A stretch of DNA of 64,000 nt, from assembly GCF_001669775.1 (NCBI RefSeq), contig NZ_LXWK01000016.1, positions 1 through 64,000 on the forward strand. Reading direction: 5' to 3'. The notes under the pieces were generated by a model. The model ran no database searches. It was not told where the DNA came from and was given only the letters and a program-made list of their open reading frames with translations. The position numbers and the translations under genes are program-made. Source of the stretch: Rheinheimera sp. SA_1 (GTDB lineage Bacteria > Pseudomonadota > Gammaproteobacteria > Enterobacterales > Alteromonadaceae). The stretch's first letter is position 1, and each line of letters begins with the position of its first letter. Of this stretch, positions 1 through 64,000 are shown in pieces.

Positions 1-1
1 G

Positions 2-88
2 GACTATGCCACAAAATGGTTATGGTTTTACAATCATGAACGACCGCACAAAGCCAATGGCGGAAAGCCGCCATTGATGGCTGCATAA
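2..88 (+). mobile_element. 3' end of an IS3-family-type transposase gene (partial)
   Basis: The window opens inside an open frame that reads WLWFYNHERPHKANGGKPP and stops with TAA at 86-88. The YNHERPH...GG..P pattern is the usual C-terminus of the OrfB (DDE integrase core) protein of IS3-type elements. Only about 28 codons are visible, so group and integrity cannot be judged. The AT-rich stretch after the stop (about 90-135) would be expected to hold the right inverted repeat. A 9-bp stem with an AAAG loop (55-76) lies inside the coding end. The call rests on motif recognition alone. Confidence 0.7.
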
Positions 89-154
89 ACTCTACTTTTA
101 ACTTCGGTTAAAAATGGGAGGATTACCTATAAATAATCGTCGAATCCATTCATT

Positions 155-197
155 CCAAAAAAAACGACCCCTGATTTCATCACCATGAGTCGTTTTT
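155..197 (-). terminator. Rho-independent terminator of the TonB-dependent receptor gene
   Basis: Arms AAAAACGAC (160-168) and GTCGTTTTT (189-197) pair perfectly over 9 bp around a 20-nt loop. Read on the minus strand the hairpin ends in a run of T. It lies just past the stop of the minus-strand receptor gene and may also stop transcripts leaving the IS end. Confidence 0.6.
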
Positions 198-245
198 GTC
201 ATACATCATTATTTAAAGCCATTAACTTACTACTAAGTTAATCAT

Positions 246-3197
246 TTAAAACTTCACTTTAACGCCCAGGTTAAATCTGCGCCCAACCGCGTCGTAAATT
301 AAGGTGCCCTGATTAATACCTGGCAGATATTGCGGTTTTTTATCGCCGATATTGTCGATATTCAGGTAAGTGCTGACGTCGTCGCTAATGTTATAGTTTA
401 AGAACAAATTGTGTTTAGCATAACTCGCCACTTTGTTATCGAACCATTCCGGGTAAGCGTCATCGTTGAGGGTTGTTTTGTTAAAAGTTGATTTACTGGC
501 GTAATTCATCGTCCAACCGATGGTGTAAGTATCAGTGCGATAGGCTGCCCGTAATAGCGCCCGAACATGTGGATAGCGGGAAGTTCCTGCATCATTCAGG
601 GCGTTGCTTTGGAACTCGGGATTTTGCCAGAACTCGCGCTCACCAAGATAAGTTAATACAAGCGACGTATCTACCGAGCCGGCAGAAAGTGGCAGGCTGT
701 AACTCAGATCCAAGTCGGTACCATTGGCAATGAATTTTGACGCATTGATATTCGCGACTGAAACAAGGTTGATATTGCCATCCGCCCGACGAGATACCGA
801 GCTGCAAAATTTAGGATCAAGCGCTGCACCGTCGACACAGTTACTCAGAACGTCTGAAGCGTCGAAACTGGTGATCGCATCTTCGATTTCAATATTCCAA
901 TAGTCTAGCGCGACGTTAAAGCGGTCAAACGGCAGCCAGACCAGGCCAAGAGTATAAGTTGTTGCTTCTTCTGGTTTTAAATCTCTATTGCCACGAGTCT
1001 GGACGCTTCTGGTACCAAATGAAGCTTCTGAAATGAAGTCAGCAGGGATGCCCAGTGCTAAACAGTTGGCTTGGCGCTGTGCTGGATTTAATCCACCATT
1101 TCGGTTGGCCGCATGACATGGATCGGTCATTCTCGCACCACTAATAGAGTCTGGCGCAAACAGTTCTGCAATATTTGGCGCCCGGACTGCGAGTGAATAG
1201 GTCGCACGGGTGCGGATCTTGTCAGTTAACGCCCAGTTCAATGCAAGTTTATAGGTACTGTCTGTGCCGGTAATACTATGGTTTGATACCCGGGCAGCGG
1301 CTTCCAGTTCAAGGTTGTCGATCAATGTATAGTCGCTCAGCAGTGGTACAATCAGCTCACCAAACAACTCTTTGACGTCATATTCGCCAGAAGTTGGTTT
1401 GACATAACTATTTTGTGCTCTGGTGGCGCCGGTTCTGCTACCGACCAATCCTGAGCCAACCCCATCGGCATCAATTGCCTGTGCCAGTATATCCGGTGTG
1501 CTCTGCGATGATTCTTTACGGTACTCAACACCGGCGGCAAATCCAATAATACCGGCGTCCAGTTCAGCAAGATCACCATTGATCGAGTATGAAACCAGAG
1601 TTTGTTCAACTTTTTCCGTCGTGAGTAAATCAACGCCAACATAGGCCAATGCTTCTGGTGACACCTGATTATACATGGCGTTCCATGGTGAACAGCTGCT
1701 GTTGCGGCTGCGGCAAATTGCTTTTCCTGAGGCATCGGTTGTTGCGTCGAGTGCTTCGTAATAGCGGCTCATCAGCGTATCCTGGCTGACTAACTCACTC
1801 TCGACTTCACCATGTTGAAAGAAGGTGTCATAGCTATATTGACCGATGAGTCCCTTGCTGCCAAAAGTGAACTGCATCGTTTCCCGGGTATTGTCAGTGC
1901 GAAGCGGGCGTCCAACAACAGCAAGCGCAGCCACATTGATACCGCGAGCTGTCATCAGTTGCTTAAGTTCGGCTGGTACAAATGGATTGTCGATTCTCAG
2001 TGGAATTAATGGCCCGAAATTGTCGTCATGAAATACGCTGGCCTGACCGGCCGCCGCAGCTTCAACTTTGCCGTACTTCGCATCAAAATACAGTGAATGT
2101 TGATCACTCACTTCATAATGACTACTGAAATCCATTAGATAACGCGTACTTGGGGTGAGCAAGCTGTTGGTCTCGGGAGTTTGAAAACCATCGCCGCCAT
2201 CACAAGGGACGATTTGACAGTTGGTCCCGCTAACGAATGGCCGGAATTTGCCGTTGTCGCGGTCAATAGTAAAAGTATCGTAACCTAATCCAAAAGGATC
2301 ACCGCCAAATGTAGGCGGCAGTGGATTGTTGATAATATCAAACGGAGTTCCTGCTAACACCCACTTTGCGTTTGGCAAATAGATCAGACCCTCGCGACTG
2401 AGAGCCTGAAAGCGTTGATCCCGGTGCCAGACGGTATCACTGATGCCATCATTCGGCTTGGCACTACCTAATCGGGCGAATGCCGGGTTGGCATTTGCAT
2501 AACCACGCGCCGACATCGGTAACTCGTCCCGGTCTGAATAATTCAGATGCAGCGTCGTATTTAATTTGTCATTGGCAAAATTTTCGCCGATGGTCAGTTT
2601 GAAATCCTTTTGTTTGGCATCACTTTTGGATGTCTGACCTGCAGACACATCAACTTCAATACCGGTGAAATTTTTCTTTAAAATAAAATTGACCACGCCT
2701 GTCACAGCGTCAGCACCATAAATGGCTGATGCACCACCGGTGACGATTTCAATTCGTTCAATCAACGAGGCAGGGATCATACTTAAATCAACTGCCGATT
2801 CGTTTGCAGAGCCAGGTACATGGCGGCGGCCGTCGACCAACACCAGCGTACGGACAGAACCCAGTCCGCGTAAATTTGCCAGTTCCAGGCCGGCGTCTGA
2901 TTTATTCCCGCCGTTACCGTCGCTGGAGGATACCGCGCCGATACCATTGGCGAGCGCTGGTAGCTGATGGATCAGATCACCAATGTTTTTCGCACCGGAT
3001 AATTCAATGGTTGCAGCATCAACGATAGTCGTCGGTGTACTCATTTGTGCACTGGTGCGGTTAATGCGCGAACCAGTGATAGTGATGGATTCCATCGGTT
3101 CAGCCGTACTTTGCTCATTGCTTTGTTGCGCAAACAACATCGGCGCCGTGAAGAGTTGTGCCAGTGTTAACGCTAGCATCGTTTTTTTATGGTTCAT
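246..3197 (-). CDS. TonB-dependent outer-membrane receptor
   Basis: Likely an energy-coupled outer-membrane uptake channel. The 983-residue protein starts with a signal peptide (MNHKKTMLALTLAQLF... cut near AQQ), then a plug domain (about 45-180, with the SITITGSRI start, the LRGLG segment and the IYGADAVTGVVN region typical of the family), then a long beta-barrel that ends in GVKVKF, the C-terminal aromatic signal for barrel insertion. AAGGGAAAA precedes the ATG. No siderophore, vitamin or sugar gene lies beside it, so the substrate is open; many receptors of this size in Alteromonadales take up peptides or oligosaccharides. It is monocistronic and sits next to an IS end. Confidence 0.93.
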   Translation of the reverse strand: MNHKKTMLALTLAQLFTAPMLFAQQSNEQSTAEPMESITITGSRINRTSAQMSTPTTIVDAATIELSGAKNIGDLIHQLPALANGIGAVSSSDGNGGNKSDAGLELANLRGLGSVRTLVLVDGRRHVPGSANESAVDLSMIPASLIERIEIVTGGASAIYGADAVTGVVNFILKKNFTGIEVDVSAGQTSKSDAKQKDFKLTIGENFANDKLNTTLHLNYSDRDELPMSARGYANANPAFARLGSAKPNDGISDTVWHRDQRFQALSREGLIYLPNAKWVLAGTPFDIINNPLPPTFGGDPFGLGYDTFTIDRDNGKFRPFVSGTNCQIVPCDGGDGFQTPETNSLLTPSTRYLMDFSSHYEVSDQHSLYFDAKYGKVEAAAAGQASVFHDDNFGPLIPLRIDNPFVPAELKQLMTARGINVAALAVVGRPLRTDNTRETMQFTFGSKGLIGQYSYDTFFQHGEVESELVSQDTLMSRYYEALDATTDASGKAICRSRNSSCSPWNAMYNQVSPEALAYVGVDLLTTEKVEQTLVSYSINGDLAELDAGIIGFAAGVEYRKESSQSTPDILAQAIDADGVGSGLVGSRTGATRAQNSYVKPTSGEYDVKELFGELIVPLLSDYTLIDNLELEAAARVSNHSITGTDSTYKLALNWALTDKIRTRATYSLAVRAPNIAELFAPDSISGARMTDPCHAANRNGGLNPAQRQANCLALGIPADFISEASFGTRSVQTRGNRDLKPEEATTYTLGLVWLPFDRFNVALDYWNIEIEDAITSFDASDVLSNCVDGAALDPKFCSSVSRRADGNINLVSVANINASKFIANGTDLDLSYSLPLSAGSVDTSLVLTYLGEREFWQNPEFQSNALNDAGTSRYPHVRALLRAAYRTDTYTIGWTMNYASKSTFNKTTLNDDAYPEWFDNKVASYAKHNLFLNYNISDDVSTYLNIDNIGDKKPQYLPGINQGTLIYDAVGRRFNLGVKVKF

Positions 3198-3786
3198 GCG
3201 TTTTCCCTTTTGACTTATGGTTTTATGATCTGAGCTACATCATGAAATGCAATGTAACCAAGATAAAAAACAGGTTAATTTAAAATCACACACATGGAAA
3301 TTTAAGAGGTTGCTAATATGTAGCAATCTGAGCTTGTCTGGTTTACGGATGAAAGAATTTAACGAATAGATCTGCTCAAGAGTAACGTGAAGTTGACAGT
3401 AGCCAGCGAGCTAATCAAATATGCCTTACAGTAAATAGTTAAATAAATTTATGTAAATCAGATAGATGCTGGCATTTGCAAATGATGGGTGGTGAGTGAT
3501 ACGGTTGTTTTCCGGAGCTGAAAGCGCGCCAAATGCTGTAGCTAGCCAATGTAAAGTTATTGATGCAACTGTGATCTGTGCGCTTTACATTTGGAATGCC
3601 TATTTTGAAAAATAATTGTTGCTAAAAAACAAATAGAGCGTTTATCCCGGTCATGCGCAAGCAACAACAGTGGCAGCTTTATGAAAAAATACAGAGGAGT
3701 CAGTGGCATGCAGCTGAAAATCCAGGCCGCTACTGATGAGGCGCGACCTGAATGTTACGACCAGTGATGGGTCTTCGCAGGAGCTG
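3198..3786. other. Intergenic region with a small palindrome
   Basis: This stretch of about 590 bases has no convincing gene; the minus-strand open frame at 3651-3920 mostly overlaps the SLT gene out of frame. It must hold the promoter of the TonB-dependent receptor. A 6-bp inverted repeat TTGCTA-N5-TAGCAA (3310-3326) lies about 115 bases upstream of the receptor ATG and could be an operator, but nothing names its regulator. No clear -35/-10 pair or riboswitch was found. Confidence 0.4.
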
Positions 3787-4383
3787 TTAATTACAGAATG
3801 GCAGTTTGCGGGTAAAGTCGGCGATAGCGCGTAAATGACCGCTTTTTGGACGTAATGTCGACCAGTAGCGGCTGCCGCCTTTATGGATCCTCGCCTGCGA
3901 ATGTTTGGCGATAACACCATCCGTGCTGACCCATTTGGAGAGGATTTTTACGCCACAGGCCAGGTTGATGCGTGGATCATGCAGCTTTGCCGGATAGGGG
4001 ATATCACAGCCATAACGTTGCTGATTGGCACTTTCAATGGATATTTGTAATAAACCACGTGAGATCACCGGCCGGCCTTTACCATCGCGGAATTTCTCCT
4101 GATAAAACCGCTGTGGTTTAAAATTGCTTTCCGGTTTGGCCATTGCTGAAATTAAGCCAACCCAGAATTTGCGCCGTTCTGTAGCATGTAGTTTTGGATA
4201 AGCGGGGCAAAAATAGAGAATGTCTTTCGGGACTAATCTTACCAGTGGCGAATTAGCAACAGCGGTTTCGGCACTGCGGGTCCAGCTACCATCCCGGTTG
4301 TTTTTTGCCCAGGCAGCATAGTCCAGGCTGGCAAAAGCCTGGGTGCTCATCATCAGAGTGGCAACAGCCAGCAACAACCGCAT
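3787..4383 (-). CDS. Secreted lytic transglycosylase-like (SLT domain) protein
   Basis: Predicted periplasmic murein-cleaving enzyme. The 198-residue product has a signal peptide (MRLLLAVATLMMSTQAFA) and a goose-lysozyme-like SLT region: the KPESNF segment carries the likely catalytic Glu and is followed by SRGLLQIS, the usual GLLQ motif. Downstream cysteines (YGCDIPYP, LACGVKIL) may pair in the periplasm. It lies 21 bases downstream of the MltA-like gene on the same strand, so the two may be co-transcribed. The domain is shorter than in Slt70 and no other domain is seen. Family assignment is fairly safe; cellular role is inference. Confidence 0.8.
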   Translation of the reverse strand: MRLLLAVATLMMSTQAFASLDYAAWAKNNRDGSWTRSAETAVANSPLVRLVPKDILYFCPAYPKLHATERRKFWVGLISAMAKPESNFKPQRFYQEKFRDGKGRPVISRGLLQISIESANQQRYGCDIPYPAKLHDPRINLACGVKILSKWVSTDGVIAKHSQARIHKGGSRYWSTLRPKSGHLRAIADFTRKLPFCN

Positions 4384-4404
4384 CTTGAATGATAATCCTA
4401 TATC

Positions 4405-5610
4405 TTATTGTTTTTTCAGCAGTAACCAGGCAGTACTGTAGTCATTGCGATGTTTATTGGCTTGATAATATTGATCCCAGTCGCGGTAATAACCACTTAA
4501 CCAATCCAGCTGAAACTGATTATTGGCAAAAGCGCCGCCGGTATCGGCCAAAATTGTCAGGCGATAGTGAGTTTTACCGCCTTCAATTGTGGAAAGTAAG
4601 ATTAGCTTACCTAATCCCAGATTGACAATATCACCGGCGACTGTGACTTCAGGCGCGATCGGAATTTTATAGTCGGCATCTTTGCCATAGCCCAGTACGC
4701 TTTGTACCTGCTTGAAGTACCAATACCGTTGTTGTTGCTCTGGTTTTAACAGACGGTCATAAGCAATGCCGTTACTGCGGTGCACATTAAAGTAGCGGTA
4801 CGAACTCCCTTCAGGGATCACTGCGGTCCCTTGTAACAACGCACCCTCTAAATCATCACGGCTTAGCCAAATTAAAGCAGGGGCACGTAGCGGTTTTTGC
4901 TCCAGTGCGCCTTTGACGATGTCCTGTTTCCCTAGCTGAAAACGGGTGATTTTTTTGCCAAGCGCATCGGCCTGGTCGAGTGGCAACTTTTGTTCGTCAA
5001 ACGGCAAACCGTATAAAGCTTGATCTTGCAATGCGGTTTTTTGCGAACGACCATCGGCAATACGAACGTAGTACTTGGTCAGCAGCAGTTTATCTTTTGG
5101 AATATTTTGTACTAAAGGTTTGTTTTTATTAACTTTAGCGGCGGCGGTAAGATCGGGCAACCAACGCACAAATTCAAAGTGTTGAGCAATAAACTGCGCG
5201 TTCGCTAGCCGCGACGGTTGGCCAGAGGCTTGGTCTTCCTGACTGATTTTACAAAGATATTTTAAGGTGTCGACCACCCGCGGTAGTGGCGTGGTCGCGC
5301 CTGCCAATTTACCACCGTGGATTGCTGCGGTATCGTATGCCGCACCTTTTGCCAGATACTTCAGCGTTTCATCTGCGACAAAACAAAGTTGTTTGCTATT
5401 GTCCGGCCAAATCCCAGCGTCTAGTTTTGGTTGCACCGCCTGAAACTGCGGTTGGGCATGGCTTGGCGCCGTCAAACACAGCAGCAATGTGCCAAGTAGC
5501 ACGCGGCTTGCAACATGACCTGCTGAAGCTGACGGCAGCTGCAGACGCAACACGGCCTGTTGTGGCCTCAACACTGTTTTTGCAACCTTTCTGAAATCTG
5601 ACAACAACAC
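4405..5610 (-). CDS. MltA-like (3D domain) protein, probable lytic transglycosylase
   Basis: A 401-residue exported protein. A hydrophobic stretch (about 35-53, ending APSHAQ) is the likely signal peptide. The C-terminus has LTILADTGGAF and, later, QLDWLSGYY, resembling the DTGGA and catalytic-Asp segment of the MltA 3D domain; the middle (IWLSRDDLEGALLQGTAVI...YRYFNVHRSNG) resembles the MltA domain that grips glycan strands. It starts with GTG, with GGAG eight bases upstream. The SLT gene follows on the same strand, so this pair looks like a murein-remodelling unit. Similarity is by eye and divergent; another 3D-domain protein cannot be excluded. Confidence 0.55.
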   Translation of the reverse strand: MLLSDFRKVAKTVLRPQQAVLRLQLPSASAGHVASRVLLGTLLLCLTAPSHAQPQFQAVQPKLDAGIWPDNSKQLCFVADETLKYLAKGAAYDTAAIHGGKLAGATTPLPRVVDTLKYLCKISQEDQASGQPSRLANAQFIAQHFEFVRWLPDLTAAAKVNKNKPLVQNIPKDKLLLTKYYVRIADGRSQKTALQDQALYGLPFDEQKLPLDQADALGKKITRFQLGKQDIVKGALEQKPLRAPALIWLSRDDLEGALLQGTAVIPEGSSYRYFNVHRSNGIAYDRLLKPEQQQRYWYFKQVQSVLGYGKDADYKIPIAPEVTVAGDIVNLGLGKLILLSTIEGGKTHYRLTILADTGGAFANNQFQLDWLSGYYRDWDQYYQANKHRNDYSTAWLLLKKQ

Positions 5611-5788
5611 CCGCGATACTCCAGCATGTAAGATGCGGTCAGACTAACCAGCAGCCCGCGAGAACACAAGGATTGCACAAGGATTTTTTGCGTTGTTGCG
5701 CATTTGTCAGGCAACCGGACTTTTTCCCTTGCCTGTGTCGGTGGAACTGGCTAAGTTAAGGGGAATATTGAATATTTCAGGTAGACCT

Positions 5789-6775
5789 ATGCCGCACGAT
5801 CACCACGGCCATTCTCATCATGCACACGGCCACACGCATTCCCATGAAAGTGGCAATATCGCAGTCGCATTCTGGCTGAACTTCTGTTTTACCATTATTG
5901 AATTTATCGGTGGTTACCTGACCAATAGCGTCGCAATTATGGCCGATGCCATGCACGATCTGGGTGATTGTCTGGCGATTGGTTTTGCCTGGCTGGCGAG
6001 TAAAGTCGCCAATAAAGCAGCAACACCTAAATACAGTTATGGTTTTCGGCGCTGGTCGCTGTTAAGCGCCCTCGTCAATAGTGTCATTCTGGTAGTGGGT
6101 TCCTTGTGGATTTTAACCGAAGCCATTCCAAGGTTATGGTCACCACAATTACCGATGGCGGAGGGGATGATCGCGCTGGCGGTGTTGGGAGTGATCGTCA
6201 ACGGCGCGGCAGTTTACAAACTTCGTTTTGGCAAAACCCAAAACGAGCAGGTGCTAAGCTGGCATTTACTGGAAGATGTGCTCGGCTGGGCGGCAGTACT
6301 GATCGGTAGTATTTTGTTATATCTGACCGGTTGGGCCTGGATTGATCCGGTGCTCAGTATTGGTTTTACCTGCTTTATTCTGCTCAATGTCTGGCGAAAT
6401 CTGAAGAAAACCCTGCAATTATTTTTGCAAATTAGCCCGGATCCACATTTGACGAAAGATGTGACCGACAAACTGTCGAGTCTCGATTTTGTCAAAGAGA
6501 TCCATCATTTGCATTTGTGGTCGCTTGATGGCGAACAACACGTGCTGACGGTGCATCTGGTGCTGAAAGCTGAAGCCGACAGTGCTTTGTTGCGCCGGCA
6601 TAAGGAACAAATTCGCGAATTACTACAGCCGTTTCAGCTGGCCCACACCACGGTTGAATTTGAAGTACCGGACGAAGCCTGTCGTGATGATAAAAACCTG
6701 GTGAATACCGGTGCGGACGCTCAACATGCCGACCATGACCATGACCATGACCATGCGGTACCGCATCGCCACTAA
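5789..6775 (+). CDS. Cation diffusion facilitator (zinc/divalent metal efflux)
   Basis: CDF-family inner-membrane antiporter that exports Zn2+ or a similar metal against protons. The His-rich N-terminus (HDHHGHSHHAHGHTHSH) and the C-terminal HADHDHDHDH tail are metal-binding; six membrane segments follow, with the transport-site motifs DAMHDLGD in TM2 and HLLEDVLGW in TM5, then a cytoplasmic dimerisation domain (VKEIHHLHLWSLDGEQHVLTVH). The ATG at 5789 is preferred because the CDF fold begins there; the open frame upstream to 5693 starts with TTG and is unlike the family. Length (328 residues) is normal. No metal-responsive regulator is adjacent. Confidence 0.92.
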   Translation: MPHDHHGHSHHAHGHTHSHESGNIAVAFWLNFCFTIIEFIGGYLTNSVAIMADAMHDLGDCLAIGFAWLASKVANKAATPKYSYGFRRWSLLSALVNSVILVVGSLWILTEAIPRLWSPQLPMAEGMIALAVLGVIVNGAAVYKLRFGKTQNEQVLSWHLLEDVLGWAAVLIGSILLYLTGWAWIDPVLSIGFTCFILLNVWRNLKKTLQLFLQISPDPHLTKDVTDKLSSLDFVKEIHHLHLWSLDGEQHVLTVHLVLKAEADSALLRRHKEQIRELLQPFQLAHTTVEFEVPDEACRDDKNLVNTGADAQHADHDHDHDHAVPHRH

Positions 6776-6834
6776 CTGAAACATCTAAAATTTGTGGCCG
6801 ATTGGCTCAATATCAACAGCGAAGGACGTGCCGT

Positions 6835-7443
6835 TTACTGCGGTTCGTCCTGACTGATTTCATCCAGTGACAAAGCAAAACTGGCAGTGAAGGTCTCGAG
6901 AAAATACTTAACCTCGGGTTGTGGGTAGTTCAACAGGATTTTTTCCAGTCGTCGTTTGGCGATGGTAAATTCATGATTTCCAGCAGAAATTTCTTCGATG
7001 GTTTTCACATAAGCACACAGATGATCGGCGGCTTTAACCAACAGCTTTTCTTCCTCGGTATAAGCGGTCGAAAGTAAAAATTCCTGATAAACCTGCTGCA
7101 GCGCCTTGGGTAATAAATCCAGCAACCGTTGCTCGGCAATAGCTTCAATCTTTTTATATTCAATCGCGATCTGCGGATTAAAGTATTTCACCGGCGTTGG
7201 CAAATCGCCGGTGATCACTTCGCTGGCATCGTGGTACAGCGCTAAGGTGGCAATCCGTTCCGGATTGAGGTTTTTACTGAACATCTGTTGGCCGATCACC
7301 GCCAACATATGCGCGACCATCGCCACCTGATGACTATGCTCCGCCACGTTTTCGGTATTGACGTTACGCATCAACGGCCAGCGGTGGATAAGTTTCATCC
7401 GGAACAAATGGGCGAAAAAGTGGCTATGGAGCGGTTCTGTCAT
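6835..7443 (-). CDS. yfbR: 5'-deoxynucleotidase YfbR (HD domain)
   Basis: HD-domain phosphohydrolase that removes phosphate from deoxyribonucleoside 5'-monophosphates, a step in dNMP turnover. The protein shows the family start ([22 protein letters not shown]), the metal ligands in [11 protein letters not shown] and [19 protein letters not shown], and a late Asp in KAADHLCAY. The ATG at 7443 is chosen over a TTG one codon upstream. It lies downstream of alaA on the same strand, the same pairing as in E. coli, about 80 bases apart. Length of 202 residues matches E. coli YfbR. Confidence 0.95.
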
Positions 7444-7524
7444 CAAATTTCCTGTTGTATCCTTTGCGCTGTGCCAATCGTCGCTAAGGCATCAGCGCAT
7501 TTTTGCCGGTCTCACATTAGAGTG

Positions 7525-8742
7525 TTATAACTGGCGATAACCTGGTAAAAACTGTGCCAGCTTGCCAATCGCCTGTTCCAGCTGCTCTTTATGCGGCAGA
7601 AACACAATGCGGAAGTGATCCGGCTCCGGCCAGTTAAAAGCGCGGCCATGCACTAACAGCACTTTATACTGACGCAGGAAATCCAGCACCATCAGCTCAT
7701 CGTCTTTGATTGGAAAAATTTTCCGGTCAATTTTCGGGAATAAGTACATGGCGCCTTTGGGCCGCACGCAGCTTAAACCTTCAATATTGTTCACCAGCCG
7801 ATGGGCTAAATCCATCTGATCGTACAAGCGGCCACCGGGAATAATCAACTCGTTGATGCTCTGATAGCCACCCAATGCTGTTTGCACTGCATGCTGACAA
7901 GGCACATTGGCGCAAAGCCGCATCGATGCCAGAATATTCAGGCCTTCGATGTAGTGGCGCGCTGCCTGTTTGGCACCGGAGATAAACAACCAGCCAACGC
8001 GAAAACCAGCGATACGGTAATTCTTGGATAAACCACCAAAAGTCAGCAAGACCAAATCGTCAGCCAGCGATGCCGTGGCGGTATGCGTCGCACCGTCGTA
8101 TAAAATTTTGTCGTAAATTTCATCCGACAACACCACCAGATTATGTTCACGGGCGATTTGCAGCAAATCCAGCAACATCGCATCGTTGTAGACAGCGCCG
8201 GTAGGGTTATTCGGGTTGATCAGCACCAGCGCTTTGGTACGGCTGTTAATTTTGCTGCGAATATCTGCGGTATCGGGAAACCAGTCAGCTTGTTCATCAC
8301 AACGATAATGCACCGCTTTGCCGCCGGCCAAATTCACCGCTGCCGTCCATAGTGGATAATCAGGGGACGGGATCAAGACTTCATCACCGTAGTCCAACAA
8401 CGCCTGCAGTGACATCAGAATCAGCTCTGATACGCCGTTGCCAATATATACGTCATCAGCTTCAGCGCCCAAAATGCCGCGTTGCTGATAATACTGGGCG
8501 ACAGCGACCCTCGCAGGGTAGATACCTTGCGAGTCGGTGTAGCCCTGGGCTGTCGGCAGATTGTGGATCACATGTTTGAGGATTTCGTCCGGCGCTTCAA
8601 AACCGAAGGGGGCGGGATTTCCAATATTGAGCTTTAAAATGCGATGGCCTTCTTCTTCCATCCGTTTCGCTTCCCGGGCAACCGGTCCACGAATGTCATA
8701 ACATACACCGTCTAGTTTTTTCGAGCGCTCAATTGGTTTCAT
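7525..8742 (-). CDS. alaA: Alanine aminotransferase AlaA (pyruvate/glutamate)
   Basis: PLP-dependent class I aminotransferase forming alanine from pyruvate and glutamate in the cytoplasm. The 405-residue protein opens with MKPIERSKKLDGVCYDIRGP, typical of AlaA (YfbQ); it has NPNNPTGAVY for substrate and PLP phosphate contacts, SDEIYDKILYDG with the PLP-ring Asp, and GGLSKNYRIAGFRVGW with the Schiff-base lysine. The Arg that binds the carboxylate lies in FRIVFLPH near the end. It heads an apparent alaA-yfbR unit. No anomalies. Confidence 0.96.
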   Translation of the reverse strand: MKPIERSKKLDGVCYDIRGPVAREAKRMEEEGHRILKLNIGNPAPFGFEAPDEILKHVIHNLPTAQGYTDSQGIYPARVAVAQYYQQRGILGAEADDVYIGNGVSELILMSLQALLDYGDEVLIPSPDYPLWTAAVNLAGGKAVHYRCDEQADWFPDTADIRSKINSRTKALVLINPNNPTGAVYNDAMLLDLLQIAREHNLVVLSDEIYDKILYDGATHTATASLADDLVLLTFGGLSKNYRIAGFRVGWLFISGAKQAARHYIEGLNILASMRLCANVPCQHAVQTALGGYQSINELIIPGGRLYDQMDLAHRLVNNIEGLSCVRPKGAMYLFPKIDRKIFPIKDDELMVLDFLRQYKVLLVHGRAFNWPEPDHFRIVFLPHKEQLEQAIGKLAQFLPGYRQL

Positions 8743-8769
8743 GCCGCTTACCTTACTGCCTCCGTAGTG

Positions 8770-8816
8770 TACCCGCCATCCTTGACGCCTCGCTGAAACG
8801 TCAATGATTTTGGGTA
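8770..8816. repeat. Deleted derivative of the long interspersed repeat
   Basis: This 47-bp stretch starts TACCCGCCATCCTTGA and ends TCAATGATTTTGGGTA, the same two outer ends as the much longer repeat at 20680-20837, but without the internal ~100 bases. It sits in the 5' region of alaA. It looks like an internally deleted copy; the ends are mutually complementary enough to form a hairpin. Confidence 0.65.
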
Positions 8817-8934
8817 AAGATTAAATTCGACATCCGTCTGGACATCTTAATGAGAAAAACTTTCTTACACCTTTTTACACAGCCAACCAAGTTTTGCAAT
8901 CATACTGGGGGAAATTCAGCAAAAAAATTTCAAT

Positions 8935-9351
8935 ATGTGGCAATTATCTGCTGTACCTGCTGGCGCCGTCGTCGTTTGTGAGATTTTTCATTTATTTGAA
9001 CATACCGGTATTTATATTGGCGAAGGCCAGATTGTCGAGTTGCAGGGTTCTGGTCTGGTACGCGCCATTTCCATCAATCGTTTTTTTGATAACCGATCCG
9101 GCAAACATTTGTTGGTCGCTTGTGACAGACAAGGTCAGATTTTAGTGGGGGAAGGATGTGCCGAGCGTGCTATCCAGCAAATTTTCACGGTGCAGGATTA
9201 CGACCTCATTCACAACAATTGTCACCGCTTTACTCAGCATTGTGTCAGTGGCCGTAATTTGCCGATGACCAGCTTTTTTGATTTAAAAACAGAACTGGCC
9301 AGATTGTGGCGGACTGATATTCAGTGGATAGCTGTGGATCTTAGCCGTTAG
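8935..9351 (+). CDS. LRAT-like (NlpC/P60-related) domain protein
   Basis: A 138-residue protein with the look of the LRAT (lecithin:retinol acyltransferase-like) domain, a permuted papain fold. Visible are a first His in FEHTGIYIGEGQIVELQGSG and the NNCHRFTQHCVSG segment, which matches the NCEHF motif carrying the catalytic Cys. Bacterial members are thought to be thiol acyltransferases or hydrolases; the substrate here is unknown. No signal peptide is evident, so it is probably cytoplasmic or membrane-associated. The ATG at 8935 has no good Shine-Dalgarno. Single gene, convergent with the next. Confidence 0.65.
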   Translation: MWQLSAVPAGAVVVCEIFHLFEHTGIYIGEGQIVELQGSGLVRAISINRFFDNRSGKHLLVACDRQGQILVGEGCAERAIQQIFTVQDYDLIHNNCHRFTQHCVSGRNLPMTSFFDLKTELARLWRTDIQWIAVDLSR

Positions 9352-9406
9352 TACAAGGCTGTAGTGGTTGAGATTGTTAGGAAAGTGAATGGGGTAGGTT
9401 GTTGAA

Positions 9407-9436
9407 AGTACTGGTATCTGCATCAACACCAGTACT
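9407..9436. terminator. Hairpin between convergent genes
   Basis: Arms AGTACTGGT (9407-9415) and ACCAGTACT (9428-9436) pair perfectly around a 12-base loop, between the convergent LRAT-like and DUF4097-like genes. There is no strong T run on either side, so termination is an inference from position. Confidence 0.4.
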
Positions 9437-9509
9437 GACAAAACAAGTAACTTAACAAGCATTTACTGAACAGGAAGCGACTTCACACAAGGTACAGTAA
9501 ACGTCTGCC

Positions 9510-10127
9510 TTACAGTGCGCTATTTTTAACCGTCGCATCACCGACACCGACCGTCACTGCCATCGCATGTTCGCCCGGGCCTGCATATTCAAGCTCAGCA
9601 CCCACCAGATGGCTACGGGCAGTTTTGCCTTTGACGGTTTGCAGACTGACATCACCAACGCCTGCACTTAATTCGATATTTTTAAATTCCGGAACTGCTA
9701 ATTTCGCAGAAAATGAACCTACGCCGATATCTGCGTCAATATTGCCGGCATTGCCGTCCATGTTGATACTGCCCACACCTAGTTGTAAATCAACCGCCAG
9801 CTGCCGCGGTACTTTTACTATCCAGGTTTGTTCGGTGTCATCCAGCGGGACTTCCAGGCTTAATACGCCATTTTCGATACTGCTTTCGAGGCTGGCATCG
9901 CTAACATCTTTGCGGCCAAAGAACCAGCTTTTGCTGCCACGGACTTTGACATCAACACTGATGTGGCTGGCATCAGTCACTTCGACAGTAATATCACCGA
10001 CACCGGTATTGATTTGTAATTGAGAAAGTTCGGCGGACTCAAATTGCTGGGTTAATTCTTTTTCGCTGGCCAGTAGTGGAAAACTCATCAGACAGCAGAA
10101 GGAGGTGACTAAGACTAAATTTTTCAT
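9510..10127 (-). CDS. Secreted DUF4097-like putative adhesin/auto-repeat beta protein
   Basis: A 205-residue exported protein. The signal peptide is MKNLVLVTSFCCLMSFPLLAS. The rest is a run of short beta-rich repeats centred on variations of GVGDITVEV, GVGSINMDG, GVGSFSAKL, GVGDVSLQT and GVGDATVKN, the pattern of DUF4097/putative-adhesin proteins, which form a right-handed beta-helix-like stack. The start is set at 10127, where AAGGAAC precedes the ATG and the signal peptide begins; the frame continues upstream to 10202 without family likeness. Function unknown; periplasmic or cell-surface location is inferred. Confidence 0.75.
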   Translation of the reverse strand: MKNLVLVTSFCCLMSFPLLASEKELTQQFESAELSQLQINTGVGDITVEVTDASHISVDVKVRGSKSWFFGRKDVSDASLESSIENGVLSLEVPLDDTEQTWIVKVPRQLAVDLQLGVGSINMDGNAGNIDADIGVGSFSAKLAVPEFKNIELSAGVGDVSLQTVKGKTARSHLVGAELEYAGPGEHAMAVTVGVGDATVKNSAL

Positions 10128-10332
10128 GTTATCTGTTCCTTGGTTTGAGATACAAGGTCGGATAGCATAATCCAGGCCATAATTTATTTTCATTAAAAAC
10201 AATAAGATACGAAAACCTGCTTAGACTGTTTTGAACTATCCGGTAAGTTTTAGTCGAAAATGCCAGTTTTAGTGGTTAAAATAGCCAATCTGAAGATTTT
10301 CAGTCCGACCACAGTTGTCGGCGCGAATTATG

Positions 10333-10460
10333 ATGCCCAAAATCATTGAAGATGCAGGTAGGCGACAAGTGAGCGAGACCCCAGGAGCATAGCTGTTCTA
10401 TGTGACTGGGGCGAGTGAACGAAGGCAACAACCCTGCAACTTCAAGGATGAAGGGCATTT
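10333..10460 (+). repeat. Long interspersed repeat, copy 1
   Basis: About 128 bp running from ATGCCCAAAATCATTGAAG to CTTCAAGGATGAAGGGCAT. It matches, in inverse orientation, the repeat at 20680-20837: shared blocks include GACAAGTGAGCGAG, CCCAGGAGCATAG, CTATGTGACTGGG and CCTGCAACTTCAAGGATGA. The ends are inverted-repeat-like and the middle holds a CCCAG...CTGGG hairpin. It fills most of the 374-base gap upstream of the Bax-like gene, whose promoter must lie in or beside it. No protein is encoded. Confidence 0.8.
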
Positions 10461-10501
10461 GCGCGCTGCCCACTGAGCCAACACTCTCAGGAAAGTTAAC
10501 G

Positions 10502-11374
10502 ATGAAATTGTGGTTTACCGTTATAGCCAAAACCCTGGCGCTGCTGGTTATTTTAGCGGCCATTGCTTATCCATTTTTGCAGGAAGATCCGATTGCTGAA
10601 GCGCATGAACTGGCGCCGTGGCAAATGCCGAGCAAATTGTCGGCGCTTAATTCCGCCGATCAAAAAAAGCTGTTAGCACGAGTAACCTATCCGCATCGGA
10701 TGCCGGCTTTAGAACCGGTTCCTGATTTCGCCGCAATTAAAGATACCGCTGAACGCAAAGAAGCATTTTTCGATTATCTGCAGCCGTTTATCAACCGCGA
10801 AAATGGCCGTTTGCATAAAATCCGGCAGCAGTTACTCTCGCTGCAACAGCAACAAAACCAAGGGCATCAGTTCACACTGGAAGAATTCGCCTTTGTGTAC
10901 AGTTTATTCGATGAATTTAAAGTGGATTATCCGGAAGCAGATGCCACCGGCTTAAAAGAGTTATTGCTGCGGGTTGATGAAATCCCGGACGGGCTGGTGT
11001 TAAACCAGGCTGCCAAAGAATCGGGCTGGGGATCCAGTCGATTTGCCATCGAAGGTTTTAATTTTTTTGGGCAATGGTGCTTTAAAGCCGGTTGTGGTTT
11101 TGTACCATCCAAACGTGGCGCTGGAAAATATCACGAAGTGGCGAAATTTCCGGATATCGCGGCCAGCGTCAATGCCTATTTTTACAACCTGAACACCTTT
11201 TATGTGTACGACGATTTACGGGCTATCCGGGCAGAAGTACGCCAGCTGGAACAAGCCGTGAGTGCGCAGAAACTGGCGCATGGCTTAAAGCGGTATTCTG
11301 AGCGTGGTGATCAGTACGTATTAGAAATTCAGACGATGATCGTTAGCAATTCAAAATTTATGGATGAAAGTTAA
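10502..11374 (+). CDS. Bax-like glucosaminidase-domain protein
   Basis: Membrane-anchored or exported muramidase-type protein. After an N-terminal hydrophobic segment (LWFTVIAKTLALLVILAAIAYPFL) comes the Bax-type linker (PVPDFAAIKDTAERKEAFFDYLQPFINRENGRL) and a C-terminal glucosaminidase (GH73-like) domain with the acid-rich NQAAKESGWGSSRFA segment, where the Glu is the likely catalytic acid, and GFNFFGQWCF. It should cut peptidoglycan glycan strands. The ATG at 10502 follows AGGAAAG and is preferred over an upstream in-frame start inside the repeat. Its stop TAA overlaps the ATG of the next gene by one base, so the two are translationally coupled. Confidence 0.87.
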   Translation: MKLWFTVIAKTLALLVILAAIAYPFLQEDPIAEAHELAPWQMPSKLSALNSADQKKLLARVTYPHRMPALEPVPDFAAIKDTAERKEAFFDYLQPFINRENGRLHKIRQQLLSLQQQQNQGHQFTLEEFAFVYSLFDEFKVDYPEADATGLKELLLRVDEIPDGLVLNQAAKESGWGSSRFAIEGFNFFGQWCFKAGCGFVPSKRGAGKYHEVAKFPDIAASVNAYFYNLNTFYVYDDLRAIRAEVRQLEQAVSAQKLAHGLKRYSERGDQYVLEIQTMIVSNSKFMDES

Positions 11375-12027
11375 TGCGTGGATTGGCAGTGTGGGCAGGT
11401 GTTGTTTTTTGTTGTTTCTTAATAGTGCCGGTCGCTGCGGATACCCTATTTAACTATGATGGTTTTTATTCCAGGCTGAAAAAAAGCGAAAAAGTCGAGT
11501 ACAGTGACATCACGCTGGCTTTTATGCTGCAGCAACAAGCCACCAGCTTGCCCTGCGATGTGGCTTCGGCCCGCATCACCACCGATATCAGCGACGAGCC
11601 ACTCACCATTGCCAATAATGGTGAGTTGATATTGCCGTATTCTGAACTGTTAAATAGCCGTAAAGCGTTGATCCAGCTGCAACAACCGCCCGCGGCCAAA
11701 GCCTGTGATTTAAATTTTCGGTTACGTAGTAAGTTGCCGTTGGATGCCGGTATCAAGTGGCAACAACTGGTCAAAATGCATCAACAATTTGATGGTTTAT
11801 TAAAAGACCTGGCGGGTCTTGGCAAGTATTTTCTACCAGAAATGACCGGCGTTACCTTACAGTTTGAACGCGAAGTCGTGTTGGAAGCTGCGCCAGCTGA
11901 GCTTGCCGGGCGCATTCACTGTGAATTGCTGCAATGTCAGGTGTTGCTGGCGGACGCGACCGAGTTACAGGGTGAGATCCGGTTTAATCAGGCACCTCAT
12001 ACAGTACTGCCGTTGCTGCCACGGTAA
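11374..12027 (+). CDS. DUF2987-like exported protein
   Basis: A 217-residue protein with a signal peptide (MRGLAVWAGVVFCCFLIVPVAA) and an early FNYDGFYSRLKKSEK segment, which is like the start of DUF2987 proteins of Shewanella and relatives. Three cysteines (LPCDVAS, KACDLNF, HCELLQC) could form a disulfide. It begins in the stop codon of the Bax-like gene and is followed after 4 bases by the DTW gene, forming a tight three-gene unit. Function unknown; periplasmic location is inferred. The family name is a tentative recognition. Confidence 0.7.
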   Translation: MRGLAVWAGVVFCCFLIVPVAADTLFNYDGFYSRLKKSEKVEYSDITLAFMLQQQATSLPCDVASARITTDISDEPLTIANNGELILPYSELLNSRKALIQLQQPPAAKACDLNFRLRSKLPLDAGIKWQQLVKMHQQFDGLLKDLAGLGKYFLPEMTGVTLQFEREVVLEAAPAELAGRIHCELLQCQVLLADATELQGEIRFNQAPHTVLPLLPR

Positions 12028-12031
12028 TTTT

Positions 12032-12670
12032 GTGGCAGAAATTACCTCCGCATCACTGCAAAAGTTTCAATCAGCACAACAACCGCTGCAACTCATTTTA
12101 TTAACCCACGCCACCGAATTTTCCAAACTCAGTAATACCGGTACTTTGGTGGCTCCAGCGCTCGCCACTGAGCCGGCTCTTGTGGTGCAGCGGCTGGCGT
12201 GGTCCAGAGTCGCACCGGATGCGCAGCTGCTGCAGATGGCTGAAGCCGGGCAACTGATGTTGTTGTATCCGACGCCTGAAGCAATGGTGTTAAATGCTGA
12301 CACCGAAACCGACACTGACCCAGCCCCTGATAATAACGTAGCTGTCATCACTACCAATTCGCCTGCTGCCGGGAGCTTGTTCAGCCAGAACAACAATGTA
12401 ATTGCACTTCAAAACATTCGCGGTTTTGTGCTGTTGGATGCCACCTGGCAGCTGGCGCACAAAATGTACCGGCAAAGCCCCTATTTGCAGGCATTACCGA
12501 CGTTAAGCCTGCAAAGCAGTCAACCTTCGCAATATTTACTGCGCCGCAATCAGCGCCAGCAGGGTTGGTGTACCGCCGAATCAGTCGCTTTGTTGCTTGC
12601 TGCAACGGGTTATAACACTGCTGCGCAAAAAGTTTCCAAAGCCTTTTTTCTATTTAACCAGCGTAACTAA
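12032..12670 (+). CDS. DTW-domain protein (tRNA-uridine aminocarboxypropyltransferase-like)
   Basis: Members of the DTW/TapT family use S-adenosylmethionine to add a 3-amino-3-carboxypropyl group to uridine in tRNA (acp3U). The C-terminal half shows the family core: FVLLDATWQLAHKMYRQSP (the D-x-TW motif, here DATW), then a PSQYLLRR segment and WCTAESVALLLA. The N-terminal half has THATEFSKLSNTGTLV, also typical. The family's usual N-terminal Cys cluster (CxxC...CxC) is absent from the chosen GTG start at 12032; the open frame reaches back to 11864 with cysteines but overlaps the previous gene, so the longer form is unlikely. Confidence 0.78.
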   Translation: MAEITSASLQKFQSAQQPLQLILLTHATEFSKLSNTGTLVAPALATEPALVVQRLAWSRVAPDAQLLQMAEAGQLMLLYPTPEAMVLNADTETDTDPAPDNNVAVITTNSPAAGSLFSQNNNVIALQNIRGFVLLDATWQLAHKMYRQSPYLQALPTLSLQSSQPSQYLLRRNQRQQGWCTAESVALLLAATGYNTAAQKVSKAFFLFNQRN

Positions 12671-12862
12671 CCTCCAATAAATAACCTTCAGTCGCAATCA
12701 TCGATTTTCGGCTGTACAGCCATGGCCAGTTTCTGTACAACTTTGTGCTGGTTGCTGATGATTTGTCAGCTGCCTCATCACCTATTTCACCTACAGCGTG
12801 CTTCCGACATTATCCGGGCGCTGGTAGGCGTATTTCAGCTGGTTACAGGGACATAAACAACG

Positions 12863-15787
12863 ATGAATCTGCCAAAAAATAAAAATCGTCTTAGCCGCCA
12901 TCTGCTCAAAACCAGCCTGTTGTGCACGGCGGTCGTGGGCGGCATGCTGACGTTGAGCGCGCAGGCCGCAGTACTGATGAAACCAACCGCAGCGCCAGCG
13001 CTGGATTATCCGCTGGCACTGACGCCGGCTAAAGTAAATCCGGCGATCACACCACCAGAGCAGGTACTTGGTTTTCCGGTGGGTAAACAAACCGCCACGC
13101 CAGAGCAAATCAATCAGCTGGTCGCGTTGTGGGCCAAGGAAAGTGACAAAATTGTCTATCAGCAATACGCCACCAGTTATGAAGGGCGACCGCTACATTT
13201 ACTGGCCATTTCCAGCCCGAAAAATCTGGCGAAATTGCCGGACATTCAACAAAAAGTGCAACTACTGGCAAAACCAGAGGGGCAATCTTCTGGTCAGATC
13301 GACCAAATTATCAATGAATTACCGGCAATAGCCTGGATGGCCTATTCCATTCACGGTAACGAATCGTCCGGCGCTGATGCGGCATTGGCGTTGATTTATC
13401 AGCTGATTGCTGCTGATGACCCAAAAGTGACTCAGCTGCTGGACAATATGGTGGTGCTGGTCGACCCGATGATGAACCCGGATGGCCGCGCCCGTTTTAG
13501 CAAGATGCTGGAGCAACACCGTGGCACCGCGCCAAATGTCGACGGTCAGTCGATGTTGCATGCCGGCGTGTGGCCTTATGGTCGCTCTAATCATTATTAT
13601 TACGACTTAAACCGCGATTTTTACCTGCTGCAAGCGCCGGAAACCCGCGGTCGGGTGGCGCTGATTAACCAGTGGTATCCGCAGCTGATGATTGATGGTC
13701 ACGAGATGGGCAGCAGCGATACCTTTTTGTTCGGGCCATCACGCGAGCCAATTAACAGCAATATTCCGCAAAGTAAGCACAAGTGGGGCAAAGTGTTTGC
13801 CAAAGATCAGGCCGCCGGTTTTGATCAGCAAAAATGGACTTATTACACCGGTGAATGGTTCGAAAATCTCTATCCGGGTTATTCCAACTACGCTGAATAC
13901 CGCGGCGCGGTGCATATTTTGTATGAGCAGGCGCGTACCGCTGAAGATGGGATCCGGCTGGAAAATGGCATCATCCGCACCTACGCGCAGTCGGTGCATC
14001 ATCAGCTGCAAAGTTCACTGAGTAACCTGGAAACGCTGGCGGCGCACAGCAAAGACATTTACCGCGATTTTGTCAAAGACCGGCAATTGGTGACGTCGAG
14101 CGACAGCCCATATGCCGATAAAAGTTATGTGATTTTACCCACCGCCAACCGTAAACGGCTGGAGCATTTTGTGTCTTTGTTACAGGCACAGAATATTGAA
14201 GTACAACAAACCAGCGCTGCGATCAGCGTACGGCAGGTGACCGATCAGCTGGGGCAACAATTTAGTGAAAAAACGTTGCCCAAAGGCGCCTTAGTGATCC
14301 GCGCCCGCCAGCCGGAAGCGCGGCTACTAAATGCCATTCTGGAATTTAACGCCACCATCAAAGATGAAGTGTTGCTGGAAGAATATCAGCGTACCTTGCG
14401 CGATGGCAGCTCGGTGATGTATGACAACACCGCCTGGAACCTGACGATGATGCTGGGGTTAAACGCCTGGGAAGTGGGTCAGGACATCACACAAAGCTTG
14501 CAGGATTTCACGCCGCATCCGCTGATGGTGGCAAGTGACGCAAACGATGCTGCAAATCAAAGCAACCTGGGTTGGTTGGTCAATGGTGATGATGACGCTT
14601 CGGTTGGCTTTGCAGCGCGACTGATGGAGCAAGGCGTACAGGTGCGGCTGATTAATAAAGCCGGGGTGCTTGGAAAATTGATTTTTAACCGCGGTACCAT
14701 TGCGGTGCTGAAAAGTGACAACCCCAATCTGGCGGATCTGGCCGCTAAGGTTGCGACAGCCGCTAAGGATGTAAACACTGATTTGCAAAGTCTGGCGCAA
14801 GGTTTGGGCGATGGTGATTTGCCGGATATTGGCGGTTCCCATTTCGAATTACTGCAGGCACCAAAACTGGCGATTGTTGGCCAGGGCGGGGTCAGTCAAC
14901 TGGATTTTGGCGCCATCTGGCATATGGTCGATACTCATTTGGGCATTCGCCACAGTCATTTGGATTTAGCCAGCCTGCTGCGCAACGATTTACGTCAATA
15001 CAACGTGATAGTGCTACCGCATATGAGCGCCAAACTGGACAAAGGCCAGCTGGCGGCGCTTAACACCTGGGTGGAAGCGGGTGGTACGCTGATCAGCATC
15101 GACGGCGCGACCGCTCAAGTGCTGGCGGGGGAAATGTCGACGGTGAAACCGTTAGCGGCTGCCATCGGCGATGCGGCCAAATACGATTTATCGCTGCAAC
15201 GTGAGTGGCTGGCCAGTCAAACCACCTTAGCCAATAAAGCGGCGGTGCAGAGTTATGTGGTGCCGGAAACAATTGAGTTGCCGTGGCTGACTAAACCCGA
15301 GGTGAAAGGGCTGGATAAAGAGCAGCTGAAAACCTGGGAGCAATGGTCGGGTAATTTTATGCCGTCTGGGGCCTTTCTGGCGGGACGCGTTGATCAGCAA
15401 CACTGGCTCAGCTTTGGCACTGAACCGCAGTTACCGTTGCTGTTTAGCAATCATCCGCTGTTGATGTCTGACGACGCTTCAGAAGCAGTGGTGCGGATTG
15501 GCGTGATGACCGAGAACAAATCGGCAGTCACCCGTAAACTCGGCTGGTCGACATTGCCGGCGGGTCAGGATGTGCGGGTGCGGATGAGTGGCTTGTTATG
15601 GCCGGAAGCGGCGCAGCGCGTGACCAATACCGCCTATCTGACCCGTGAGAGTAAAGGTAACGGTCAGATCATTATGTTCGCCGGACAACCGGTGGTACGT
15701 GGTGGCACCAAAGGCACCGAGCGGTTGTTGCTGAACGCCATCGTTTATGGCCCAGGACTTGGCGCCGAGCCTGCCATTAATTTGTAG
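12863..15787 (+). CDS. M14-family zinc carboxypeptidase, secreted
   Basis: Large exported metallopeptidase of 974 residues. A signal peptide (about 1-36, ending SAQAA) is followed by an M14 domain: SIHGNESSG supplies two zinc ligands (His, Glu), NPDGRAR and DLNRDF are the substrate-binding Arg segments, MIDGHEMGSS gives the third zinc ligand (His), and LYEQARTAEDG contains the probable catalytic Glu. The C-terminal half resembles a class I glutamine-amidotransferase-like fold often fused in this subfamily (HLDLASLLRNDLRQYNVIVLPHM...). It probably degrades external peptides or peptidoglycan stems. Single gene, ended by the perfect inverted repeat at 15803. Confidence 0.9.
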   Translation: MNLPKNKNRLSRHLLKTSLLCTAVVGGMLTLSAQAAVLMKPTAAPALDYPLALTPAKVNPAITPPEQVLGFPVGKQTATPEQINQLVALWAKESDKIVYQQYATSYEGRPLHLLAISSPKNLAKLPDIQQKVQLLAKPEGQSSGQIDQIINELPAIAWMAYSIHGNESSGADAALALIYQLIAADDPKVTQLLDNMVVLVDPMMNPDGRARFSKMLEQHRGTAPNVDGQSMLHAGVWPYGRSNHYYYDLNRDFYLLQAPETRGRVALINQWYPQLMIDGHEMGSSDTFLFGPSREPINSNIPQSKHKWGKVFAKDQAAGFDQQKWTYYTGEWFENLYPGYSNYAEYRGAVHILYEQARTAEDGIRLENGIIRTYAQSVHHQLQSSLSNLETLAAHSKDIYRDFVKDRQLVTSSDSPYADKSYVILPTANRKRLEHFVSLLQAQNIEVQQTSAAISVRQVTDQLGQQFSEKTLPKGALVIRARQPEARLLNAILEFNATIKDEVLLEEYQRTLRDGSSVMYDNTAWNLTMMLGLNAWEVGQDITQSLQDFTPHPLMVASDANDAANQSNLGWLVNGDDDASVGFAARLMEQGVQVRLINKAGVLGKLIFNRGTIAVLKSDNPNLADLAAKVATAAKDVNTDLQSLAQGLGDGDLPDIGGSHFELLQAPKLAIVGQGGVSQLDFGAIWHMVDTHLGIRHSHLDLASLLRNDLRQYNVIVLPHMSAKLDKGQLAALNTWVEAGGTLISIDGATAQVLAGEMSTVKPLAAAIGDAAKYDLSLQREWLASQTTLANKAAVQSYVVPETIELPWLTKPEVKGLDKEQLKTWEQWSGNFMPSGAFLAGRVDQQHWLSFGTEPQLPLLFSNHPLLMSDDASEAVVRIGVMTENKSAVTRKLGWSTLPAGQDVRVRMSGLLWPEAAQRVTNTAYLTRESKGNGQIIMFAGQPVVRGGTKGTERLLLNAIVYGPGLGAEPAINL

Positions 15788-15794
15788 AAGTTGG

Positions 15795-15862
15795 TAACAT
15801 CTGGGGTCAGAGTCAATTGTTAACAGAGGACTGTTAACAATTGACTCTGACCCCGAATGTTA
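15795..15862. repeat. 24-bp perfect inverted repeat (GGGGTCAGAGTC type)
   Basis: Left arm 15803-15826 begins GGGGTCAGAGTCAATT and the right arm 15831-15854 is its exact complement, with a 4-base AGGA loop. Beyond two mismatches the pairing resumes for 6 bp (TAACAT/ATGTTA), reaching into the TAA stop codon of the following minus-strand gene. GGGGTCAGAGTC is a motif widespread in proteobacteria and often found with IS200-like Y1 (REP-associated) transposases; none is in this window. Its site between converging genes suits a bidirectional transcription block. Confidence 0.9.
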
Positions 15863-17188
15863 ATTGCGGCGGACTTTTTCAAAACGCATGCTATACAGAC
15901 GCTGGCCAATCGCCAGGATTGTCAGGTAAAGCATGGCAGTGGCGGGTGCTTGCAGATTAAAATCGACGGTGCAGTGGATTAACATATGCACTGTTGCCAT
16001 GGCGCAGCCAAACGCCAGGCCACGATGTAGTTTGTGGTCGCTTGTCCGCATTACCTGCAGGTTTTGCCATAAACTCCACAGCAACATCAGCCCAAGCAGC
16101 AGCGTCATTGGAATGCCAACTTCGATGGCAAATTGCAGATAGTCATTGTGGGCATGGTCATAAAAACCGGAATACACCTTCGGCTGGTAAGCCGGAAACA
16201 CGGTGTAAAAAGTGCCGCCACCCGAGCCTTGCCAACCGTACTGTTGCAAAATTGGCAGGCTGTCGATCACCACTTCGTCCCGCGCTTCCGAGGCAAACGA
16301 GGTTTCCACAAAACGTTGTTGCAGTTTTTCCAGCCCGAACATCGAACCGATAATCAGCATATCGAGTAATAAAATGCTGATCACCAAAGGTTTCAGCAAA
16401 GCCGGTGGCCTTTTGTAGAAAAACAGCGCCAGTAACGATACCAGCGCCAGACTACTGAAAAAGGCCGCATTGCCCATCCGGGAGCGACTAAGCACCAGGC
16501 CAATTACCATCACAATAATCGCCAGTCGCAACATCAGTTTGCTGCTCAGCAAGCTGGTGACAAAATCTCGCAGCATCGCTTTGAACCGCCATTGCGGTGG
16601 CTGGCTGGATAATTCTGACAACAACAAACCGAGCGCCATCGCCAGACACAACGCCAGATAATTCGCAAAATGGTTCTGATAGACAAAGCTACCGCGGGCA
16701 CGACCCGCTTCGTTCACGGCAAATAACGGCGAATTGGCGACTTCAGCTAAATTCAGCACCGAACCATAAAACGCCTGCACAAAACCCGACAGTACCATCA
16801 TCAACACCAGCATCCGCAGCCGGAACGCGGTATTGGTGTAAATACAGACCAGCTGTATCCACATCAGGAAAAACAGCCCTTTGATCAGCATAATTTCGGT
16901 TTGTTTTGGATCGATGCTGTGCAGGAACGGCAGGTAACCGGACATCTGCAACAATAAATACAGTTGTAGCAGCAGAATTGGCAATAACAACGGCCAGAAC
17001 CAACGGTGCCATAATGCCGGGCCCATGCTTCGACAACTATTGGCCAGATGCAGTAAAAACACCACACCAATCATCAGTTCCAATAAAGACCAGGCCCAGG
17101 GGCGATTACTGCCCACCGGGATCGGTGCCCAGAGCAGCACCACACAAAGCAAGGCGAAAATAATCGAACCGAATTTCAGTTGCAGCAT
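15860..17188 (-). CDS. O-antigen ligase / polymerase family membrane protein
   Basis: A 442-residue protein with about 10-12 membrane segments and a large external loop (about 300-350) that contains YGWQGSGGGTFYTVFPAYQP and HAHNDYLQFAIEVG, the Wzy_C/O-antigen-ligase signature. Such enzymes join or polymerise undecaprenyl-linked glycans on the periplasmic face. It is on the opposite strand from the main EPS locus, next to the lapG-lapD operon, and could serve that locus or lipopolysaccharide. A terminator at 17251-17270 separates it from the gene upstream. Polymerase and ligase roles cannot be told apart by sequence. Confidence 0.85.
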   Translation of the reverse strand: MLQLKFGSIIFALLCVVLLWAPIPVGSNRPWAWSLLELMIGVVFLLHLANSCRSMGPALWHRWFWPLLLPILLLQLYLLLQMSGYLPFLHSIDPKQTEIMLIKGLFFLMWIQLVCIYTNTAFRLRMLVLMMVLSGFVQAFYGSVLNLAEVANSPLFAVNEAGRARGSFVYQNHFANYLALCLAMALGLLLSELSSQPPQWRFKAMLRDFVTSLLSSKLMLRLAIIVMVIGLVLSRSRMGNAAFFSSLALVSLLALFFYKRPPALLKPLVISILLLDMLIIGSMFGLEKLQQRFVETSFASEARDEVVIDSLPILQQYGWQGSGGGTFYTVFPAYQPKVYSGFYDHAHNDYLQFAIEVGIPMTLLLGLMLLWSLWQNLQVMRTSDHKLHRGLAFGCAMATVHMLIHCTVDFNLQAPATAMLYLTILAIGQRLYSMRFEKVRRN

Positions 17189-17250
17189 GAAGAAAAATCG
17201 CCTGAAAAATAAAATCTAAGTTATTGGAATAGCAGAAAAAACGCAACAAA

Positions 17251-17270
17251 AAGCCCCAGAAAAGGGGCTT
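17251..17270 (-). terminator. Rho-independent terminator
   Basis: AAGCCCC and GGGGCTT pair over 7 bp around AGAAAA; on the minus strand the stem is followed by T-rich sequence. It ends the lapG-lapD-small secreted protein transcript. Confidence 0.75.
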
Positions 17271-17293
17271 GATAATTTAGTTGCTGCAAAGGC

Positions 17294-17770
17294 TTAGTTG
17301 CCTGAAGCGAGCTCAGTAGTCTGACCGCTGCCAGTACCGCCGCCAGCACCAGTGGTGCCTGGAGGGGTTGCTGTGACGACCGGCGCAGCACCGCCACCTG
17401 CTGGTCCACCAGCGGCTGTTGCAGTACCTAAAGCATTTGACACCAGTGTTGGGTCAATACCGGCTGCGATAGCGTAGGCAGTGGTGGTGTCCTGATCAAC
17501 ACAAGAGTTTGCTACAGAACGCAAAATTTCTTCGACCAGAATTGGGTCGTCTTTGGCCTGATCCAACGCAAACTCAACCACTTTCTCAGCGAGTTTAGGA
17601 TTACAGGTTTTTAAATTAGTAATTTGTCCCACGAATTCGGTCAAAGATTGACCTTGGGATTGAGCTGTTGCGAACATCGTTGCGACTTCAGCATTGGCTT
17701 CCTGCGCTGACACCGTCGGTACCAACAACTGAACTGCAGCTGCTACCAGAGCGATTTTTAAGTATTTCAT
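17294..17770 (-). CDS. Small secreted protein of unknown function, Gly/Thr-rich tail
   Basis: A 158-residue exported protein. The signal peptide is MKYLKIALVAAAVQLLVPTVSAQ. The mature part has a helical region with two cysteines (LKTCNPKLAEKVVEFALDQ and SVANSCVDQDTTTAYAIAAG), then a low-complexity tail rich in Gly, Thr, Ala and Pro. The ATG at 17770 follows GGGGA and is preferred over an ATG eight codons upstream. It lies 33 bases after lapD on the same strand and ends at a terminator, so it is probably the last gene of the lapG-lapD unit. No family name is recognised; a surface or biofilm role is inference from position. Confidence 0.75.
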   Translation of the reverse strand: MKYLKIALVAAAVQLLVPTVSAQEANAEVATMFATAQSQGQSLTEFVGQITNLKTCNPKLAEKVVEFALDQAKDDPILVEEILRSVANSCVDQDTTTAYAIAAGIDPTLVSNALGTATAAGGPAGGGAAPVVTATPPGTTGAGGGTGSGQTTELASGN

Positions 17771-17803
17771 ATGCATTCCCCGCACAACGAACATTGATTA
17801 CAA

Positions 17804-19906
17804 CTAAAACTTTTGTGAGTGTATCCGAGTTTTGTCGAAATTACAGCCAAAATTTTCAGAAACTAAGGTGAAATTTATTGGCGCGTGCAATCCACGTCCT
17901 TGCAGCGCATCAATATGAATTGCCAGACAAATATCGGCGATCTCCAGATTCTCGACATGGGGTGCTATCACCCGGATGCCAATGCCATGACAAATATGGG
18001 TCATGGTCTCGACAAAAAAGCGGGTGTCGGCCTGTTGTAGCGCCCGGATATAACTGCCATCAATTTTGATGTAATCGATATTCAGCCCCTGCAAATAGCG
18101 GAATGAGCTGAAACTGGCGCCAAACCTTTCGATGGTAATTAACGCGCCAGCAGCTTTCACCGCATTGAAGAATTCACCGGCCGAAGCGATGGCGCCTAAG
18201 GTTGCCTGTTCGTTCACTTCAAACACTAATTTTGGTAACTGGTGCTGGTTCGCGCGGATGGTATTGCATAACCAGCGGGTAAACTGGCTGTCGTGCATGG
18301 CGCTTTTACTTAAATTGATGGCAAATGTCTGGCCTTTAAAATTCTGCAGACGGCTTAAAATGTAAGTGACCAGCGCTTTATCCAGCAGCAATGACACACC
18401 AAGCCGGTCGGCCATCGCAAATACATCCGATGACGCCAGTTGTTCACCGTCCGCGCAAAACTTGATGAAGGTTTCGACATACAACAACTGTTGCTGCTGA
18501 TATACCGGCTGTACTTCCATTTCAAACATCCGCTCCATGTCCGCGGAAATATGCAATTCAGTGTTACTGAAACCGGCAGCGGTATCGGAAACCACCGAGC
18601 GGGTGAAATGATGCAGAATTTCCTGCCAGTCGGAGCGTGATTTACCGGTCACCACAGGTTCAAGTTGCAATGCCAGCGCCGGTGATGGCTCGGCCTGTTG
18701 TTTCGCCTGCAAACCATCCAGCCGGCTTAAGCTGGCGCTTAAATCATCGTGTGGCGCCACCGGCAGTAAGGCAATACTGGCAAACCCATGTGGATATTGT
18801 TCAGTGTTAGCAATTTCAAAGGCTTGACGCACATGCATCGCAAATTCCTGCGAACTGGTGGTACCAAGCGTCGCCAGAATGGCAAATTCCGAACCCGACA
18901 ACCGGAACAGTTGGGCATGCTGTAAATTGCGGATCTGCGCCTGCAGCAGGCTGCTGGCTTTTTCGACGTATTGATCACCAGCGGCATAACCCTGGTTGTC
19001 ATTGACATCTTTTAACGATGGCAGTGCCACCAACGCCAGATAAGGCACATTGCCTTCGTCGTCTGGCCCGGCCTGTAAACTTAAATAAGATTGCACCAGC
19101 GCACGACGATTGGGCAGGGCGGTCAGGCTGTCAATATAAGCCTGCTGGTTCAGCTGTTCGGCGCGATCGGTCAGTTCAGTGAAACTACGTTTAACGTTTC
19201 CAACCATATGATTCAGCGCATACACCACAGCGCGCAGCTCTTTGGTCATTGGCAGATAACTTAAAAATTCAAAGCGTTTTTCTGCCAGCATTTCTGCTTG
19301 CTTTTCAATGTCTTTTAATGGTTGTAACACCACAAGCAATAACCAGTGCACCGCCATTAACGCGCCAAGACACAACAGTAAACTGGTCCAGAATACCGCT
19401 TTGGTGTGATCCCACAAACTGCTGTAGGCAAAACCTGGGTGCGCCTGTACTTTTAACACCCCGGCAATCCGCCAGCCGTCGTTTACTTCAGAATTCATCA
19501 CCGGCGGATGCAGCGGAAATAGCTGAATAAACCAGGCGGGGACACCTTGCACTTGCTCCGGGTTATTGCGGTCGAATACCAGTTCTTTTTTGGCGTTGCT
19601 AAAACTGATAGCGAGATAAGAGCCCGAGTCAAAAATGGCGGAAATCATGGTGTCAGCCAGAATCTTGTCATCACCGGATAAATAAGGGGAAATCGATAAA
19701 CCAAGGCTGTTGGCGGTATCCTGCGCCGAGCGCGCCAGTTGGTTGTCCAGATAACTGCGCATATTGCCGGTACTGACCAGCACAGTGGCCGCGAATGTAA
19801 TAATGGCCAATAAAATCAGTAGCACACTGAGCTGCGTACTTAAGGCGACCCCGTGTTTAAACAAGCTGTTGCTGGCGGGTTTAGCAACGTTTTGAGAGTT
19901 TGTCAT
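17804..19906 (-). CDS. lapD: LapD-type c-di-GMP receptor (degenerate GGDEF-EAL)
   Basis: Inner-membrane receptor that binds c-di-GMP and, when bound, holds the protease LapG inactive. The 700-residue protein has two membrane segments bracketing a LapD/MoxY-type periplasmic domain (about 50-170), then a HAMP-like stretch, a GGDEF domain whose catalytic motif is decayed to RLSGSEF, and an EAL domain whose E-A-L is replaced by VETFIKF while INLSKSAM and YIKIDGSYI remain. Loss of both catalytic motifs with fold retained is what LapD shows. ATG 19906 follows AAGGTAG. It is directly downstream of lapG. Confidence 0.88.
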   Translation of the reverse strand: MTNSQNVAKPASNSLFKHGVALSTQLSVLLILLAIITFAATVLVSTGNMRSYLDNQLARSAQDTANSLGLSISPYLSGDDKILADTMISAIFDSGSYLAISFSNAKKELVFDRNNPEQVQGVPAWFIQLFPLHPPVMNSEVNDGWRIAGVLKVQAHPGFAYSSLWDHTKAVFWTSLLLCLGALMAVHWLLLVVLQPLKDIEKQAEMLAEKRFEFLSYLPMTKELRAVVYALNHMVGNVKRSFTELTDRAEQLNQQAYIDSLTALPNRRALVQSYLSLQAGPDDEGNVPYLALVALPSLKDVNDNQGYAAGDQYVEKASSLLQAQIRNLQHAQLFRLSGSEFAILATLGTTSSQEFAMHVRQAFEIANTEQYPHGFASIALLPVAPHDDLSASLSRLDGLQAKQQAEPSPALALQLEPVVTGKSRSDWQEILHHFTRSVVSDTAAGFSNTELHISADMERMFEMEVQPVYQQQQLLYVETFIKFCADGEQLASSDVFAMADRLGVSLLLDKALVTYILSRLQNFKGQTFAINLSKSAMHDSQFTRWLCNTIRANQHQLPKLVFEVNEQATLGAIASAGEFFNAVKAAGALITIERFGASFSSFRYLQGLNIDYIKIDGSYIRALQQADTRFFVETMTHICHGIGIRVIAPHVENLEIADICLAIHIDALQGRGLHAPINFTLVSENFGCNFDKTRIHSQKF

Positions 19907-20017
19907 CACAACTACCTTTTTTTGTCTTGTTTTGGTTGGTGCTAACGAGTGCCAGAGCGGCTGCAGGGTCGGCGCACCCAGCCCGTAGCCGTTGGAATTT
20001 CGCCCGTCAGTCGATTG

Positions 20018-20680
20018 CTAATAACCCTGTTCAATCTTTTCAAGCACTGCCGTCCAGTTGGAAATGCCACTACTGTCTTTTACCCGTCGCCCCAGGCCGT
20101 TGGCTTTCGCCAGCCATAAACCACTGGCATTAAAGCTATAAATCGGTCGTAAGTCGGTGCGGTACTCCGCTAATTTAATCTCTTGATCCATATTATCCAG
20201 CACATAGGGCATGGCTTCAGGCTCTTCAAAATACACCAGCACCATATGCGGCTCGTTGACACTGAGCGCCCGCACGTACATCAGCCGCAGTTTTTCATCG
20301 CTGACGCCCATGGCGCGCAACGTAAAATATTTGGCCAGGGCGTAATCTTCACAGTCACCGGCGCCGGTGCCTAAAGTTTCTACTGGCGTTGCCCAATAAT
20401 CGGTTTTATTCCAGTGTTCTGAATCGGCGCTGTAGGCCACTTGCCGGTTAAAAAACTGATTTGCCAGATGGATGCGCTCCCAGTCTGCTTCGGTGCTGCC
20501 CTCTACAATCAGATCTCGCCACGAGGTAAAGCGCGTAACCGCGTCCTCGCCGTAACGTTGCTGCACGTCAGTAAAAAACGTGGCGCTGAAGGTGGTATCG
20601 GTGTAATTGGCACTGACCGTTAAACAACAGCCTGCCGTGACCAACCACAAAAAAGGTTTAAAATTCATAGACTCCGGCAT
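20018..20680 (-). CDS. lapG: LapG-type transglutaminase-like cysteine protease
   Basis: Periplasmic protease that clips the N-terminus of large surface adhesins, releasing them when c-di-GMP is low. The 220-residue protein has a signal peptide and the Cys-His-Asp triad of the family: GTGAGDCEDYALAKYF (Cys about 110), NEPHMVLVYF (His about 145) and YVLDNMDQ (Asp about 162). GTGAGDCED is the standard LapG motif. Two starts are possible, 20680 or 20668; GGAG lies close before the latter. It is followed by lapD. Its adhesin substrate is not in the window. Confidence 0.9.
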   Translation of the reverse strand: MPESMNFKPFLWLVTAGCCLTVSANYTDTTFSATFFTDVQQRYGEDAVTRFTSWRDLIVEGSTEADWERIHLANQFFNRQVAYSADSEHWNKTDYWATPVETLGTGAGDCEDYALAKYFTLRAMGVSDEKLRLMYVRALSVNEPHMVLVYFEEPEAMPYVLDNMDQEIKLAEYRTDLRPIYSFNASGLWLAKANGLGRRVKDSSGISNWTAVLEKIEQGY

Positions 20681-20837
20681 ATACCCGTCATCCTTGAAGT
20701 TGCAGGGGTGTTGACTTCGCGCTCTCGCTGAAGCGTCAGTCCGACCCAGTCACATAGGACAACTATGCTCCTGGGGACTCGCTCACTTGTCGCGGTTCCA
20801 CCGTGGCCATCCTGCATCTTCAATGATTTTGGTTATA
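20680..20837 (-). repeat. Long interspersed repeat, copy 2
   Basis: About 158 bp. Read on the minus strand it runs from AACCAAAATCATTGAAGATG to CAACTTCAAGGATGACGGG and matches the copy at 10333-10460 in the same relative order, with short extra insertions near both ends. It covers the 5' flank of lapG, so lapG transcription must start in or upstream of it. Confidence 0.8.
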
Positions 20838-20970
20838 GATCACTGTTGAATACCGCCCTCGAAGCAGCAGCGCGCTGGGCAAGCGTACTTCCGGCAGCCG
20901 AGATTAACACAAGTGTTTGAAAATCATCAAACATCGTAAAATAGCGGACTGCCAACTGCGCTGTAAAAAA

Positions 20971-21070
20971 GTAGGGCGCGACTCAGCCGCAGGCTAGTCC
21001 GCCATCAAGCCGCGCCATGTCAAATCACGCTCTGGCGTACTGCCGCTAACGCGGCGAGTAGCGCCCTACA
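20971..21070. repeat. REP/BIME-like palindromic pair, copy A
   Basis: A GTAGGGCGCGACTCAGCCG unit (from 20971) faces a GGCGTACTGCCGCTAACGCG...CGCCCTAC unit (to 21070) in inverted orientation, separated by about 25 bases. The same units recur at 50300-50478 and 60143-60241. Their GTAGGGCG...GCGCC ends resemble bacterial REP elements that occur in inverted pairs. Confidence 0.7.
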
Positions 21071-21387
21071 ATTATGATGCAGATGTACAGGTTATATGGG
21101 TAAAACTTATCTGGCATCAGCGGTTGCGCGACACTCATTTCGAAATAATTACTGATTGTCGTTTGCATAAAAACCCCAAAAAAGTTATAAATGCCAGCTA
21201 TTCCAAGGGGGAAAACGGGGCGCAGTTCACAAGTCGCACCGATGCCAACAGGGCATATATATTGTAGATGGAACTGCAACGCCACTTTGCCAATAGCTCT
21301 CTTAGCGACACCGCTCAGGGCAAAGATGCAAAAAGGTGCGGTTCCATCAGTTAATCTTCACTTCCACTATGGAACAGGATGTTATTG

Positions 21388-22332
21388 ATGGTTCATAAAG
21401 CTTCACAAGAATCTCATTATGGCAAACGTACCGATGACAGTCTGAAAGTCACCCGGGCCGTTATTCCGGTGGCTGGACTTGGCACCCGGATGTTACCCGC
21501 CACCAAAGCCATGCCCAAAGAAATGCTGACGGTGGTCGACAAACCGCTGATCCAGTATGTGGTCCAGGAAGCCGTTGCGGCTGGGATCACCGAAATTGTG
21601 CTGGTGACTCACTCTTCAAAAAACATGATTGAAAACCATTTTGACACCAGTTTCGAACTTGAAGCTGCGCTGGAAAAACGGGTAAAACGTCAGTTACTGG
21701 AAGAAGTTCGCAATATCACACCAAAAAACGTCACCGTGATTTCCGTGCGTCAGCCACAGGCTTTGGGCCTGGGCCATGCCATTTTGTGCGCGCGGCCGGT
21801 GGTGCGAAACCATCCTTTTGCGGTGTTATTGCCGGACGTGATTGTTGATCAGTACCAAAGTAACCTGAAAAAAGACAACTTATCGGCGATGATCCGGCGT
21901 TACAACGAATCCGGTCATAGCCAGGTGATGGTGGAGCCGGTGCCGGCAGAACTGGTGAATCAATACGGTATTGTGGATGTTGATGGCATTTCGCTGCACC
22001 AGGGTGAAAGTGCCTGCATTACCGACATGGTCGAAAAACCGGATATTGATGATGCGCCAAGTAACTTCGCTATTACCGGCCGTTACGTGCTGTCGCCAAC
22101 CATCTGGGATTTACTGGAATTTACGCCACCAGGCGCCGGTGATGAAATTCAGCTAACCGACGCGCTGCATCAACTGCGGTTATTAGAAGTGCTGGAAGCC
22201 TATCATATCAAAGGCAAATCTCACGATTGTGGCAACAAACTGGGTTACGCGCTGGCGAATGCCGAATACGCGTTAAATTCCGGTTTTGGTGCGCAGTACA
22301 AAGAGCGGCTGTTGCAGCTATTGGCTAAGTAG
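21388..22332 (+). CDS. galU: UTP-glucose-1-phosphate uridylyltransferase
   Basis: Makes UDP-glucose from UTP and glucose-1-phosphate, the precursor for EPS hexoses and UDP-glucuronate. It shows the nucleotide-binding loop [21 protein letters not shown], the [13 protein letters not shown] segment, [23 protein letters not shown] and DMVEKP. Of two ATGs (21379 and 21388) the second has AGGA at a better distance. Length of about 314 residues is normal. It stands at the head of the EPS locus, 200 bases before the epimerase gene, with REP-like repeats between. Confidence 0.96.
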
Positions 22333-22360
22333 AGCGCAGCTCACAGTCATTCGATACCCT

Positions 22361-22488
22361 GTAGGTCCGATAAGCGCAGCGCTATCTGACATGATGCAAA
22401 ACAAGGCGTTTACACTGGCGGTTCAATCGACGAACTGCAAGGTAACCGCCGTAGGTCCGATAAGCGCAGCGCCATCGGACAGCCCTAC
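22361..22488. repeat. Second REP-like family, two direct copies
   Basis: GTAGGTCCGATAAGCGCAGC occurs at 22361 and again at 22451, each followed by GC(T/C)ATC(T/G)GAC. The second copy continues to CCCTAC and folds into a GTAGG-TCCGAT...ATCGGA-CCCTAC hairpin. They fill the space between galU and the epimerase gene and could trim or stabilise the galU transcript 3' end. Confidence 0.7.
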
Positions 22489-22536
22489 GATCAGCGCTCA
22501 ACACTGTAAACCGACGAGTTCGGTAAAGGATAAACA

Positions 22537-23550
22537 ATGAAGTTTCTGGTAACAGGCGCCGCAGGTTTTATTGGCAGTAAAGTGGCTGAAGAGCTGGCAC
22601 TGCAAGGCCATCAGGTGGTGGGGATCGACAACCTGAACGACTACTATGATCCGGCGTTAAAACTGGCGCGGCTGCAACGTATTCAGCAACAGCTTGCACC
22701 AACCAATAGCACTGAATTGTTTCGGTTTATTAAACTCGATTTGGCTGATCGCGACGGTATCGCCAACTTATTCGCCACTGAAAAATTCCAAAGGGTCATT
22801 CACCTCGGCGCTCAAGCCGGTGTGCGTTATTCCATTGATAATCCAATGGCTTACGTCGACTCTAACCTGACTGGCATGATGACCATTTTAGAAGGTTGCC
22901 GCCATCACAAAGTTGAGCATCTGGTGTACGCCAGCTCCAGCTCAGTCTATGGCAACCAGCAAAAAGTGCCGTTTAGCGAAACCGACCCGGTCGACACACC
23001 CATTTCACTGTACGCCGCCACCAAAAAATCGAACGAGCTGATGGCACACACCTACAGCCATTTATATCAGCTGCCAACCACCGGTTTGCGGTTTTTCACC
23101 GTATACGGCCCCTGGGGCAGACCCGATATGGCGCCCTGGAAATTTACCAAAGCCATTCTGGAAGGCCAGGCTATTGATGTGTACAACCACGGCAAGCTGA
23201 TGCGCGACTTTACCTATATTGATGATATCGTTGAAGGTGTTTTGCGTATTCAGGATCTGGTTCCGGCAAGTCCAAATTACCCAACACAGCTGAACAGTAA
23301 CCCTTATTACGCCTTATATAACATCGGCAATAACCAGCCGGTAGCACTGGAAGATTTTATCAGCGCCATCGAAAATGCCGCTGGCGTCAAAGCGCAGAAA
23401 AATTATCTGCCGATGCAAGCAGGGGACGTGTATCAGACTTATGCCGATGTGAGTTTATTGCAGCACGCGGTTGGGTTTAAGCCAGCGACTTCGTTAATAG
23501 ATGGGATGCAGAAGTTTGTGGATTGGTATCTCGATTTTTCTTCTGAATAA
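22537..23550 (+). CDS. NAD-dependent sugar epimerase, UDP-glucuronate 4-epimerase type
   Basis: Short-chain dehydrogenase/reductase-type epimerase of 337 residues. It has the NAD loop TGAAGFIGSKVAEEL, the GIDNLNDYYDPALK segment typical of the UDP-glucuronate/galacturonate epimerases, the catalytic Ser region ASSSSVYG, and the YAATKK motif with the catalytic Tyr and Lys. AAGGAT precedes the ATG. Likely product is UDP-galacturonate for EPS, but related UDP-glucose epimerases are not excluded. A UDP-glucose dehydrogenase to supply UDP-glucuronate is not in the window. Confidence 0.87.
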   Translation: MKFLVTGAAGFIGSKVAEELALQGHQVVGIDNLNDYYDPALKLARLQRIQQQLAPTNSTELFRFIKLDLADRDGIANLFATEKFQRVIHLGAQAGVRYSIDNPMAYVDSNLTGMMTILEGCRHHKVEHLVYASSSSVYGNQQKVPFSETDPVDTPISLYAATKKSNELMAHTYSHLYQLPTTGLRFFTVYGPWGRPDMAPWKFTKAILEGQAIDVYNHGKLMRDFTYIDDIVEGVLRIQDLVPASPNYPTQLNSNPYYALYNIGNNQPVALEDFISAIENAAGVKAQKNYLPMQAGDVYQTYADVSLLQHAVGFKPATSLIDGMQKFVDWYLDFSSE

Positions 23551-23607
23551 TTATAATTTTTCGTACTTTGCACTGAACATTATAAATAGCATAATTTTGG
23601 ACATAAA

Positions 23608-24879
23608 TTGATATTAAGACGAAGTTCAACAATTTCAATATTAATACTCTGTATTTTTTTGATTCAGAATTTTTTAATGAAATTATCATTTATAGAGCCA
23701 GGCGGCTGGGTTGCTCAGATCGATGAACTCGCTGTTCTGTCTTCTGTACTATTCTTCTTATTATTTCATAAAATGTTGATTTACAGAATAAAGTCATTAC
23801 GCCAGCCATTTATGATGTTTGGTGCTTATCTATTGATATCTATTGTTTCGTCAATTTTTGGTGTAGTCGTCTTAAATCAGTTTTTGCTACAGTTTTCACT
23901 AGATTTAAAGCCATTTATAATAATTGTGCTTCTTTGTCTTTGTTATGATGATTTTGCTGTCACGAGATTTGAAAAACTTATAAAAGCAATTATTTTAATA
24001 AACGTTCCATTTGTGCTTTGGCAGTTCCTCTTTAGCAATAGTTATGATGTGATTTTTGCTAACGGATCTCATTTTGGTCTTGTGTATGGTGCTGATGGAA
24101 GTGAATACTCGAGGGCTGCTGGTGCATTTTGGTTTACCGGTATTTATGCGGTATTCTGCTCTTTGGCAATTGGTTTTTTTGCATCAAAGTTAATGATCGA
24201 GAAAAAACTTATTGCTGCCGACTGGGGCTTTTTCTTCACGGCTATACTTTTGCTTTTCGTGTCACTTTCTCGCGGTGAAATAGTTTCATGTTTGATATCC
24301 TGTGTTGCGGTGTATTTTTTTTATTCTGGGACTCGTTACGTAAAACCAATAACTTTAATCGCCGTATTAGCTGTCTTAATCGTTGTATTAATTTTATCTT
24401 CAGCAGAGATTGAAAAATGGTTAGTTGAGTTGGGCTTGATAAGCGGGTCGATTGATTTAGCACCGCGTGCGATTTTTATGCAATCTGCATTAGATATTTC
24501 TACTGACTATTTTCCATTTGGAGCTGGTTTAGGTTCATTTGGCGGTAGAGCTGCAGTAGATTATGACTCTGTGTTTTTTTATAAGTATTTAATCAGCCAT
24601 GAGTGGTATTTTAATTTTGGATTTTTTCTAACAGATACATTCTGGCCAAAAGTAATTGCAGAGTCAGGATATATTGGTACGTTTTTATACTTCTTTGGTT
24701 TTTTGTTTTTTCTCCGAAAGGCGACGGAAAGAAAAAACTTATCTTCTGTATATTCGTTGTTCGCAATAGTTTTTATACTAATAAATAGTCTATCCGCACC
24801 AGTACTGAACGATGCATTTTCAATAGCCTTTGTATTCTTCTTGTTTTATGGATCTTGCCTTAAGAGTGCATCGAGATGA
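23608..24879 (+). CDS. Polysaccharide polymerase-like (Wzy) membrane protein
   Basis: A 423-residue protein with around ten predicted membrane segments and a central hydrophilic loop carrying SRGEIVSC and, later, PFGAGLGSFGGRAAVDYD, a region often seen in O-antigen polymerases. Sequence is otherwise weakly conserved, as usual for Wzy. It starts with TTG at 23608 (GGAC upstream) or ATG at 23695. DNA here is strikingly AT-rich compared with galU. The stop overlaps the next gene's start (ATGA). Polymerase role is inferred from topology and position before a flippase. Confidence 0.7.
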   Translation: MILRRSSTISILILCIFLIQNFLMKLSFIEPGGWVAQIDELAVLSSVLFFLLFHKMLIYRIKSLRQPFMMFGAYLLISIVSSIFGVVVLNQFLLQFSLDLKPFIIIVLLCLCYDDFAVTRFEKLIKAIILINVPFVLWQFLFSNSYDVIFANGSHFGLVYGADGSEYSRAAGAFWFTGIYAVFCSLAIGFFASKLMIEKKLIAADWGFFFTAILLLFVSLSRGEIVSCLISCVAVYFFYSGTRYVKPITLIAVLAVLIVVLILSSAEIEKWLVELGLISGSIDLAPRAIFMQSALDISTDYFPFGAGLGSFGGRAAVDYDSVFFYKYLISHEWYFNFGFFLTDTFWPKVIAESGYIGTFLYFFGFLFFLRKATERKNLSSVYSLFAIVFILINSLSAPVLNDAFSIAFVFFLFYGSCLKSASR

Positions 24880-26051
24880 ATCCAAAAATTATTGAGAATT
24901 TTTTTGTATTTTTCTCAGCTTCATTTTCCGGAGGGTACAAAATATTCGCGGTATTTCTTATTACGCTATTATTTCCAGTTGCTTTCGTTCAAGAGTTTAA
25001 TACCTACTACTTTATAGTTTTAATTTGCGTTTCTTTGGGAGTTATGCCGTTAGCCTCAATGATGACTGCTCAAAAATTTTCTCTGACCGGATTGGCGAAG
25101 CTAGTTTGGCTAATGTTCTTTTCACTCACAGCATGCGGTATCGTCGTAGTTTTTCAGAACGAGCTGGCCATAAGGTTTGATGTTAATTTATTTATTGCTT
25201 TACTGGTTTCAGTTTTTTTCGTTGGTGGTTACGAGATAGCTAGGCGAGAATTGGCCAATAGCAGGTCTTTTCAGCAAGTATTTATTTGCGGCGTTATATC
25301 TACGTTACTGTTTCTACTTGTTTTTTTTGCTGATCGTTATCAATACTCCGATCCAGTTTCTATGATTCTATTTTTTTCGATTTGTTTTGGTTTGCCCATA
25401 TTCGGTAGCATTATTGCTAAGCAGCGAGGAGCTTCGTTTTTTGGCGGAGTAAAACCTTTCGAGTTCATTAAAAATTATACATCCGCATGTATATCGAACT
25501 CCTCTTCGAGCTTAATTGCATATTTATTACCACTTACTTTGGTTTCATTGTTGCAATCTGATATTTCGCCTTATTTAGCAGTTATATTCAGCGCTGCGAA
25601 TTTATTCATGCTGGTTCCCCGTTATATGGCCGAAAAAAATATTCCGTTGATGAGGAATGGTGGGGATCTCGCATCTATTGCTGGCAAAACATTTTTTACT
25701 ACGTTGGTTTACCTGTCATTCATTTTTTTGTGCGCATTTATAGCGTTTTTAACCATCGATATTCGTGATTTTTGGCTGTATTTTTTACTTTTTTCTTCAC
25801 TGCAATTAACTCAGCTGACATTGCCGTATTCGAATGTGTTGATGGTCAATAATAATTTTTCGTTGTTACTCAAAATAAATATTTTTGGCTTAGCGCCATA
25901 TGCACTATTGTTGTTTCTGTTTTTTTGTTCTAGTACTAATTTACAAATAAGTTACATGATTATTTTGTTGTACATGCTCAGCAGTGTAATAAAGACGATA
26001 TTAACCCGAACTTACTGTCAGCGCATTTTTCAAACTCCGAGGAACGTATGA
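24876..26051 (+). CDS. Polysaccharide flippase-like (Wzx/MATE-like) membrane protein
   Basis: A 391-residue, highly hydrophobic protein with about 10-12 membrane segments and few charged residues, in an EPS locus between a polymerase-like and an acetyltransferase gene. This topology and place suit a Wzx flippase that moves undecaprenyl-linked repeat units across the membrane. No strong motif is seen, so the call is by topology and context. It overlaps the genes on both sides by 4 bases, so the three are coupled. AT-rich like its neighbours. Confidence 0.6.
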   Translation: MNPKIIENFFVFFSASFSGGYKIFAVFLITLLFPVAFVQEFNTYYFIVLICVSLGVMPLASMMTAQKFSLTGLAKLVWLMFFSLTACGIVVVFQNELAIRFDVNLFIALLVSVFFVGGYEIARRELANSRSFQQVFICGVISTLLFLLVFFADRYQYSDPVSMILFFSICFGLPIFGSIIAKQRGASFFGGVKPFEFIKNYTSACISNSSSSLIAYLLPLTLVSLLQSDISPYLAVIFSAANLFMLVPRYMAEKNIPLMRNGGDLASIAGKTFFTTLVYLSFIFLCAFIAFLTIDIRDFWLYFLLFSSLQLTQLTLPYSNVLMVNNNFSLLLKINIFGLAPYALLLFLFFCSSTNLQISYMIILLYMLSSVIKTILTRTYCQRIFQTPRNV

Positions 26052-26479
26052 AGCTTTATCGGATAGGTAATTTTTTATATAAAAAAAGGATTCCTGTTTT
26101 ACCTAAGATTATTGACGTCCTGATCCGGCTCGTACATAACTGTGCTGTTTACTCGGAGACTTCAATTGGAACGGGTACAGCTTTCGGCTATGGAGGAATC
26201 GCTGTTGTTATCCACAAGAGGAGCATAATAGGTAACAATTGTATGATCGGTTCAAATGTAACAATAGGAGGTCGTTCGAAAAGTGCCGATGTGCCAGTAA
26301 TAGGCGACAACGTTTATATTGCGACTGGGGCAAAGATTTTGGGTTCCGTTAGGATTGGCAATAATGTAGTTGTTGGTGCAAATGCTGTTGTGATCACCGA
26401 TGTACCAGCTAATTGTGTAGTTGCAGGAGTCCCTGCAAAAATAATTAGACAAAACATCGATCCAAAAGATTATTACTGA
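26048..26479 (+). CDS. Serine acetyltransferase-like hexapeptide acyltransferase
   Basis: Left-handed beta-helix O-acetyltransferase of 143 residues. Visible hexapeptide turns are SIIGNNCMIGSNVTIGG, PVIGDNVYIATGAKILG and VRIGNNVVVGANAVV, closing with the CysE-like VPANCVVAGVPAKII. GAGGAACGT precedes the ATG. It is too short for a real CysE and lacks the N-terminal helical domain, so sugar acetylation in EPS is more likely than cysteine synthesis. Acyl donor is probably acetyl-CoA. Coupled to the flippase gene. Confidence 0.82.
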   Translation: MKLYRIGNFLYKKRIPVLPKIIDVLIRLVHNCAVYSETSIGTGTAFGYGGIAVVIHKRSIIGNNCMIGSNVTIGGRSKSADVPVIGDNVYIATGAKILGSVRIGNNVVVGANAVVITDVPANCVVAGVPAKIIRQNIDPKDYY

Positions 26480-26616
26480 AAATTAAAAAAAATATTTTAT
26501 GAAATTCTAATCTTGTAACAAATCACTAGTTTTCAACAGACTGTACGATTTTTTAAATGGAAATTTTTAAAACGATATATGAATGATTTTTTCTAGATAT
26601 TAAGTAGAGCTGCGCA

Positions 26617-27960
26617 ATGTCATTGTTTAAAAAAATCAAGTACACCTTTAGATATTTTCTTCTTGATGTATTCGGCGTAAAAGGAAGGATCAATAAATTA
26701 CGAGATAATTCACAGCTTTCTGTTGAAAACTTTGAAAAACTGCAGGAAAAATTGCTGCTTAAAACATTGTATGCAGCAAAAAAGAAAATACCAGCTTACC
26801 AAAATATCCCATTGCCACACGGATCTGTTAAACAATATGTTAGTTCACATTATCCAGTGTTAACTAAAAATGATTTGTTGCAGGAACGAGAGTTGTATTA
26901 CCCAAATGCTGGAATAAAACGAACTTTTCAGATTGTTGGTAAAACCAGCGGAACCACCGGATCTCCTCTGGATATATTTCGCTCATATAACTCGATTGCC
27001 TGGGAAAACGCTTTTGTAAAAAGACATTGGCTAGATATTTGCGCAGCTGATCAACTGGTAAAACGCGCAACATTACGTGGGGACCAAATTGCGACGGATG
27101 CTGAGACCGGTGTTTATTGGATGTTTAATCCGATGGATAAGCAGCTGCTCCTATCGTCAAAACACTTAAATGAAGATACGTTTGCCCGGTTTGCAAAAAT
27201 TATTCAACAATATCAGCCAAAAATTTTGCAGGCGTATCCTTCGATGGCTTTTCAGTTGGCCAAATACGCTGCAGAACAGAATATTCGGGTATCAGTCGAT
27301 TATGTTTTTACAGCGTCCGAAATGTTATATGACTATCAACGTGAGTTGATTGAAAAGCAGCTTGGTCGAGTGGTTGATTTTTATGGTATGGCGGAAAGAG
27401 TTGCTATGGCAACTGAGTGCAAATTTAGGAATCTGCACGTCAACACAGATTATTCTTTCGTTGAGATTTTAGATGAAGACAATAATCCGACGTCCGATGA
27501 AGGATATATTGTGGGTACAACCTTTCATAACGAAGAAATGCCACTGATTCGTTACAAATTATCTGATCGTACAAAATGGAAACCGGGGACATGCCAATGT
27601 GGATCTCATTATCCAATGATTGAACCAATTTCTGGTAAGTTTGAAGATATCCTTTACGACACAGATCACAGGCCAGTAAGTCCTTCACTGATTACTTTTG
27701 CTTTCAAAGGCGTCAACAACATTAAAAAGTCCCAAGTCGCACAAATTGCCGATGATAAATGGGTCGTTAGGGTAGTTCCTGCGGCTGACTATGGCGAGCA
27801 AGATGGAAACAAGGTAATTCAAAATCTTCGAGAATTAGTTAGTGATAAAGTGAATGCCGAAATTGTGCTGGTTGAAGACATTGCAAAAACAGCAGCCGGT
27901 AAATATCGCTGGGTTTTAAATGAGACACCAAGTCGAAGGAACATCGCTACGGATGAATAG
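26617..27960 (+). CDS. PaaK/CapK-like adenylate-forming ligase
   Basis: A 447-residue protein of the phenylacetate-CoA-ligase-like (CapK/coenzyme F390 synthetase-like) superfamily. The ATP-binding loop VGKTSGTTGSPLDIF is clear, as are YGMAERV and RYKLSDR, and a Cys cluster in TCQCGSHYP that is common in this branch. Such genes recur in capsule and EPS loci, where they are thought to activate a carboxylate for transfer to a sugar; that role is inferred. The next gene overlaps its end (ATGAATAG). AT-rich DNA. Confidence 0.8.
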   Translation: MSLFKKIKYTFRYFLLDVFGVKGRINKLRDNSQLSVENFEKLQEKLLLKTLYAAKKKIPAYQNIPLPHGSVKQYVSSHYPVLTKNDLLQERELYYPNAGIKRTFQIVGKTSGTTGSPLDIFRSYNSIAWENAFVKRHWLDICAADQLVKRATLRGDQIATDAETGVYWMFNPMDKQLLLSSKHLNEDTFARFAKIIQQYQPKILQAYPSMAFQLAKYAAEQNIRVSVDYVFTASEMLYDYQRELIEKQLGRVVDFYGMAERVAMATECKFRNLHVNTDYSFVEILDEDNNPTSDEGYIVGTTFHNEEMPLIRYKLSDRTKWKPGTCQCGSHYPMIEPISGKFEDILYDTDHRPVSPSLITFAFKGVNNIKKSQVAQIADDKWVVRVVPAADYGEQDGNKVIQNLRELVSDKVNAEIVLVEDIAKTAAGKYRWVLNETPSRRNIATDE

Positions 27961-29032
27961 TAACAACTCAAAAAAAATCAATTTGATGATAGGCACTGAT
28001 CCCAAGGGTCAAGGCGGTATTGCAGCCGTCGAGCAAACGATGTTGGAACAACCTCTTGCCAAAAATTGGCAGATCCAGTTTGTTGCAAGTCATAAATCTG
28101 CGACAAAAATTGGTTTATTGTTAATCTTTCTGGCGGCATTTTTTAGAATTTTCGCTTTAAGGCTTACTGGTGTTCCTGGATTTGCCCATATACATCTTGC
28201 CTCGCGAGGAAGCTTTAGCCGTAAAGCCTTGCTAGCGAAATGGGCTAGTTTCCTAGGTTTTCGTATTTTGTTGCATTTGCATGGTGCTCAGTTTGATCAG
28301 TTTTACGAGAGCGAGTGTTCGCCTGTAAAACAGCAAAAAGTTGCAAAGTTGTTTTATCTTGCCGATTTGGTGGTGGTGTTGGGCGATAAGTGGTTTCACT
28401 GGGTATCGCATACATTTCCTGCAGTTAAGAAGTTAAAGATCGTATACAACCCTGGCCCTTCAGTCACTTTGCCTCGTCAGCTGAACAGCACGCCAACGTT
28501 GTTGTTTCTCGGTAGGTTAGGTGAAAGAAAAGGTGTTCATGATTTGATAGAAGCGTTGCCTGAGGTAATTAAGCTGGTACCAGATTTGAAAATTATTTTA
28601 GGTGGTGATGGTGATCTTGATCGTTTTCGTCTACAGGCTGAAAGTGCTGGAATTCTGTCTCATGTTGAATTTGCAGGCTGGATAGGTAGCGAAAGAAAGT
28701 TTCAATTACTCTCTAGCAGCACCGCCTTCGTGTTGCCCAGCTACAACGAAGGTTTTCCTGTCGGGATCATTGAAGCCATGGCTTGTGGGATACCGATAGT
28801 CGCGACTACTGTTGGTGGTATACCCGATGCAATTACACATGGTCAAGAAGGTTTGCTGGTGCCTGCCGGTGATATCTCGGCATTGTCGCAAGCTTTAATA
28901 AGTGTATTAATTAATCAAACTTTGGCGCAACAGCTCAGTTCGCAAGCTAAACATAAATATGAGCAGAATTTTAGCTGTGACGCGATTATGCCGTTATGGG
29001 ACCAACTCTATATGGAAATATCTAATGGCTGA
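27953..29032 (+). CDS. Glycosyltransferase family 4
   Basis: Retaining GT-B glycosyltransferase of 359 residues. The C-terminal half has the family pattern: LLFLGRLGERKGVHDLIEALP, ILGGDGDLDRF, VEFAGWIG and the E-x7-E motif in PSYNEGFPVGIIEAMACGIPIVATTVGGIPD. The N-terminal half (MIGTDPKGQGGIAAVEQTM) binds the acceptor. The ATG at 27953 overlaps the stop of the ligase gene and has GAAGGA upstream. It would add a sugar to the lipid-linked repeat on the cytoplasmic face; donor unknown. Confidence 0.92.
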   Translation: MNSNNSKKINLMIGTDPKGQGGIAAVEQTMLEQPLAKNWQIQFVASHKSATKIGLLLIFLAAFFRIFALRLTGVPGFAHIHLASRGSFSRKALLAKWASFLGFRILLHLHGAQFDQFYESECSPVKQQKVAKLFYLADLVVVLGDKWFHWVSHTFPAVKKLKIVYNPGPSVTLPRQLNSTPTLLFLGRLGERKGVHDLIEALPEVIKLVPDLKIILGGDGDLDRFRLQAESAGILSHVEFAGWIGSERKFQLLSSSTAFVLPSYNEGFPVGIIEAMACGIPIVATTVGGIPDAITHGQEGLLVPAGDISALSQALISVLINQTLAQQLSSQAKHKYEQNFSCDAIMPLWDQLYMEISNG

Positions 29033-30227
29033 TCAAGCTTTAATGCAGGATGCAATATCCGCGGTTTCTGAAATATATCGGGCGATTCTACGCGACGCCA
29101 AAAGCAACAATTTCGCCGGTTACGACCCCTTTGATGGTTTAAACAGCGTTATTTTTAAGTGGGTGCCAGCGCTGAAAAAGGGCTTGTTTGGTTTGGCGTG
29201 GATCCAGTTGCATAAACGCTCGCCAATCAATTTGCGGCCGTTGTGTGGAATACCCAAAGGGCGTAATCCGAAGGGCGTGGCGTTGTTTATTCTGGGCTTA
29301 TTGCAGGATTATGCCCGTTCCAGTGAGGCGCATTATCTGCAACAAGCAACCGAGTTGGCAGACTGGCTGCTGACTCAACAAAGTGATCAACAACAATGGC
29401 AGCATGCCTGCTGGGGTTATCATTTTGACTGGAATGCGCGGGCGTTTTTTGTGCCTAAGGGCAAACCTAATGTCATTACCACCATCTATGTTGCGCAGGC
29501 CTTGTATGCGCTGAGTCAGGTGGTCGAAAAGCCGCAGTATCGTGAAGTGGCGTTTGATGCAGCGCACTTTATTGTGAAAACCTTATACACCGAACACGAT
29601 GGCCGGGCGTTTTTTGCCTACATTCCGGGCGAAACGGCGTTTGTGCATAACGCCAGTTTGTGGGGCGCAGCCTGGGTGGCGGTGGTGGCAAGTCAGACTG
29701 GCAATCAACAATATGCAGATTTGGCGTTGCAGGTGGCCTGGCAAAGTGTCCGCGAACAAGCCGATGACGGCAGCTGGGTTTATGGCTCGCGCCATCATCA
29801 TCAGTTTATTGATGGTTTTCATACCGGCTATAACCTGGAAGCGTTACATCTGCTGGGCAATGCACTTGGCACCAACGAGTTTGCGCTGGCGATCCAAAGT
29901 GGCCTGACGTACTACAAAAAGCAGTTTTTTGAAGCCGATGGCACGGCTAAGTATTACCACAACAACAGATTTCCGTTAGATATGCATTCGGTGGCACAAG
30001 CGGTGTTTACGCTGGTGCGGGTCGGCGGGCAAGCGGATGATTTGGCGTTAGCGGCAAAGGTGATCGACTGGTCGTTGCGGGAAATGCATATCGCCGGAAC
30101 GGCACAGTTTTATTATCAGAAACAACCGGGTTTTAGTAACAAAATCAATTATATCCGCTGGACGCAAGCCTGGGTGTATTACTCTTTTGCATTTTTCAGT
30201 GCACAGCTGGCGGTGCAGCATGAATAA
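29025..30227 (+). CDS. Unrecognised EPS-locus protein, alpha/alpha-toroid-like
   Basis: A 400-residue protein without signal peptide or membrane segment. It is rich in Trp, His and Tyr, and repeats helical segments with hydrophobic-aromatic ends (ADWLLTQQ, YVAQALYALSQ, LWGAAWVAVVASQTG, ADDGSWVYGSRHHHQFIDGFHTGYNLEALHLLG), the pattern of (alpha/alpha)6 toroid enzymes such as glycosidases, lyases and epimerases. DGSWVYG and DGFHTGYNLEAL look like conserved active-site loops. It is coupled to the glycosyltransferase genes on both sides by overlaps. Exact reaction is unknown; cytoplasmic sugar modification is one option. Confidence 0.75.
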   Translation: MADQALMQDAISAVSEIYRAILRDAKSNNFAGYDPFDGLNSVIFKWVPALKKGLFGLAWIQLHKRSPINLRPLCGIPKGRNPKGVALFILGLLQDYARSSEAHYLQQATELADWLLTQQSDQQQWQHACWGYHFDWNARAFFVPKGKPNVITTIYVAQALYALSQVVEKPQYREVAFDAAHFIVKTLYTEHDGRAFFAYIPGETAFVHNASLWGAAWVAVVASQTGNQQYADLALQVAWQSVREQADDGSWVYGSRHHHQFIDGFHTGYNLEALHLLGNALGTNEFALAIQSGLTYYKKQFFEADGTAKYYHNNRFPLDMHSVAQAVFTLVRVGGQADDLALAAKVIDWSLREMHIAGTAQFYYQKQPGFSNKINYIRWTQAWVYYSFAFFSAQLAVQHE

Positions 30228-30960
30228 CAATATGCCATCGATCTGTTTCCTGAATACCGAAATGCACAGCAGCAGCATGCGCGAAACTGTCGCCTGTATT
30301 GAACAGAATATCGAACAGCGCCAATTTACCCAGCATGTGGTGGTGAATGTGGCCAAATTGGTACATATGCAATCCGATACAGTGTTGGCAGATTCGGTGA
30401 AAGCCTGCGATATCGTCAATATCGACGGCATGGGCGTGGTGTGGGGCGCCCGTTTTTGCGGCCATCAGGTACCCGAGCGGGTGGCAGGCGTTGATTTGTT
30501 CCACCAGCTGCTGATGCTGAGTAACCGTAATGCTTATCCGGTATTTTTACTGGGCGCCACTGACGAAGTGGTCAGTAAAACGGCTGAAGTGATACTGGCA
30601 CAAAACGCTGGCTTAAAACTGGCTGGTTTTCATCATGGTTATTTCTGGGATGATGAGCAGGCGGTGGTTGATTTGATCCGTGCTTCTGGCGCGCGTTTGT
30701 TGTTTGTGGCTATTACCTCGCCAAAAAAAGAGAACTTCATCAACAAATGGCGTGATCAATTAGGTGTCGATTTTGTGATGGGTGTTGGCGGTACTTTTGA
30801 TGTGGTTGCCGGAAAAGTCAGTCGCGCACCGTTATGGATGCAAAATGCTGGTTTCGAATGGCTGTATCGCGTATTGCAGGAACCCGGCCGGATGTGGAAG
30901 CGGTATTTGCTGACCAACAGCGCTTTTGCCTGGTTGTTGTTAAAAGAAAAGTTTAAGTGA
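30220..30960 (+). CDS. WecG/TagA/CpsF-family glycosyltransferase, copy 1
   Basis: GT26 enzyme of 246 residues that adds a sugar to a lipid-linked intermediate. It shows the conserved blocks VNIDGMGVVWGARFCG, ERVAGVDLF, YPVFLLGATDE, LLFVAITSPKKENFI and MGVGGTFDVVAGKVSRAPLWMQNAGFEWLYRVLQEPGRM. All are close to the WecG/TagA pattern. The ATG at 30220 overlaps the preceding stop. A strong terminator follows at once, closing this first sugar block. A second member of the family is at 42633. Confidence 0.93.
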   Translation: MNNNMPSICFLNTEMHSSSMRETVACIEQNIEQRQFTQHVVVNVAKLVHMQSDTVLADSVKACDIVNIDGMGVVWGARFCGHQVPERVAGVDLFHQLLMLSNRNAYPVFLLGATDEVVSKTAEVILAQNAGLKLAGFHHGYFWDDEQAVVDLIRASGARLLFVAITSPKKENFINKWRDQLGVDFVMGVGGTFDVVAGKVSRAPLWMQNAGFEWLYRVLQEPGRMWKRYLLTNSAFAWLLLKEKFK

Positions 30961-30971
30961 AAATGTAACAA

Positions 30972-31003
30972 GGTTCGGAGCTAATGAGCTCCGAACCCTT
31001 TTT
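30972..31003 (+). terminator. Rho-independent terminator closing the first EPS block
   Basis: GGTTCGGAGCT (30972-30982) pairs with AGCTCCGAACC (30987-30997) over 11 bp around AATG, followed by CTTTTT. It stops the transcript of the galU-side sugar block and lies in front of the convergent PEP-CTERM gene. Confidence 0.88.
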
Positions 31004-31006
31004 CAG

Positions 31007-31546
31007 TTATTTAGCTTTGCGACGTAACACCAGGCCTAACAGACCCAGGCCCAATAATGCGATTGGAGCTGGCGTTGGGACGCTGCTGGTCACTGCATCA
31101 GTACGATAAACCATAGTTTCGAAGTACCAGTCATCGCTGTTGTTGACGTCTGCGAACGACCATGCACCTTGTTCACCGTTAACTACATCGATGTGGCTGT
31201 AAGTACCGTTAAACCATTTGCTGGCTTTGGCGTAGTTTTTACCATTGTAGCTTTCGGTATTACCAGAGCTGTAGTTCACTTCAAATACGCTGTAGTCAAA
31301 ACCAAGGCTTTGGAACAAATCAAACGTCATTACTTTCCAGCCGTAAGCTGCCTGAACACTCATGTCGATGGCACTGCAAGTAGAACCAAACAAACCAGAA
31401 CCACAAGGTGATGCCCATGCCAGATCGTAACCTTTAAAGGTAACAAAGGCGTCAGCATCAACCGGGCCATTGGCAATTGGTGCTGCAAATGCAGAACCAG
31501 CGAATAAAGAGGTTGCTAACATGGCCAGTTTCAGTAAATTTTTCAT
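31007..31546 (-). CDS. PEP-CTERM-type exported protein 1
   Basis: A 179-residue exported protein. Signal peptide MKNLLKLAMLATSLFAGSAFA; C-terminus VPTPAPIALLGLGLLGLVLRRKAK, a VPxP motif plus hydrophobic helix plus basic end, which is the PEP-CTERM sorting signal read by an exosortase. The body has NYSSGNTESYNGKNYA and two cysteines (SPCGSGLFGSTCSA) and is not assigned to a family. GGAAG precedes the ATG at 31546. It faces the EPS block convergently. No exosortase gene is in the window. Role in the EPS matrix is inference. Confidence 0.85.
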   Translation of the reverse strand: MKNLLKLAMLATSLFAGSAFAAPIANGPVDADAFVTFKGYDLAWASPCGSGLFGSTCSAIDMSVQAAYGWKVMTFDLFQSLGFDYSVFEVNYSSGNTESYNGKNYAKASKWFNGTYSHIDVVNGEQGAWSFADVNNSDDWYFETMVYRTDAVTSSVPTPAPIALLGLGLLGLVLRRKAK

Positions 31547-31906
31547 TGGGTACTTCCAGTAATTGATGACTTCGATAGCTGGATATTGCACGAGGTGTGC
31601 CAAACTTTATGCTGTTGATTTAATTGAAATATTATCATTGATGAATATTGAGTGTAAAAAATATTGACGCATTAATGTAAGTTTTTTTGTAGTTGTTGAC
31701 TGAAAAATATACACGGTTTCCAGACAAAAACCGCTGAGGCACCGGCTGGCTGTTCGGTTTAGGGAGCTGCAAGTTGAGACGGCTAGTTTGATGGCTGAGT
31801 TGATGACTGGCGTTGATGGCTGGTTTAGAGGGTGGTTTAGATGACTGGTGTTAACTGCTGCTATAGCTGACTTGCGGCAAGCCCAGCGGCGGGCTTGCCG
31901 GTTTCG
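31547..31906. other. Intergenic region with one strong hairpin
   Basis: About 360 bases without a supported gene. It holds the upstream region of the PEP-CTERM gene. From about 31785 to 31860 there is simple TGATGGCTG/GGTTTAG-like repetition. CGGCAAGCCC (31875-31884) pairs with GGGCTTGCCG (31891-31900) over 10 bp just past the end of the small membrane protein gene, probably its terminator although no T run follows. Confidence 0.5.
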
Positions 31907-32197
31907 CTATTGCTGCGCTTCTGCAATTTTTAGCTCCGTCCACTGCTGCAGCAGTTCGATACGTTTGTTGCTGGCCAGTATCATGCTACCGAGAATACCT
32001 ACAAAGCCAAGCAGCAGTGGCGGCGTTATCGTTACATGATCCAGCAGCAATAAAGTTAAACAATACAAGGCCATGATTGCAGTGGCGCTGGCTGGTGCGT
32101 AACTGAGGCGTTGCATTTTTCGCTCTAACACCGCGATTTTTTCCATTTTCTTAAAAGTTTCCAGCGCTGTGATATCTAATGCTGTTTGTATTTTCAT
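31907..32197 (-). CDS. Small two-helix membrane protein, unknown
   Basis: A 96-residue protein: an N-terminal amphipathic or coiled-coil part (TALETFKKMEKIAVLERKMQRL), then two hydrophobic segments (ATAIMALYCLTLLLLDHV and PPLLLGFVGILGSMILAS), then a charged tail (NKRIELLQQWTELKIAEAQQ). AGGA lies nine bases before the ATG at 32197; a start at 32215 is also possible. No family is recognised. It is the first of three minus-strand genes inserted in the EPS region and could form a unit with them. Confidence 0.6.
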   Translation of the reverse strand: MKIQTALDITALETFKKMEKIAVLERKMQRLSYAPASATAIMALYCLTLLLLDHVTITPPLLLGFVGILGSMILASNKRIELLQQWTELKIAEAQQ

Positions 32198-32275
32198 CGG
32201 TGAAGTCCTTGTCATAAAAGTTCTGATGTTAAAAGCTCTAAACCGTAGCGGGCAATTTGCCTGGAGCTTGGTCTA

Positions 32276-32917
32276 TTAATGGGCATTTTGTAGTTTATAG
32301 GTGCGGCGAACCTCGTTTACTAAACGATGACGTGAGCTCTTTAACCTTTCATGCGGTGCAAACAAAGAACTGGCGGCATCCAGTAAATCGACAGCGGCGG
32401 TAAGTCTGTCACGTTGTGCCGCAGACAGCTCAGTCAGGGCTGTCAGTTCATTAATTTGAATAACGGCAAATTCCTTGGCGGCGATATCTTCAGGCAAACC
32501 GGTTTTGGTGCATAACCCATAGATCCCGGCCAGGAAGTGTAGCCATTCCTGTTGGAGATGACTGGCAAATTCTGAAGTTAATTTGGTATTTTCGGTACGG
32601 TGGCCCTGAGTTTTAAGCTGCTCAATAGTGTGGCGGTAACGGTCAGAAAATATCGCAAAGACGGCATCGACGGCAGGCTCACTTTGCAGAACTGCCAGCC
32701 AGGACACATAACCTTTTGCATAATATTCAATTGTTTGCTGTTCGGAGTGCAAACCAAAAAATGAATCGCTGCTTAGCTGCAGATTTAATTTGTATGAACA
32801 TTGAGGCATGACGCCCTGACGCTGAAAATGTGCCAGCTGGTCTGTCGACACTTTAGCCTGTTCAAGGAGCTGTTGCGTGGTTAAAAAGTAGCTATTCAGG
32901 TAATTGATTAATTCCAA
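32276..32917 (-). CDS. Soluble helical protein, possibly DUF6058-like
   Basis: A protein of about 213 residues, mainly helical and without membrane segments. The start ELINYLNSYFLTTQQLLEQAKVSTDQLAHFQRQGVMP looks like a small helix-turn-helix or recognition module, and resembles DUF6058 proteins as remembered; this is tentative. The TTG at 32917, with GGAG ten bases upstream, gives the most family-like N-terminus; an ATG at 32959 is the alternative. Function unknown. Neighbours are small membrane proteins of the same strand. Confidence 0.6.
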   Translation of the reverse strand: MELINYLNSYFLTTQQLLEQAKVSTDQLAHFQRQGVMPQCSYKLNLQLSSDSFFGLHSEQQTIEYYAKGYVSWLAVLQSEPAVDAVFAIFSDRYRHTIEQLKTQGHRTENTKLTSEFASHLQQEWLHFLAGIYGLCTKTGLPEDIAAKEFAVIQINELTALTELSAAQRDRLTAAVDLLDAASSLFAPHERLKSSRHRLVNEVRRTYKLQNAH

Positions 32918-33099
32918 AACCTTCCATCTCCGTTGCAGAACTGCGCAGGGATGCACCATGGCACCGGGCAAATAAAGTAGACTGCATATTAATATTTAAC
33001 CGGCCGTTACGCTACCGTTAAATATAAGGGCGCTGGCTTGCTGAATGTCTTAACGAACGTGTTGTTTTGAGCTTTGCTGATAAATCAGCGCGAGCACTG

Positions 33100-33546
33100 C
33101 TAGCAGCAAAATAGCTTTAACAGCGCAAACAGTACCTGAGCTGCCGCCGACGCCATTAGCAACCAAAAGCCCAGCCATAACATGCGGCGCCGTTTTTGCA
33201 ACTGGCTGCGCACCGTTTTGCTATTCCAGCGCTCAAGTCCCGCGCTGATCTGCCGCTCCCATAAATCATTGTTTTTAGCAATGGCGGCATCAATGTCGGC
33301 GTCACTGAGCGCGCTGGCAAGTTCTTCGGCTTTGGCACGATCACATTTAAATGAAATCATTGCCGAGCGCAGCCAGAACTCACGCGGATTGCTGCGGGAC
33401 AGCGTCTGCAACCGCTCAATGTCGTTAAGCTCGCGGCTTATCTCTTCAAACTGATGTGCATGATTCACTTCGTTCACCAAAAACCAGGCGCCGACAGCGC
33501 CAAGCACAGCAGGCAGTGCGGAAACGATAAAACTTGGGATGTCCAT
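33100..33546 (-). CDS. Small membrane protein with two membrane segments, unknown
   Basis: A 148-residue protein: membrane segment at the N-terminus (FIVSALPAVLGAVGAWFLV), a long helical cytoplasmic part (residues about 28-115) rich in acid-base pairs, and a second membrane segment (MLWLGFWLLMASAAAQVLFALLKLF) ending FCC. AAGGAG stands six bases before the ATG. No family recognised. It is divergent from the giant membrane protein gene at 33826 with 279 bases between, so both could share a control region. Confidence 0.65.
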   Translation of the reverse strand: MDIPSFIVSALPAVLGAVGAWFLVNEVNHAHQFEEISRELNDIERLQTLSRSNPREFWLRSAMISFKCDRAKAEELASALSDADIDAAIAKNNDLWERQISAGLERWNSKTVRSQLQKRRRMLWLGFWLLMASAAAQVLFALLKLFCC

Positions 33547-33825
33547 TGCTGTGCTCCTTAGCTGTGATCAATTACATGGGATGCTACGGGTACAGCATCG
33601 TGGCCTCGCTCTGATAAATGGCAGCAGGTCAAAGCATAGGCCAAAGAGCAGGGTTATTGCTAATGGCAGCAATAGCACAAACCAGAGGCTGCTGACCGGT
33701 GGTATTTCGCCTGGTTTAGGTGCAAGCCGGCAGCTGGCGGTATAAAAATGCGCTGACTTGAAAATTGTATATTTAGTTCTAAGCTCTTTCAGGTACAACT
33801 AAACCACAGCACCAAGGTGGCAACA

Positions 33826-36800
33826 ATGGACGTTAAAGGCAACAGACTAACCGGGCTACTGGTGTTGTTTATCAGTCTGCTTGCCGCACTAGCAGTCGCG
33901 GCACTCTTCTACTTTCTGAAAATCCAGCAAAACGAGCATTACCAAAACCAACTGCATTTTCGCGAGCTCAATCGTTATGTTGAATCATTGGAGCAGAATA
34001 AGCAGTCTTTGGAGGCGGCTTATGATGCTTACAAAATTTACAGTCAGGCAAATTATGGTCTTGTATTTGAATACGATTCTCAGCTGAAAGAAGTTGAAAA
34101 GTCTAGACAGTCAATTGAAAAAAAGTTTCTAAGCAGTCAAATATTAGAGTGCAAAGGTCAAGATTGTAGCTCAGTGTTAATTGATAAATTGGATGAATTA
34201 TATAATGCAAAAAATAATTTGGAATCGAAATTAAGGCGTGAAATTTCCGACACTGTACATTTCGAATTTTCTTACAACGTGGATATCTTAAATGATGTCA
34301 TGAAATGTATTTTTGAACACGACAATATAAGTGATAGTGTAAGTGGCATTCATCGATGTCGAGGTTCTAAAGGGGGTAAAGAAAGTGGTTCTGCTGACGA
34401 TGATTCTTCAGGCGGTGATGGATCTTCTGAATCAGGGAAAGCAACGCATTCGGCGTGTCTTAAAAACGTTAAAGCATGCTTGAATAAACGTGAGAGATAC
34501 ATTCAGTCTGGCATCATTGGTGACGATATTAAACCGAGGAAATTTTCAGAAATATTAAAAAGCTCTAATCTTATACCGCTCATTCTTTTTGTAGACAGCA
34601 CCGGAACGGTGTTACATAAAACCGAGAGTTTATTGAGCGATTCTTCACTGCATGGTCTGCGATTTGAACAGGTTGAGCAAGTCTTGCGCGATTTCGCACT
34701 GTCTCAAGCAAGCCACAAAGATAAAATTTCGGTACATGATATTCCACCTATAAAAAATCAAGGAGGAAGTGGTTTTATCGATACTGCTATTGCGGGTACT
34801 GAATATAGAATATTCCTGCAGCCATGGGCCGGCATCGCCGATGATGCGTCATCTGGAACAGAAATACTTTATTTGATTGGTTTTCAGTCTAGATCGGCGA
34901 TGCTAGGAGATAAACTTTCGGTCAGCAACAGTCTTGTGCTTGTTTTTTCATTATTTCTAATTGGGGTAATAGCGCTCTTGCCTTTGCTGAAAGTTAGGCT
35001 TGTATCAACCCAGCAAGGTTTTAGTTCTAACGATTTAAAAGTAGTTCCTCTGTCATTGGCAATTATTTCTGTGCTAGTTAGCGTTTCGGCATTTCAGTAT
35101 ATATTTTACAACGGAGTGAAAACCTCTGTTGATCAGGTTGCTCAGTCTGCATTTGATGAAATAAAATCATCTTTCAGTTATGAGCTTAAAGTTTGGGAAG
35201 GCAATGCTAAAAACAGATTGCAAGAATTAAAGTCAAGGTCAGGTAATTTCGTAAATGATATAAATATAAAAAACAAAAGTGACGACAGTTTTGATAATGA
35301 ACAGCGTTGCAACATGTTTGGTACGGCAAATCAAATAGATTGTTTATTTTCCTATTCAGGTGCTCAGATAGACTTTATTGAAGGATTATATGAAATAGGC
35401 AGAGATGGCAAAAAGGTAGACAAATTAGGAGCTATTGCTACAAAAGTTCAGAAACGGAAAAACGTCTACAGTGTAAGTGATAGGCATTATGTGACTCATT
35501 CTGCCAATTGTACTGGATGGCATTGGCCGCTTGATGAAAAGTTTGATGAAAAGTTTGATGAAAAGTTTGATGAAAATAAAGATTGCCGCAACACATTTTT
35601 TGTAGAACGATTACGAAATAAAATCGATTTGCGGCTAAATACCTGGGTTGGCATGCCGCAGTTTGAAAAAATATATTCAAAAAACGACGGAACTGATAAG
35701 GAGGAAATTATTATTTTTGGCGGCCAGTTAAAAACATTATTTTTGACTGTAATGCCTAAAGATTTCCGCTTTTTGGTGTTTGATAGTGATAGCGGCGAAG
35801 TGTTGTATCATTCAGACGAATGGTTAAGCAAAATTGATAATATATTCGCTGATACTGATAATGACTTGCATTTGCAAAATTTAGTCAAATCAAAACATGA
35901 CCAATCAAAAAAATTTGAAACCCAATATAAAGGGAAAGACACTGTTTTTCACTTAGGTGCGATTGCTGAAAACGTGCCATGGACTTTAGTCGTCATGTAT
36001 GACAAGAGCCCATATCGATTGCTAAATCTGCTTAGCGCGTTTTCGTCCTGGACTTTGAGTTTTTTCTACTTGTTGCTAGTTTATATCATTTGGCGGGTGT
36101 TGCCTCTCCGGCTGCAACATAAGGTAAATAGCCTCATATGGTTTCGCGCGGACCGGGGCGGTATTTATTCATATGCTATTGTTGCTCTCATGATTAACTT
36201 GATCCTTGCTGCTATTTTGTTCTTGTTTGCATCAGATTTACTTTTGTTTACGGTAATCACTGCATGGATGATTGGTTTTAGTTATTTCTGGGTTGCAAGT
36301 AGCAAGAAATGGGCTGAACCAGTACGAAAACAAGAGAATATAGCCATCAAGCCAACGGCGAAGTCAGCAGGAGCTAATATTAAAAACAAAACTATTTCGG
36401 ATGCATTTTCATACAGCAAAGGCCAGCCTGATTTCATTTTTCGGCACCCATTGTTGGTGTATTCAATGTTCATTTTATTGCTTCTGTTGAATTTCTGTGG
36501 CATTCCTTCTGCGGTGTTTTCCTATCAGTCGTCTGAGTATTTGGTGTTTCGTCAGTCCGAGCTGAATCAGCAATATTTGGAGCATTCTTTAACTGAGCGG
36601 CAAATAGAAATGCGTGAGTATATTGATGAATTTTATGATACTGAAATCTTCACCCAAACGGATAAAAATGAAGTATTACAAAAGGCCACTGTAAATTGTT
36701 ATCCAACGATGCTTTTTGCAAGTATCGATAAAGATCGATGCGACGATCAAAGAAATGGCAGCAACATAAAGACTGAAATATTTGAAAATGCTGCAATAAT

Positions 36801-38418
36801 GTTTAATAGCAATGCTGCAAACAACGTATTTTTTGGCAAAATCCCGTGGGCGCTGACAGATGTTAAATTGCCGTTGTTTAGTCATATTTGGGCGTTGCAA
36901 CAAAATCCCGCCGAAAAGAAACATCAAAGAGAAAATCGAGCAGACATTAGTAAAATATTGAATGTTGCTTCAGGCACACAAGTGTTCTGGACTGGTGTAG
37001 CAACAATGCTCGCATTGCTACTGCTGCTGTTGCTAATCCGCTATTGGCTATGTCGCCGGATGATGGGTCTTGATCGGGTTGAAAACTTCAGGATTAATCC
37101 AGAAAACATCAAAGCTTCCAAATATCAGGCTGCTGATGCACTGTGCAGAATATTGTACCCACATCAAGGCGGTTCGGGTAAGGCTGTTTACCTGCAGCTG
37201 ATTCGCCCTTCAGTTGCTGCGCAAACTTTAGTTAGTTATCACCCGAACAATATACAGACAGCAGATGATACGGGCAAACGCAAAGACGAATGCCTGATTG
37301 CCGGTATTAGTCCAGTTGATGTTTGTGATCTGTTACTGCCCAATAAAACCAGCGACTCAAGTGCACAAGCGGATAAAATGCCGACAATGGTGTTAACCGG
37401 TTTCGAGCCGTTGATTTGGAATAAAGCTTTGCGATTGAAGGTGTTGAAAAAACTACAACAACTGGTCAGCAATGGTAAGGTCAATCTGGTATTGATGATG
37501 GAAATGTCGCCGCTATACCGTTTGACGCAGCCAATAGCCTATGATGAAAAATTTCCGCTTGAACAACAAGCTGACGCCGCTGAGCGTGATGCTTGGGTGA
37601 AATTTTTTGTACGCTTTATCAAAATTTATGACTGGGTGCCGAAATTACGGCATAAACCTCAGTTGGAGAAACCCACAGATGTGCTTTGGTATGAAGCAAA
37701 TAGCTGGCCGGAGTTGGAACATGTTGCGATTCAGTTTTTGGCTTATCACTGCGCAGTTAAAGATCCTGATTTGGAAAAACAGCTTAAGTTAACTGTTAAA
37801 ACTTCAAACAACTACTGTGCAGAATTGGCCAAATGCTGGCAGAAATTCAGTCTGGAATATAAAAATCTGAAAAAACTGTTCGATGACAAAGATAGTGACA
37901 GTACTGTTCTCGACCCACTGCCAATGGTTTACGCTTCAATCAACAAACACTGGACCAAAGAACAAATTATCGATTTCTTTAACTCCACAGCAGCCACCCG
38001 TTATGAAGCTAAGTGGCAGTTGTGCACCATTAAAGAAAAAGTACTGCTGATTAGTATGATTAATGGAGACTTGCCGAATCCACGGAATTCGGTGCCGTTG
38101 GAGCATTTAGTGCGGCGTGGTTATATTTTTTACGATCAAGGCTGGCATATCGTCAACGAAAGTTTTTCCCGTTTTATCGCCACTGCGGAAGATCCTGATA
38201 CTGTGCGGCGCTGGATGCGCGAAGTGTCAGAAAGCTTGTGGAAATATGCACGGATCCCGCTGTTTATCGGGCTATTACTCTTGCTTGGGTTGTTAGCTTA
38301 TACCGCGACCGATTCTTTACAATCATTGATGGCGCTGATGGCGACTATGCTGGGTATTATTCCGGTTATTTTTAACAACATCAGTCTGTTTAAAGGAGGC
38401 AGCAATTCTGGTTCTTAA
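33826..38418 (+). CDS. Giant multi-sensor membrane protein with degenerate NTPase-like and winged-helix regions
   Basis: No named family recognised. The ~1530-residue protein has an N-terminal membrane helix (about 10-30), then three external segments (about 35-370, 430-735 and 890-1045) separated by membrane helices, a cytoplasmic part (about 1070-1470), and two C-terminal helices (about 1475-1520). The first external part begins with a coiled coil and has Cys pairs and a Ser/Gly/Asp-rich linker. In the cytoplasmic part YPHQGGSGKAVYL recalls a broken P-loop and TMVLTGFEPLIW a Walker-B-like strand; EAKWQLCTIKEKVLLISMI... resembles a winged-helix domain. A 12-bp repeat encodes DEKF three times. 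ATG 33826 follows AAGGTGG. Sensor role is inference. Confidence 0.8.
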   Translation: MDVKGNRLTGLLVLFISLLAALAVAALFYFLKIQQNEHYQNQLHFRELNRYVESLEQNKQSLEAAYDAYKIYSQANYGLVFEYDSQLKEVEKSRQSIEKKFLSSQILECKGQDCSSVLIDKLDELYNAKNNLESKLRREISDTVHFEFSYNVDILNDVMKCIFEHDNISDSVSGIHRCRGSKGGKESGSADDDSSGGDGSSESGKATHSACLKNVKACLNKRERYIQSGIIGDDIKPRKFSEILKSSNLIPLILFVDSTGTVLHKTESLLSDSSLHGLRFEQVEQVLRDFALSQASHKDKISVHDIPPIKNQGGSGFIDTAIAGTEYRIFLQPWAGIADDASSGTEILYLIGFQSRSAMLGDKLSVSNSLVLVFSLFLIGVIALLPLLKVRLVSTQQGFSSNDLKVVPLSLAIISVLVSVSAFQYIFYNGVKTSVDQVAQSAFDEIKSSFSYELKVWEGNAKNRLQELKSRSGNFVNDINIKNKSDDSFDNEQRCNMFGTANQIDCLFSYSGAQIDFIEGLYEIGRDGKKVDKLGAIATKVQKRKNVYSVSDRHYVTHSANCTGWHWPLDEKFDEKFDEKFDENKDCRNTFFVERLRNKIDLRLNTWVGMPQFEKIYSKNDGTDKEEIIIFGGQLKTLFLTVMPKDFRFLVFDSDSGEVLYHSDEWLSKIDNIFADTDNDLHLQNLVKSKHDQSKKFETQYKGKDTVFHLGAIAENVPWTLVVMYDKSPYRLLNLLSAFSSWTLSFFYLLLVYIIWRVLPLRLQHKVNSLIWFRADRGGIYSYAIVALMINLILAAILFLFASDLLLFTVITAWMIGFSYFWVASSKKWAEPVRKQENIAIKPTAKSAGANIKNKTISDAFSYSKGQPDFIFRHPLLVYSMFILLLLLNFCGIPSAVFSYQSSEYLVFRQSELNQQYLEHSLTERQIEMREYIDEFYDTEIFTQTDKNEVLQKATVNCYPTMLFASIDKDRCDDQRNGSNIKTEIFENAAIMFNSNAANNVFFGKIPWALTDVKLPLFSHIWALQQNPAEKKHQRENRADISKILNVASGTQVFWTGVATMLALLLLLLLIRYWLCRRMMGLDRVENFRINPENIKASKYQAADALCRILYPHQGGSGKAVYLQLIRPSVAAQTLVSYHPNNIQTADDTGKRKDECLIAGISPVDVCDLLLPNKTSDSSAQADKMPTMVLTGFEPLIWNKALRLKVLKKLQQLVSNGKVNLVLMMEMSPLYRLTQPIAYDEKFPLEQQADAAERDAWVKFFVRFIKIYDWVPKLRHKPQLEKPTDVLWYEANSWPELEHVAIQFLAYHCAVKDPDLEKQLKLTVKTSNNYCAELAKCWQKFSLEYKNLKKLFDDKDSDSTVLDPLPMVYASINKHWTKEQIIDFFNSTAATRYEAKWQLCTIKEKVLLISMINGDLPNPRNSVPLEHLVRRGYIFYDQGWHIVNESFSRFIATAEDPDTVRRWMREVSESLWKYARIPLFIGLLLLLGLLAYTATDSLQSLMALMATMLGIIPVIFNNISLFKGGSNSGS
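35533..35576 (+). repeat. 12-bp in-frame tandem repeat (GATGAAAAGTTT)
   Basis: Three exact copies of GATGAAAAGTTT plus a partial fourth lie inside the giant membrane protein gene, coding (DEKF)3-DEN in its second external region. The unit is a multiple of three, so copy number can change without breaking the frame. Confidence 0.95.
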
Positions 38419-38559
38419 AGGAACCAAATGTGGTGTGAACAGTGACTGCGATACAGTTCATGGTGACAGTCTGCGCGCTTTAATGCGATAGTAGACCTTT
38501 GATTGCAACCTTATGATGTATCATCAATAATCGCTGTCACACCACACAGGGAACTGCTG

Positions 38560-39198
38560 TTGAAAGCATCTTTATCTTTATCCAATATCCGCGACTGGCT
38601 GCCTTATGCCGTGCATCAATGCCTGCTGGCGTTGCTGCCATGGTGTTGCTGGCCGCTGATGGTGCTGCGCTGTTGGTGGTGGCGGACTAAAGTCGGTAGC
38701 GGTGCCCGCTATTTTGGTTTATTACAACTGCGCCGACATCCGTTGGGGCAAATTCAGATTGGTCGTCACGCCACTTTTCGTTCCATAAAAATGTCGAATC
38801 CGTTGCTGCAAGCAGGGCCTTGTGCGTTATCGGCTGGCAAAAATGCCCACATTCAGATTGGCGACCACTGCGGCTTTAGCGGCGCCACGTTAATAGCGCA
38901 GCAGCGCATTGAGCTTGGTGACCGGGTACTTTGTGGCGCCAATGTGCTGATTTGTGACGGTGACCATCATCCGCTGGATGCCACATTGCGTGCTGCCGGA
39001 GAGCCTGGAGCTACTGCGCCGGTGCTGATTGGCGACGATGTCTGGCTTGGCATGAATGTGGTTGTACTCAAAGGGGTTACTATCGGTGCTGGTGCGGTGA
39101 TTGCTGCGAATGCGTTGGTCAGTTCGGATATTCCAGCTGGTGCTATTGCTGCTGGAGTGCCCGCCAAAGTCGTTGGCTGGGTCAAGGATCAAGCATGA
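38560..39198 (+). CDS. Hexapeptide-repeat sugar O-acyltransferase
   Basis: Left-handed beta-helix acyltransferase of about 212 residues. A hydrophobic N-terminal part (LPYAVHQCLLALLPWCCWPLMVLRCWWW) suggests membrane association. Hexapeptide turns (AHIQIGDHCGFSGATLI, VLIGDDVWLGMNVVVLKGVTIGAGAVIAANALV) and the CDGDHHPLD loop with the catalytic His match the WcaF/Maa type. It likely acetylates an EPS sugar using acetyl-CoA. The TTG at 38560 has AGGGAA seven bases before it; the frame extends to 38503. The stop overlaps the next gene (ATGA), starting the second sugar block. Confidence 0.85.
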   Translation: MKASLSLSNIRDWLPYAVHQCLLALLPWCCWPLMVLRCWWWRTKVGSGARYFGLLQLRRHPLGQIQIGRHATFRSIKMSNPLLQAGPCALSAGKNAHIQIGDHCGFSGATLIAQQRIELGDRVLCGANVLICDGDHHPLDATLRAAGEPGATAPVLIGDDVWLGMNVVVLKGVTIGAGAVIAANALVSSDIPAGAIAAGVPAKVVGWVKDQA

Positions 39199-40181
39199 GT
39201 GCGGTGCTGCGGATTGCGGTTCTAATCACCTGTTTTAACCGGCAGCAGAAAACCCTACAATGCCTGCAAATGTTGGCGTCGCAATTACATTTTTCTGTGC
39301 AATGTTCTGTGCAATGTTCTGTGCATTCGTCGCATGACAATCAACCCGCAGTAGCTGCAGAGTGCACTGTCTATTTGCTGGATAACGGCAACGACGGCAC
39401 TTTTGCAGCTGTAGCTGCCCAATTTCCCTGGGTGCAATTAAGTCGTGGCCATGCCGATTTATATTGGAACAGCGGTATGCGCCGGGTTTGGCTGCAGGCG
39501 CTGAGCCATTCTGCAACAACACCGCCATTCGATTTTTACCTCTGGCTCAATGATGATGTCAGTTTAGCGCCGGATGCAATTTACCGTCTGCTGCAAAACT
39601 ATCTGCGGTCTACGCCAACTGCCGGTGCCTTGATTGGGTCTATGGCGGCGCCATCTTCGGCTACAACAGCTTCCGCCACATCTGGTTCTAACCAGCAACC
39701 TGTTCCCAGCTACGGTGGCCGACAGCGAAAGTCGCGCTTGAATCCGCTGGCGTTTGGCCCGGTCATGCTGCCAACCCCGCAGCCGCAGCTATGTACATTT
39801 ATCAATGGCAATTTATGCCTGATCCCACAAGCGGCGGTACAAAAGATTGGGGTGTTATCAGAACATTTCAGCCATGGCCTGGGTGATTTTGACTATGGTT
39901 TGCGTCTGCAACAAGCCGGTTTTGCCACCTATGTCGCGCCGGGTTTTTATGGCGAATGTGCGGTGAACCCAAAAATAGGCTCGGTATTTGATGAAACTCT
40001 GCCGTTGGCGCAGCGCCTTCTGATGATGCAACGACCCAATGTGCTGCCGCCTGACGCCGAGTGGCGATATTTTGTACGTTGTCATGGTGGCTGGGTATGG
40101 CCGTTGTTATGGCTGAAGTCGTGGGGGCGCCAATTGTTTCCGGCATTATGGCTACGGCTGCGCCAGCGAAGGGCAGCCTGA
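39195..40181 (+). CDS. Glycosyltransferase family 2
   Basis: GT-A type inverting glycosyltransferase of 328 residues. The start IAVLITCFNRQQKTLQCLQML is the nucleotide-binding strand of GT2 enzymes, followed by LYWNSGMRRVW and WLNDDVSLAPDAI with the DxD-like metal site, and a later HFSHGLGDFDYGLRLQQAGF acceptor loop, like rhamnosyl- or related transferases. Between the first two motifs a 12-bp DNA repeat codes CSVQCSVQCSVH. It overlaps the genes on each side, so it belongs to a tightly coupled run. Confidence 0.9.
   Translation: MSAVLRIAVLITCFNRQQKTLQCLQMLASQLHFSVQCSVQCSVHSSHDNQPAVAAECTVYLLDNGNDGTFAAVAAQFPWVQLSRGHADLYWNSGMRRVWLQALSHSATTPPFDFYLWLNDDVSLAPDAIYRLLQNYLRSTPTAGALIGSMAAPSSATTASATSGSNQQPVPSYGGRQRKSRLNPLAFGPVMLPTPQPQLCTFINGNLCLIPQAAVQKIGVLSEHFSHGLGDFDYGLRLQQAGFATYVAPGFYGECAVNPKIGSVFDETLPLAQRLLMMQRPNVLPPDAEWRYFVRCHGGWVWPLLWLKSWGRQLFPALWLRLRQRRAA
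39293..39328 (+). repeat. 12-bp in-frame tandem repeat (TTCTGTGCAATG)
   Basis: Two exact and one imperfect copy of TTCTGTGCAATG inside the GT2 gene, coding a CSVQCSVQ-like insertion in a surface loop near the N-terminus. The frame is kept whatever the copy number. Confidence 0.9.
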
Positions 40182-42640
40182 TGAACCTCAATCCAACGCC
40201 AACCAGGCGACTGCTGATTATCCAGCAGGTATTGAAGCAATATCGACTGGCTTTTTATCAGCAATTAGCTGAGCAACTGGCCGCGGATGGCATTGAACTC
40301 ACCCTGTGTTTTAGCTTGCCACAAGCAGCCGATGTCGCCAAAGCTGACAATGTCACTGCACCGCCAGGGAGTTATGCACAGCTGGTCCCACTACGTCAGT
40401 TTGGGCCACTGGTGTGGCAACAGGTGCCGCAGGTAACGGAATTTGATCTGGTGATTGTCGAGCAAGCTAATCGCCATCTGCTGAATTACCTGCTGTTGCT
40501 GCGACGGCTGCTTCGGCCAAGCCCGAAGCTGATTTTTTGGGGCCATGGTTTTAATCATCAGGCACCGGCAGGTATTTGGTCTTCGCTAAAAGAGCGCTAT
40601 AAAAAAACGCTGTTGCGCCATGCCGATGGCTTTTTTGCGTACACCGCACCGGTGGCACGTTATGCACAAACGCAAGGTGTGGCCGCGCATCGGATCACGG
40701 TGCTGAATAACAGCATCGACACCGCTGCTTTTGCCGCGCAAGTACGCACGCTGCGTTTACAAATGCGCCAACAACTGCCTTTCGACGACAGCCCGGGTTT
40801 TACCTTATTGTTTTGTGGCGCTTTATATCCGGATAAGAAAATTCCGTTGTTGTTGCAAACAGCCCGGGTTCTGGCCGACCACAAACTGCTAAAGCGGTTG
40901 ATCGTGCTTGGCGATGGGCCGGATCGTAATTTGTTGCTAAACGGGCCAACACCACCCTGGCTGGATTACCGCGGCCCCTGTTTTGGCGACGACAAAGCCG
41001 CGGCTTATGCACAAGCCGATTTGGTGTTGCATCCAGGTTTGTTAGGGCTGGCCGTGCTGGATGCATTTGCTGCCGGATTGCCACTGGTCACGACTAATTT
41101 TAGTGGTCATAGCCCGGAGTTGGCGTATCTGGAACACGGCAGCAATGGCTTGATCATTGAAGAAAAAGGATTAGCGGCACGGGTGCTGCAACTGTTGCAA
41201 ACACCGGCGGAATTAGCCCATTTGGCGCAAGGTGCTGCACAAAGCGCGGCAACATACAGTTTACCGGCGATGGTACAGGCGTTTGCCGCTGGTGTGCGCC
41301 AAGCGTTGCGAGAGGGCGACGATACCGCAGCAATCAGCACCGTTCCTGCGCCAGATCTGGCGATGTCAGCCGCTTCGGTCTCGTCGCGGCCGCTGCGGGT
41401 GCTGCAGATCCATAACTTTTACCAGCAACCTGGTGGTGAAGATGTGGTGGTGCAAAATGAAGCCTTGTTGCTGCAACAAGCCGGGGTGGCGCTGCAAACC
41501 TGGTACGTCGACAGCGCTTCGATCCCAACGCACAGCCATTGGTGGTCGAAGCTGCAGTTTGCCATTGATTTATGCTGGAACCGGCAAGCGCAACAACAGC
41601 TACGTGCCAGATTGCAGGCACAACCGGTGGATATTATTCATCTGCATAACACGTTTCCGTTGTTGTCGCCGGCGCTTATTCAGACGGCACACGCGCTCGG
41701 TGTGCCGTTGGTTTTGACCGTGCATAACTTTCGCTGGTGTCATCCATCCGGTTGTATTCAAAGTCTGGCGGATGTAGGAACATGCCCTTGGCGGTATCTG
41801 GGGCAGCCTGTGTATCGAAACTCCCGTTTCGCCACAGCGTTGCTGCTGGTAAACATACAACTCCATCAGTGGTTTGGCACTTATAAGCTCTGTGCGCGGC
41901 TGCTATGCCCGTCGCAATTTGTCGTCAATGCGTTATTACAGGCCGGTTTTAATAAGCAGCTGCTGCAGCTAAAACCACATTCGGTAGCCCCAGACATTGC
42001 TGATAACCATATTGCTAACGACCAAGTTAGCGGCGTTGGCAACAAGGCCGCAACTGCCGGTTACGCATTATTTGTTGGACGTGCCGATGCGGCAAAAGGG
42101 CTGTATTTTTTACTGGATGCCTGGCAACAACTGGCTTATCCGCTATGGATTGTCGGGGTTAGCGAACAACAGGCAGCGCAGTGGTCAGGGTATAAGCCTA
42201 ATCCTTGGGTGCGTTTTTTAGGCGCACAACCGCAATCCGCGTTAGGTGGGCTTTATCAGCGGGCAACATTGTTACTGGTCCCGTCGTTAGTGGCGGAAAC
42301 CTTTGGCAATGTGGTGATTGAAGCGTTTTCCCATGGCACCCCTTGTCTGGTCAGCGACATCGGTGGCTTGCCGGAACTGCTGTGGCCGAGGCACAATGCA
42401 GAGAAATTGGGGCATGAGCCTGAGCCAGGCAGCGCCGGTCAGGTTTTTGCTGCCGGAAACGCTGCCGATTTTTGCATGAAAGTTCAGGCATTATTGAATA
42501 ACCCAGGGTTGTTGCTGCAAATGTCACAACAAGCACAGCAACTGTATAAGACGTACTATTTACCGCAGCACAATCAGCAGGCGCTGTTGGCCTGTTATCA
42601 GCAAGTGCTGGCGGAACAAGGAAAAGTAGTGGGTGGTTAA
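40181..42640 (+). CDS. Two-domain GT4-GT4 glycosyltransferase fusion
   Basis: An 819-residue protein made of two complete GT-B glycosyltransferases. Domain one (about 1-375) has RLLIIQQVLKQYRLAFYQQLAEQL, FWGHGFNHQAP, LLFCGALYPDKKIPLLLQTA, LGDGPDRN and VLDAFAAGLPLVTTNFSG. A linker of about 40 residues follows. Domain two (about 420-810) starts LRVLQIHNFYQQPGGEDVVVQNEA and has IHLHNTFPLLSPA, ALFVGRADAAKGLYFLLDAW and PSLVAETFGNVVIEAFSHGTPCLVSDIGGLPE. The ATG 40181 overlaps the GT2 stop. It could add two successive sugars; donors unknown. No internal stop or start suggests a sequencing join. Confidence 0.88.
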   Translation: MNLNPTPTRRLLIIQQVLKQYRLAFYQQLAEQLAADGIELTLCFSLPQAADVAKADNVTAPPGSYAQLVPLRQFGPLVWQQVPQVTEFDLVIVEQANRHLLNYLLLLRRLLRPSPKLIFWGHGFNHQAPAGIWSSLKERYKKTLLRHADGFFAYTAPVARYAQTQGVAAHRITVLNNSIDTAAFAAQVRTLRLQMRQQLPFDDSPGFTLLFCGALYPDKKIPLLLQTARVLADHKLLKRLIVLGDGPDRNLLLNGPTPPWLDYRGPCFGDDKAAAYAQADLVLHPGLLGLAVLDAFAAGLPLVTTNFSGHSPELAYLEHGSNGLIIEEKGLAARVLQLLQTPAELAHLAQGAAQSAATYSLPAMVQAFAAGVRQALREGDDTAAISTVPAPDLAMSAASVSSRPLRVLQIHNFYQQPGGEDVVVQNEALLLQQAGVALQTWYVDSASIPTHSHWWSKLQFAIDLCWNRQAQQQLRARLQAQPVDIIHLHNTFPLLSPALIQTAHALGVPLVLTVHNFRWCHPSGCIQSLADVGTCPWRYLGQPVYRNSRFATALLLVNIQLHQWFGTYKLCARLLCPSQFVVNALLQAGFNKQLLQLKPHSVAPDIADNHIANDQVSGVGNKAATAGYALFVGRADAAKGLYFLLDAWQQLAYPLWIVGVSEQQAAQWSGYKPNPWVRFLGAQPQSALGGLYQRATLLLVPSLVAETFGNVVIEAFSHGTPCLVSDIGGLPELLWPRHNAEKLGHEPEPGSAGQVFAAGNAADFCMKVQALLNNPGLLLQMSQQAQQLYKTYYLPQHNQQALLACYQQVLAEQGKVVGG

Positions 42641-43415
42641 CGAAAATTTACAGCAGATTGCCATTGTTGACTGCCAGGTCCAGATAAGTTCGGTGCCGCA
42701 GGCGGTGGCGGCCGTTGTGCAGCGGGCGCAGCAGCGGCAAGGGGGGTATATCTGCCTCGCCAATGTGCATATGTGCATGGAAGCCATTGATGATCCGACT
42801 TTTAGCCGGGTGCTGAAACAAGCAGCGCTGGTGCTTGCGGATGGTCGTCCGGTGTTTTGGGCGCAGCGATTGCTGGGTGCAACTCAAGCCAAACAGGTGC
42901 GGGGGCTGGATTTAGTGATGGCACTTTGCCTGAGCATGCAGCAACAAGGTTTGCGATTGGGGATTTATGGCGGTCAGGACGATGCGGTCCTGGCTCAGTT
43001 AAAAGTACGGCTACTGCGGCAATTTCCGGAATTGCAGATTGTGTATGCTTATCCGCCACCGTTTCGCCCATTAACCGCTGCCGAAGATCAACAACAAGTC
43101 GCGCTGATCGAAGATGCCCGTGTCGATATTTTATTGGTTGGTTTGGGCTGTCCAAAACAGGAATGGTGGATGGCCGCCCATCAGTCACAGCTGTCGGCAG
43201 TGATGCTTGGCGTCGGCGCAGCTTTTGATTTTATCGCCGGGCGCAAAGCACATGCACCAAGGCTGATGCAGTTGCTGGGGCTGGAATGGTTGTTCCGGTT
43301 GTTGCATGAGCCGCGCAGATTGTCTGGCCGCTATTTAAAACACAATCCCAGGTTTATATTACGCTTTGGCGTGCAGTACTTCCGCAGTATCATCAGCCGG
43401 CTGTCCGGCAACTAA
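42633..43415 (+). CDS. WecG/TagA/CpsF-family glycosyltransferase, copy 2
   Basis: GT26 enzyme of 260 residues, divergent from the copy at 30220. It shows ICLANVHMCMEAI, LVLADGRPVFWAQRLLG, QVRGLDLV, LGIYGGQDD, ILLVGLGCPKQEWWM and GVGAAFDFIAGRKAHAPRLMQLLGLEWLFRLLHEPRRL. The start is GTG at 42633 with AAGGAAAAG before it, overlapping the fusion gene by 8 bases. It transfers a sugar to a lipid-linked acceptor in the second sugar block; donor unknown. Confidence 0.92.
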   Translation: MVNENLQQIAIVDCQVQISSVPQAVAAVVQRAQQRQGGYICLANVHMCMEAIDDPTFSRVLKQAALVLADGRPVFWAQRLLGATQAKQVRGLDLVMALCLSMQQQGLRLGIYGGQDDAVLAQLKVRLLRQFPELQIVYAYPPPFRPLTAAEDQQQVALIEDARVDILLVGLGCPKQEWWMAAHQSQLSAVMLGVGAAFDFIAGRKAHAPRLMQLLGLEWLFRLLHEPRRLSGRYLKHNPRFILRFGVQYFRSIISRLSGN

Positions 43416-43439
43416 TATCAACCACAGGCAAGGGAACAG

Positions 43440-44555
43440 ATGCAACAAAAGGTCGCTTTAATTACCGGGATCACTGGCCAGGATGGGTCTTATCTGGCAG
43501 AAATTTTGCTGGCAAAAAATTATATTGTGCATGGCATCAAACGTCGGTCATCCTCGTTAAACACCAGCCGCATTGACCATATTTATCAGGATCCGCATGA
43601 TCCATCTCCACGGCTGATTTTACATTATGGCGATATGACCGATGGCTGCAACCTGACGGCGCTGGTCGCTAAAATTCGCCCGGATGAAGTGTATCATCTG
43701 GCGGCGCAAAGCCATGTTGCAGTGTCGTTTGAAGCACCGGAGTATACCGCCGATGTCGATGCGCTTGGCACGTTACGCTTACTTGAGGCCATTCGCCAGG
43801 CCGGTCTTACGACAAGCACGCGGTTTTTTCAGGCGTCGACTTCCGAATTGTATGGGCTGGTGCAAAGCCCACTGCAATCTGAAACCACCGCTTTTTATCC
43901 ACGTTCCCCTTATGCTGTCGCCAAATTATATGCCTATTGGATCACGGTAAATTACCGCGAATCTTATGGTTTATATGCCTGTAACGGCATTTTATTTAAT
44001 CATGAATCGCCACGTCGGGGCGAAACCTTTGTCACCCGTAAAATTACCAGAGCACTGGCCGCAATCGCGACCGGGTTACAGCCATGTCTATATCTTGGCA
44101 ACCTCGATGCCAAACGTGATTGGGGTCATGCGCGGGACTATATGGAAATGGTCTGGGCCATGTTGCAACAAAGTCAGGCCGAAGATTATGTGATTGCGAC
44201 CGGCGAGCAACATTCGGTGCGTGAGTTTGTTTGTCAGGCAGCTAGCGTGCTGGGTATTGAACTGCAGTTTTCCGGAAGCGGCGTAGATGAAGTTGCGCGG
44301 GTGGTGGGATTTGACCCGGCCAAAACGCCAAACCTGCAGCAAAATGCCATTATTGTGCGGGTTGACCCCAGGTATTTCCGGCCGGCAGAAGTTGATGCGC
44401 TGCAAGGTGATGCCAGTAAGGCGCAGCGCCAACTAGGCTGGCAGCCCAGCTGTAGCTTCAGCGAGTTGTGTCAGCAAATGATGCTGGCGGATTGGCAAGA
44501 AGCAAAAAAACAGCAGTTTTTACAACAGCATGGGTACGGTCATGACCATGCCTGA
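43440..44555 (+). CDS. gmd: GDP-mannose 4,6-dehydratase
   Basis: Converts GDP-mannose to GDP-4-keto-6-deoxymannose, the first step to GDP-fucose. The 371-residue protein has the NADP loop [35 protein letters not shown], the [14 protein letters not shown] segment, the active-site STSELYG with Thr/Ser and Glu, and [10 protein letters not shown] with the Tyr-Lys pair, then [26 protein letters not shown] stands before the ATG. It overlaps fcl and, with manC and manB downstream, completes the route from mannose-6-phosphate to GDP-fucose. Confidence 0.97.
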
Positions 44556-45525
44556 GCCGTTGTCACCCTTGCGTATTTATCTGGCCGGACATCTCGGCAT
44601 GGTCGGCAGGGCACTGCACCGGTTGCTGCTTAATCAACCCGGTATCGAAGTACTCGTTCGTAGCAAAGCCGAACTGGACTTAACCCGTCAGGCCGATGTA
44701 GAACAGTTTTTTGCCAAGGTGCGACCGGATTGGGTCATTATTGCTGCGGCTAAAGTTGGCGGTATTGCTGCGAATCAGCAATTACCGGCCGAGTTTATTT
44801 ATCAAAATTTAATGATTGAATCGAACCTGATCCACAGTGCCTGGCAATCCGGTGTGCAGCAATTGATGATGCTGGGTTCTAGCTGCATTTATCCAAAATT
44901 GGCGGCGCAGCCAATGACGGAACAAGCACTATTAACCGGTGCGCTGGAACCAACGAATGAGCCTTATGCCATCGCCAAAATTGCCGGTATCAAACTCTGT
45001 GAAAGCTACTACCGTCAGTATGGTGTTGATTTTCGTGCGGTGATGCCGACCAACTTATATGGCCCCTGGGATAATTTTAATCCAGAGCACAGTCATGTGG
45101 TGCCCGGGTTGATGTTCCGGTTACATCAGGCTGTGCAGTCGAATGCCGCCAGTGTCGATATTTGGGGTAGTGGCCAGGTGCGCCGCGAGTTTTTGCATGT
45201 TGATGATTTGGCAACTGCAGTCTGGCAAGTGATGCAACAAAGCCCGGCAGCCTATCAGCTATTAACCAGCGAACGGCAACGTTATATCAATATTGGTTGT
45301 GGTGAAGACCTGCGGATCAGCGATCTGGCGACTTTGCTTGCCCAAGTGGTTGGATATCAGGGAGAGTTGCGGTTTGATGCTGACAAACCTGAAGGGACAC
45401 CGCAAAAACTGCTGGATATCAGCAAAATACAGGCACTGGGCTGGCAACCTGCAATTTCCTTACAACAAGGTTTAACGGAAACCTATCAGTGGTTTTTGCA
45501 GCATCAACCGGATTTACGCCGTTGA
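44530..45525 (+). CDS. fcl: GDP-L-fucose synthase
   Basis: NADPH-dependent epimerase-reductase that makes GDP-L-fucose from the Gmd product. It has [17 protein letters not shown] for cofactor binding, [44 protein letters not shown] with the catalytic Ser and Cys, [18 protein letters not shown] with the Tyr-Lys pair, and [21 protein letters not shown]. The frame opens at ATG 44530; ATGs at 44542 and 44548 are equally possible and all lie within the end of gmd. Length about 325-331 is normal. Confidence 0.97.
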
Positions 45526-45579
45526 GGAAGCTGTGATGGACGCCAGCAGCAGACCTGATGACGTCGCGCGTGGTGCCTC

Positions 45580-46857
45580 GTGCTGAACTGGCTGAACCTT
45601 CGTCACCAGCAACTGGTCGCCACGCTGTTGTTGGCAGCATCTTCGTTCTTGTTAGCCTATTTGTTGTTGCAGCTGGCACCTGCCGGTCAGTACGGCATTT
45701 TTGCGTTTATGTTGGTGTTGCAGGCTTTTGGCATGGCGCTGCAAAATGCGTTGGTTGCAGCGCCGTTATTAATTCTGATGAATACGCCAGGCTCGGCTCA
45801 TGTAGCTGACGCAACCGCGGCGAATACCGGCACAGAGTCCAAACTGGTATTGCCGGCTGCCCTTAAAGGGTTTTTGCTGCTGGCGCTATTAATCAACAGT
45901 CTGATTGCGCTGCTTCAGGCAGGTTATTTGTGGCACGTCACTGAAGATTGCTGGCTGAGTCTGAGTCTGGCTGTGGCAAGCTGGCTGCAGTTATTACGCT
46001 GGTATGGCCGCAGCGAATGGCAAAACCGTGAGGTCAGGGTGCTGCTGCGTTCCGATTTGTTCTTAAGTCTGTTGGTGTTTTTCGCGGCGGCGCTGCTGTG
46101 GTGGTTTGAACGTGTCACACTGCAAAATGTCGGCTGGCTATTACTGATGGCGTCCGTTGTTGCACTGCAGCCATTTGTCGCAGGTTTTCGCAATGTGCTG
46201 CGCACGACTGCTGATTGGCGCGCAGTGCAACAAGGTTTTACCCAGCAGGGGAAACCCGCTTTGTTTGGTGTGCTGACGGTTGAAGCCACCGCAAATTTTC
46301 ACTGTTATCTGGTGATTGCCCTTTCCGGTAGCAATGCATTTGCACCATTGGCGGCGGCAATGTTGTTTTTCCGGCCTTTGACAGTGGTGCTTAGCAGTCT
46401 GCAACAAAGCGAACGTCCGTTGTTGGTCAAGGCGCTGGCGGCGAAAAATTACGCTGGGATCCAACAACTGGCCAACATCTTGCGACGCACCGCCATTGGC
46501 GCTTTTCTGCTGAATTTGCTGGTGCTGTTGGTCATTTTTCACTGGGCACCTGTCTGGTTATGGCCGGATACTTCAGGTAACACCGATTTTCGCGATGCGT
46601 TATTTTTGTGGAGTCTGATCGCATTGTTAAGGGCATTACGTGCGCCGCTGACCGCATTGCTACAGGCCGCTAATCAATTTGCACCTTTGGCGCGGGTGAC
46701 ATATGCGTCAGCCATACTGACCGTTCCGGCGGTGCTGGTAAGCTGGTGGCTGGCGGGACCCGTGGCAAGTTTAATTGGCGTGCTCGCCGGCGAATTAATG
46801 TTGGGATGGTTGCTGCTGCGATTACAACAACAGTTACGAACCGCAGAACTTCAATGA
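45580..46857 (+). CDS. Polysaccharide flippase-like (Wzx) membrane protein, second copy
   Basis: A 425-residue hydrophobic protein with about 12 membrane segments, resembling Wzx or polysaccharide biosynthesis transporters (opening RHQQLVATLLLAASSFLLAYLLLQLAPAGQYG, where the GQYG turn recalls flippases). It lies between fcl and manC, where a flippase for the fucose-containing repeat unit is expected. The start is GTG at 45580. It is GC-richer than the flippase-like gene at 24876, so the two were acquired or evolved separately. Confidence 0.75.
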   Translation: MLNWLNLRHQQLVATLLLAASSFLLAYLLLQLAPAGQYGIFAFMLVLQAFGMALQNALVAAPLLILMNTPGSAHVADATAANTGTESKLVLPAALKGFLLLALLINSLIALLQAGYLWHVTEDCWLSLSLAVASWLQLLRWYGRSEWQNREVRVLLRSDLFLSLLVFFAAALLWWFERVTLQNVGWLLLMASVVALQPFVAGFRNVLRTTADWRAVQQGFTQQGKPALFGVLTVEATANFHCYLVIALSGSNAFAPLAAAMLFFRPLTVVLSSLQQSERPLLVKALAAKNYAGIQQLANILRRTAIGAFLLNLLVLLVIFHWAPVWLWPDTSGNTDFRDALFLWSLIALLRALRAPLTALLQAANQFAPLARVTYASAILTVPAVLVSWWLAGPVASLIGVLAGELMLGWLLLRLQQQLRTAELQ

Positions 46858-46867
46858 TGCAGTTTTT

Positions 46868-47326
46868 ATGAGTGTTAGCGAGAAAAAAGGAACACCCTTG
46901 GCGGATAACCGAAAAAAATACTGGATCAATACGGTGCGCTTGCTGGTGGACGTGCTGGTGTGGATAGTGCTCTGTCTGATGCTTGGGTTATGGGGCGCAA
47001 AGTATTTGTTGGCCGGTGCACCGTTGCTGTTAACCATTGAGGCCTGGATTGGCAGTGACGAGCCGATGCATTTTACGCTGGGCTTTTTATTACCGCTGGG
47101 GATCGGCTGGTTAATGCGGTTGTATCGCCGGCAACGTCGCTACCAAATAGGCTTTTTTGTGCTGGTAGCGCTGCTGTATGCGGTTGATGAAACCATGCAA
47201 TCGTTGTTGCCGTTTCGTAGCGCTACCTGGTCGGATTTTCAGATGTCGATGACTGGCTGGAGCCTGGCGGTGTTGGTTTGGTATTGTTTATGGCAGCTGT
47301 TGTTTTTACCTACCCGCCAGCGCTGA
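46868..47326 (+). CDS. VanZ-like membrane protein
   Basis: A 152-residue protein with four predicted membrane segments. The segment LYAVDETMQSLLPFRSATWSDFQMSMTGW matches the VanZ signature (D-E-x-x-Q...R...D). VanZ-like proteins are widespread small membrane proteins of uncertain role, some near capsule and EPS genes. No good ribosome site was seen at 46868. About 130 bases separate it from manC. Family likeness is fairly clear; role is unknown. Confidence 0.72.
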   Translation: MSVSEKKGTPLADNRKKYWINTVRLLVDVLVWIVLCLMLGLWGAKYLLAGAPLLLTIEAWIGSDEPMHFTLGFLLPLGIGWLMRLYRRQRRYQIGFFVLVALLYAVDETMQSLLPFRSATWSDFQMSMTGWSLAVLVWYCLWQLLFLPTRQR

Positions 47327-47457
47327 GTTTATGTGCTTCATCCAAGTGGTTGCCTGGCGGCAGGGCTGCGGGAAGTTCCCAAAAACCACAGTTGACATGC
47401 CTTGGCCCCTTGGTCAGACTAACGCCTTAGAACTTATGCTGAAACAGGACTTTACTA

Positions 47458-48876
47458 ATGTTCATGCCCGTAATTATGGCTGGTGGATCAGGGACTCGTT
47501 TGTGGCCGCTGTCGCGCGGCAATTATCCAAAACAATTTCTGGCGCTAACCGGCGCTCATTCCATGCTGCAGCAAACATTGCTGCGCCTCAAAGGCATTGC
47601 GCATAGCGCGCCATTACTCATTTGTAATGAAGATCATCGTTTTATCGCCGCCGAACAGCTCAGACAACTGCATATTAATGATGCAGCCATATTATTGGAA
47701 CCGGTCGGTCGCAACACCGCACCGGCCATCGCGCTGGCTGCATTAAAAGCAGTACAACAGGGCGATGACCCGTTATTACTGGTGTTGGCGGCTGATCATG
47801 TCATTAATGACACTGCAGCATTTCAATCGGCGGTGTTACAAGCAGAGAATTTTGCCAACAGCGGCAAGCTGGTGACTTTTGGTATCGTGCCCACCCACGC
47901 CGAAACCGGCTATGGCTATATTCGCCGTGGTGGCAGCGCCGCTGATGCTTATTATGTGCAGTCGTTTGTGGAAAAACCCAATGCAGCAACGGCCGAACAA
48001 TATCTGCAAACCGGTGAATATTACTGGAACAGCGGCATGTTTATGTTTAAAGCTTCGGCTTATTTACAGCAGTTGCAGGCATTTCGGCCGGATATTTATC
48101 AGGCCTGTGTCGCGGCGCTGACCGAACAAACGCCGGACTTAGATTTTATCCGGATTAATAAAGCCGCGTTTATGGCCTGCCCGGACGATTCTATCGATTA
48201 CGCCATCATGGAACCACTGACAGCCCAAGCGACCGATTCCGTGGTCGTGGTGCCGCTGGACGCGGGTTGGAATGATGTCGGTGGTTTTGCCGCTTTATGG
48301 GAAGTGGCGGACAAAGACGCCAATGGCAATGTATTACAAGGGGATGTGCTGACTGAAAACAGCCAGAACTGTTTTGTGCGCTCCGAGCAGCAACTGATTG
48401 CAACTGTTGGCGTGTCAGACTTAGTGGTGATCAGCACCAAAGATGCGGTGTTGGTGGCGCATAAAGATCAAGCGCAAAACGTCAAAGCTATTGTCAATCA
48501 GCTTAAAGCCGCGGGTCGGCCGGAAGTAACGTTCCACCGCGAAGTGTACCGCCCTTGGGGTAAATACGATTCAGTGGATCAGGGCGAACGCTTTCAGGTC
48601 AAACGTATTACGGTGAAACCGGGCGCGAAATTATCAGTGCAAATGCACCATCACCGGGCTGAACACTGGATTGTAGTGTCCGGGACCGCCAAAGTCAGTA
48701 TTGATGGTGTTGATCAATACCTGACCGAAAACCAGTCGGTGTATATTCCAATTACGGCAGTGCATGCGCTGGAAAATCCGGGCAAAGTGCCGCTGGAACT
48801 GATTGAAGTTCAATCCGGTTCGTATTTAGGTGAAGACGATATTGTGCGGTTTGAAGACCGTTATGGCAGAGCGTAA
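47458..48876 (+). CDS. manC: Mannose-1-phosphate guanylyltransferase / mannose-6-phosphate isomerase
   Basis: Bifunctional enzyme that makes GDP-mannose from mannose-1-phosphate and GTP, and in many homologues isomerises fructose-6-phosphate to mannose-6-phosphate. The 472-residue protein has the nucleotidyl loop [53 protein letters not shown] and DVGGFAAL, and a cupin-type C-terminus ([36 protein letters not shown]). AGGA precedes the ATG at 47458. It is followed by manB. Confidence 0.96.
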
Positions 48877-48908
48877 TTCATGGCAGAGCGCTATTAATGG
48901 AAGAGAAC

Positions 48909-50276
48909 ATGTACCGCAAAATTAGCTGTGTAAAAGCCTACGATATCCGCGGCAAATTAGGCGAACAGCTTGATAACGACGTGGCGTACCGCATTGGCCG
49001 TGCTTTTGGTGAATTTTTGCAGGCCAAAACGGTGGTGGTGGGCGGTGATGTGCGCGAAACGTCCGAAGCACTAAAACTGGCGCTGGCCGATGGTTTGATG
49101 GATGCCGGTGTTGATGTGATTGACCTTGGCATGACCGGCACTGAAGAAGTGTATTTCGGTACCTTTCATTTAAATGTCTGTGGCGGTATTGAAGTGACTG
49201 CCAGCCACAATCCTTTAGATTACAACGGTATGAAGCTGGTGCAACAAGGCTCGCGCCCGATCAGCGGTGATACCGGCCTGTTTGATATCCAAAAACTGGC
49301 CGAAGCTGGCAACTTTAAAACAGTGGCAAAACGCGGCAGTTATCGTCAGCAATCGGTGTTGGCGGAATTTACTGAACATTTGATGGGCTACATTAATCCG
49401 TTAAATTTCAAACCACTTAAAATTGTGGTGAATTCCGGTAATGGTGCTGCAGGCCATGTGGTCGATGCATTAGAGCAAGCCTTTGCCGCAGTGACGTTAC
49501 CGGTTGAATTTATTAAAGTACATCATCAGCCGGATGCGACCTTTCCAAATGGGATCCCAAACCCCTTGTTACCTGAAAACCGTGCAGACACGGCGGCGGC
49601 GGTATTGGCCCATCATGCCGATTTTGGTGTGGCATGGGACGGCGATTTTGACCGCTGCTTTTTGTTTGATGAAAAGGGCGGTTTTATCGAAGGTTATTAC
49701 ATCGTTGGCTTGCTGGCCGAAGCATTTTTGCAGAAAAACCCGGGCGCGCGGATCATCCATGATCCACGTTTAACCTGGAATACTGTCGATTTAGTGCAAC
49801 AAGCGGGCGGTCAGGCTGTGCAGTCGAAAACCGGTCATGCTTTTATTAAAGAGCGGATGCGCCTCGAGGATGCTGTGTATGGTGGCGAAATGAGCGCGCA
49901 CCATTACTTCCGTGATTTTGCTTACTGCGATAGCGGCATGATCCCATGGTTGCTGGTGGCAGAATTGATGTGTGTCAAAGGCTTAGCTTTGTCCGAGTTA
50001 GTACAACAACGGATCGCGGCTTTCCCTTCCTCCGGTGAAATTAACTTCACTATTGCCGAGCCGAAGTTGATGCTGGAAAAAATTCTGGCGTTGTACCAGC
50101 CGCAGGCTTCAGTTGTAGATCACACTGATGGCATCAGTCTGGAGTTTGGTGACTGGCGGTTTAATTTGCGTAGCTCGAATACCGAACCTTTGGTGCGGCT
50201 AAATGTGGAAAGCCGTGGCGATATAACGTTGATGCAGCAAAAAACAGCTGAGCTTGCGGCGTTGTTGACGGCTTAA
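48909..50276 (+). CDS. manB: Phosphomannomutase
   Basis: Interconverts mannose-6-phosphate and mannose-1-phosphate, feeding ManC. The protein shows [16 protein letters not shown], the phosphoserine loop [13 protein letters not shown], the metal loop [20 protein letters not shown], and the sugar-phosphate loop [15 protein letters not shown]. The ATG at 48909 has GGAAG five bases upstream and gives the usual 455 residues; a second ATG at 48897 lies in the same frame. It closes the second sugar block; REP-like repeats follow. Confidence 0.95.
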
Positions 50277-50299
50277 ACGTAGCAGCAAAAAGTAGGCAA

Positions 50300-50478
50300 T
50301 CGGCGTACTACCGCTGACGCGGTGAGTAACGCCCTACGCATTTTTATCTTTAAAACAATACCATACCGGTATTTAAGAGTAGGGCGTCACTCACCGCATT
50401 AGCGGTAGTGCGCCATTGTTCGATATAAATTCAGTTGTTGTTGAATGGTGGACTGCCTTCGGCGAGTCGCGCCCTACG
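50300..50478. repeat. REP/BIME-like cluster, copy B (three units)
   Basis: Three units: one ending GTAACGCCCTACGC at 50340, one starting GTAGGGCGTCACTCACCGC near 50380, and a shorter one (GGCGAGTCGCGCCCTACGG) near 50461. Units one and two are inverted relative to each other. They lie between manB and the terminator of the second PEP-CTERM gene; the ~290-base gap has no gene. Confidence 0.75.
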
Positions 50479-50522
50479 GTTGGATGCATGCCCTAAGATA
50501 TCTGGGTCATTGATTTTTAAAC

Positions 50523-50553
50523 GAAAAAAAACCGTCTAACGACGGTTTTTTTG
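50523..50553. terminator. Bidirectional Rho-independent terminator
   Basis: AACCGTC and GACGGTT pair around TAAC, flanked by an A run on the left and a T run on the right, so it works in both directions, between manB and the minus-strand PEP-CTERM gene. Confidence 0.9.
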
Positions 50554-50566
50554 TACATGTTACAAG

Positions 50567-51358
50567 TTAAACTTTACGGCGGCGTGACAGCAGAGCAAGA
50601 CCTGCTAAGCCAAACAGCGCGATAGTGGCTGGCGCCGGAACTTCAACCAGTTCTACCATGTCGAGTAAAGCGCCTTTACCGTTACCACCAGCAGTGGTGT
50701 TTTTCGACGGGTTGTATACTTGTTCACCAGCACCGCCAAAACCAATCAGCATTTCTGTTGAAGTGGCGACTACTTTTTGTTTGTATTTCACCCAGTTAGC
50801 GTTGTTGTTTTCACCAGCACTGTAGTCGTAGGTGTAGTCAGCGTTAGTTTTGTCGATGACAGAACCATTGGCTTTCCAATACACATTCAGACCGTTGTTG
50901 TTGCTGGCGGTATCACGAGCGCGATACCAAAAAGATAATTCGTAGGTTTGACCAACATTTAAACCAGTGAGTAACTGGAAAATACCGGTGTTGCTGTTGC
51001 CTGGTGTTTTGTAACCGAAGTGGGTATCCATCTCCAGGTAGTGTTCACCGTCAGCAGCGTTATTGTTGATAGTACCGCCAGCTGAGCTCAGGGTGCCATT
51101 GTGATGAACTTCAACACCTGGACCGTAACCTGCGATGTGTGACCAGCCTGGTAATCCAGAAAAAACGCCCCAGCTGAAATCTTGTGGTTTAGTGGCTAAA
51201 TCGCCGAAAGAGAGAGCAGGTTGTTCACCACCGAAGGTGATTGAAGTGCCTGCAGGTGCTTGCTCGAAGCTACCGTTGGTAATCAAAGAAGCATTTGCCT
51301 GAACTGACATTAAACCAGCCAGCAATACCACTGATTTTAACAAACTTTTATTCAACAT
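50567..51358 (-). CDS. PEP-CTERM-type exported protein 2
   Basis: A 263-residue exported protein: signal peptide MLNKSLLKSVVLLAGLMSVQANA, then a beta-sandwich-like body starting LITNGSFEQAP (a pattern common in DUF642 and carbohydrate-binding-like modules) with GQTYELSFWYRARD, and the C-terminal VPAPATIALFGLAGLALLSRRRKV. The last part is a PEP-CTERM sorting signal (VPAP plus hydrophobic helix plus RRRK). GGAG lies six bases before the ATG at 51358. Together with the protein at 31007 it flanks the second sugar block; both would need an exosortase that is not in the window. Confidence 0.87.
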   Translation of the reverse strand: MLNKSLLKSVVLLAGLMSVQANASLITNGSFEQAPAGTSITFGGEQPALSFGDLATKPQDFSWGVFSGLPGWSHIAGYGPGVEVHHNGTLSSAGGTINNNAADGEHYLEMDTHFGYKTPGNSNTGIFQLLTGLNVGQTYELSFWYRARDTASNNNGLNVYWKANGSVIDKTNADYTYDYSAGENNNANWVKYKQKVVATSTEMLIGFGGAGEQVYNPSKNTTAGGNGKGALLDMVELVEVPAPATIALFGLAGLALLSRRRKV

Positions 51359-51566
51359 CGACACTCCCATGGCATCTGAAACTTCACTAATAGTTTACTG
51401 GCAATAATTATGCCAGCACATGTAACTCATTGATTTATATATGGCGATGCTTAGTGCCATTTTTCGGGATGTAAACAAAACTGACGAATATGACGTCCTG
51501 TCACCTGACTACATTACTTTTCCCCGTACTGCACATTTATAGTAACCAGTGAATTGGATAAAAGCA

Positions 51567-52562
51567 TCAATTAAATTGTGAAGATTTACTGTTAATCTGC
51601 TGTTTCAATTGCGCCATACTGCCCCAACGCCATAATAATGCCGGGCGACGCTTAGATTTTTCCTGGGTTAACCAAATTTGTTGTTGGGGATCAATGCAAA
51701 TTGCTTCCAATTGGCCGCCTTGTGGCACAGGTATAACTTTTTGCAGTTTAAACTGCCGGTCCAACACCGCCAGAAATGGCCGGTAATCATTGTATAAAGC
51801 CATGTTCAGCACGTTTTCGCGAAATCTGGCGTAACCGGTTAACACAAATAATTGCTGCTCCTGACTGAATGCACCGCCGGTGATCACGCCCGGCAGGCCG
51901 TCGACTGTGGCTATTTTCACTGCTTTGGTGTTGCCAGCGCTGGTATCGGCTGTTAACTGATAGACGGTGCTGTGGGCACTTTGCCAGGCTTTGTTAAAAA
52001 GCAACAGTTGCTGCCCGGCGCTGACTAAAGCCTCGGCATCAAAATCATGTTGATACAGCTGTAATGGTGGCAGTGGCAGATCCGGATAGACAAAACTGGT
52101 TTTGCGGGTTGGATTCAGTTGGTCATTGCCTAAGTTTAACGACGCCCGGTACAAGTCACCTCCCTGGCGGGCGCCACTGTTGTTGCCGATATCGCCTATC
52201 CACAATTCACCCTGATGCAGCGTCAACGCTTCCCAGTCCAGATTGATCGCATCCATCCTGTAGTTGGCAAGCACATCGCCACTGGCGTTCAGTTGATAAA
52301 CCGTGGCGCTGTTGCCAGAATCATTGATGGTCAGAAAAGTACCGTCAGCCTGACAAACTAAGCCTGAGCTTTCAACAACAATGGTTGGTAATTCGGCTTC
52401 TGAACCAGGTTCTGCAGATGCCATGGTCGCGGGTGGATTGGTTGCATCAGACGGAGCCGGTGTTGGCTGCGAGCTACAAGCTGTAACGCTAAGGCCAAAC
52501 AGTTGCAGCAACGCTATCAGCGATAATATCCGGAAAAAACGGCGGGGGCTTTGGTCAATCAC
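51567..52562 (-). CDS. Lipoprotein with beta-propeller-like repeats
   Basis: Predicted lipoprotein of about 331 residues. The N-terminal hydrophobic helix ends LLQLFGLSVTACSSQP, where the lipobox Cys would be lipidated; a Pro/Ala/Ser-rich linker follows. The body has repeated short beta segments (VYQLNASGDVLANYRMDAINLDWEALTLHQGELWIGDIGNN, LEAICIDPQQQIWLTQE) in the manner of SdiA-regulated or phytase-like propellers. The start is probably GTG at 52562 (GGGAG upstream); the frame reaches 52625. It is divergent from the EPS assembly operon. Function unknown. Confidence 0.7.
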   Translation of the reverse strand: MIDQSPRRFFRILSLIALLQLFGLSVTACSSQPTPAPSDATNPPATMASAEPGSEAELPTIVVESSGLVCQADGTFLTINDSGNSATVYQLNASGDVLANYRMDAINLDWEALTLHQGELWIGDIGNNSGARQGGDLYRASLNLGNDQLNPTRKTSFVYPDLPLPPLQLYQHDFDAEALVSAGQQLLLFNKAWQSAHSTVYQLTADTSAGNTKAVKIATVDGLPGVITGGAFSQEQQLFVLTGYARFRENVLNMALYNDYRPFLAVLDRQFKLQKVIPVPQGGQLEAICIDPQQQIWLTQEKSKRRPALLWRWGSMAQLKQQINSKSSQFN

Positions 52563-52791
52563 GAGTTTTGGTACTCCCAGGCAGACGAGGTGTGACTGTA
52601 GCCACAACCACAGAAACTGCGGCAAACATTAGCAAATTATTGGTGTTATATTACAACAATGCCAACCTGGCTCGCCATTGTCGTTGAATTATGGTGAGAT
52701 AAGCGCTGGAATCATCAACCAACTGCAGGTATCATCGCGCCGTGACTCAAAGTCTTGTATATGTAATTGTTATTCATGGAAGAGATAACGT

Positions 52792-54192
52792 TTGAATAAA
52801 TCCAGCACCCTCGAAGTGACCGGGAACGGTTTTGCTTTTTTACATCGTCTGTTCGACCTCTGTATTCTGATCTTAGTGCTGATTGTCAGCAGTGAATTTT
52901 ACCGTCGTGGTTTTGATAAAAACGACCTTCTGTTATTACTGTCGCAAATTGTGGTGTTTTCTTATATCGCTGAAGCTCTGGATTTATACCGGTTCTGGCG
53001 GGTCGGCCGTTTTGGTAAAATGTTATGGCTGGTGTTGATCATCCTCTGCATTTCTTTTGCATTGATGCTAAGCGTGTTGTTCTTATTTAAATCCGGTGCT
53101 GTTTATTCCCGCGTTGTAATTGGCCTGTGGTTTGTTGGTTCAGCGACGTTGATGCTGGGCTGGCGGCTGATCTACCGGACAATCCGTAAAATTCAATTAG
53201 AAAACGGTATTAACCTGCAACGGGTCGCGATTGTCGGCCTGACGCCGCGGGGCATCGAACTTTACCAGGAAATCAAAACCCACCCTGAGCTTGGCTTTGA
53301 ATGTATTGGCTTTTTTGATGACCGGGAACCGGATCGTTTTCCTGAAGAATTCCGGGCTTTGTTGTTGGGAACCGTCAACGACTCAGTGATCACGGCGCAA
53401 TCCGGCATTATCAGCCGCCTCTATATCTGTTTACCTTTGAGTGCCGATCGGCGTATCCAGCAGATCGTACAGCAACTGGGCGATACCACGCTGAATGTCT
53501 ACCTCGTTCCTGAATTACTCATTATTAATATGATGCACGGCCGATTAAGCAACGTTGGCGATATTGACGCCATCAGCGTGTTTGAATCGCCGCATTATGG
53601 CGTGCAAACCTATCTGAAACGTACCTTTGACATTCTGTTCAGTGCAACGGCTTTGTTGTTATTAGCGCCGATATTGATATTGATTGCCATAGCGGTACGA
53701 CTGACCTCAAAAGGTCCGGCTATTTTTAAACAAGATCGGTACGGATTAGATGGCAAACAAATTGGCGTTTACAAGTTTCGAAGCATGAAAGTGCTTGAAA
53801 ATTCTGATAACGTAGTACAAGCAACCAAAGGTGATCAACGAATTACACCACTGGGTGCCTTCTTGCGCCGGACATCCCTGGATGAACTACCGCAATTTTT
53901 TAATGTTTTGCGCGGAGAAATGTCGGTCGTCGGACCACGACCTCATGCAGTTGCTCACAATGAACATTACCGGAATCGGGTCGCTTTTTACATGCTGCGT
54001 CATAAAGTCAAACCAGGTATTACCGGTTGGGCGCAAATTAATGGCTGGCGTGGCGAAACCGATACGCTCGACAAAATGGAAAAGAGGGTCGAGTTTGATT
54101 TGCATTACATTCGCAATTGGTCGTTGTGGTGGGATGTGAAAATAATTATCAAAACATTATTCAAAGGCTTTGGTGGGAAAAATGTGTACTGA
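52792..54192 (+). CDS. Undecaprenyl-phosphate glucose phosphotransferase (priming enzyme)
   Basis: Starts EPS repeat-unit assembly by moving glucose-1-phosphate from UDP-glucose to undecaprenyl phosphate. The 466-residue protein has four N-terminal membrane segments, a CoA-binding-like middle domain (VAIVGLTPRGIELYQEIKTHPELGFECIGFFDD) and a C-terminal sugar transferase domain with a fifth hydrophobic segment, KRTFDILFSATALLLLAPILIL..., YKFRSMK, RRTSLDELPQFFNVLRGEMSVVGPRPH and KPGITGWAQINGWRG. The start is TTG at 52792 with GGAAGAG upstream. First gene of the assembly operon. Donor could be galactose instead. Confidence 0.93.
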   Translation: MNKSSTLEVTGNGFAFLHRLFDLCILILVLIVSSEFYRRGFDKNDLLLLLSQIVVFSYIAEALDLYRFWRVGRFGKMLWLVLIILCISFALMLSVLFLFKSGAVYSRVVIGLWFVGSATLMLGWRLIYRTIRKIQLENGINLQRVAIVGLTPRGIELYQEIKTHPELGFECIGFFDDREPDRFPEEFRALLLGTVNDSVITAQSGIISRLYICLPLSADRRIQQIVQQLGDTTLNVYLVPELLIINMMHGRLSNVGDIDAISVFESPHYGVQTYLKRTFDILFSATALLLLAPILILIAIAVRLTSKGPAIFKQDRYGLDGKQIGVYKFRSMKVLENSDNVVQATKGDQRITPLGAFLRRTSLDELPQFFNVLRGEMSVVGPRPHAVAHNEHYRNRVAFYMLRHKVKPGITGWAQINGWRGETDTLDKMEKRVEFDLHYIRNWSLWWDVKIIIKTLFKGFGGKNVY

Positions 54193-54208
54193 AAACAAAG
54201 GGATATCT

Positions 54209-55417
54209 ATGAAATTTGCACAAGGCGTTATTATCAGCACAGCATTACTCACTTCTGTAGCATCGGTTGCTGCGCAGTCAACAGCACCGGCTTCTGGTGT
54301 TATTAAAACTTCATCGGGAATTGACCTGGTGCCAAGTTTGCAGGTTGGTCTGAAGCATGACGACAACGTTGTCCGGTCAAGCACAAATGAAATTAACAGT
54401 TGGGTCAACACCATAGCACCAGCGCTGAAAGCAACACTGGTCGATGGTGCCGATAGTTACACTGTGACAGCGGCATTAAATAATGCCCGTTACTTCAGCA
54501 GCCATCTTGATGATTTTACCGATGGTTATTTGGAAGGTGAGGCGCGTATTTCTCCGGCCAGCCACCACAATTTTAAATTAAAAGCCAACAGCAGCTGGTT
54601 ACATGAAGACCGTGGTACCGGTGTATCCGAAGGCCGTGGTTTATTGCTTGATGACGTGACGAAGTACAACAGCCAGTTATTTGATGGTGAGTACATGTAT
54701 GGCGCACCAAGCTCAACTGGTAAAATTCGCGTAAATTCAAGATTCTACAACAAAAAATACGATAACTTCCGCGATGTCACCCAATATCGTGATTACGATT
54801 CAACCTTATTCGGTGGTGCATTTTTATATCAGACCAATGGCTCGATTAAGCTGGTCGCTTCGGCAACGACTGCTGAAATTGATTTTAAAGTGCTGGATTT
54901 AAGTGGTGATCGGAATAACACCGACAATAACTACCGCGTCGGCGTTGAGTGGGAAATCAGCAGCATCACTTCGGGTGAGCTGAAACTTGGTTATCAGGAC
55001 AAAAACTTTGACCGCTCGCAACGGGAAGATTTCAGCGGTTTTGCCTGGGAAGCGATTTTGGTGTGGCAGCCACTGACTTATTCAGGCTTTGATATTGCCA
55101 CCGGTCGTCGGGCAAAAGATGTTGATGCTGTTAACGTATTAGGCGATTACATCATCGAAACCACGTATGGCCTAGGCTGGAATCACCAGTGGAGTGACAG
55201 CTGGGACAGCAAAATTGCTTACGAATATCAGACCAACGAGTACAACTTGTCGAATCGTAAAGATACCGGCAAAGTACTGACGCTGGAGCTGAATAAACAA
55301 TTACTGCGCTGGGTAAAAATTAAAGCCTTTGCCAATATTGAAGATCGTACCTCAACCTTGGGTGTGATTGAATTTGACCGTAATGTCATTGGTTTAAATG
55401 CTGAATTTACGCTCTGA
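54209..55417 (+). CDS. Outer-membrane beta-barrel EPS protein (EpsL-like)
   Basis: A 402-residue exported protein: signal peptide MKFAQGVIISTALLTSVASVAAQ, then alternating beta strands ending AEFTL, typical of an outer-membrane barrel. It begins with the opening SGIDLVPSLQVGLKHDDNVVRSS, seen in EpsL-like and related EPS-locus barrel proteins. AAGGGAT precedes the ATG at 54209. It stands between the priming transferase and Wza, so a role as an outer-membrane exit pore or stabiliser for the polymer is plausible. No conserved catalytic residue is seen. Confidence 0.82.
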   Translation: MKFAQGVIISTALLTSVASVAAQSTAPASGVIKTSSGIDLVPSLQVGLKHDDNVVRSSTNEINSWVNTIAPALKATLVDGADSYTVTAALNNARYFSSHLDDFTDGYLEGEARISPASHHNFKLKANSSWLHEDRGTGVSEGRGLLLDDVTKYNSQLFDGEYMYGAPSSTGKIRVNSRFYNKKYDNFRDVTQYRDYDSTLFGGAFLYQTNGSIKLVASATTAEIDFKVLDLSGDRNNTDNNYRVGVEWEISSITSGELKLGYQDKNFDRSQREDFSGFAWEAILVWQPLTYSGFDIATGRRAKDVDAVNVLGDYIIETTYGLGWNHQWSDSWDSKIAYEYQTNEYNLSNRKDTGKVLTLELNKQLLRWVKIKAFANIEDRTSTLGVIEFDRNVIGLNAEFTL

Positions 55418-55426
55418 GGATAAGCC

Positions 55427-55948
55427 ATGAAGTACCTGCTGACGATTTTGTTGTTTTGGTTTGCCGCAACTTGTGCCCAGGCGCAGGAAGCGGACAACTA
55501 TACGCTTGGGCCTGGTGATGTGATTGTGATCCAGGTTTTTGGTGAAGATGAGCTGAAACTGGAAACGCAACTGACTGATAGTGGCACGGTGAACTATCCA
55601 TTTTTGGGGACTATCAAAGTCACCGGCATGACCATCAAACAAGTTGAACAGCATGTATATCAAGGACTTAAAGGCGATTATTTTGTCGAGCCCAATGTGT
55701 TTGTCGGAATTGTGCAATACCGGCCATTCTACATTCACGGTGAAGTGAAACAGCCCGGCGGATATCCGTATCAGCCGGGTATGACGGTCAACCAGGCCAT
55801 TGCATTAGCTGGCGGGATGACCGAGCGGGCATCGCGCGATAAAATTTTTATTTCCCGCGAAGGTGATAAAAGCAATACACAAACCGGCTCGTTAGCGAGT
55901 CGGATTAGTGCCGGTGACACCATTACCATAGAACAGAGATTTTTCTAA
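55427..55948 (+). CDS. Short polysaccharide export protein (Wza/GumB type)
   Basis: Periplasmic or outer-membrane EPS export component. The 173-residue protein has a signal peptide (cut near AQA-QEA), a poly_export domain (YTLGPGDVIVIQVFGEDEL...NYPFLGTIKVTGMTIKQVEQHVYQGL) and one SLBB domain (RPFYIHGEVKQPGGYPYQPGMTVNQAIALAGG). It lacks the C-terminal outer-membrane helix and second SLBB of E. coli Wza, and the lipobox is poor, so the neighbouring barrel protein could form the outer-membrane part. GAGGAT precedes the ATG; its stop overlaps the next start (TAATG). Confidence 0.92.
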   Translation: MKYLLTILLFWFAATCAQAQEADNYTLGPGDVIVIQVFGEDELKLETQLTDSGTVNYPFLGTIKVTGMTIKQVEQHVYQGLKGDYFVEPNVFVGIVQYRPFYIHGEVKQPGGYPYQPGMTVNQAIALAGGMTERASRDKIFISREGDKSNTQTGSLASRISAGDTITIEQRFF

Positions 55949-58143
55949 TGTCTTTAGCTGTTGAACCTCAGGGCGTCGGTCAGGTGAATGAAGAAGTCAT
56001 TGATCTGAGAAAGTATTTTTCAGTCATCAATAGGGCTAAATGGCGCATTCTGTTATTGGCAATGCTGGTTTCTGCGCTGACGGTATTTATTGTGCTGAAC
56101 CTCAAACCGGTGTTCAGTTCCCGTGCCACCTTGTTGATCGAAGCGCAGCAAGCCAAAGCGGTGAAAATTGAAGAAGTGTACGGCATGAATTCGGCGCAGC
56201 AGGAATATTACCTGACGCAATTTGAGATCCTTAAATCGCGCAGTATCGCTGAAACCGTGATTGAACGCCTGCAACTTGGCAAGCACAGTGATTTTATCGC
56301 TGAAACATCGCTGATGACTGAACTGAAAAAACAACTGCCGTTTTTACCGGATGACGCCGCAGATTTATTGTCGGAAGAAGACAAAGCTGCCCGGATTAAA
56401 GAAAAGCTGGTAGAAAAATTCGTCGCGAAATTAAGTATTGATCCGGTGCGAAAAACTCAGCTGGTAAACATTACTTTCGAATCGCATGATGCCAAGCTGG
56501 CCGCTGCTGTTGCCAATGCGGTAGGTGATGCTTATATCGAGAGCCAGCTTGAAGCCAAAATGGGCATCACCCAAAAAGCCAATGCCTGGTTAGGCGGGCG
56601 TTTAGGCGAACTGCGGTTACGTCTGGATGAGTCTGAGCTGGCGTTGCAACAATTCCGGGTTCGCGAAGGCCTGATTGATGTGGCGGGGGTGCGTAGTTTG
56701 GGTAGTCAGGAGCTGGAGCGGCTCGGCGTGGAAATTACCCAGTCGCGGGCGAAAAAAGCCCAGGTTGATGGTTTTATCCGGGTGATCTCGCAATACGGCA
56801 CCGACAAAATTGACCGGTTGGAATCCTTACCGGAAATCACCGCGCACCCAGGGGTGCAAAACGTCAAAAAAGAAGTGATTTCAGCCGAGCGTAAAGTGTC
56901 CGAGCTCAGCAAAATTTATGGTCCTAAGCATCCAAAACTGTTGGCAGCAAAATCGGAGCTGACGACAGTGCAGGACAATTTGCGCGACCAAATTCGTAAA
57001 TTAATTTCCGGTATTGAAAATGAAGCGCAAACCGCTTCTGAAAATTTACAATCACTGGAAACCGAAATGGCCCGCGCTAAAGTACAGTATCAGGATTTAA
57101 GCGGCAAAGAGACCGAATACCAGCGTCTGCAGCGTGAAGTCGAAACCAATCGCCAGCTGTTTGATACCTTTATGGCACGGCAAAAAGAAACTGAAGTGGC
57201 CGGTGATTTTAACTCTGCCATTGCCCGCTTTACTGACCGCGCTATGCCGGCCACCGAGCCGATGAAGCCAAAACGCAAATTGATAGTGATCCTGGCCTTT
57301 ATTGCGGCGCTCGGTTTTGGGGTCATTGTGGCATTTGTGATGGAGTCTTTAAACGACACCATCAAAACTACCAATGACGTTGAGCAGGTACTGCAACAAC
57401 GTGCGTTGGGTGTAGTGCCAAAAGTGCCTGGAAAAATGGCGTTAAAAGACATTAACACCATGTTTTTTAATGCCGAGCAGCGACAATTCAGTGAGTCTAT
57501 CCGCAGTATCCGCACCAGTATTTCATTGCTGGCGCTGGATAAACCGCTGCAAATCATTGAAGTAACTTCTTCTATTCCGGAAGAAGGCAAGTCGACCGTT
57601 TCCAGCAATATTGCTTTTGCTTTTGGTCAGCTGGAAAAAATTCTGTTGATTGATGCCGATATGCGCAAGCCAACCATCGCCAAACGTTTTGCCTTACCGG
57701 CCTTTCAGCCTGGGTTGGCGAATTATCTGTCGGAAACCGAAAGCCTGGATGAGTGCATTGTGCACGATGAAGCCACCGGTATTGATATTCTGACTGCTGG
57801 CACCATCCCGCTGAATCCGCTGGAACTGCTGTCGCATCCAAGGTTCGAAGCCTTGTTGGTTGAGCTGAAAAGCCGGTATCAGAAAATTGTGATAGATACG
57901 CCGCCGGTACATGCGGTCAGCGACGCGTTGGTAATTTCACGCTTTGCTGATGCGGTGTTGATGGTGGTCAAAGCCGACCAAACCCGCTCTGGGTTAATTC
58001 AACATTCGTTGTCGAAATTGGTGCATGCCCACGCCAAAGTCTTTGGTGTGGTGCTGAACGATTTAGACCTGAAAAAGGCGGAGAAATATTACGGTTCATA
58101 CGGTTATTATCAATATTATGCTGAAAAATCTGAATCATCATGA
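55948..58143 (+). CDS. Wzc/GumC-type EPS co-polymerase with tyrosine autokinase
   Basis: Inner-membrane chain-length and export regulator of 731 residues. Residues about 15-100 and 435-465 hold the Wzz-like domain with its two membrane helices (WRILLLAMLVSALTVFIVLNL and LIVILAFIAALGFGVIVAFVM), with a coiled coil between. The C-terminal BY-kinase has Walker A SSIPEEGKST, A' LLIDADMRKPT and Walker B KIVIDTPPVHAVSD, and a tail with a Tyr cluster (EKYYGSYGYYQYYAEK) that would be phosphorylated. It is coupled to wza upstream and the phosphatase gene downstream (ATGA overlap). Confidence 0.95.
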   Translation: MSLAVEPQGVGQVNEEVIDLRKYFSVINRAKWRILLLAMLVSALTVFIVLNLKPVFSSRATLLIEAQQAKAVKIEEVYGMNSAQQEYYLTQFEILKSRSIAETVIERLQLGKHSDFIAETSLMTELKKQLPFLPDDAADLLSEEDKAARIKEKLVEKFVAKLSIDPVRKTQLVNITFESHDAKLAAAVANAVGDAYIESQLEAKMGITQKANAWLGGRLGELRLRLDESELALQQFRVREGLIDVAGVRSLGSQELERLGVEITQSRAKKAQVDGFIRVISQYGTDKIDRLESLPEITAHPGVQNVKKEVISAERKVSELSKIYGPKHPKLLAAKSELTTVQDNLRDQIRKLISGIENEAQTASENLQSLETEMARAKVQYQDLSGKETEYQRLQREVETNRQLFDTFMARQKETEVAGDFNSAIARFTDRAMPATEPMKPKRKLIVILAFIAALGFGVIVAFVMESLNDTIKTTNDVEQVLQQRALGVVPKVPGKMALKDINTMFFNAEQRQFSESIRSIRTSISLLALDKPLQIIEVTSSIPEEGKSTVSSNIAFAFGQLEKILLIDADMRKPTIAKRFALPAFQPGLANYLSETESLDECIVHDEATGIDILTAGTIPLNPLELLSHPRFEALLVELKSRYQKIVIDTPPVHAVSDALVISRFADAVLMVVKADQTRSGLIQHSLSKLVHAHAKVFGVVLNDLDLKKAEKYYGSYGYYQYYAEKSESS

Positions 58144-58895
58144 TTGATCTGCATTGCCATATTCTGCCTGGCATTGACGATGGCGCCAGTGATTTAACTG
58201 AATCACTGGCGTTGTTGCAGCTGGCGGTGGCTGATGGCATCACGCAGATGGTGGCAACGCCGCATATTAATCCCGGTTATTTCGATAACACCAAACTCAC
58301 TATCCATCAGGCATTAACGCTGTTACGCCAGGCTTTGACCCAACAAAACATCGCCATACAGATTGCTGCTGCCGCCGAAATTCGGGTGACCGCCGATCTC
58401 ATGCCGGCTTTTGAGCAAGGGCAATTGCCAATTTTGGGGCATTGGCAGGGCCAACAAGTATTACTGCTGGAGTTTCCACACAGTCATATTCCGGCTGGCA
58501 GTGATAAACTGATGAAATGGTTGCAGCAGCGTGGGGTGTTGCCGATGATTGCGCATCCTGAGCGCAATCGGGATGTGCAAAACGACCCAAAAGTTCTGGC
58601 GCCACTGATCCGTGCCGGCTGTTTATTTCAGCTGACTGCTTCTTCATTGCTTGGTGATTTGGGCGAGCGTCATCAGGAATGTGCCAGGTTGTTACTGCAA
58701 CAAAAGTTATTTACGGTGATGGCAACGGATAGCCACAATTTGCTGCGCCGGCCGCCAAAATTAGCCGCTGCCAAAGTCGAAGTCAGTCGGCTGACCGACG
58801 AGCAATATGCGTTAGATTTGGTACAACTTCATCCGCAGTTAATCACTGCAGCGCTTGATTTTAACGGCGCGCTTAGCCAGGAGCATGCCCTATGA
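58140..58895 (+). CDS. PHP-type tyrosine-protein phosphatase (CpsB/YwqE-like)
   Basis: Metal-dependent phosphatase that removes phosphate from the tail of the tyrosine kinase. The 251-residue protein opens with MIDLHCHILPGIDDGASDLTESL, the metal-binding PHP signature, then ATPHINPGYF, LLEFPHSHIP, IAHPERNRDVQ and MATDSHN, with the metal His and Asp residues. It is coupled to the kinase and to the next gene by 4-base overlaps. PHP-type phosphatases with this partner are well known from Gram-positive capsule loci and occur in Vibrio-type loci too. Confidence 0.93.
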   Translation: MIDLHCHILPGIDDGASDLTESLALLQLAVADGITQMVATPHINPGYFDNTKLTIHQALTLLRQALTQQNIAIQIAAAAEIRVTADLMPAFEQGQLPILGHWQGQQVLLLEFPHSHIPAGSDKLMKWLQQRGVLPMIAHPERNRDVQNDPKVLAPLIRAGCLFQLTASSLLGDLGERHQECARLLLQQKLFTVMATDSHNLLRRPPKLAAAKVEVSRLTDEQYALDLVQLHPQLITAALDFNGALSQEHAL

Positions 58896-59683
58896 GCAAT
58901 ACTGTGCCTGGGACCGCGGACGCAACTTTGTCGGCAGTAGCTGAGCAGACTTTCGTAAAAGGTCAACAGCGGTCTTTGTTAATCCGGCGAGTCATCGCTG
59001 TGGTGTTGGCACTTAGCACCCTGGTGCTGCTGGCACCAGTGTGGCAGGCAGGCATGGCCAGTGCCAACTTTTTCCGGGTGCAGTTTCTGCTCAATGAGTG
59101 GGACAAAAACAGTGACAATCTGACACCAGAGCGTTACGCGCAAGCGTTACAGCTGATGGAAGTCACGTTGTCCAAAGATCCGGATCATCCACATTATTTG
59201 CTGAGTATGGCCAAAGTGCTGGAGTGGGGCTGGTATAAAGGTTTAAGACCAGCCTCAGAAATGGCGGTGGTGGAGCGTTATTATCAGCAAGCTATTCAAT
59301 TAAGGCCGCAGTGGCCAAACGCCTACGCCGATTATGCCTGGTACCAGAGTACAGTGCAGTTCCGACTGACTGAGGCCTTTGAGCAACTGGCGCTGGCTGA
59401 TCAATATGGGCCTTATATGCCCCAGGTGCTGCAACGGACTTTGGCAGTGGTCTATTCGCAGTGGCCACATTTAAACGCCACGCAAAAGGCTTTGGGTTAT
59501 CAGGTGCTGGCACGCAGTATTGGTGCGAGCCCACGTTTGTATAACCCGGTGATTCTGTTGGTAAAACAACATCAGATGCAGCGCCTTGGTTGCATTTATT
59601 TGCAGGCTCGGCAATCTGCAGATAAACCATACTCTGAGCTGGCGCAGCAGCGACTACAACGTGATTTTTGTCAAAACCGGTAA
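58892..59683 (+). CDS. VpsP-like EPS biosynthesis protein
   Basis: A 263-residue protein with one membrane segment near the N-terminus (RRVIAVVLALSTLVLLAPVW) and a mostly helical periplasmic part with TPR-like features (YAQALQLMEVTLSKDPDHPHYLLSMAKVLEWGWYKGL, YYQQAIQLRPQWPNAYADYAWYQS). It resembles VpsP of the Vibrio EPS locus by its position and repeat pattern. It may organise the secretion complex. It overlaps the phosphatase gene by 4 bases. Name is a tentative recognition. Confidence 0.7.
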   Translation: MSNTVPGTADATLSAVAEQTFVKGQQRSLLIRRVIAVVLALSTLVLLAPVWQAGMASANFFRVQFLLNEWDKNSDNLTPERYAQALQLMEVTLSKDPDHPHYLLSMAKVLEWGWYKGLRPASEMAVVERYYQQAIQLRPQWPNAYADYAWYQSTVQFRLTEAFEQLALADQYGPYMPQVLQRTLAVVYSQWPHLNATQKALGYQVLARSIGASPRLYNPVILLVKQHQMQRLGCIYLQARQSADKPYSELAQQRLQRDFCQNR

Positions 59684-59688
59684 CTCCG

Positions 59689-60123
59689 ATGACCGAGCAT
59701 AACGCTAAGCCCGTGCTACCAACCACCGCCGATATTCGCCAGGATCCGGGTTTACAGAAATTGCTGAGCCGGATGCCAGCCGAGGTCGGCGCAAGTTTTA
59801 CCGAGCAACAGCTTTCACATTTACGAATTGCCTTGGGTGCCAGGCAGTGGGGCAAACATCAGCTCGATTTTCGCGGTACGCTGCGGATTTTCCACTGGCG
59901 TTATTATTATGTGTTTGTTGCAGGGCGCAACATACGGGACGGCCAGCGTTCACAGCAGCAGCTTTCCAGGCTGATGCTGGCGATGATAATGTCGATGTTA
60001 CTGATATTATCCGCCGGCGTTGGCTTGCTGGTACTTTATCTGGTGAAATCGGCGCTTGGTATTGATTTATTCGACGGTTTTTCGCTGGGGATTTGGAGCT
60101 GGTTTAAGGCGTTGTTTGGTTAA
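59689..60123 (+). CDS. Small membrane protein of the EPS operon
   Basis: A 144-residue protein with one or two membrane segments (LMLAMIMSMLLILSAGVGLLVLYLV) after an N-terminal soluble part containing FTEQQLSHLRIALGARQWGKHQLDFRGTLRIF and YYYVFVAGRNIRDGQR. The latter pattern is known from short proteins next to Vibrio/Shewanella-type EPS genes that databases often mislabel as a shikimate enzyme; this is from memory. The ATG at 59689 is 6 bases after the VpsP-like stop. Last gene of the assembly operon; function unknown. Confidence 0.72.
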   Translation: MTEHNAKPVLPTTADIRQDPGLQKLLSRMPAEVGASFTEQQLSHLRIALGARQWGKHQLDFRGTLRIFHWRYYYVFVAGRNIRDGQRSQQQLSRLMLAMIMSMLLILSAGVGLLVLYLVKSALGIDLFDGFSLGIWSWFKALFG

Positions 60124-60142
60124 TAGGACCCGGTGTTAGTTC

Positions 60143-60241
60143 GGCGTACTGCCGCTGTCGCGGCGAGTAACGCCCTACGCAAAATATTGATTGTATGTGT
60201 AAATTGTAGGGCGACACTCACCGCGACAGCGGTAGTGCGCC
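60143..60241. repeat. REP/BIME-like palindromic pair, copy C
   Basis: A unit GGCGTACTGCCGCTGTCGCG...CGCCCTAC (60143-60178) and its near-complement GTAGGGCGACACTCACCGCG...GTGCGCC (60206-60241) face each other across 27 bases; about 31 of 36 positions pair. They lie between the convergent EPS operon and ttcA and could act as a bidirectional transcript end. Confidence 0.8.
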
Positions 60242-60246
60242 ATCAA

Positions 60247-61191
60247 TCAAACCAATTCTAAAGTCTGCACATGCGGTTGCTGTGTTTGCGGGCTCGTCAG
60301 CTCGGCATTATCATCATCTTCCGCAATATAACCCACCGGAACCTTTGGCACTGCCACTTTATCAAAGGCGGTATCACCTTCGGCAATTGGTGTGTAGTGG
60401 CTAACGGCCGCAAAATCAAACAGGTTTTTATCAATCATGTGCGAAGGCACGATGTTCTGCATGGCCTGGAACATGGTTTCGATACGACCTGGAAAGCGTT
60501 TATCCCAGTCCTGCAGCATTTCTTTCACCACCTGGCGTTGCAAGCCGTCCTGTGAGCCACAGAGGTTACAAGGGATGATGGGGAAACCTTTGGCGGTTGA
60601 GTATTTTTCAATATCTTTTTCGCGACAATAAGCCAAAGGCCGGATCACGATATGTTCGCCGTTATCACTTTGCAGTTTTGGCGGCATTGATTTCATTTTG
60701 CCACCGTAGAACATATTCAGAAACATCGTTTCAATCATGTCGTCACGGTGATGGCCCAGCGCAATTTTAGTGGCGCCAAGCTCTTTAGCGGTGCGGTACA
60801 AAATGCCACGGCGCAATCTTGAACATAATGAACAAGTGGTTTTGCCTTCCGGGATTTTGTCTTTAACGATAGAGTAGGTATCTTCGGTGACGATCAGATA
60901 TTCGACGCCGAGTTCAGTCAGATAACGGGGTAACACATCGGCTGGAAAGCCAGGTTGTTTTTGGTCCAGGTTCACCGCAATGATCGAAAAATCAATCGGG
61001 GCGGATTGTTGCAGATTCAGCAGGATGTCGAGCATGGTGTAGCTGTCTTTACCACCTGACAAACAGACCATGATTTTATCGCCTTGTTCGATCATCGAAA
61101 AATCAGCGATTGCTTGTCCCACGCCACGCCGTAAGCGTTTGTGCAGTTTGTTCAGATTATATTGAGCTTTTGCTTGCAGAGCGTGTGACAT
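60247..61191 (-). CDS. ttcA: tRNA 2-thiocytidine biosynthesis protein TtcA
   Basis: Adenylating Fe-S enzyme that thiolates cytidine 32 of tRNA. The 314-residue protein has the PP-loop [15 protein letters not shown], the [12 protein letters not shown] Cys pair, [19 protein letters not shown], and the later [14 protein letters not shown] Cys motif, typical of the TtcA [4Fe-4S] site. Length is normal. It sits beside uspE and fnr on the same strand, an arrangement common in Gammaproteobacteria, which links it to redox and stress physiology. Single gene or operon with uspE. Confidence 0.96.
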
Positions 61192-61295
61192 ACCAACAAC
61201 ACCAGATTACCTAAAAAATGGCGCACATTATAGCTCATTGGCCAGCTTTGCCAATCAACATCCATGATCGGCTGAGCTGGCCACTATTTAAATTG

Positions 61296-62219
61296 TTATG
61301 GAATAGCAATACTGCTGTCGGGTTTGAGCGCCAGTACATCACAATCGAGCCGGTCTATCACGTGTTCGGCGGTGTTGCCGATGATTGCTGCGGATAAACC
61401 GGTGCGACCAATAGTGCCGATGACCACCATTTCGGCGTCAATTTGCCCGGCAACACGCGGGATCACATCTTCAGGCATCCCTTCAATCACATGCACACAG
61501 CTACTGTTGATGCCGAATTCGGTGGCTAATACCATCGCTGCATCTTCATGATGGCTTCGCATACTGTCGTTGTAATCAGCCGGATTAAATTCTGGAATTT
61601 CAATCGCCACATGAATAGGTGTACCGGGGTAAGCATTCACCAGATGCACATCAGCTTGTAACATCGACGCCAGCGCTTTCGCCTGACGGATGATTCGATT
61701 GTTCAGCGCCTGATGGTGCGGCTGGCTACTACCGGCGTTGACTGCCGCCAAAATATTGCCTTTGGAAGGCCAGGCATGTTCTTTCACCAACAGTACCTGA
61801 CAAGGGCATTTACGCAGAATATGCCAGTCAGTGGGAGTGAAAATCATTGATTTGAGGACATCATGGTTATGGGTGCCTTTAATCACTAAATCATAACCAT
61901 CATCGATGACAGCTTTGACCACAGCTTCAAAGGGGCGATTGTGCCAGACCACTTTGACATGCACATTGATGCCTTTGGCGCGCGCTGGTTCGACTAATTC
62001 GTTGATCCAGATTTCGCGATCAGTAATCACGGCCTGACGCATCGATTCACGCTCTTCACCGGATAACATGGTGGTCATTTCGTAGGAAAAATCGTAGATG
62101 GATAAAAAGGCGGTGAGTCGGCAAGCGGTATGTTCCGCCAGTTCAAAGGCGCGATCTAATGCTTTTTGAATGGGTTGGCTGGGGTCGAGCACCACCAGCA
62201 CGTCCTGATAAGTTGCCAT
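61296..62219 (-). CDS. uspE: Universal stress protein UspE
   Basis: Tandem Usp-domain protein of 307 residues. Domain one (about 1-150) begins MATYQDVLVVLDPSQPIQKALDRAFELAEHT; domain two (about 155-305) has GNILAAVNAGSSQPHHQALNNRIIRQAKAL and ends DAEMVVIGTIGRTGLSAAIIGNTAEHVIDRLDCDVLAL, the GxxGRTG...GNTAE signature. UspE proteins are linked to stress survival and motility or aggregation. The ATG at 62219 has AAGGAG upstream; the frame upstream is not family-like. A possible FNR-type site lies 73 bases before it. Confidence 0.94.
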   Translation of the reverse strand: MATYQDVLVVLDPSQPIQKALDRAFELAEHTACRLTAFLSIYDFSYEMTTMLSGEERESMRQAVITDREIWINELVEPARAKGINVHVKVVWHNRPFEAVVKAVIDDGYDLVIKGTHNHDVLKSMIFTPTDWHILRKCPCQVLLVKEHAWPSKGNILAAVNAGSSQPHHQALNNRIIRQAKALASMLQADVHLVNAYPGTPIHVAIEIPEFNPADYNDSMRSHHEDAAMVLATEFGINSSCVHVIEGMPEDVIPRVAGQIDAEMVVIGTIGRTGLSAAIIGNTAEHVIDRLDCDVLALKPDSSIAIP

Positions 62220-62291
62220 CGTTGTCTCCTTGCTAAGGCCAGTTGTGTGCCTTAAGTGTAGACAACTTAAAACTATCTGCTTCTGCAATCC

Positions 62292-62305
62292 TTGTTTTGG
62301 ATCAA
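62292..62305. promoter_or_regulatory. Putative FNR-type binding site upstream of uspE
   Basis: TTGTTTTGGATCAA matches the FNR consensus TTGAT-N4-ATCAA except for one base in the left half. It is about 73 bases upstream of the uspE start and downstream of fnr, suiting control of uspE by FNR. No -10 element was verified. Confidence 0.45.
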
Positions 62306-62388
62306 ATCGAGGTTAAACAGCTAACCGACCCTGTTTTTTGACACTATCGGCACGGTGATGATGGCTTGAGTCAGGAAGCAACTTCAGA

Positions 62389-63114
62389 TCAAGGGCTAAC
62401 AGCCGCAACATTGGTCATGCCCGCGACTTTGCTCAGGCCGGCAAAATCACTGATCACAATCAATTTACCGTCAACATGGATCAGCTCATCTTTGTGAAAA
62501 CGGCCGAGCAAACGGCTGATGGTTTCTACAGTTAAGCCAAGGTAATTGCCAATTTCGCCACGGGTCATCGTCAACCGGAATTCTTTTTTCGAAAAACCCC
62601 GATTGCCAAACCGTTGCGCCAGATTGGTTAAAAACGCCGCCAGTTTTTGTTCAGCGGTTTTACGATTCAACCACAACATCATTTGTTGGTCGCCGGAGAT
62701 ATCCTGACTCATCAGCCGCATCAGTTGTTGCCGCAGTTTCGGTAACTGATCCAGTAGTGGTTCCAGCGTATGATAGGGAATTTCGCACACCATCGCCGTT
62801 TCCAGCGCCTGCGCGTAGCTTGGATGCTGTTGATTGCCGATGGCGTCAAAACCAATGACATCGCCCGGCAGATGAAAACCGGTAATTTGTTCTTCACCTT
62901 GCTCGGTCAGGGTGTAGGTTTTAAAAGATCCGGTCCGCACGGCATACAACGCATGCAATGGTTTGCCAGCTTCAAACAGGTGATCACCTTTATGCGACGG
63001 GCGTTTACGCTGAATAATGTCGTCCAGTTGATCCAGTTCGGCCGTGTTTAAAGAGAACGGCAGGCACAGTTGGCTGAAACCACAGTCCTGACAATTAATA
63101 GCGGAAGCACTCAT
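62389..63114 (-). CDS. fnr: FNR-family oxygen-sensing transcription regulator
   Basis: Global regulator of anaerobic metabolism with an O2-labile [4Fe-4S] cluster. The 241-residue protein has Cys8, Cys11 and Cys17 ([11 protein letters not shown]) plus Cys110 (AMVCEIP) as cluster ligands, the cNMP-type beta-barrel ([32 protein letters not shown]), and the DNA-reading helix [24 protein letters not shown], with the E-x2-R of TTGAT-reading members. It lies between uspE and the SafE-type gene, near cbb3 oxidase assembly genes which FNR often controls. Confidence 0.95.
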
Positions 63115-63156
63115 AGGGGAAGTTTCCAGTTTGTGGCCAAAATGCAGGCCATCAGC

Positions 63157-63834
63157 TTAAAAAAATAACCTTAATAGTGCAAGGGATATTGTGTGGCAAC
63201 CATAAGCGAGCAACAACAAAGCGGCGCTATAACGCACCCAAGGCTGGTTTTTCCAGCGTGTTAATGTTGAAGCGGCCTGACCGGCGACCAGCAATGCCGG
63301 TAAAGTTCCGACCCCAAAAGCCAACATCCACAGCGCACCGTCCAAAGCGGAACCGCTGGCCAGACTCCAGCTCAGACTGGAATAGACCAGACCACAGGGC
63401 AAATAGCCCCAGCCCCAACCGTAAGCAAAGGCTTTGGGCAAGGTATTGAGCGGTAACAGGCGCTTGGTTAACGGCTGAATATGCCGCCATAAGCGTGAAC
63501 CAAGCTGTTCGAGGCCGGTTAACACACTGGACAGTTTCGCGATGTAAAGCGCCATCAGGATCAACATCAGACCGGCCAGCAGTTGTAGTGCCTGCCGGGC
63601 GATGCCGCCAAAGCCCATGGCCTGAAAACCTAACCAGCCGACCAGGCCGCCAAGCAAGGCATAACTGCAGATCCGACCGGCACTTAATGCCAGCTGGAAT
63701 CGTAAGCGTTGCCAGCGGCTTTGCTCAGGCAGCATCATCTGCAAGGCGCTGGCGATACCTCCGCACATCACCAGGCAATGACCGCTGCCCGTTAATCCGA
63801 TAAGCACTGCTGCCAGCATCTCCATCAGCGGCAA
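63157..63834 (-). CDS. SafE/TauE-type membrane protein of the cbb3 oxidase cluster
   Basis: A 225-residue integral membrane protein with about six helices. The opening LIGLTGSGHCLVMCGGIASALQ (a GHCxxMCGG motif) and GYLPCGLVYSSLSWSLASGS are typical of the sulfite-exporter TauE/SafE or DsbD-2-like proteins found next to ccoS in many proteobacteria; a role in copper or haem handling for the oxidase is proposed for such genes but not proven. The start is TTG at 63834 or ATG at 63825. It lies 3 bases after ccoS on the same strand and 42 bases before fnr. Confidence 0.85.
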   Translation of the reverse strand: MPLMEMLAAVLIGLTGSGHCLVMCGGIASALQMMLPEQSRWQRLRFQLALSAGRICSYALLGGLVGWLGFQAMGFGGIARQALQLLAGLMLILMALYIAKLSSVLTGLEQLGSRLWRHIQPLTKRLLPLNTLPKAFAYGWGWGYLPCGLVYSSLSWSLASGSALDGALWMLAFGVGTLPALLVAGQAASTLTRWKNQPWVRYSAALLLLAYGCHTISLALLRLFF

Positions 63835-63837
63835 CCG

Positions 63838-64000
63838 TTAGTGATTTTTTGAAGAAGTGGTGTTGATGCAGCCGTTAGCATCGGCATCGCTAGCAGTATT
63901 CGTGTCGCCATCCGCCGGAAACCCGACGGAAGCAGGAGCTGGATCTGCCGCCGGAGCAGGCTTGGTTTGGTTATCAAACAAAATGCTGTAGGCTTCTTTG
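63838..64000 (-). CDS. ccoS: CcoS, cbb3 oxidase assembly protein (C-terminal part, truncated by window)
   Basis: Reading in from the right edge, the frame gives KEAYSILFDNQ and a long tail and stops at 63838. The EAYSILFD part is the conserved C-terminal end of CcoS, a small membrane protein needed for copper insertion into cbb3-type cytochrome oxidase. Its N-terminal membrane helix lies outside the window. CcoS usually ends shortly after this motif; here about 40 more residues follow, rich in Ala, Asp, Thr and Pro, with one Cys. The gene is 3 bases upstream of the SafE-type gene. Confidence 0.75.
   Translation of the reverse strand, partial: KEAYSILFDNQTKPAPAADPAPASVGFPADGDTNTASDADANGCINTTSSKNH

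Follow-up and report, generated by a model that had tools for sequence, protein, structure and literature searches.

A new family of multi-pass membrane proteins combining a supported extracellular dCache fold with a likely cytoplasmic STAND-like module devoid of Walker A

A 64,000-nucleotide stretch of Rheinheimera sp. SA_1 DNA (hereafter, the window) contains a gene for a large membrane protein that, on balance, we read as a single-protein transmembrane receptor, with a dCache domain outside the cell and a STAND-like/winged-helix output without an ATP-binding loop inside it. The protein belongs to a new, unnamed family in which known domains are combined in an unusual way.

The gene was confirmed as one open frame of 1530 aa starting with ATG at position 33826, and a GTG start at 33817 would give 1533 aa. 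The ATG is the likelier start because AAGG lies just upstream of it; the start region of the gene is conserved among homologues. Residue numbers of the protein parts are counted from the GTG at 33817. Ten membrane helices were located from hydropathy, and the same pattern recurs in the homologues. Lysine and arginine (K+R) are more frequent in the cytoplasmic than in the outside near-membrane stretches. A layout of three outside segments, a cytoplasmic part of approximately 400 residues, and a closing hairpin is thus well supported. The initial annotation, made from the DNA letters, had described a membrane protein of about 1530 residues with three separate external segments and two closing helices. 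The single frame and the hydropathy bear out the first of these points; hydropathy, the K+R bias, and the recurrence in homologues bear out the second; and hydropathy and the model of the cytoplasmic part bear out the third. The gene and its parts are as follows, with the basis of each assignment in parentheses.

33826-38418, + strand: whole gene (frame, upstream AAGG, conserved start region in homologues)
33853-33909, + strand: TM1, residues 13-31, running into a long predicted helix (hydropathy, model)
33910-34932, + strand: external segment 1, residues 32-372 (model, conservation)
34933-35091, + strand: TM2 and TM3 hairpin, residues 373-391 and 407-425 (hydropathy, model)
35104-36030, + strand: external segment 2, predicted dCache, residues 430-738 (VIA, Pfam, invariant residues)
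36052-36504, + strand: TM4-TM7, residues 746-764, 787-805, 808-826, and 878-896 (hydropathy, model)
36505-36981, + strand: external segment 3, residues 897-1055, helical, low model confidence (model)
36982-37038, + strand: TM8, residues 1056-1074 (hydropathy, models)
37105-37641, + strand: putative pseudo nucleotide-binding core, residues 1097-1275 (model, fold match, motif table)
37168-37182, + strand: 'GGSGK' string, residues 1118-1122, before strand 1 (model, motif table)
37951-38196, + strand: winged-helix domain, residues 1379-1460 (model, conservation)
38254-38373, + strand: closing hairpin TM9-TM10, residues 1480-1498 and 1501-1519 (hydropathy, model, conservation)

The external part was modelled with AlphaFold over residues 1-1090 using 43 homologues (pLDDT 68.7, pTM 0.70). 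In the model and the topology, segment 2 has a long N-terminal helix that bears two PAS-like subdomains, and it is set between two membrane helices. When residues ~430-738 were compared with known structures using VIA, the dCache structures 8w7p (Z 14.4 over 227 residues), PctB (14.2), and DctB (13.8) were matched, and the 50 listed PDB entries (Z ~12-14.4) were nearly all Cache-type sensor domains. The Pfam model dCache_1 (PF02743) matched 10 of 42 members at E <= 0.1 (best 1.3e-5); it gave no match to the dCache of the window protein itself. Five residues of the segment (R556, Y558, G660, H665, and Y704) are invariant in 43 sequences. The modelling and these matches support the assignment of external segment 2 as a dCache ligand-binding domain, in keeping with the Cache or sensor fold that the initial annotation had proposed to look for on the outside. 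An exact 12-base tandem repeat (window positions 35531-35576) lies within the dCache-bearing segment and encodes a repeated FDEK.

The conserved core of segment 1 (residues 245-360) is modelled with a Cache/PAS-like strand order (two strands, a helix, and three strands), and segment 1 is probably a second, single-Cache-like domain, although it had no sequence match in Pfam or the PDB. External segment 3 is modelled as helices, with low confidence. The external parts differ strongly in length among homologues, with segment 1 ranging from 132 to 773 aa. A phylum-wide search with the dCache profile for distant relatives of other architectures returned, outside the family, nothing better than weak matches.

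Among prokaryotes, no extracellular sensor is commoner than the Cache domain. A published survey lists the known output classes reported with it, none of which is STAND-like (PMC4822843). Like the dCache receptors PctA/PctB, DctB, Mlp24, and the dCache sensor kinases, the window protein would have a dCache with conserved residues set between a pair of membrane helices. It departs from them in its additional external domains, its ten membrane helices, and its output, which falls outside the kinases, chemoreceptors, cyclases, and other classes of that survey.

For the cytoplasmic output part, an AlphaFold model of residues 1045-1533 was obtained (pLDDT 77.9, pTM 0.74). Strands 1 to 5 of its core are separated, in turn, by a helix, helices, a helix, and helices; next come a helical part, the winged helix, and a pair of membrane helices. 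The strand order of the core is that of AAA+/STAND proteins. Most of the top structural matches from VIA were STAND proteins, with alignments spanning model residues 53-428. Over the core and winged helix, these included the plant NLRs WRR4A (Z 11.1 over 252 residues), RPP1 (10.2), and NRC4 (9.2), as well as PABY2304 (10.4), CED-4 (9.0), and Sso1545 (9.0). Because plain AAA+ domains also matched the cytoplasmic part at Z 8-9, to which the Z of 9-11 of the STAND proteins is only modestly superior, and because Foldseek alone gave no match below E 0.001 for this part, the STAND assignment is likely rather than certain. A search of the viral structures in BFVD returned generic AAA matches only. 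The cytoplasmic block is thus likely to be a STAND/NB-ARC-like AAA+ core followed by a winged-helix domain; the STAND/AAA-like fold and the winged-helix-like stretch that had been suspected from the sequence both have counterparts in the model.

The core appears to have lost its nucleotide site. The initial annotation had pointed to a decayed P-loop-like GGSGK and, from it, to nucleotide binding. The string is present, occupying model residues 74-78, but it immediately precedes strand 1 (81-85) instead of following it, and it is not conserved, being missing from homologues; its position and its absence from homologues rule it out as a decayed P-loop. The position of Walker A after strand 1 reads RPSV in the window protein. 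The motif GxxxxGK[ST] is absent from this structural site in all 43 aligned sequences, and no Walker A was found anywhere in the cytoplasmic part among 61 members. In the Walker B region at the end of strand 3, E1197 is common and D occurs in one clade only; the window protein has TGFE. As no member has a Walker A, the family would be a pseudo-NTPase family throughout, and, as judged by motif, the window protein is not a nucleotide-binding protein.

Conservation peaks in the winged helix (mean pairwise identity 0.51, 80-82 residues), followed by the closing hairpin (identity 0.40), which has a constant 56 residues across the family. As the best conserved parts, the two are likely to form the output unit. 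The conservation of the winged helix and its membrane-proximal surroundings also accord with a membrane-anchored one-component transcription regulator of CadC/ToxR-like logic, in which the winged helix would bind DNA and the AAA-like part would be a mere spacer. We consider such a regulator unlikely, as the modelled winged helix sits where STAND proteins have theirs packed against the NTPase core, carries no net positive charge (9 K+R vs 10 D+E), and is flanked by a membrane helix on one side and the membrane hairpin on the other. In a phylum-wide search, the winged-helix profile produced nothing stronger than weak matches outside the family, the best of which looked like chance on inspection. 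The idea that a wider family with active P-loops shares the winged-helix motif was not confirmed.

Compared with the STAND NTPases (NLR NB-ARC proteins, CED-4, and PABY2304), which are the best structural matches, the modelled module arranges its AAA+-like core, helical part, and winged helix in the same order. The family differs from them in having no Walker A, no cytoplasmic repeat sensor, and no fused enzymatic effector, and the window protein is integral in the membrane and would sense outside.

A total of 61 family members were compared, with a tree and alignment of 43 sequences and neighbours from 62 loci. The relatives are approximately 1300-1900 aa long and occur as a single copy per genome in whole-genome searches. 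Within the taxonomic family, 36 of the 197 genomes sampled gave a match (three of these being weak and partial); the corresponding counts are 2 of 22 for the genus, 3 of 129 for the order, and 3 of 398 for the phylum sample. Among the relatives that have a name are Colwellia chukchiensis, Paraglaciecola, Aliiglaciecola, Aliikangiella, Nitrosomonas, and Microbulbifer. In the 43-sequence tree, Nitrosomonas nests among Alteromonadaceae, which points to horizontal transfer. No model in Pfam, NCBIfam, or PADLOC names the protein, either whole or in pieces (NCBIfam and PADLOC were searched with the window protein only), and sequence searches of the PDB with the protein and with profiles, of viral contigs, and of plasmids and phages (by tblastn) returned no match. 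No description of this architecture was found in the literature searched. The statement of the initial annotation that no described family has this order therefore stands, in that the homologues have no known name in Pfam and the window protein has no match in NCBIfam or PADLOC.

Two irregular copies were observed. Genome G036 contains the decayed remnant of a second family member (L094:9755-10063), of which only the winged helix and hairpin are left, in a broken frame, and the copy at L090 (genome G805) has its C-terminal end in another frame, with the winged helix split from the hairpin, and is probably frameshifted. In Paraglaciecola/Aliiglaciecola and close kin (L028, L029, L030, and relatives), the gene repeatedly lies between a short DUF2750-like gene (named by eye) and recB/recC-like genes, a stable and apparently unrelated site.

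Inactive STANDs have been proposed as conformational sensors in MoxR-vWA (PMC7159879) and BREX (PMC12839542) systems. The iSTAND of the former (PF19995) and BrxB of the latter share with the window protein the putative inactive STAND; the window protein differs in keeping a full winged-helix domain and in carrying an external dCache. None of the 43 members matched the PF19995 profile at E <= 0.1, and neither MoxR/vWA nor BREX genes are among the conserved neighbours of the family loci. As the family has neither their profile nor their neighbours, the likeness would be at most an analogy. When iSTAND PF19995 proteins were sought for profile comparison, one match, an McrB-like protein, was obtained.

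The sensors of those systems (PMC7159879, PMC12839542), together with the patchy occurrence of the family, its spread by horizontal transfer, its rapid divergence, and the insertion of the gene in a variable locus, would fit a conflict or defence protein, with an inactive STAND as the sensor, the closing hairpin as a membrane-acting effector, and rapid turnover by horizontal transfer. This role is quite improbable, given that the window protein had no PADLOC match, that no PF19995 match and no defence partners were found, and that many copies adjoin apparent housekeeping genes such as recB/recC; the conserved dCache residues also point to a fixed small ligand and not to an arms race.

As the initial annotation had stated, the gene sits inside an exopolysaccharide (EPS) locus, with genes for glycosyltransferases, WecG, WcaJ, a Wzc-like protein, and GDP-mannose around it. 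Three other genes of the window were observed in passing. A small secreted protein (31007-31603, - strand) ends in VPTPAPIALLGLGLLGLVLRRKAK, a PEP-CTERM-like sorting tail by eye with no NCBIfam match. One 859-residue frame (40061-42640, + strand) has two stretches that match several glycosyltransferase models and represent two glycosyltransferase units in a single protein. On the other side of the EPS locus, a LapD-like c-di-GMP receptor (17804-19909, - strand) matched NF045673 at E 3e-97, below the curated cut-off.

The syntenic EPS locus of the congener G007 carries a WecG homologue (80% identical) followed 75 bases on by an acetyltransferase homologue. The following block is absent from it.

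30961-38502, no strand assigned: block that contains the gene along with a few genes on the minus strand and is missing from the EPS locus of G007

The initial annotation had suggested that the protein could signal to EPS genes or divergent partners, and the position of the gene between glycosyltransferase and acetyltransferase genes, with the same downstream neighbours in the congener G020, would suit a dedicated regulator of the surrounding EPS genes. That role is highly improbable: the homologues lie elsewhere, with no conserved EPS neighbours, and no conserved neighbour or partner gene was found across the 62 loci beyond local synteny within small genome groups. Nor is the gene a conserved component of the EPS locus, being absent from the G007 locus and present in only 2 of the 22 genomes of the genus. 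Its GC content is 39.7% vs 50.6% in the flanks (-10.9 points), compared with a family mean of -1.7 (SD 2.0). A search for repeats at the edges of an insertion found none. The most plausible view is that an acquired gene, apparently a recent arrival, landed in the EPS locus, with loss in G007, the one comparison available, as the alternative, and on present evidence the protein is not an EPS regulator.

We therefore return to the transmembrane receptor. The dCache, probably with the second, single-Cache-like domain, would bind a small molecule outside the cell, and the ligand-induced change would pass through the membrane helices to the cytoplasmic STAND/NLR-like module. Since the ATP-binding loop is lost, the STAND-like core would switch by conformation or oligomerisation and not by ATP. 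The change in the core could then expose or move the winged helix and closing hairpin, which, as the conserved output unit, may act on a partner encoded elsewhere.

More tentatively, the family may represent a new class of bacterial surface receptor, one whose Cache domain, on binding its ligand outside the cell, directly drives a nucleotide-independent NLR/STAND-type switch in the same protein; we regard this as possible, though somewhat doubtful. If true, the combination of dCache with a pseudo-STAND/winged-helix module would add an output type to the Cache receptors. The family would raise the question of how a STAND-like switch works without nucleotide and, being compact and single-gene, would put this question within reach of a single deletion and a single purified domain.
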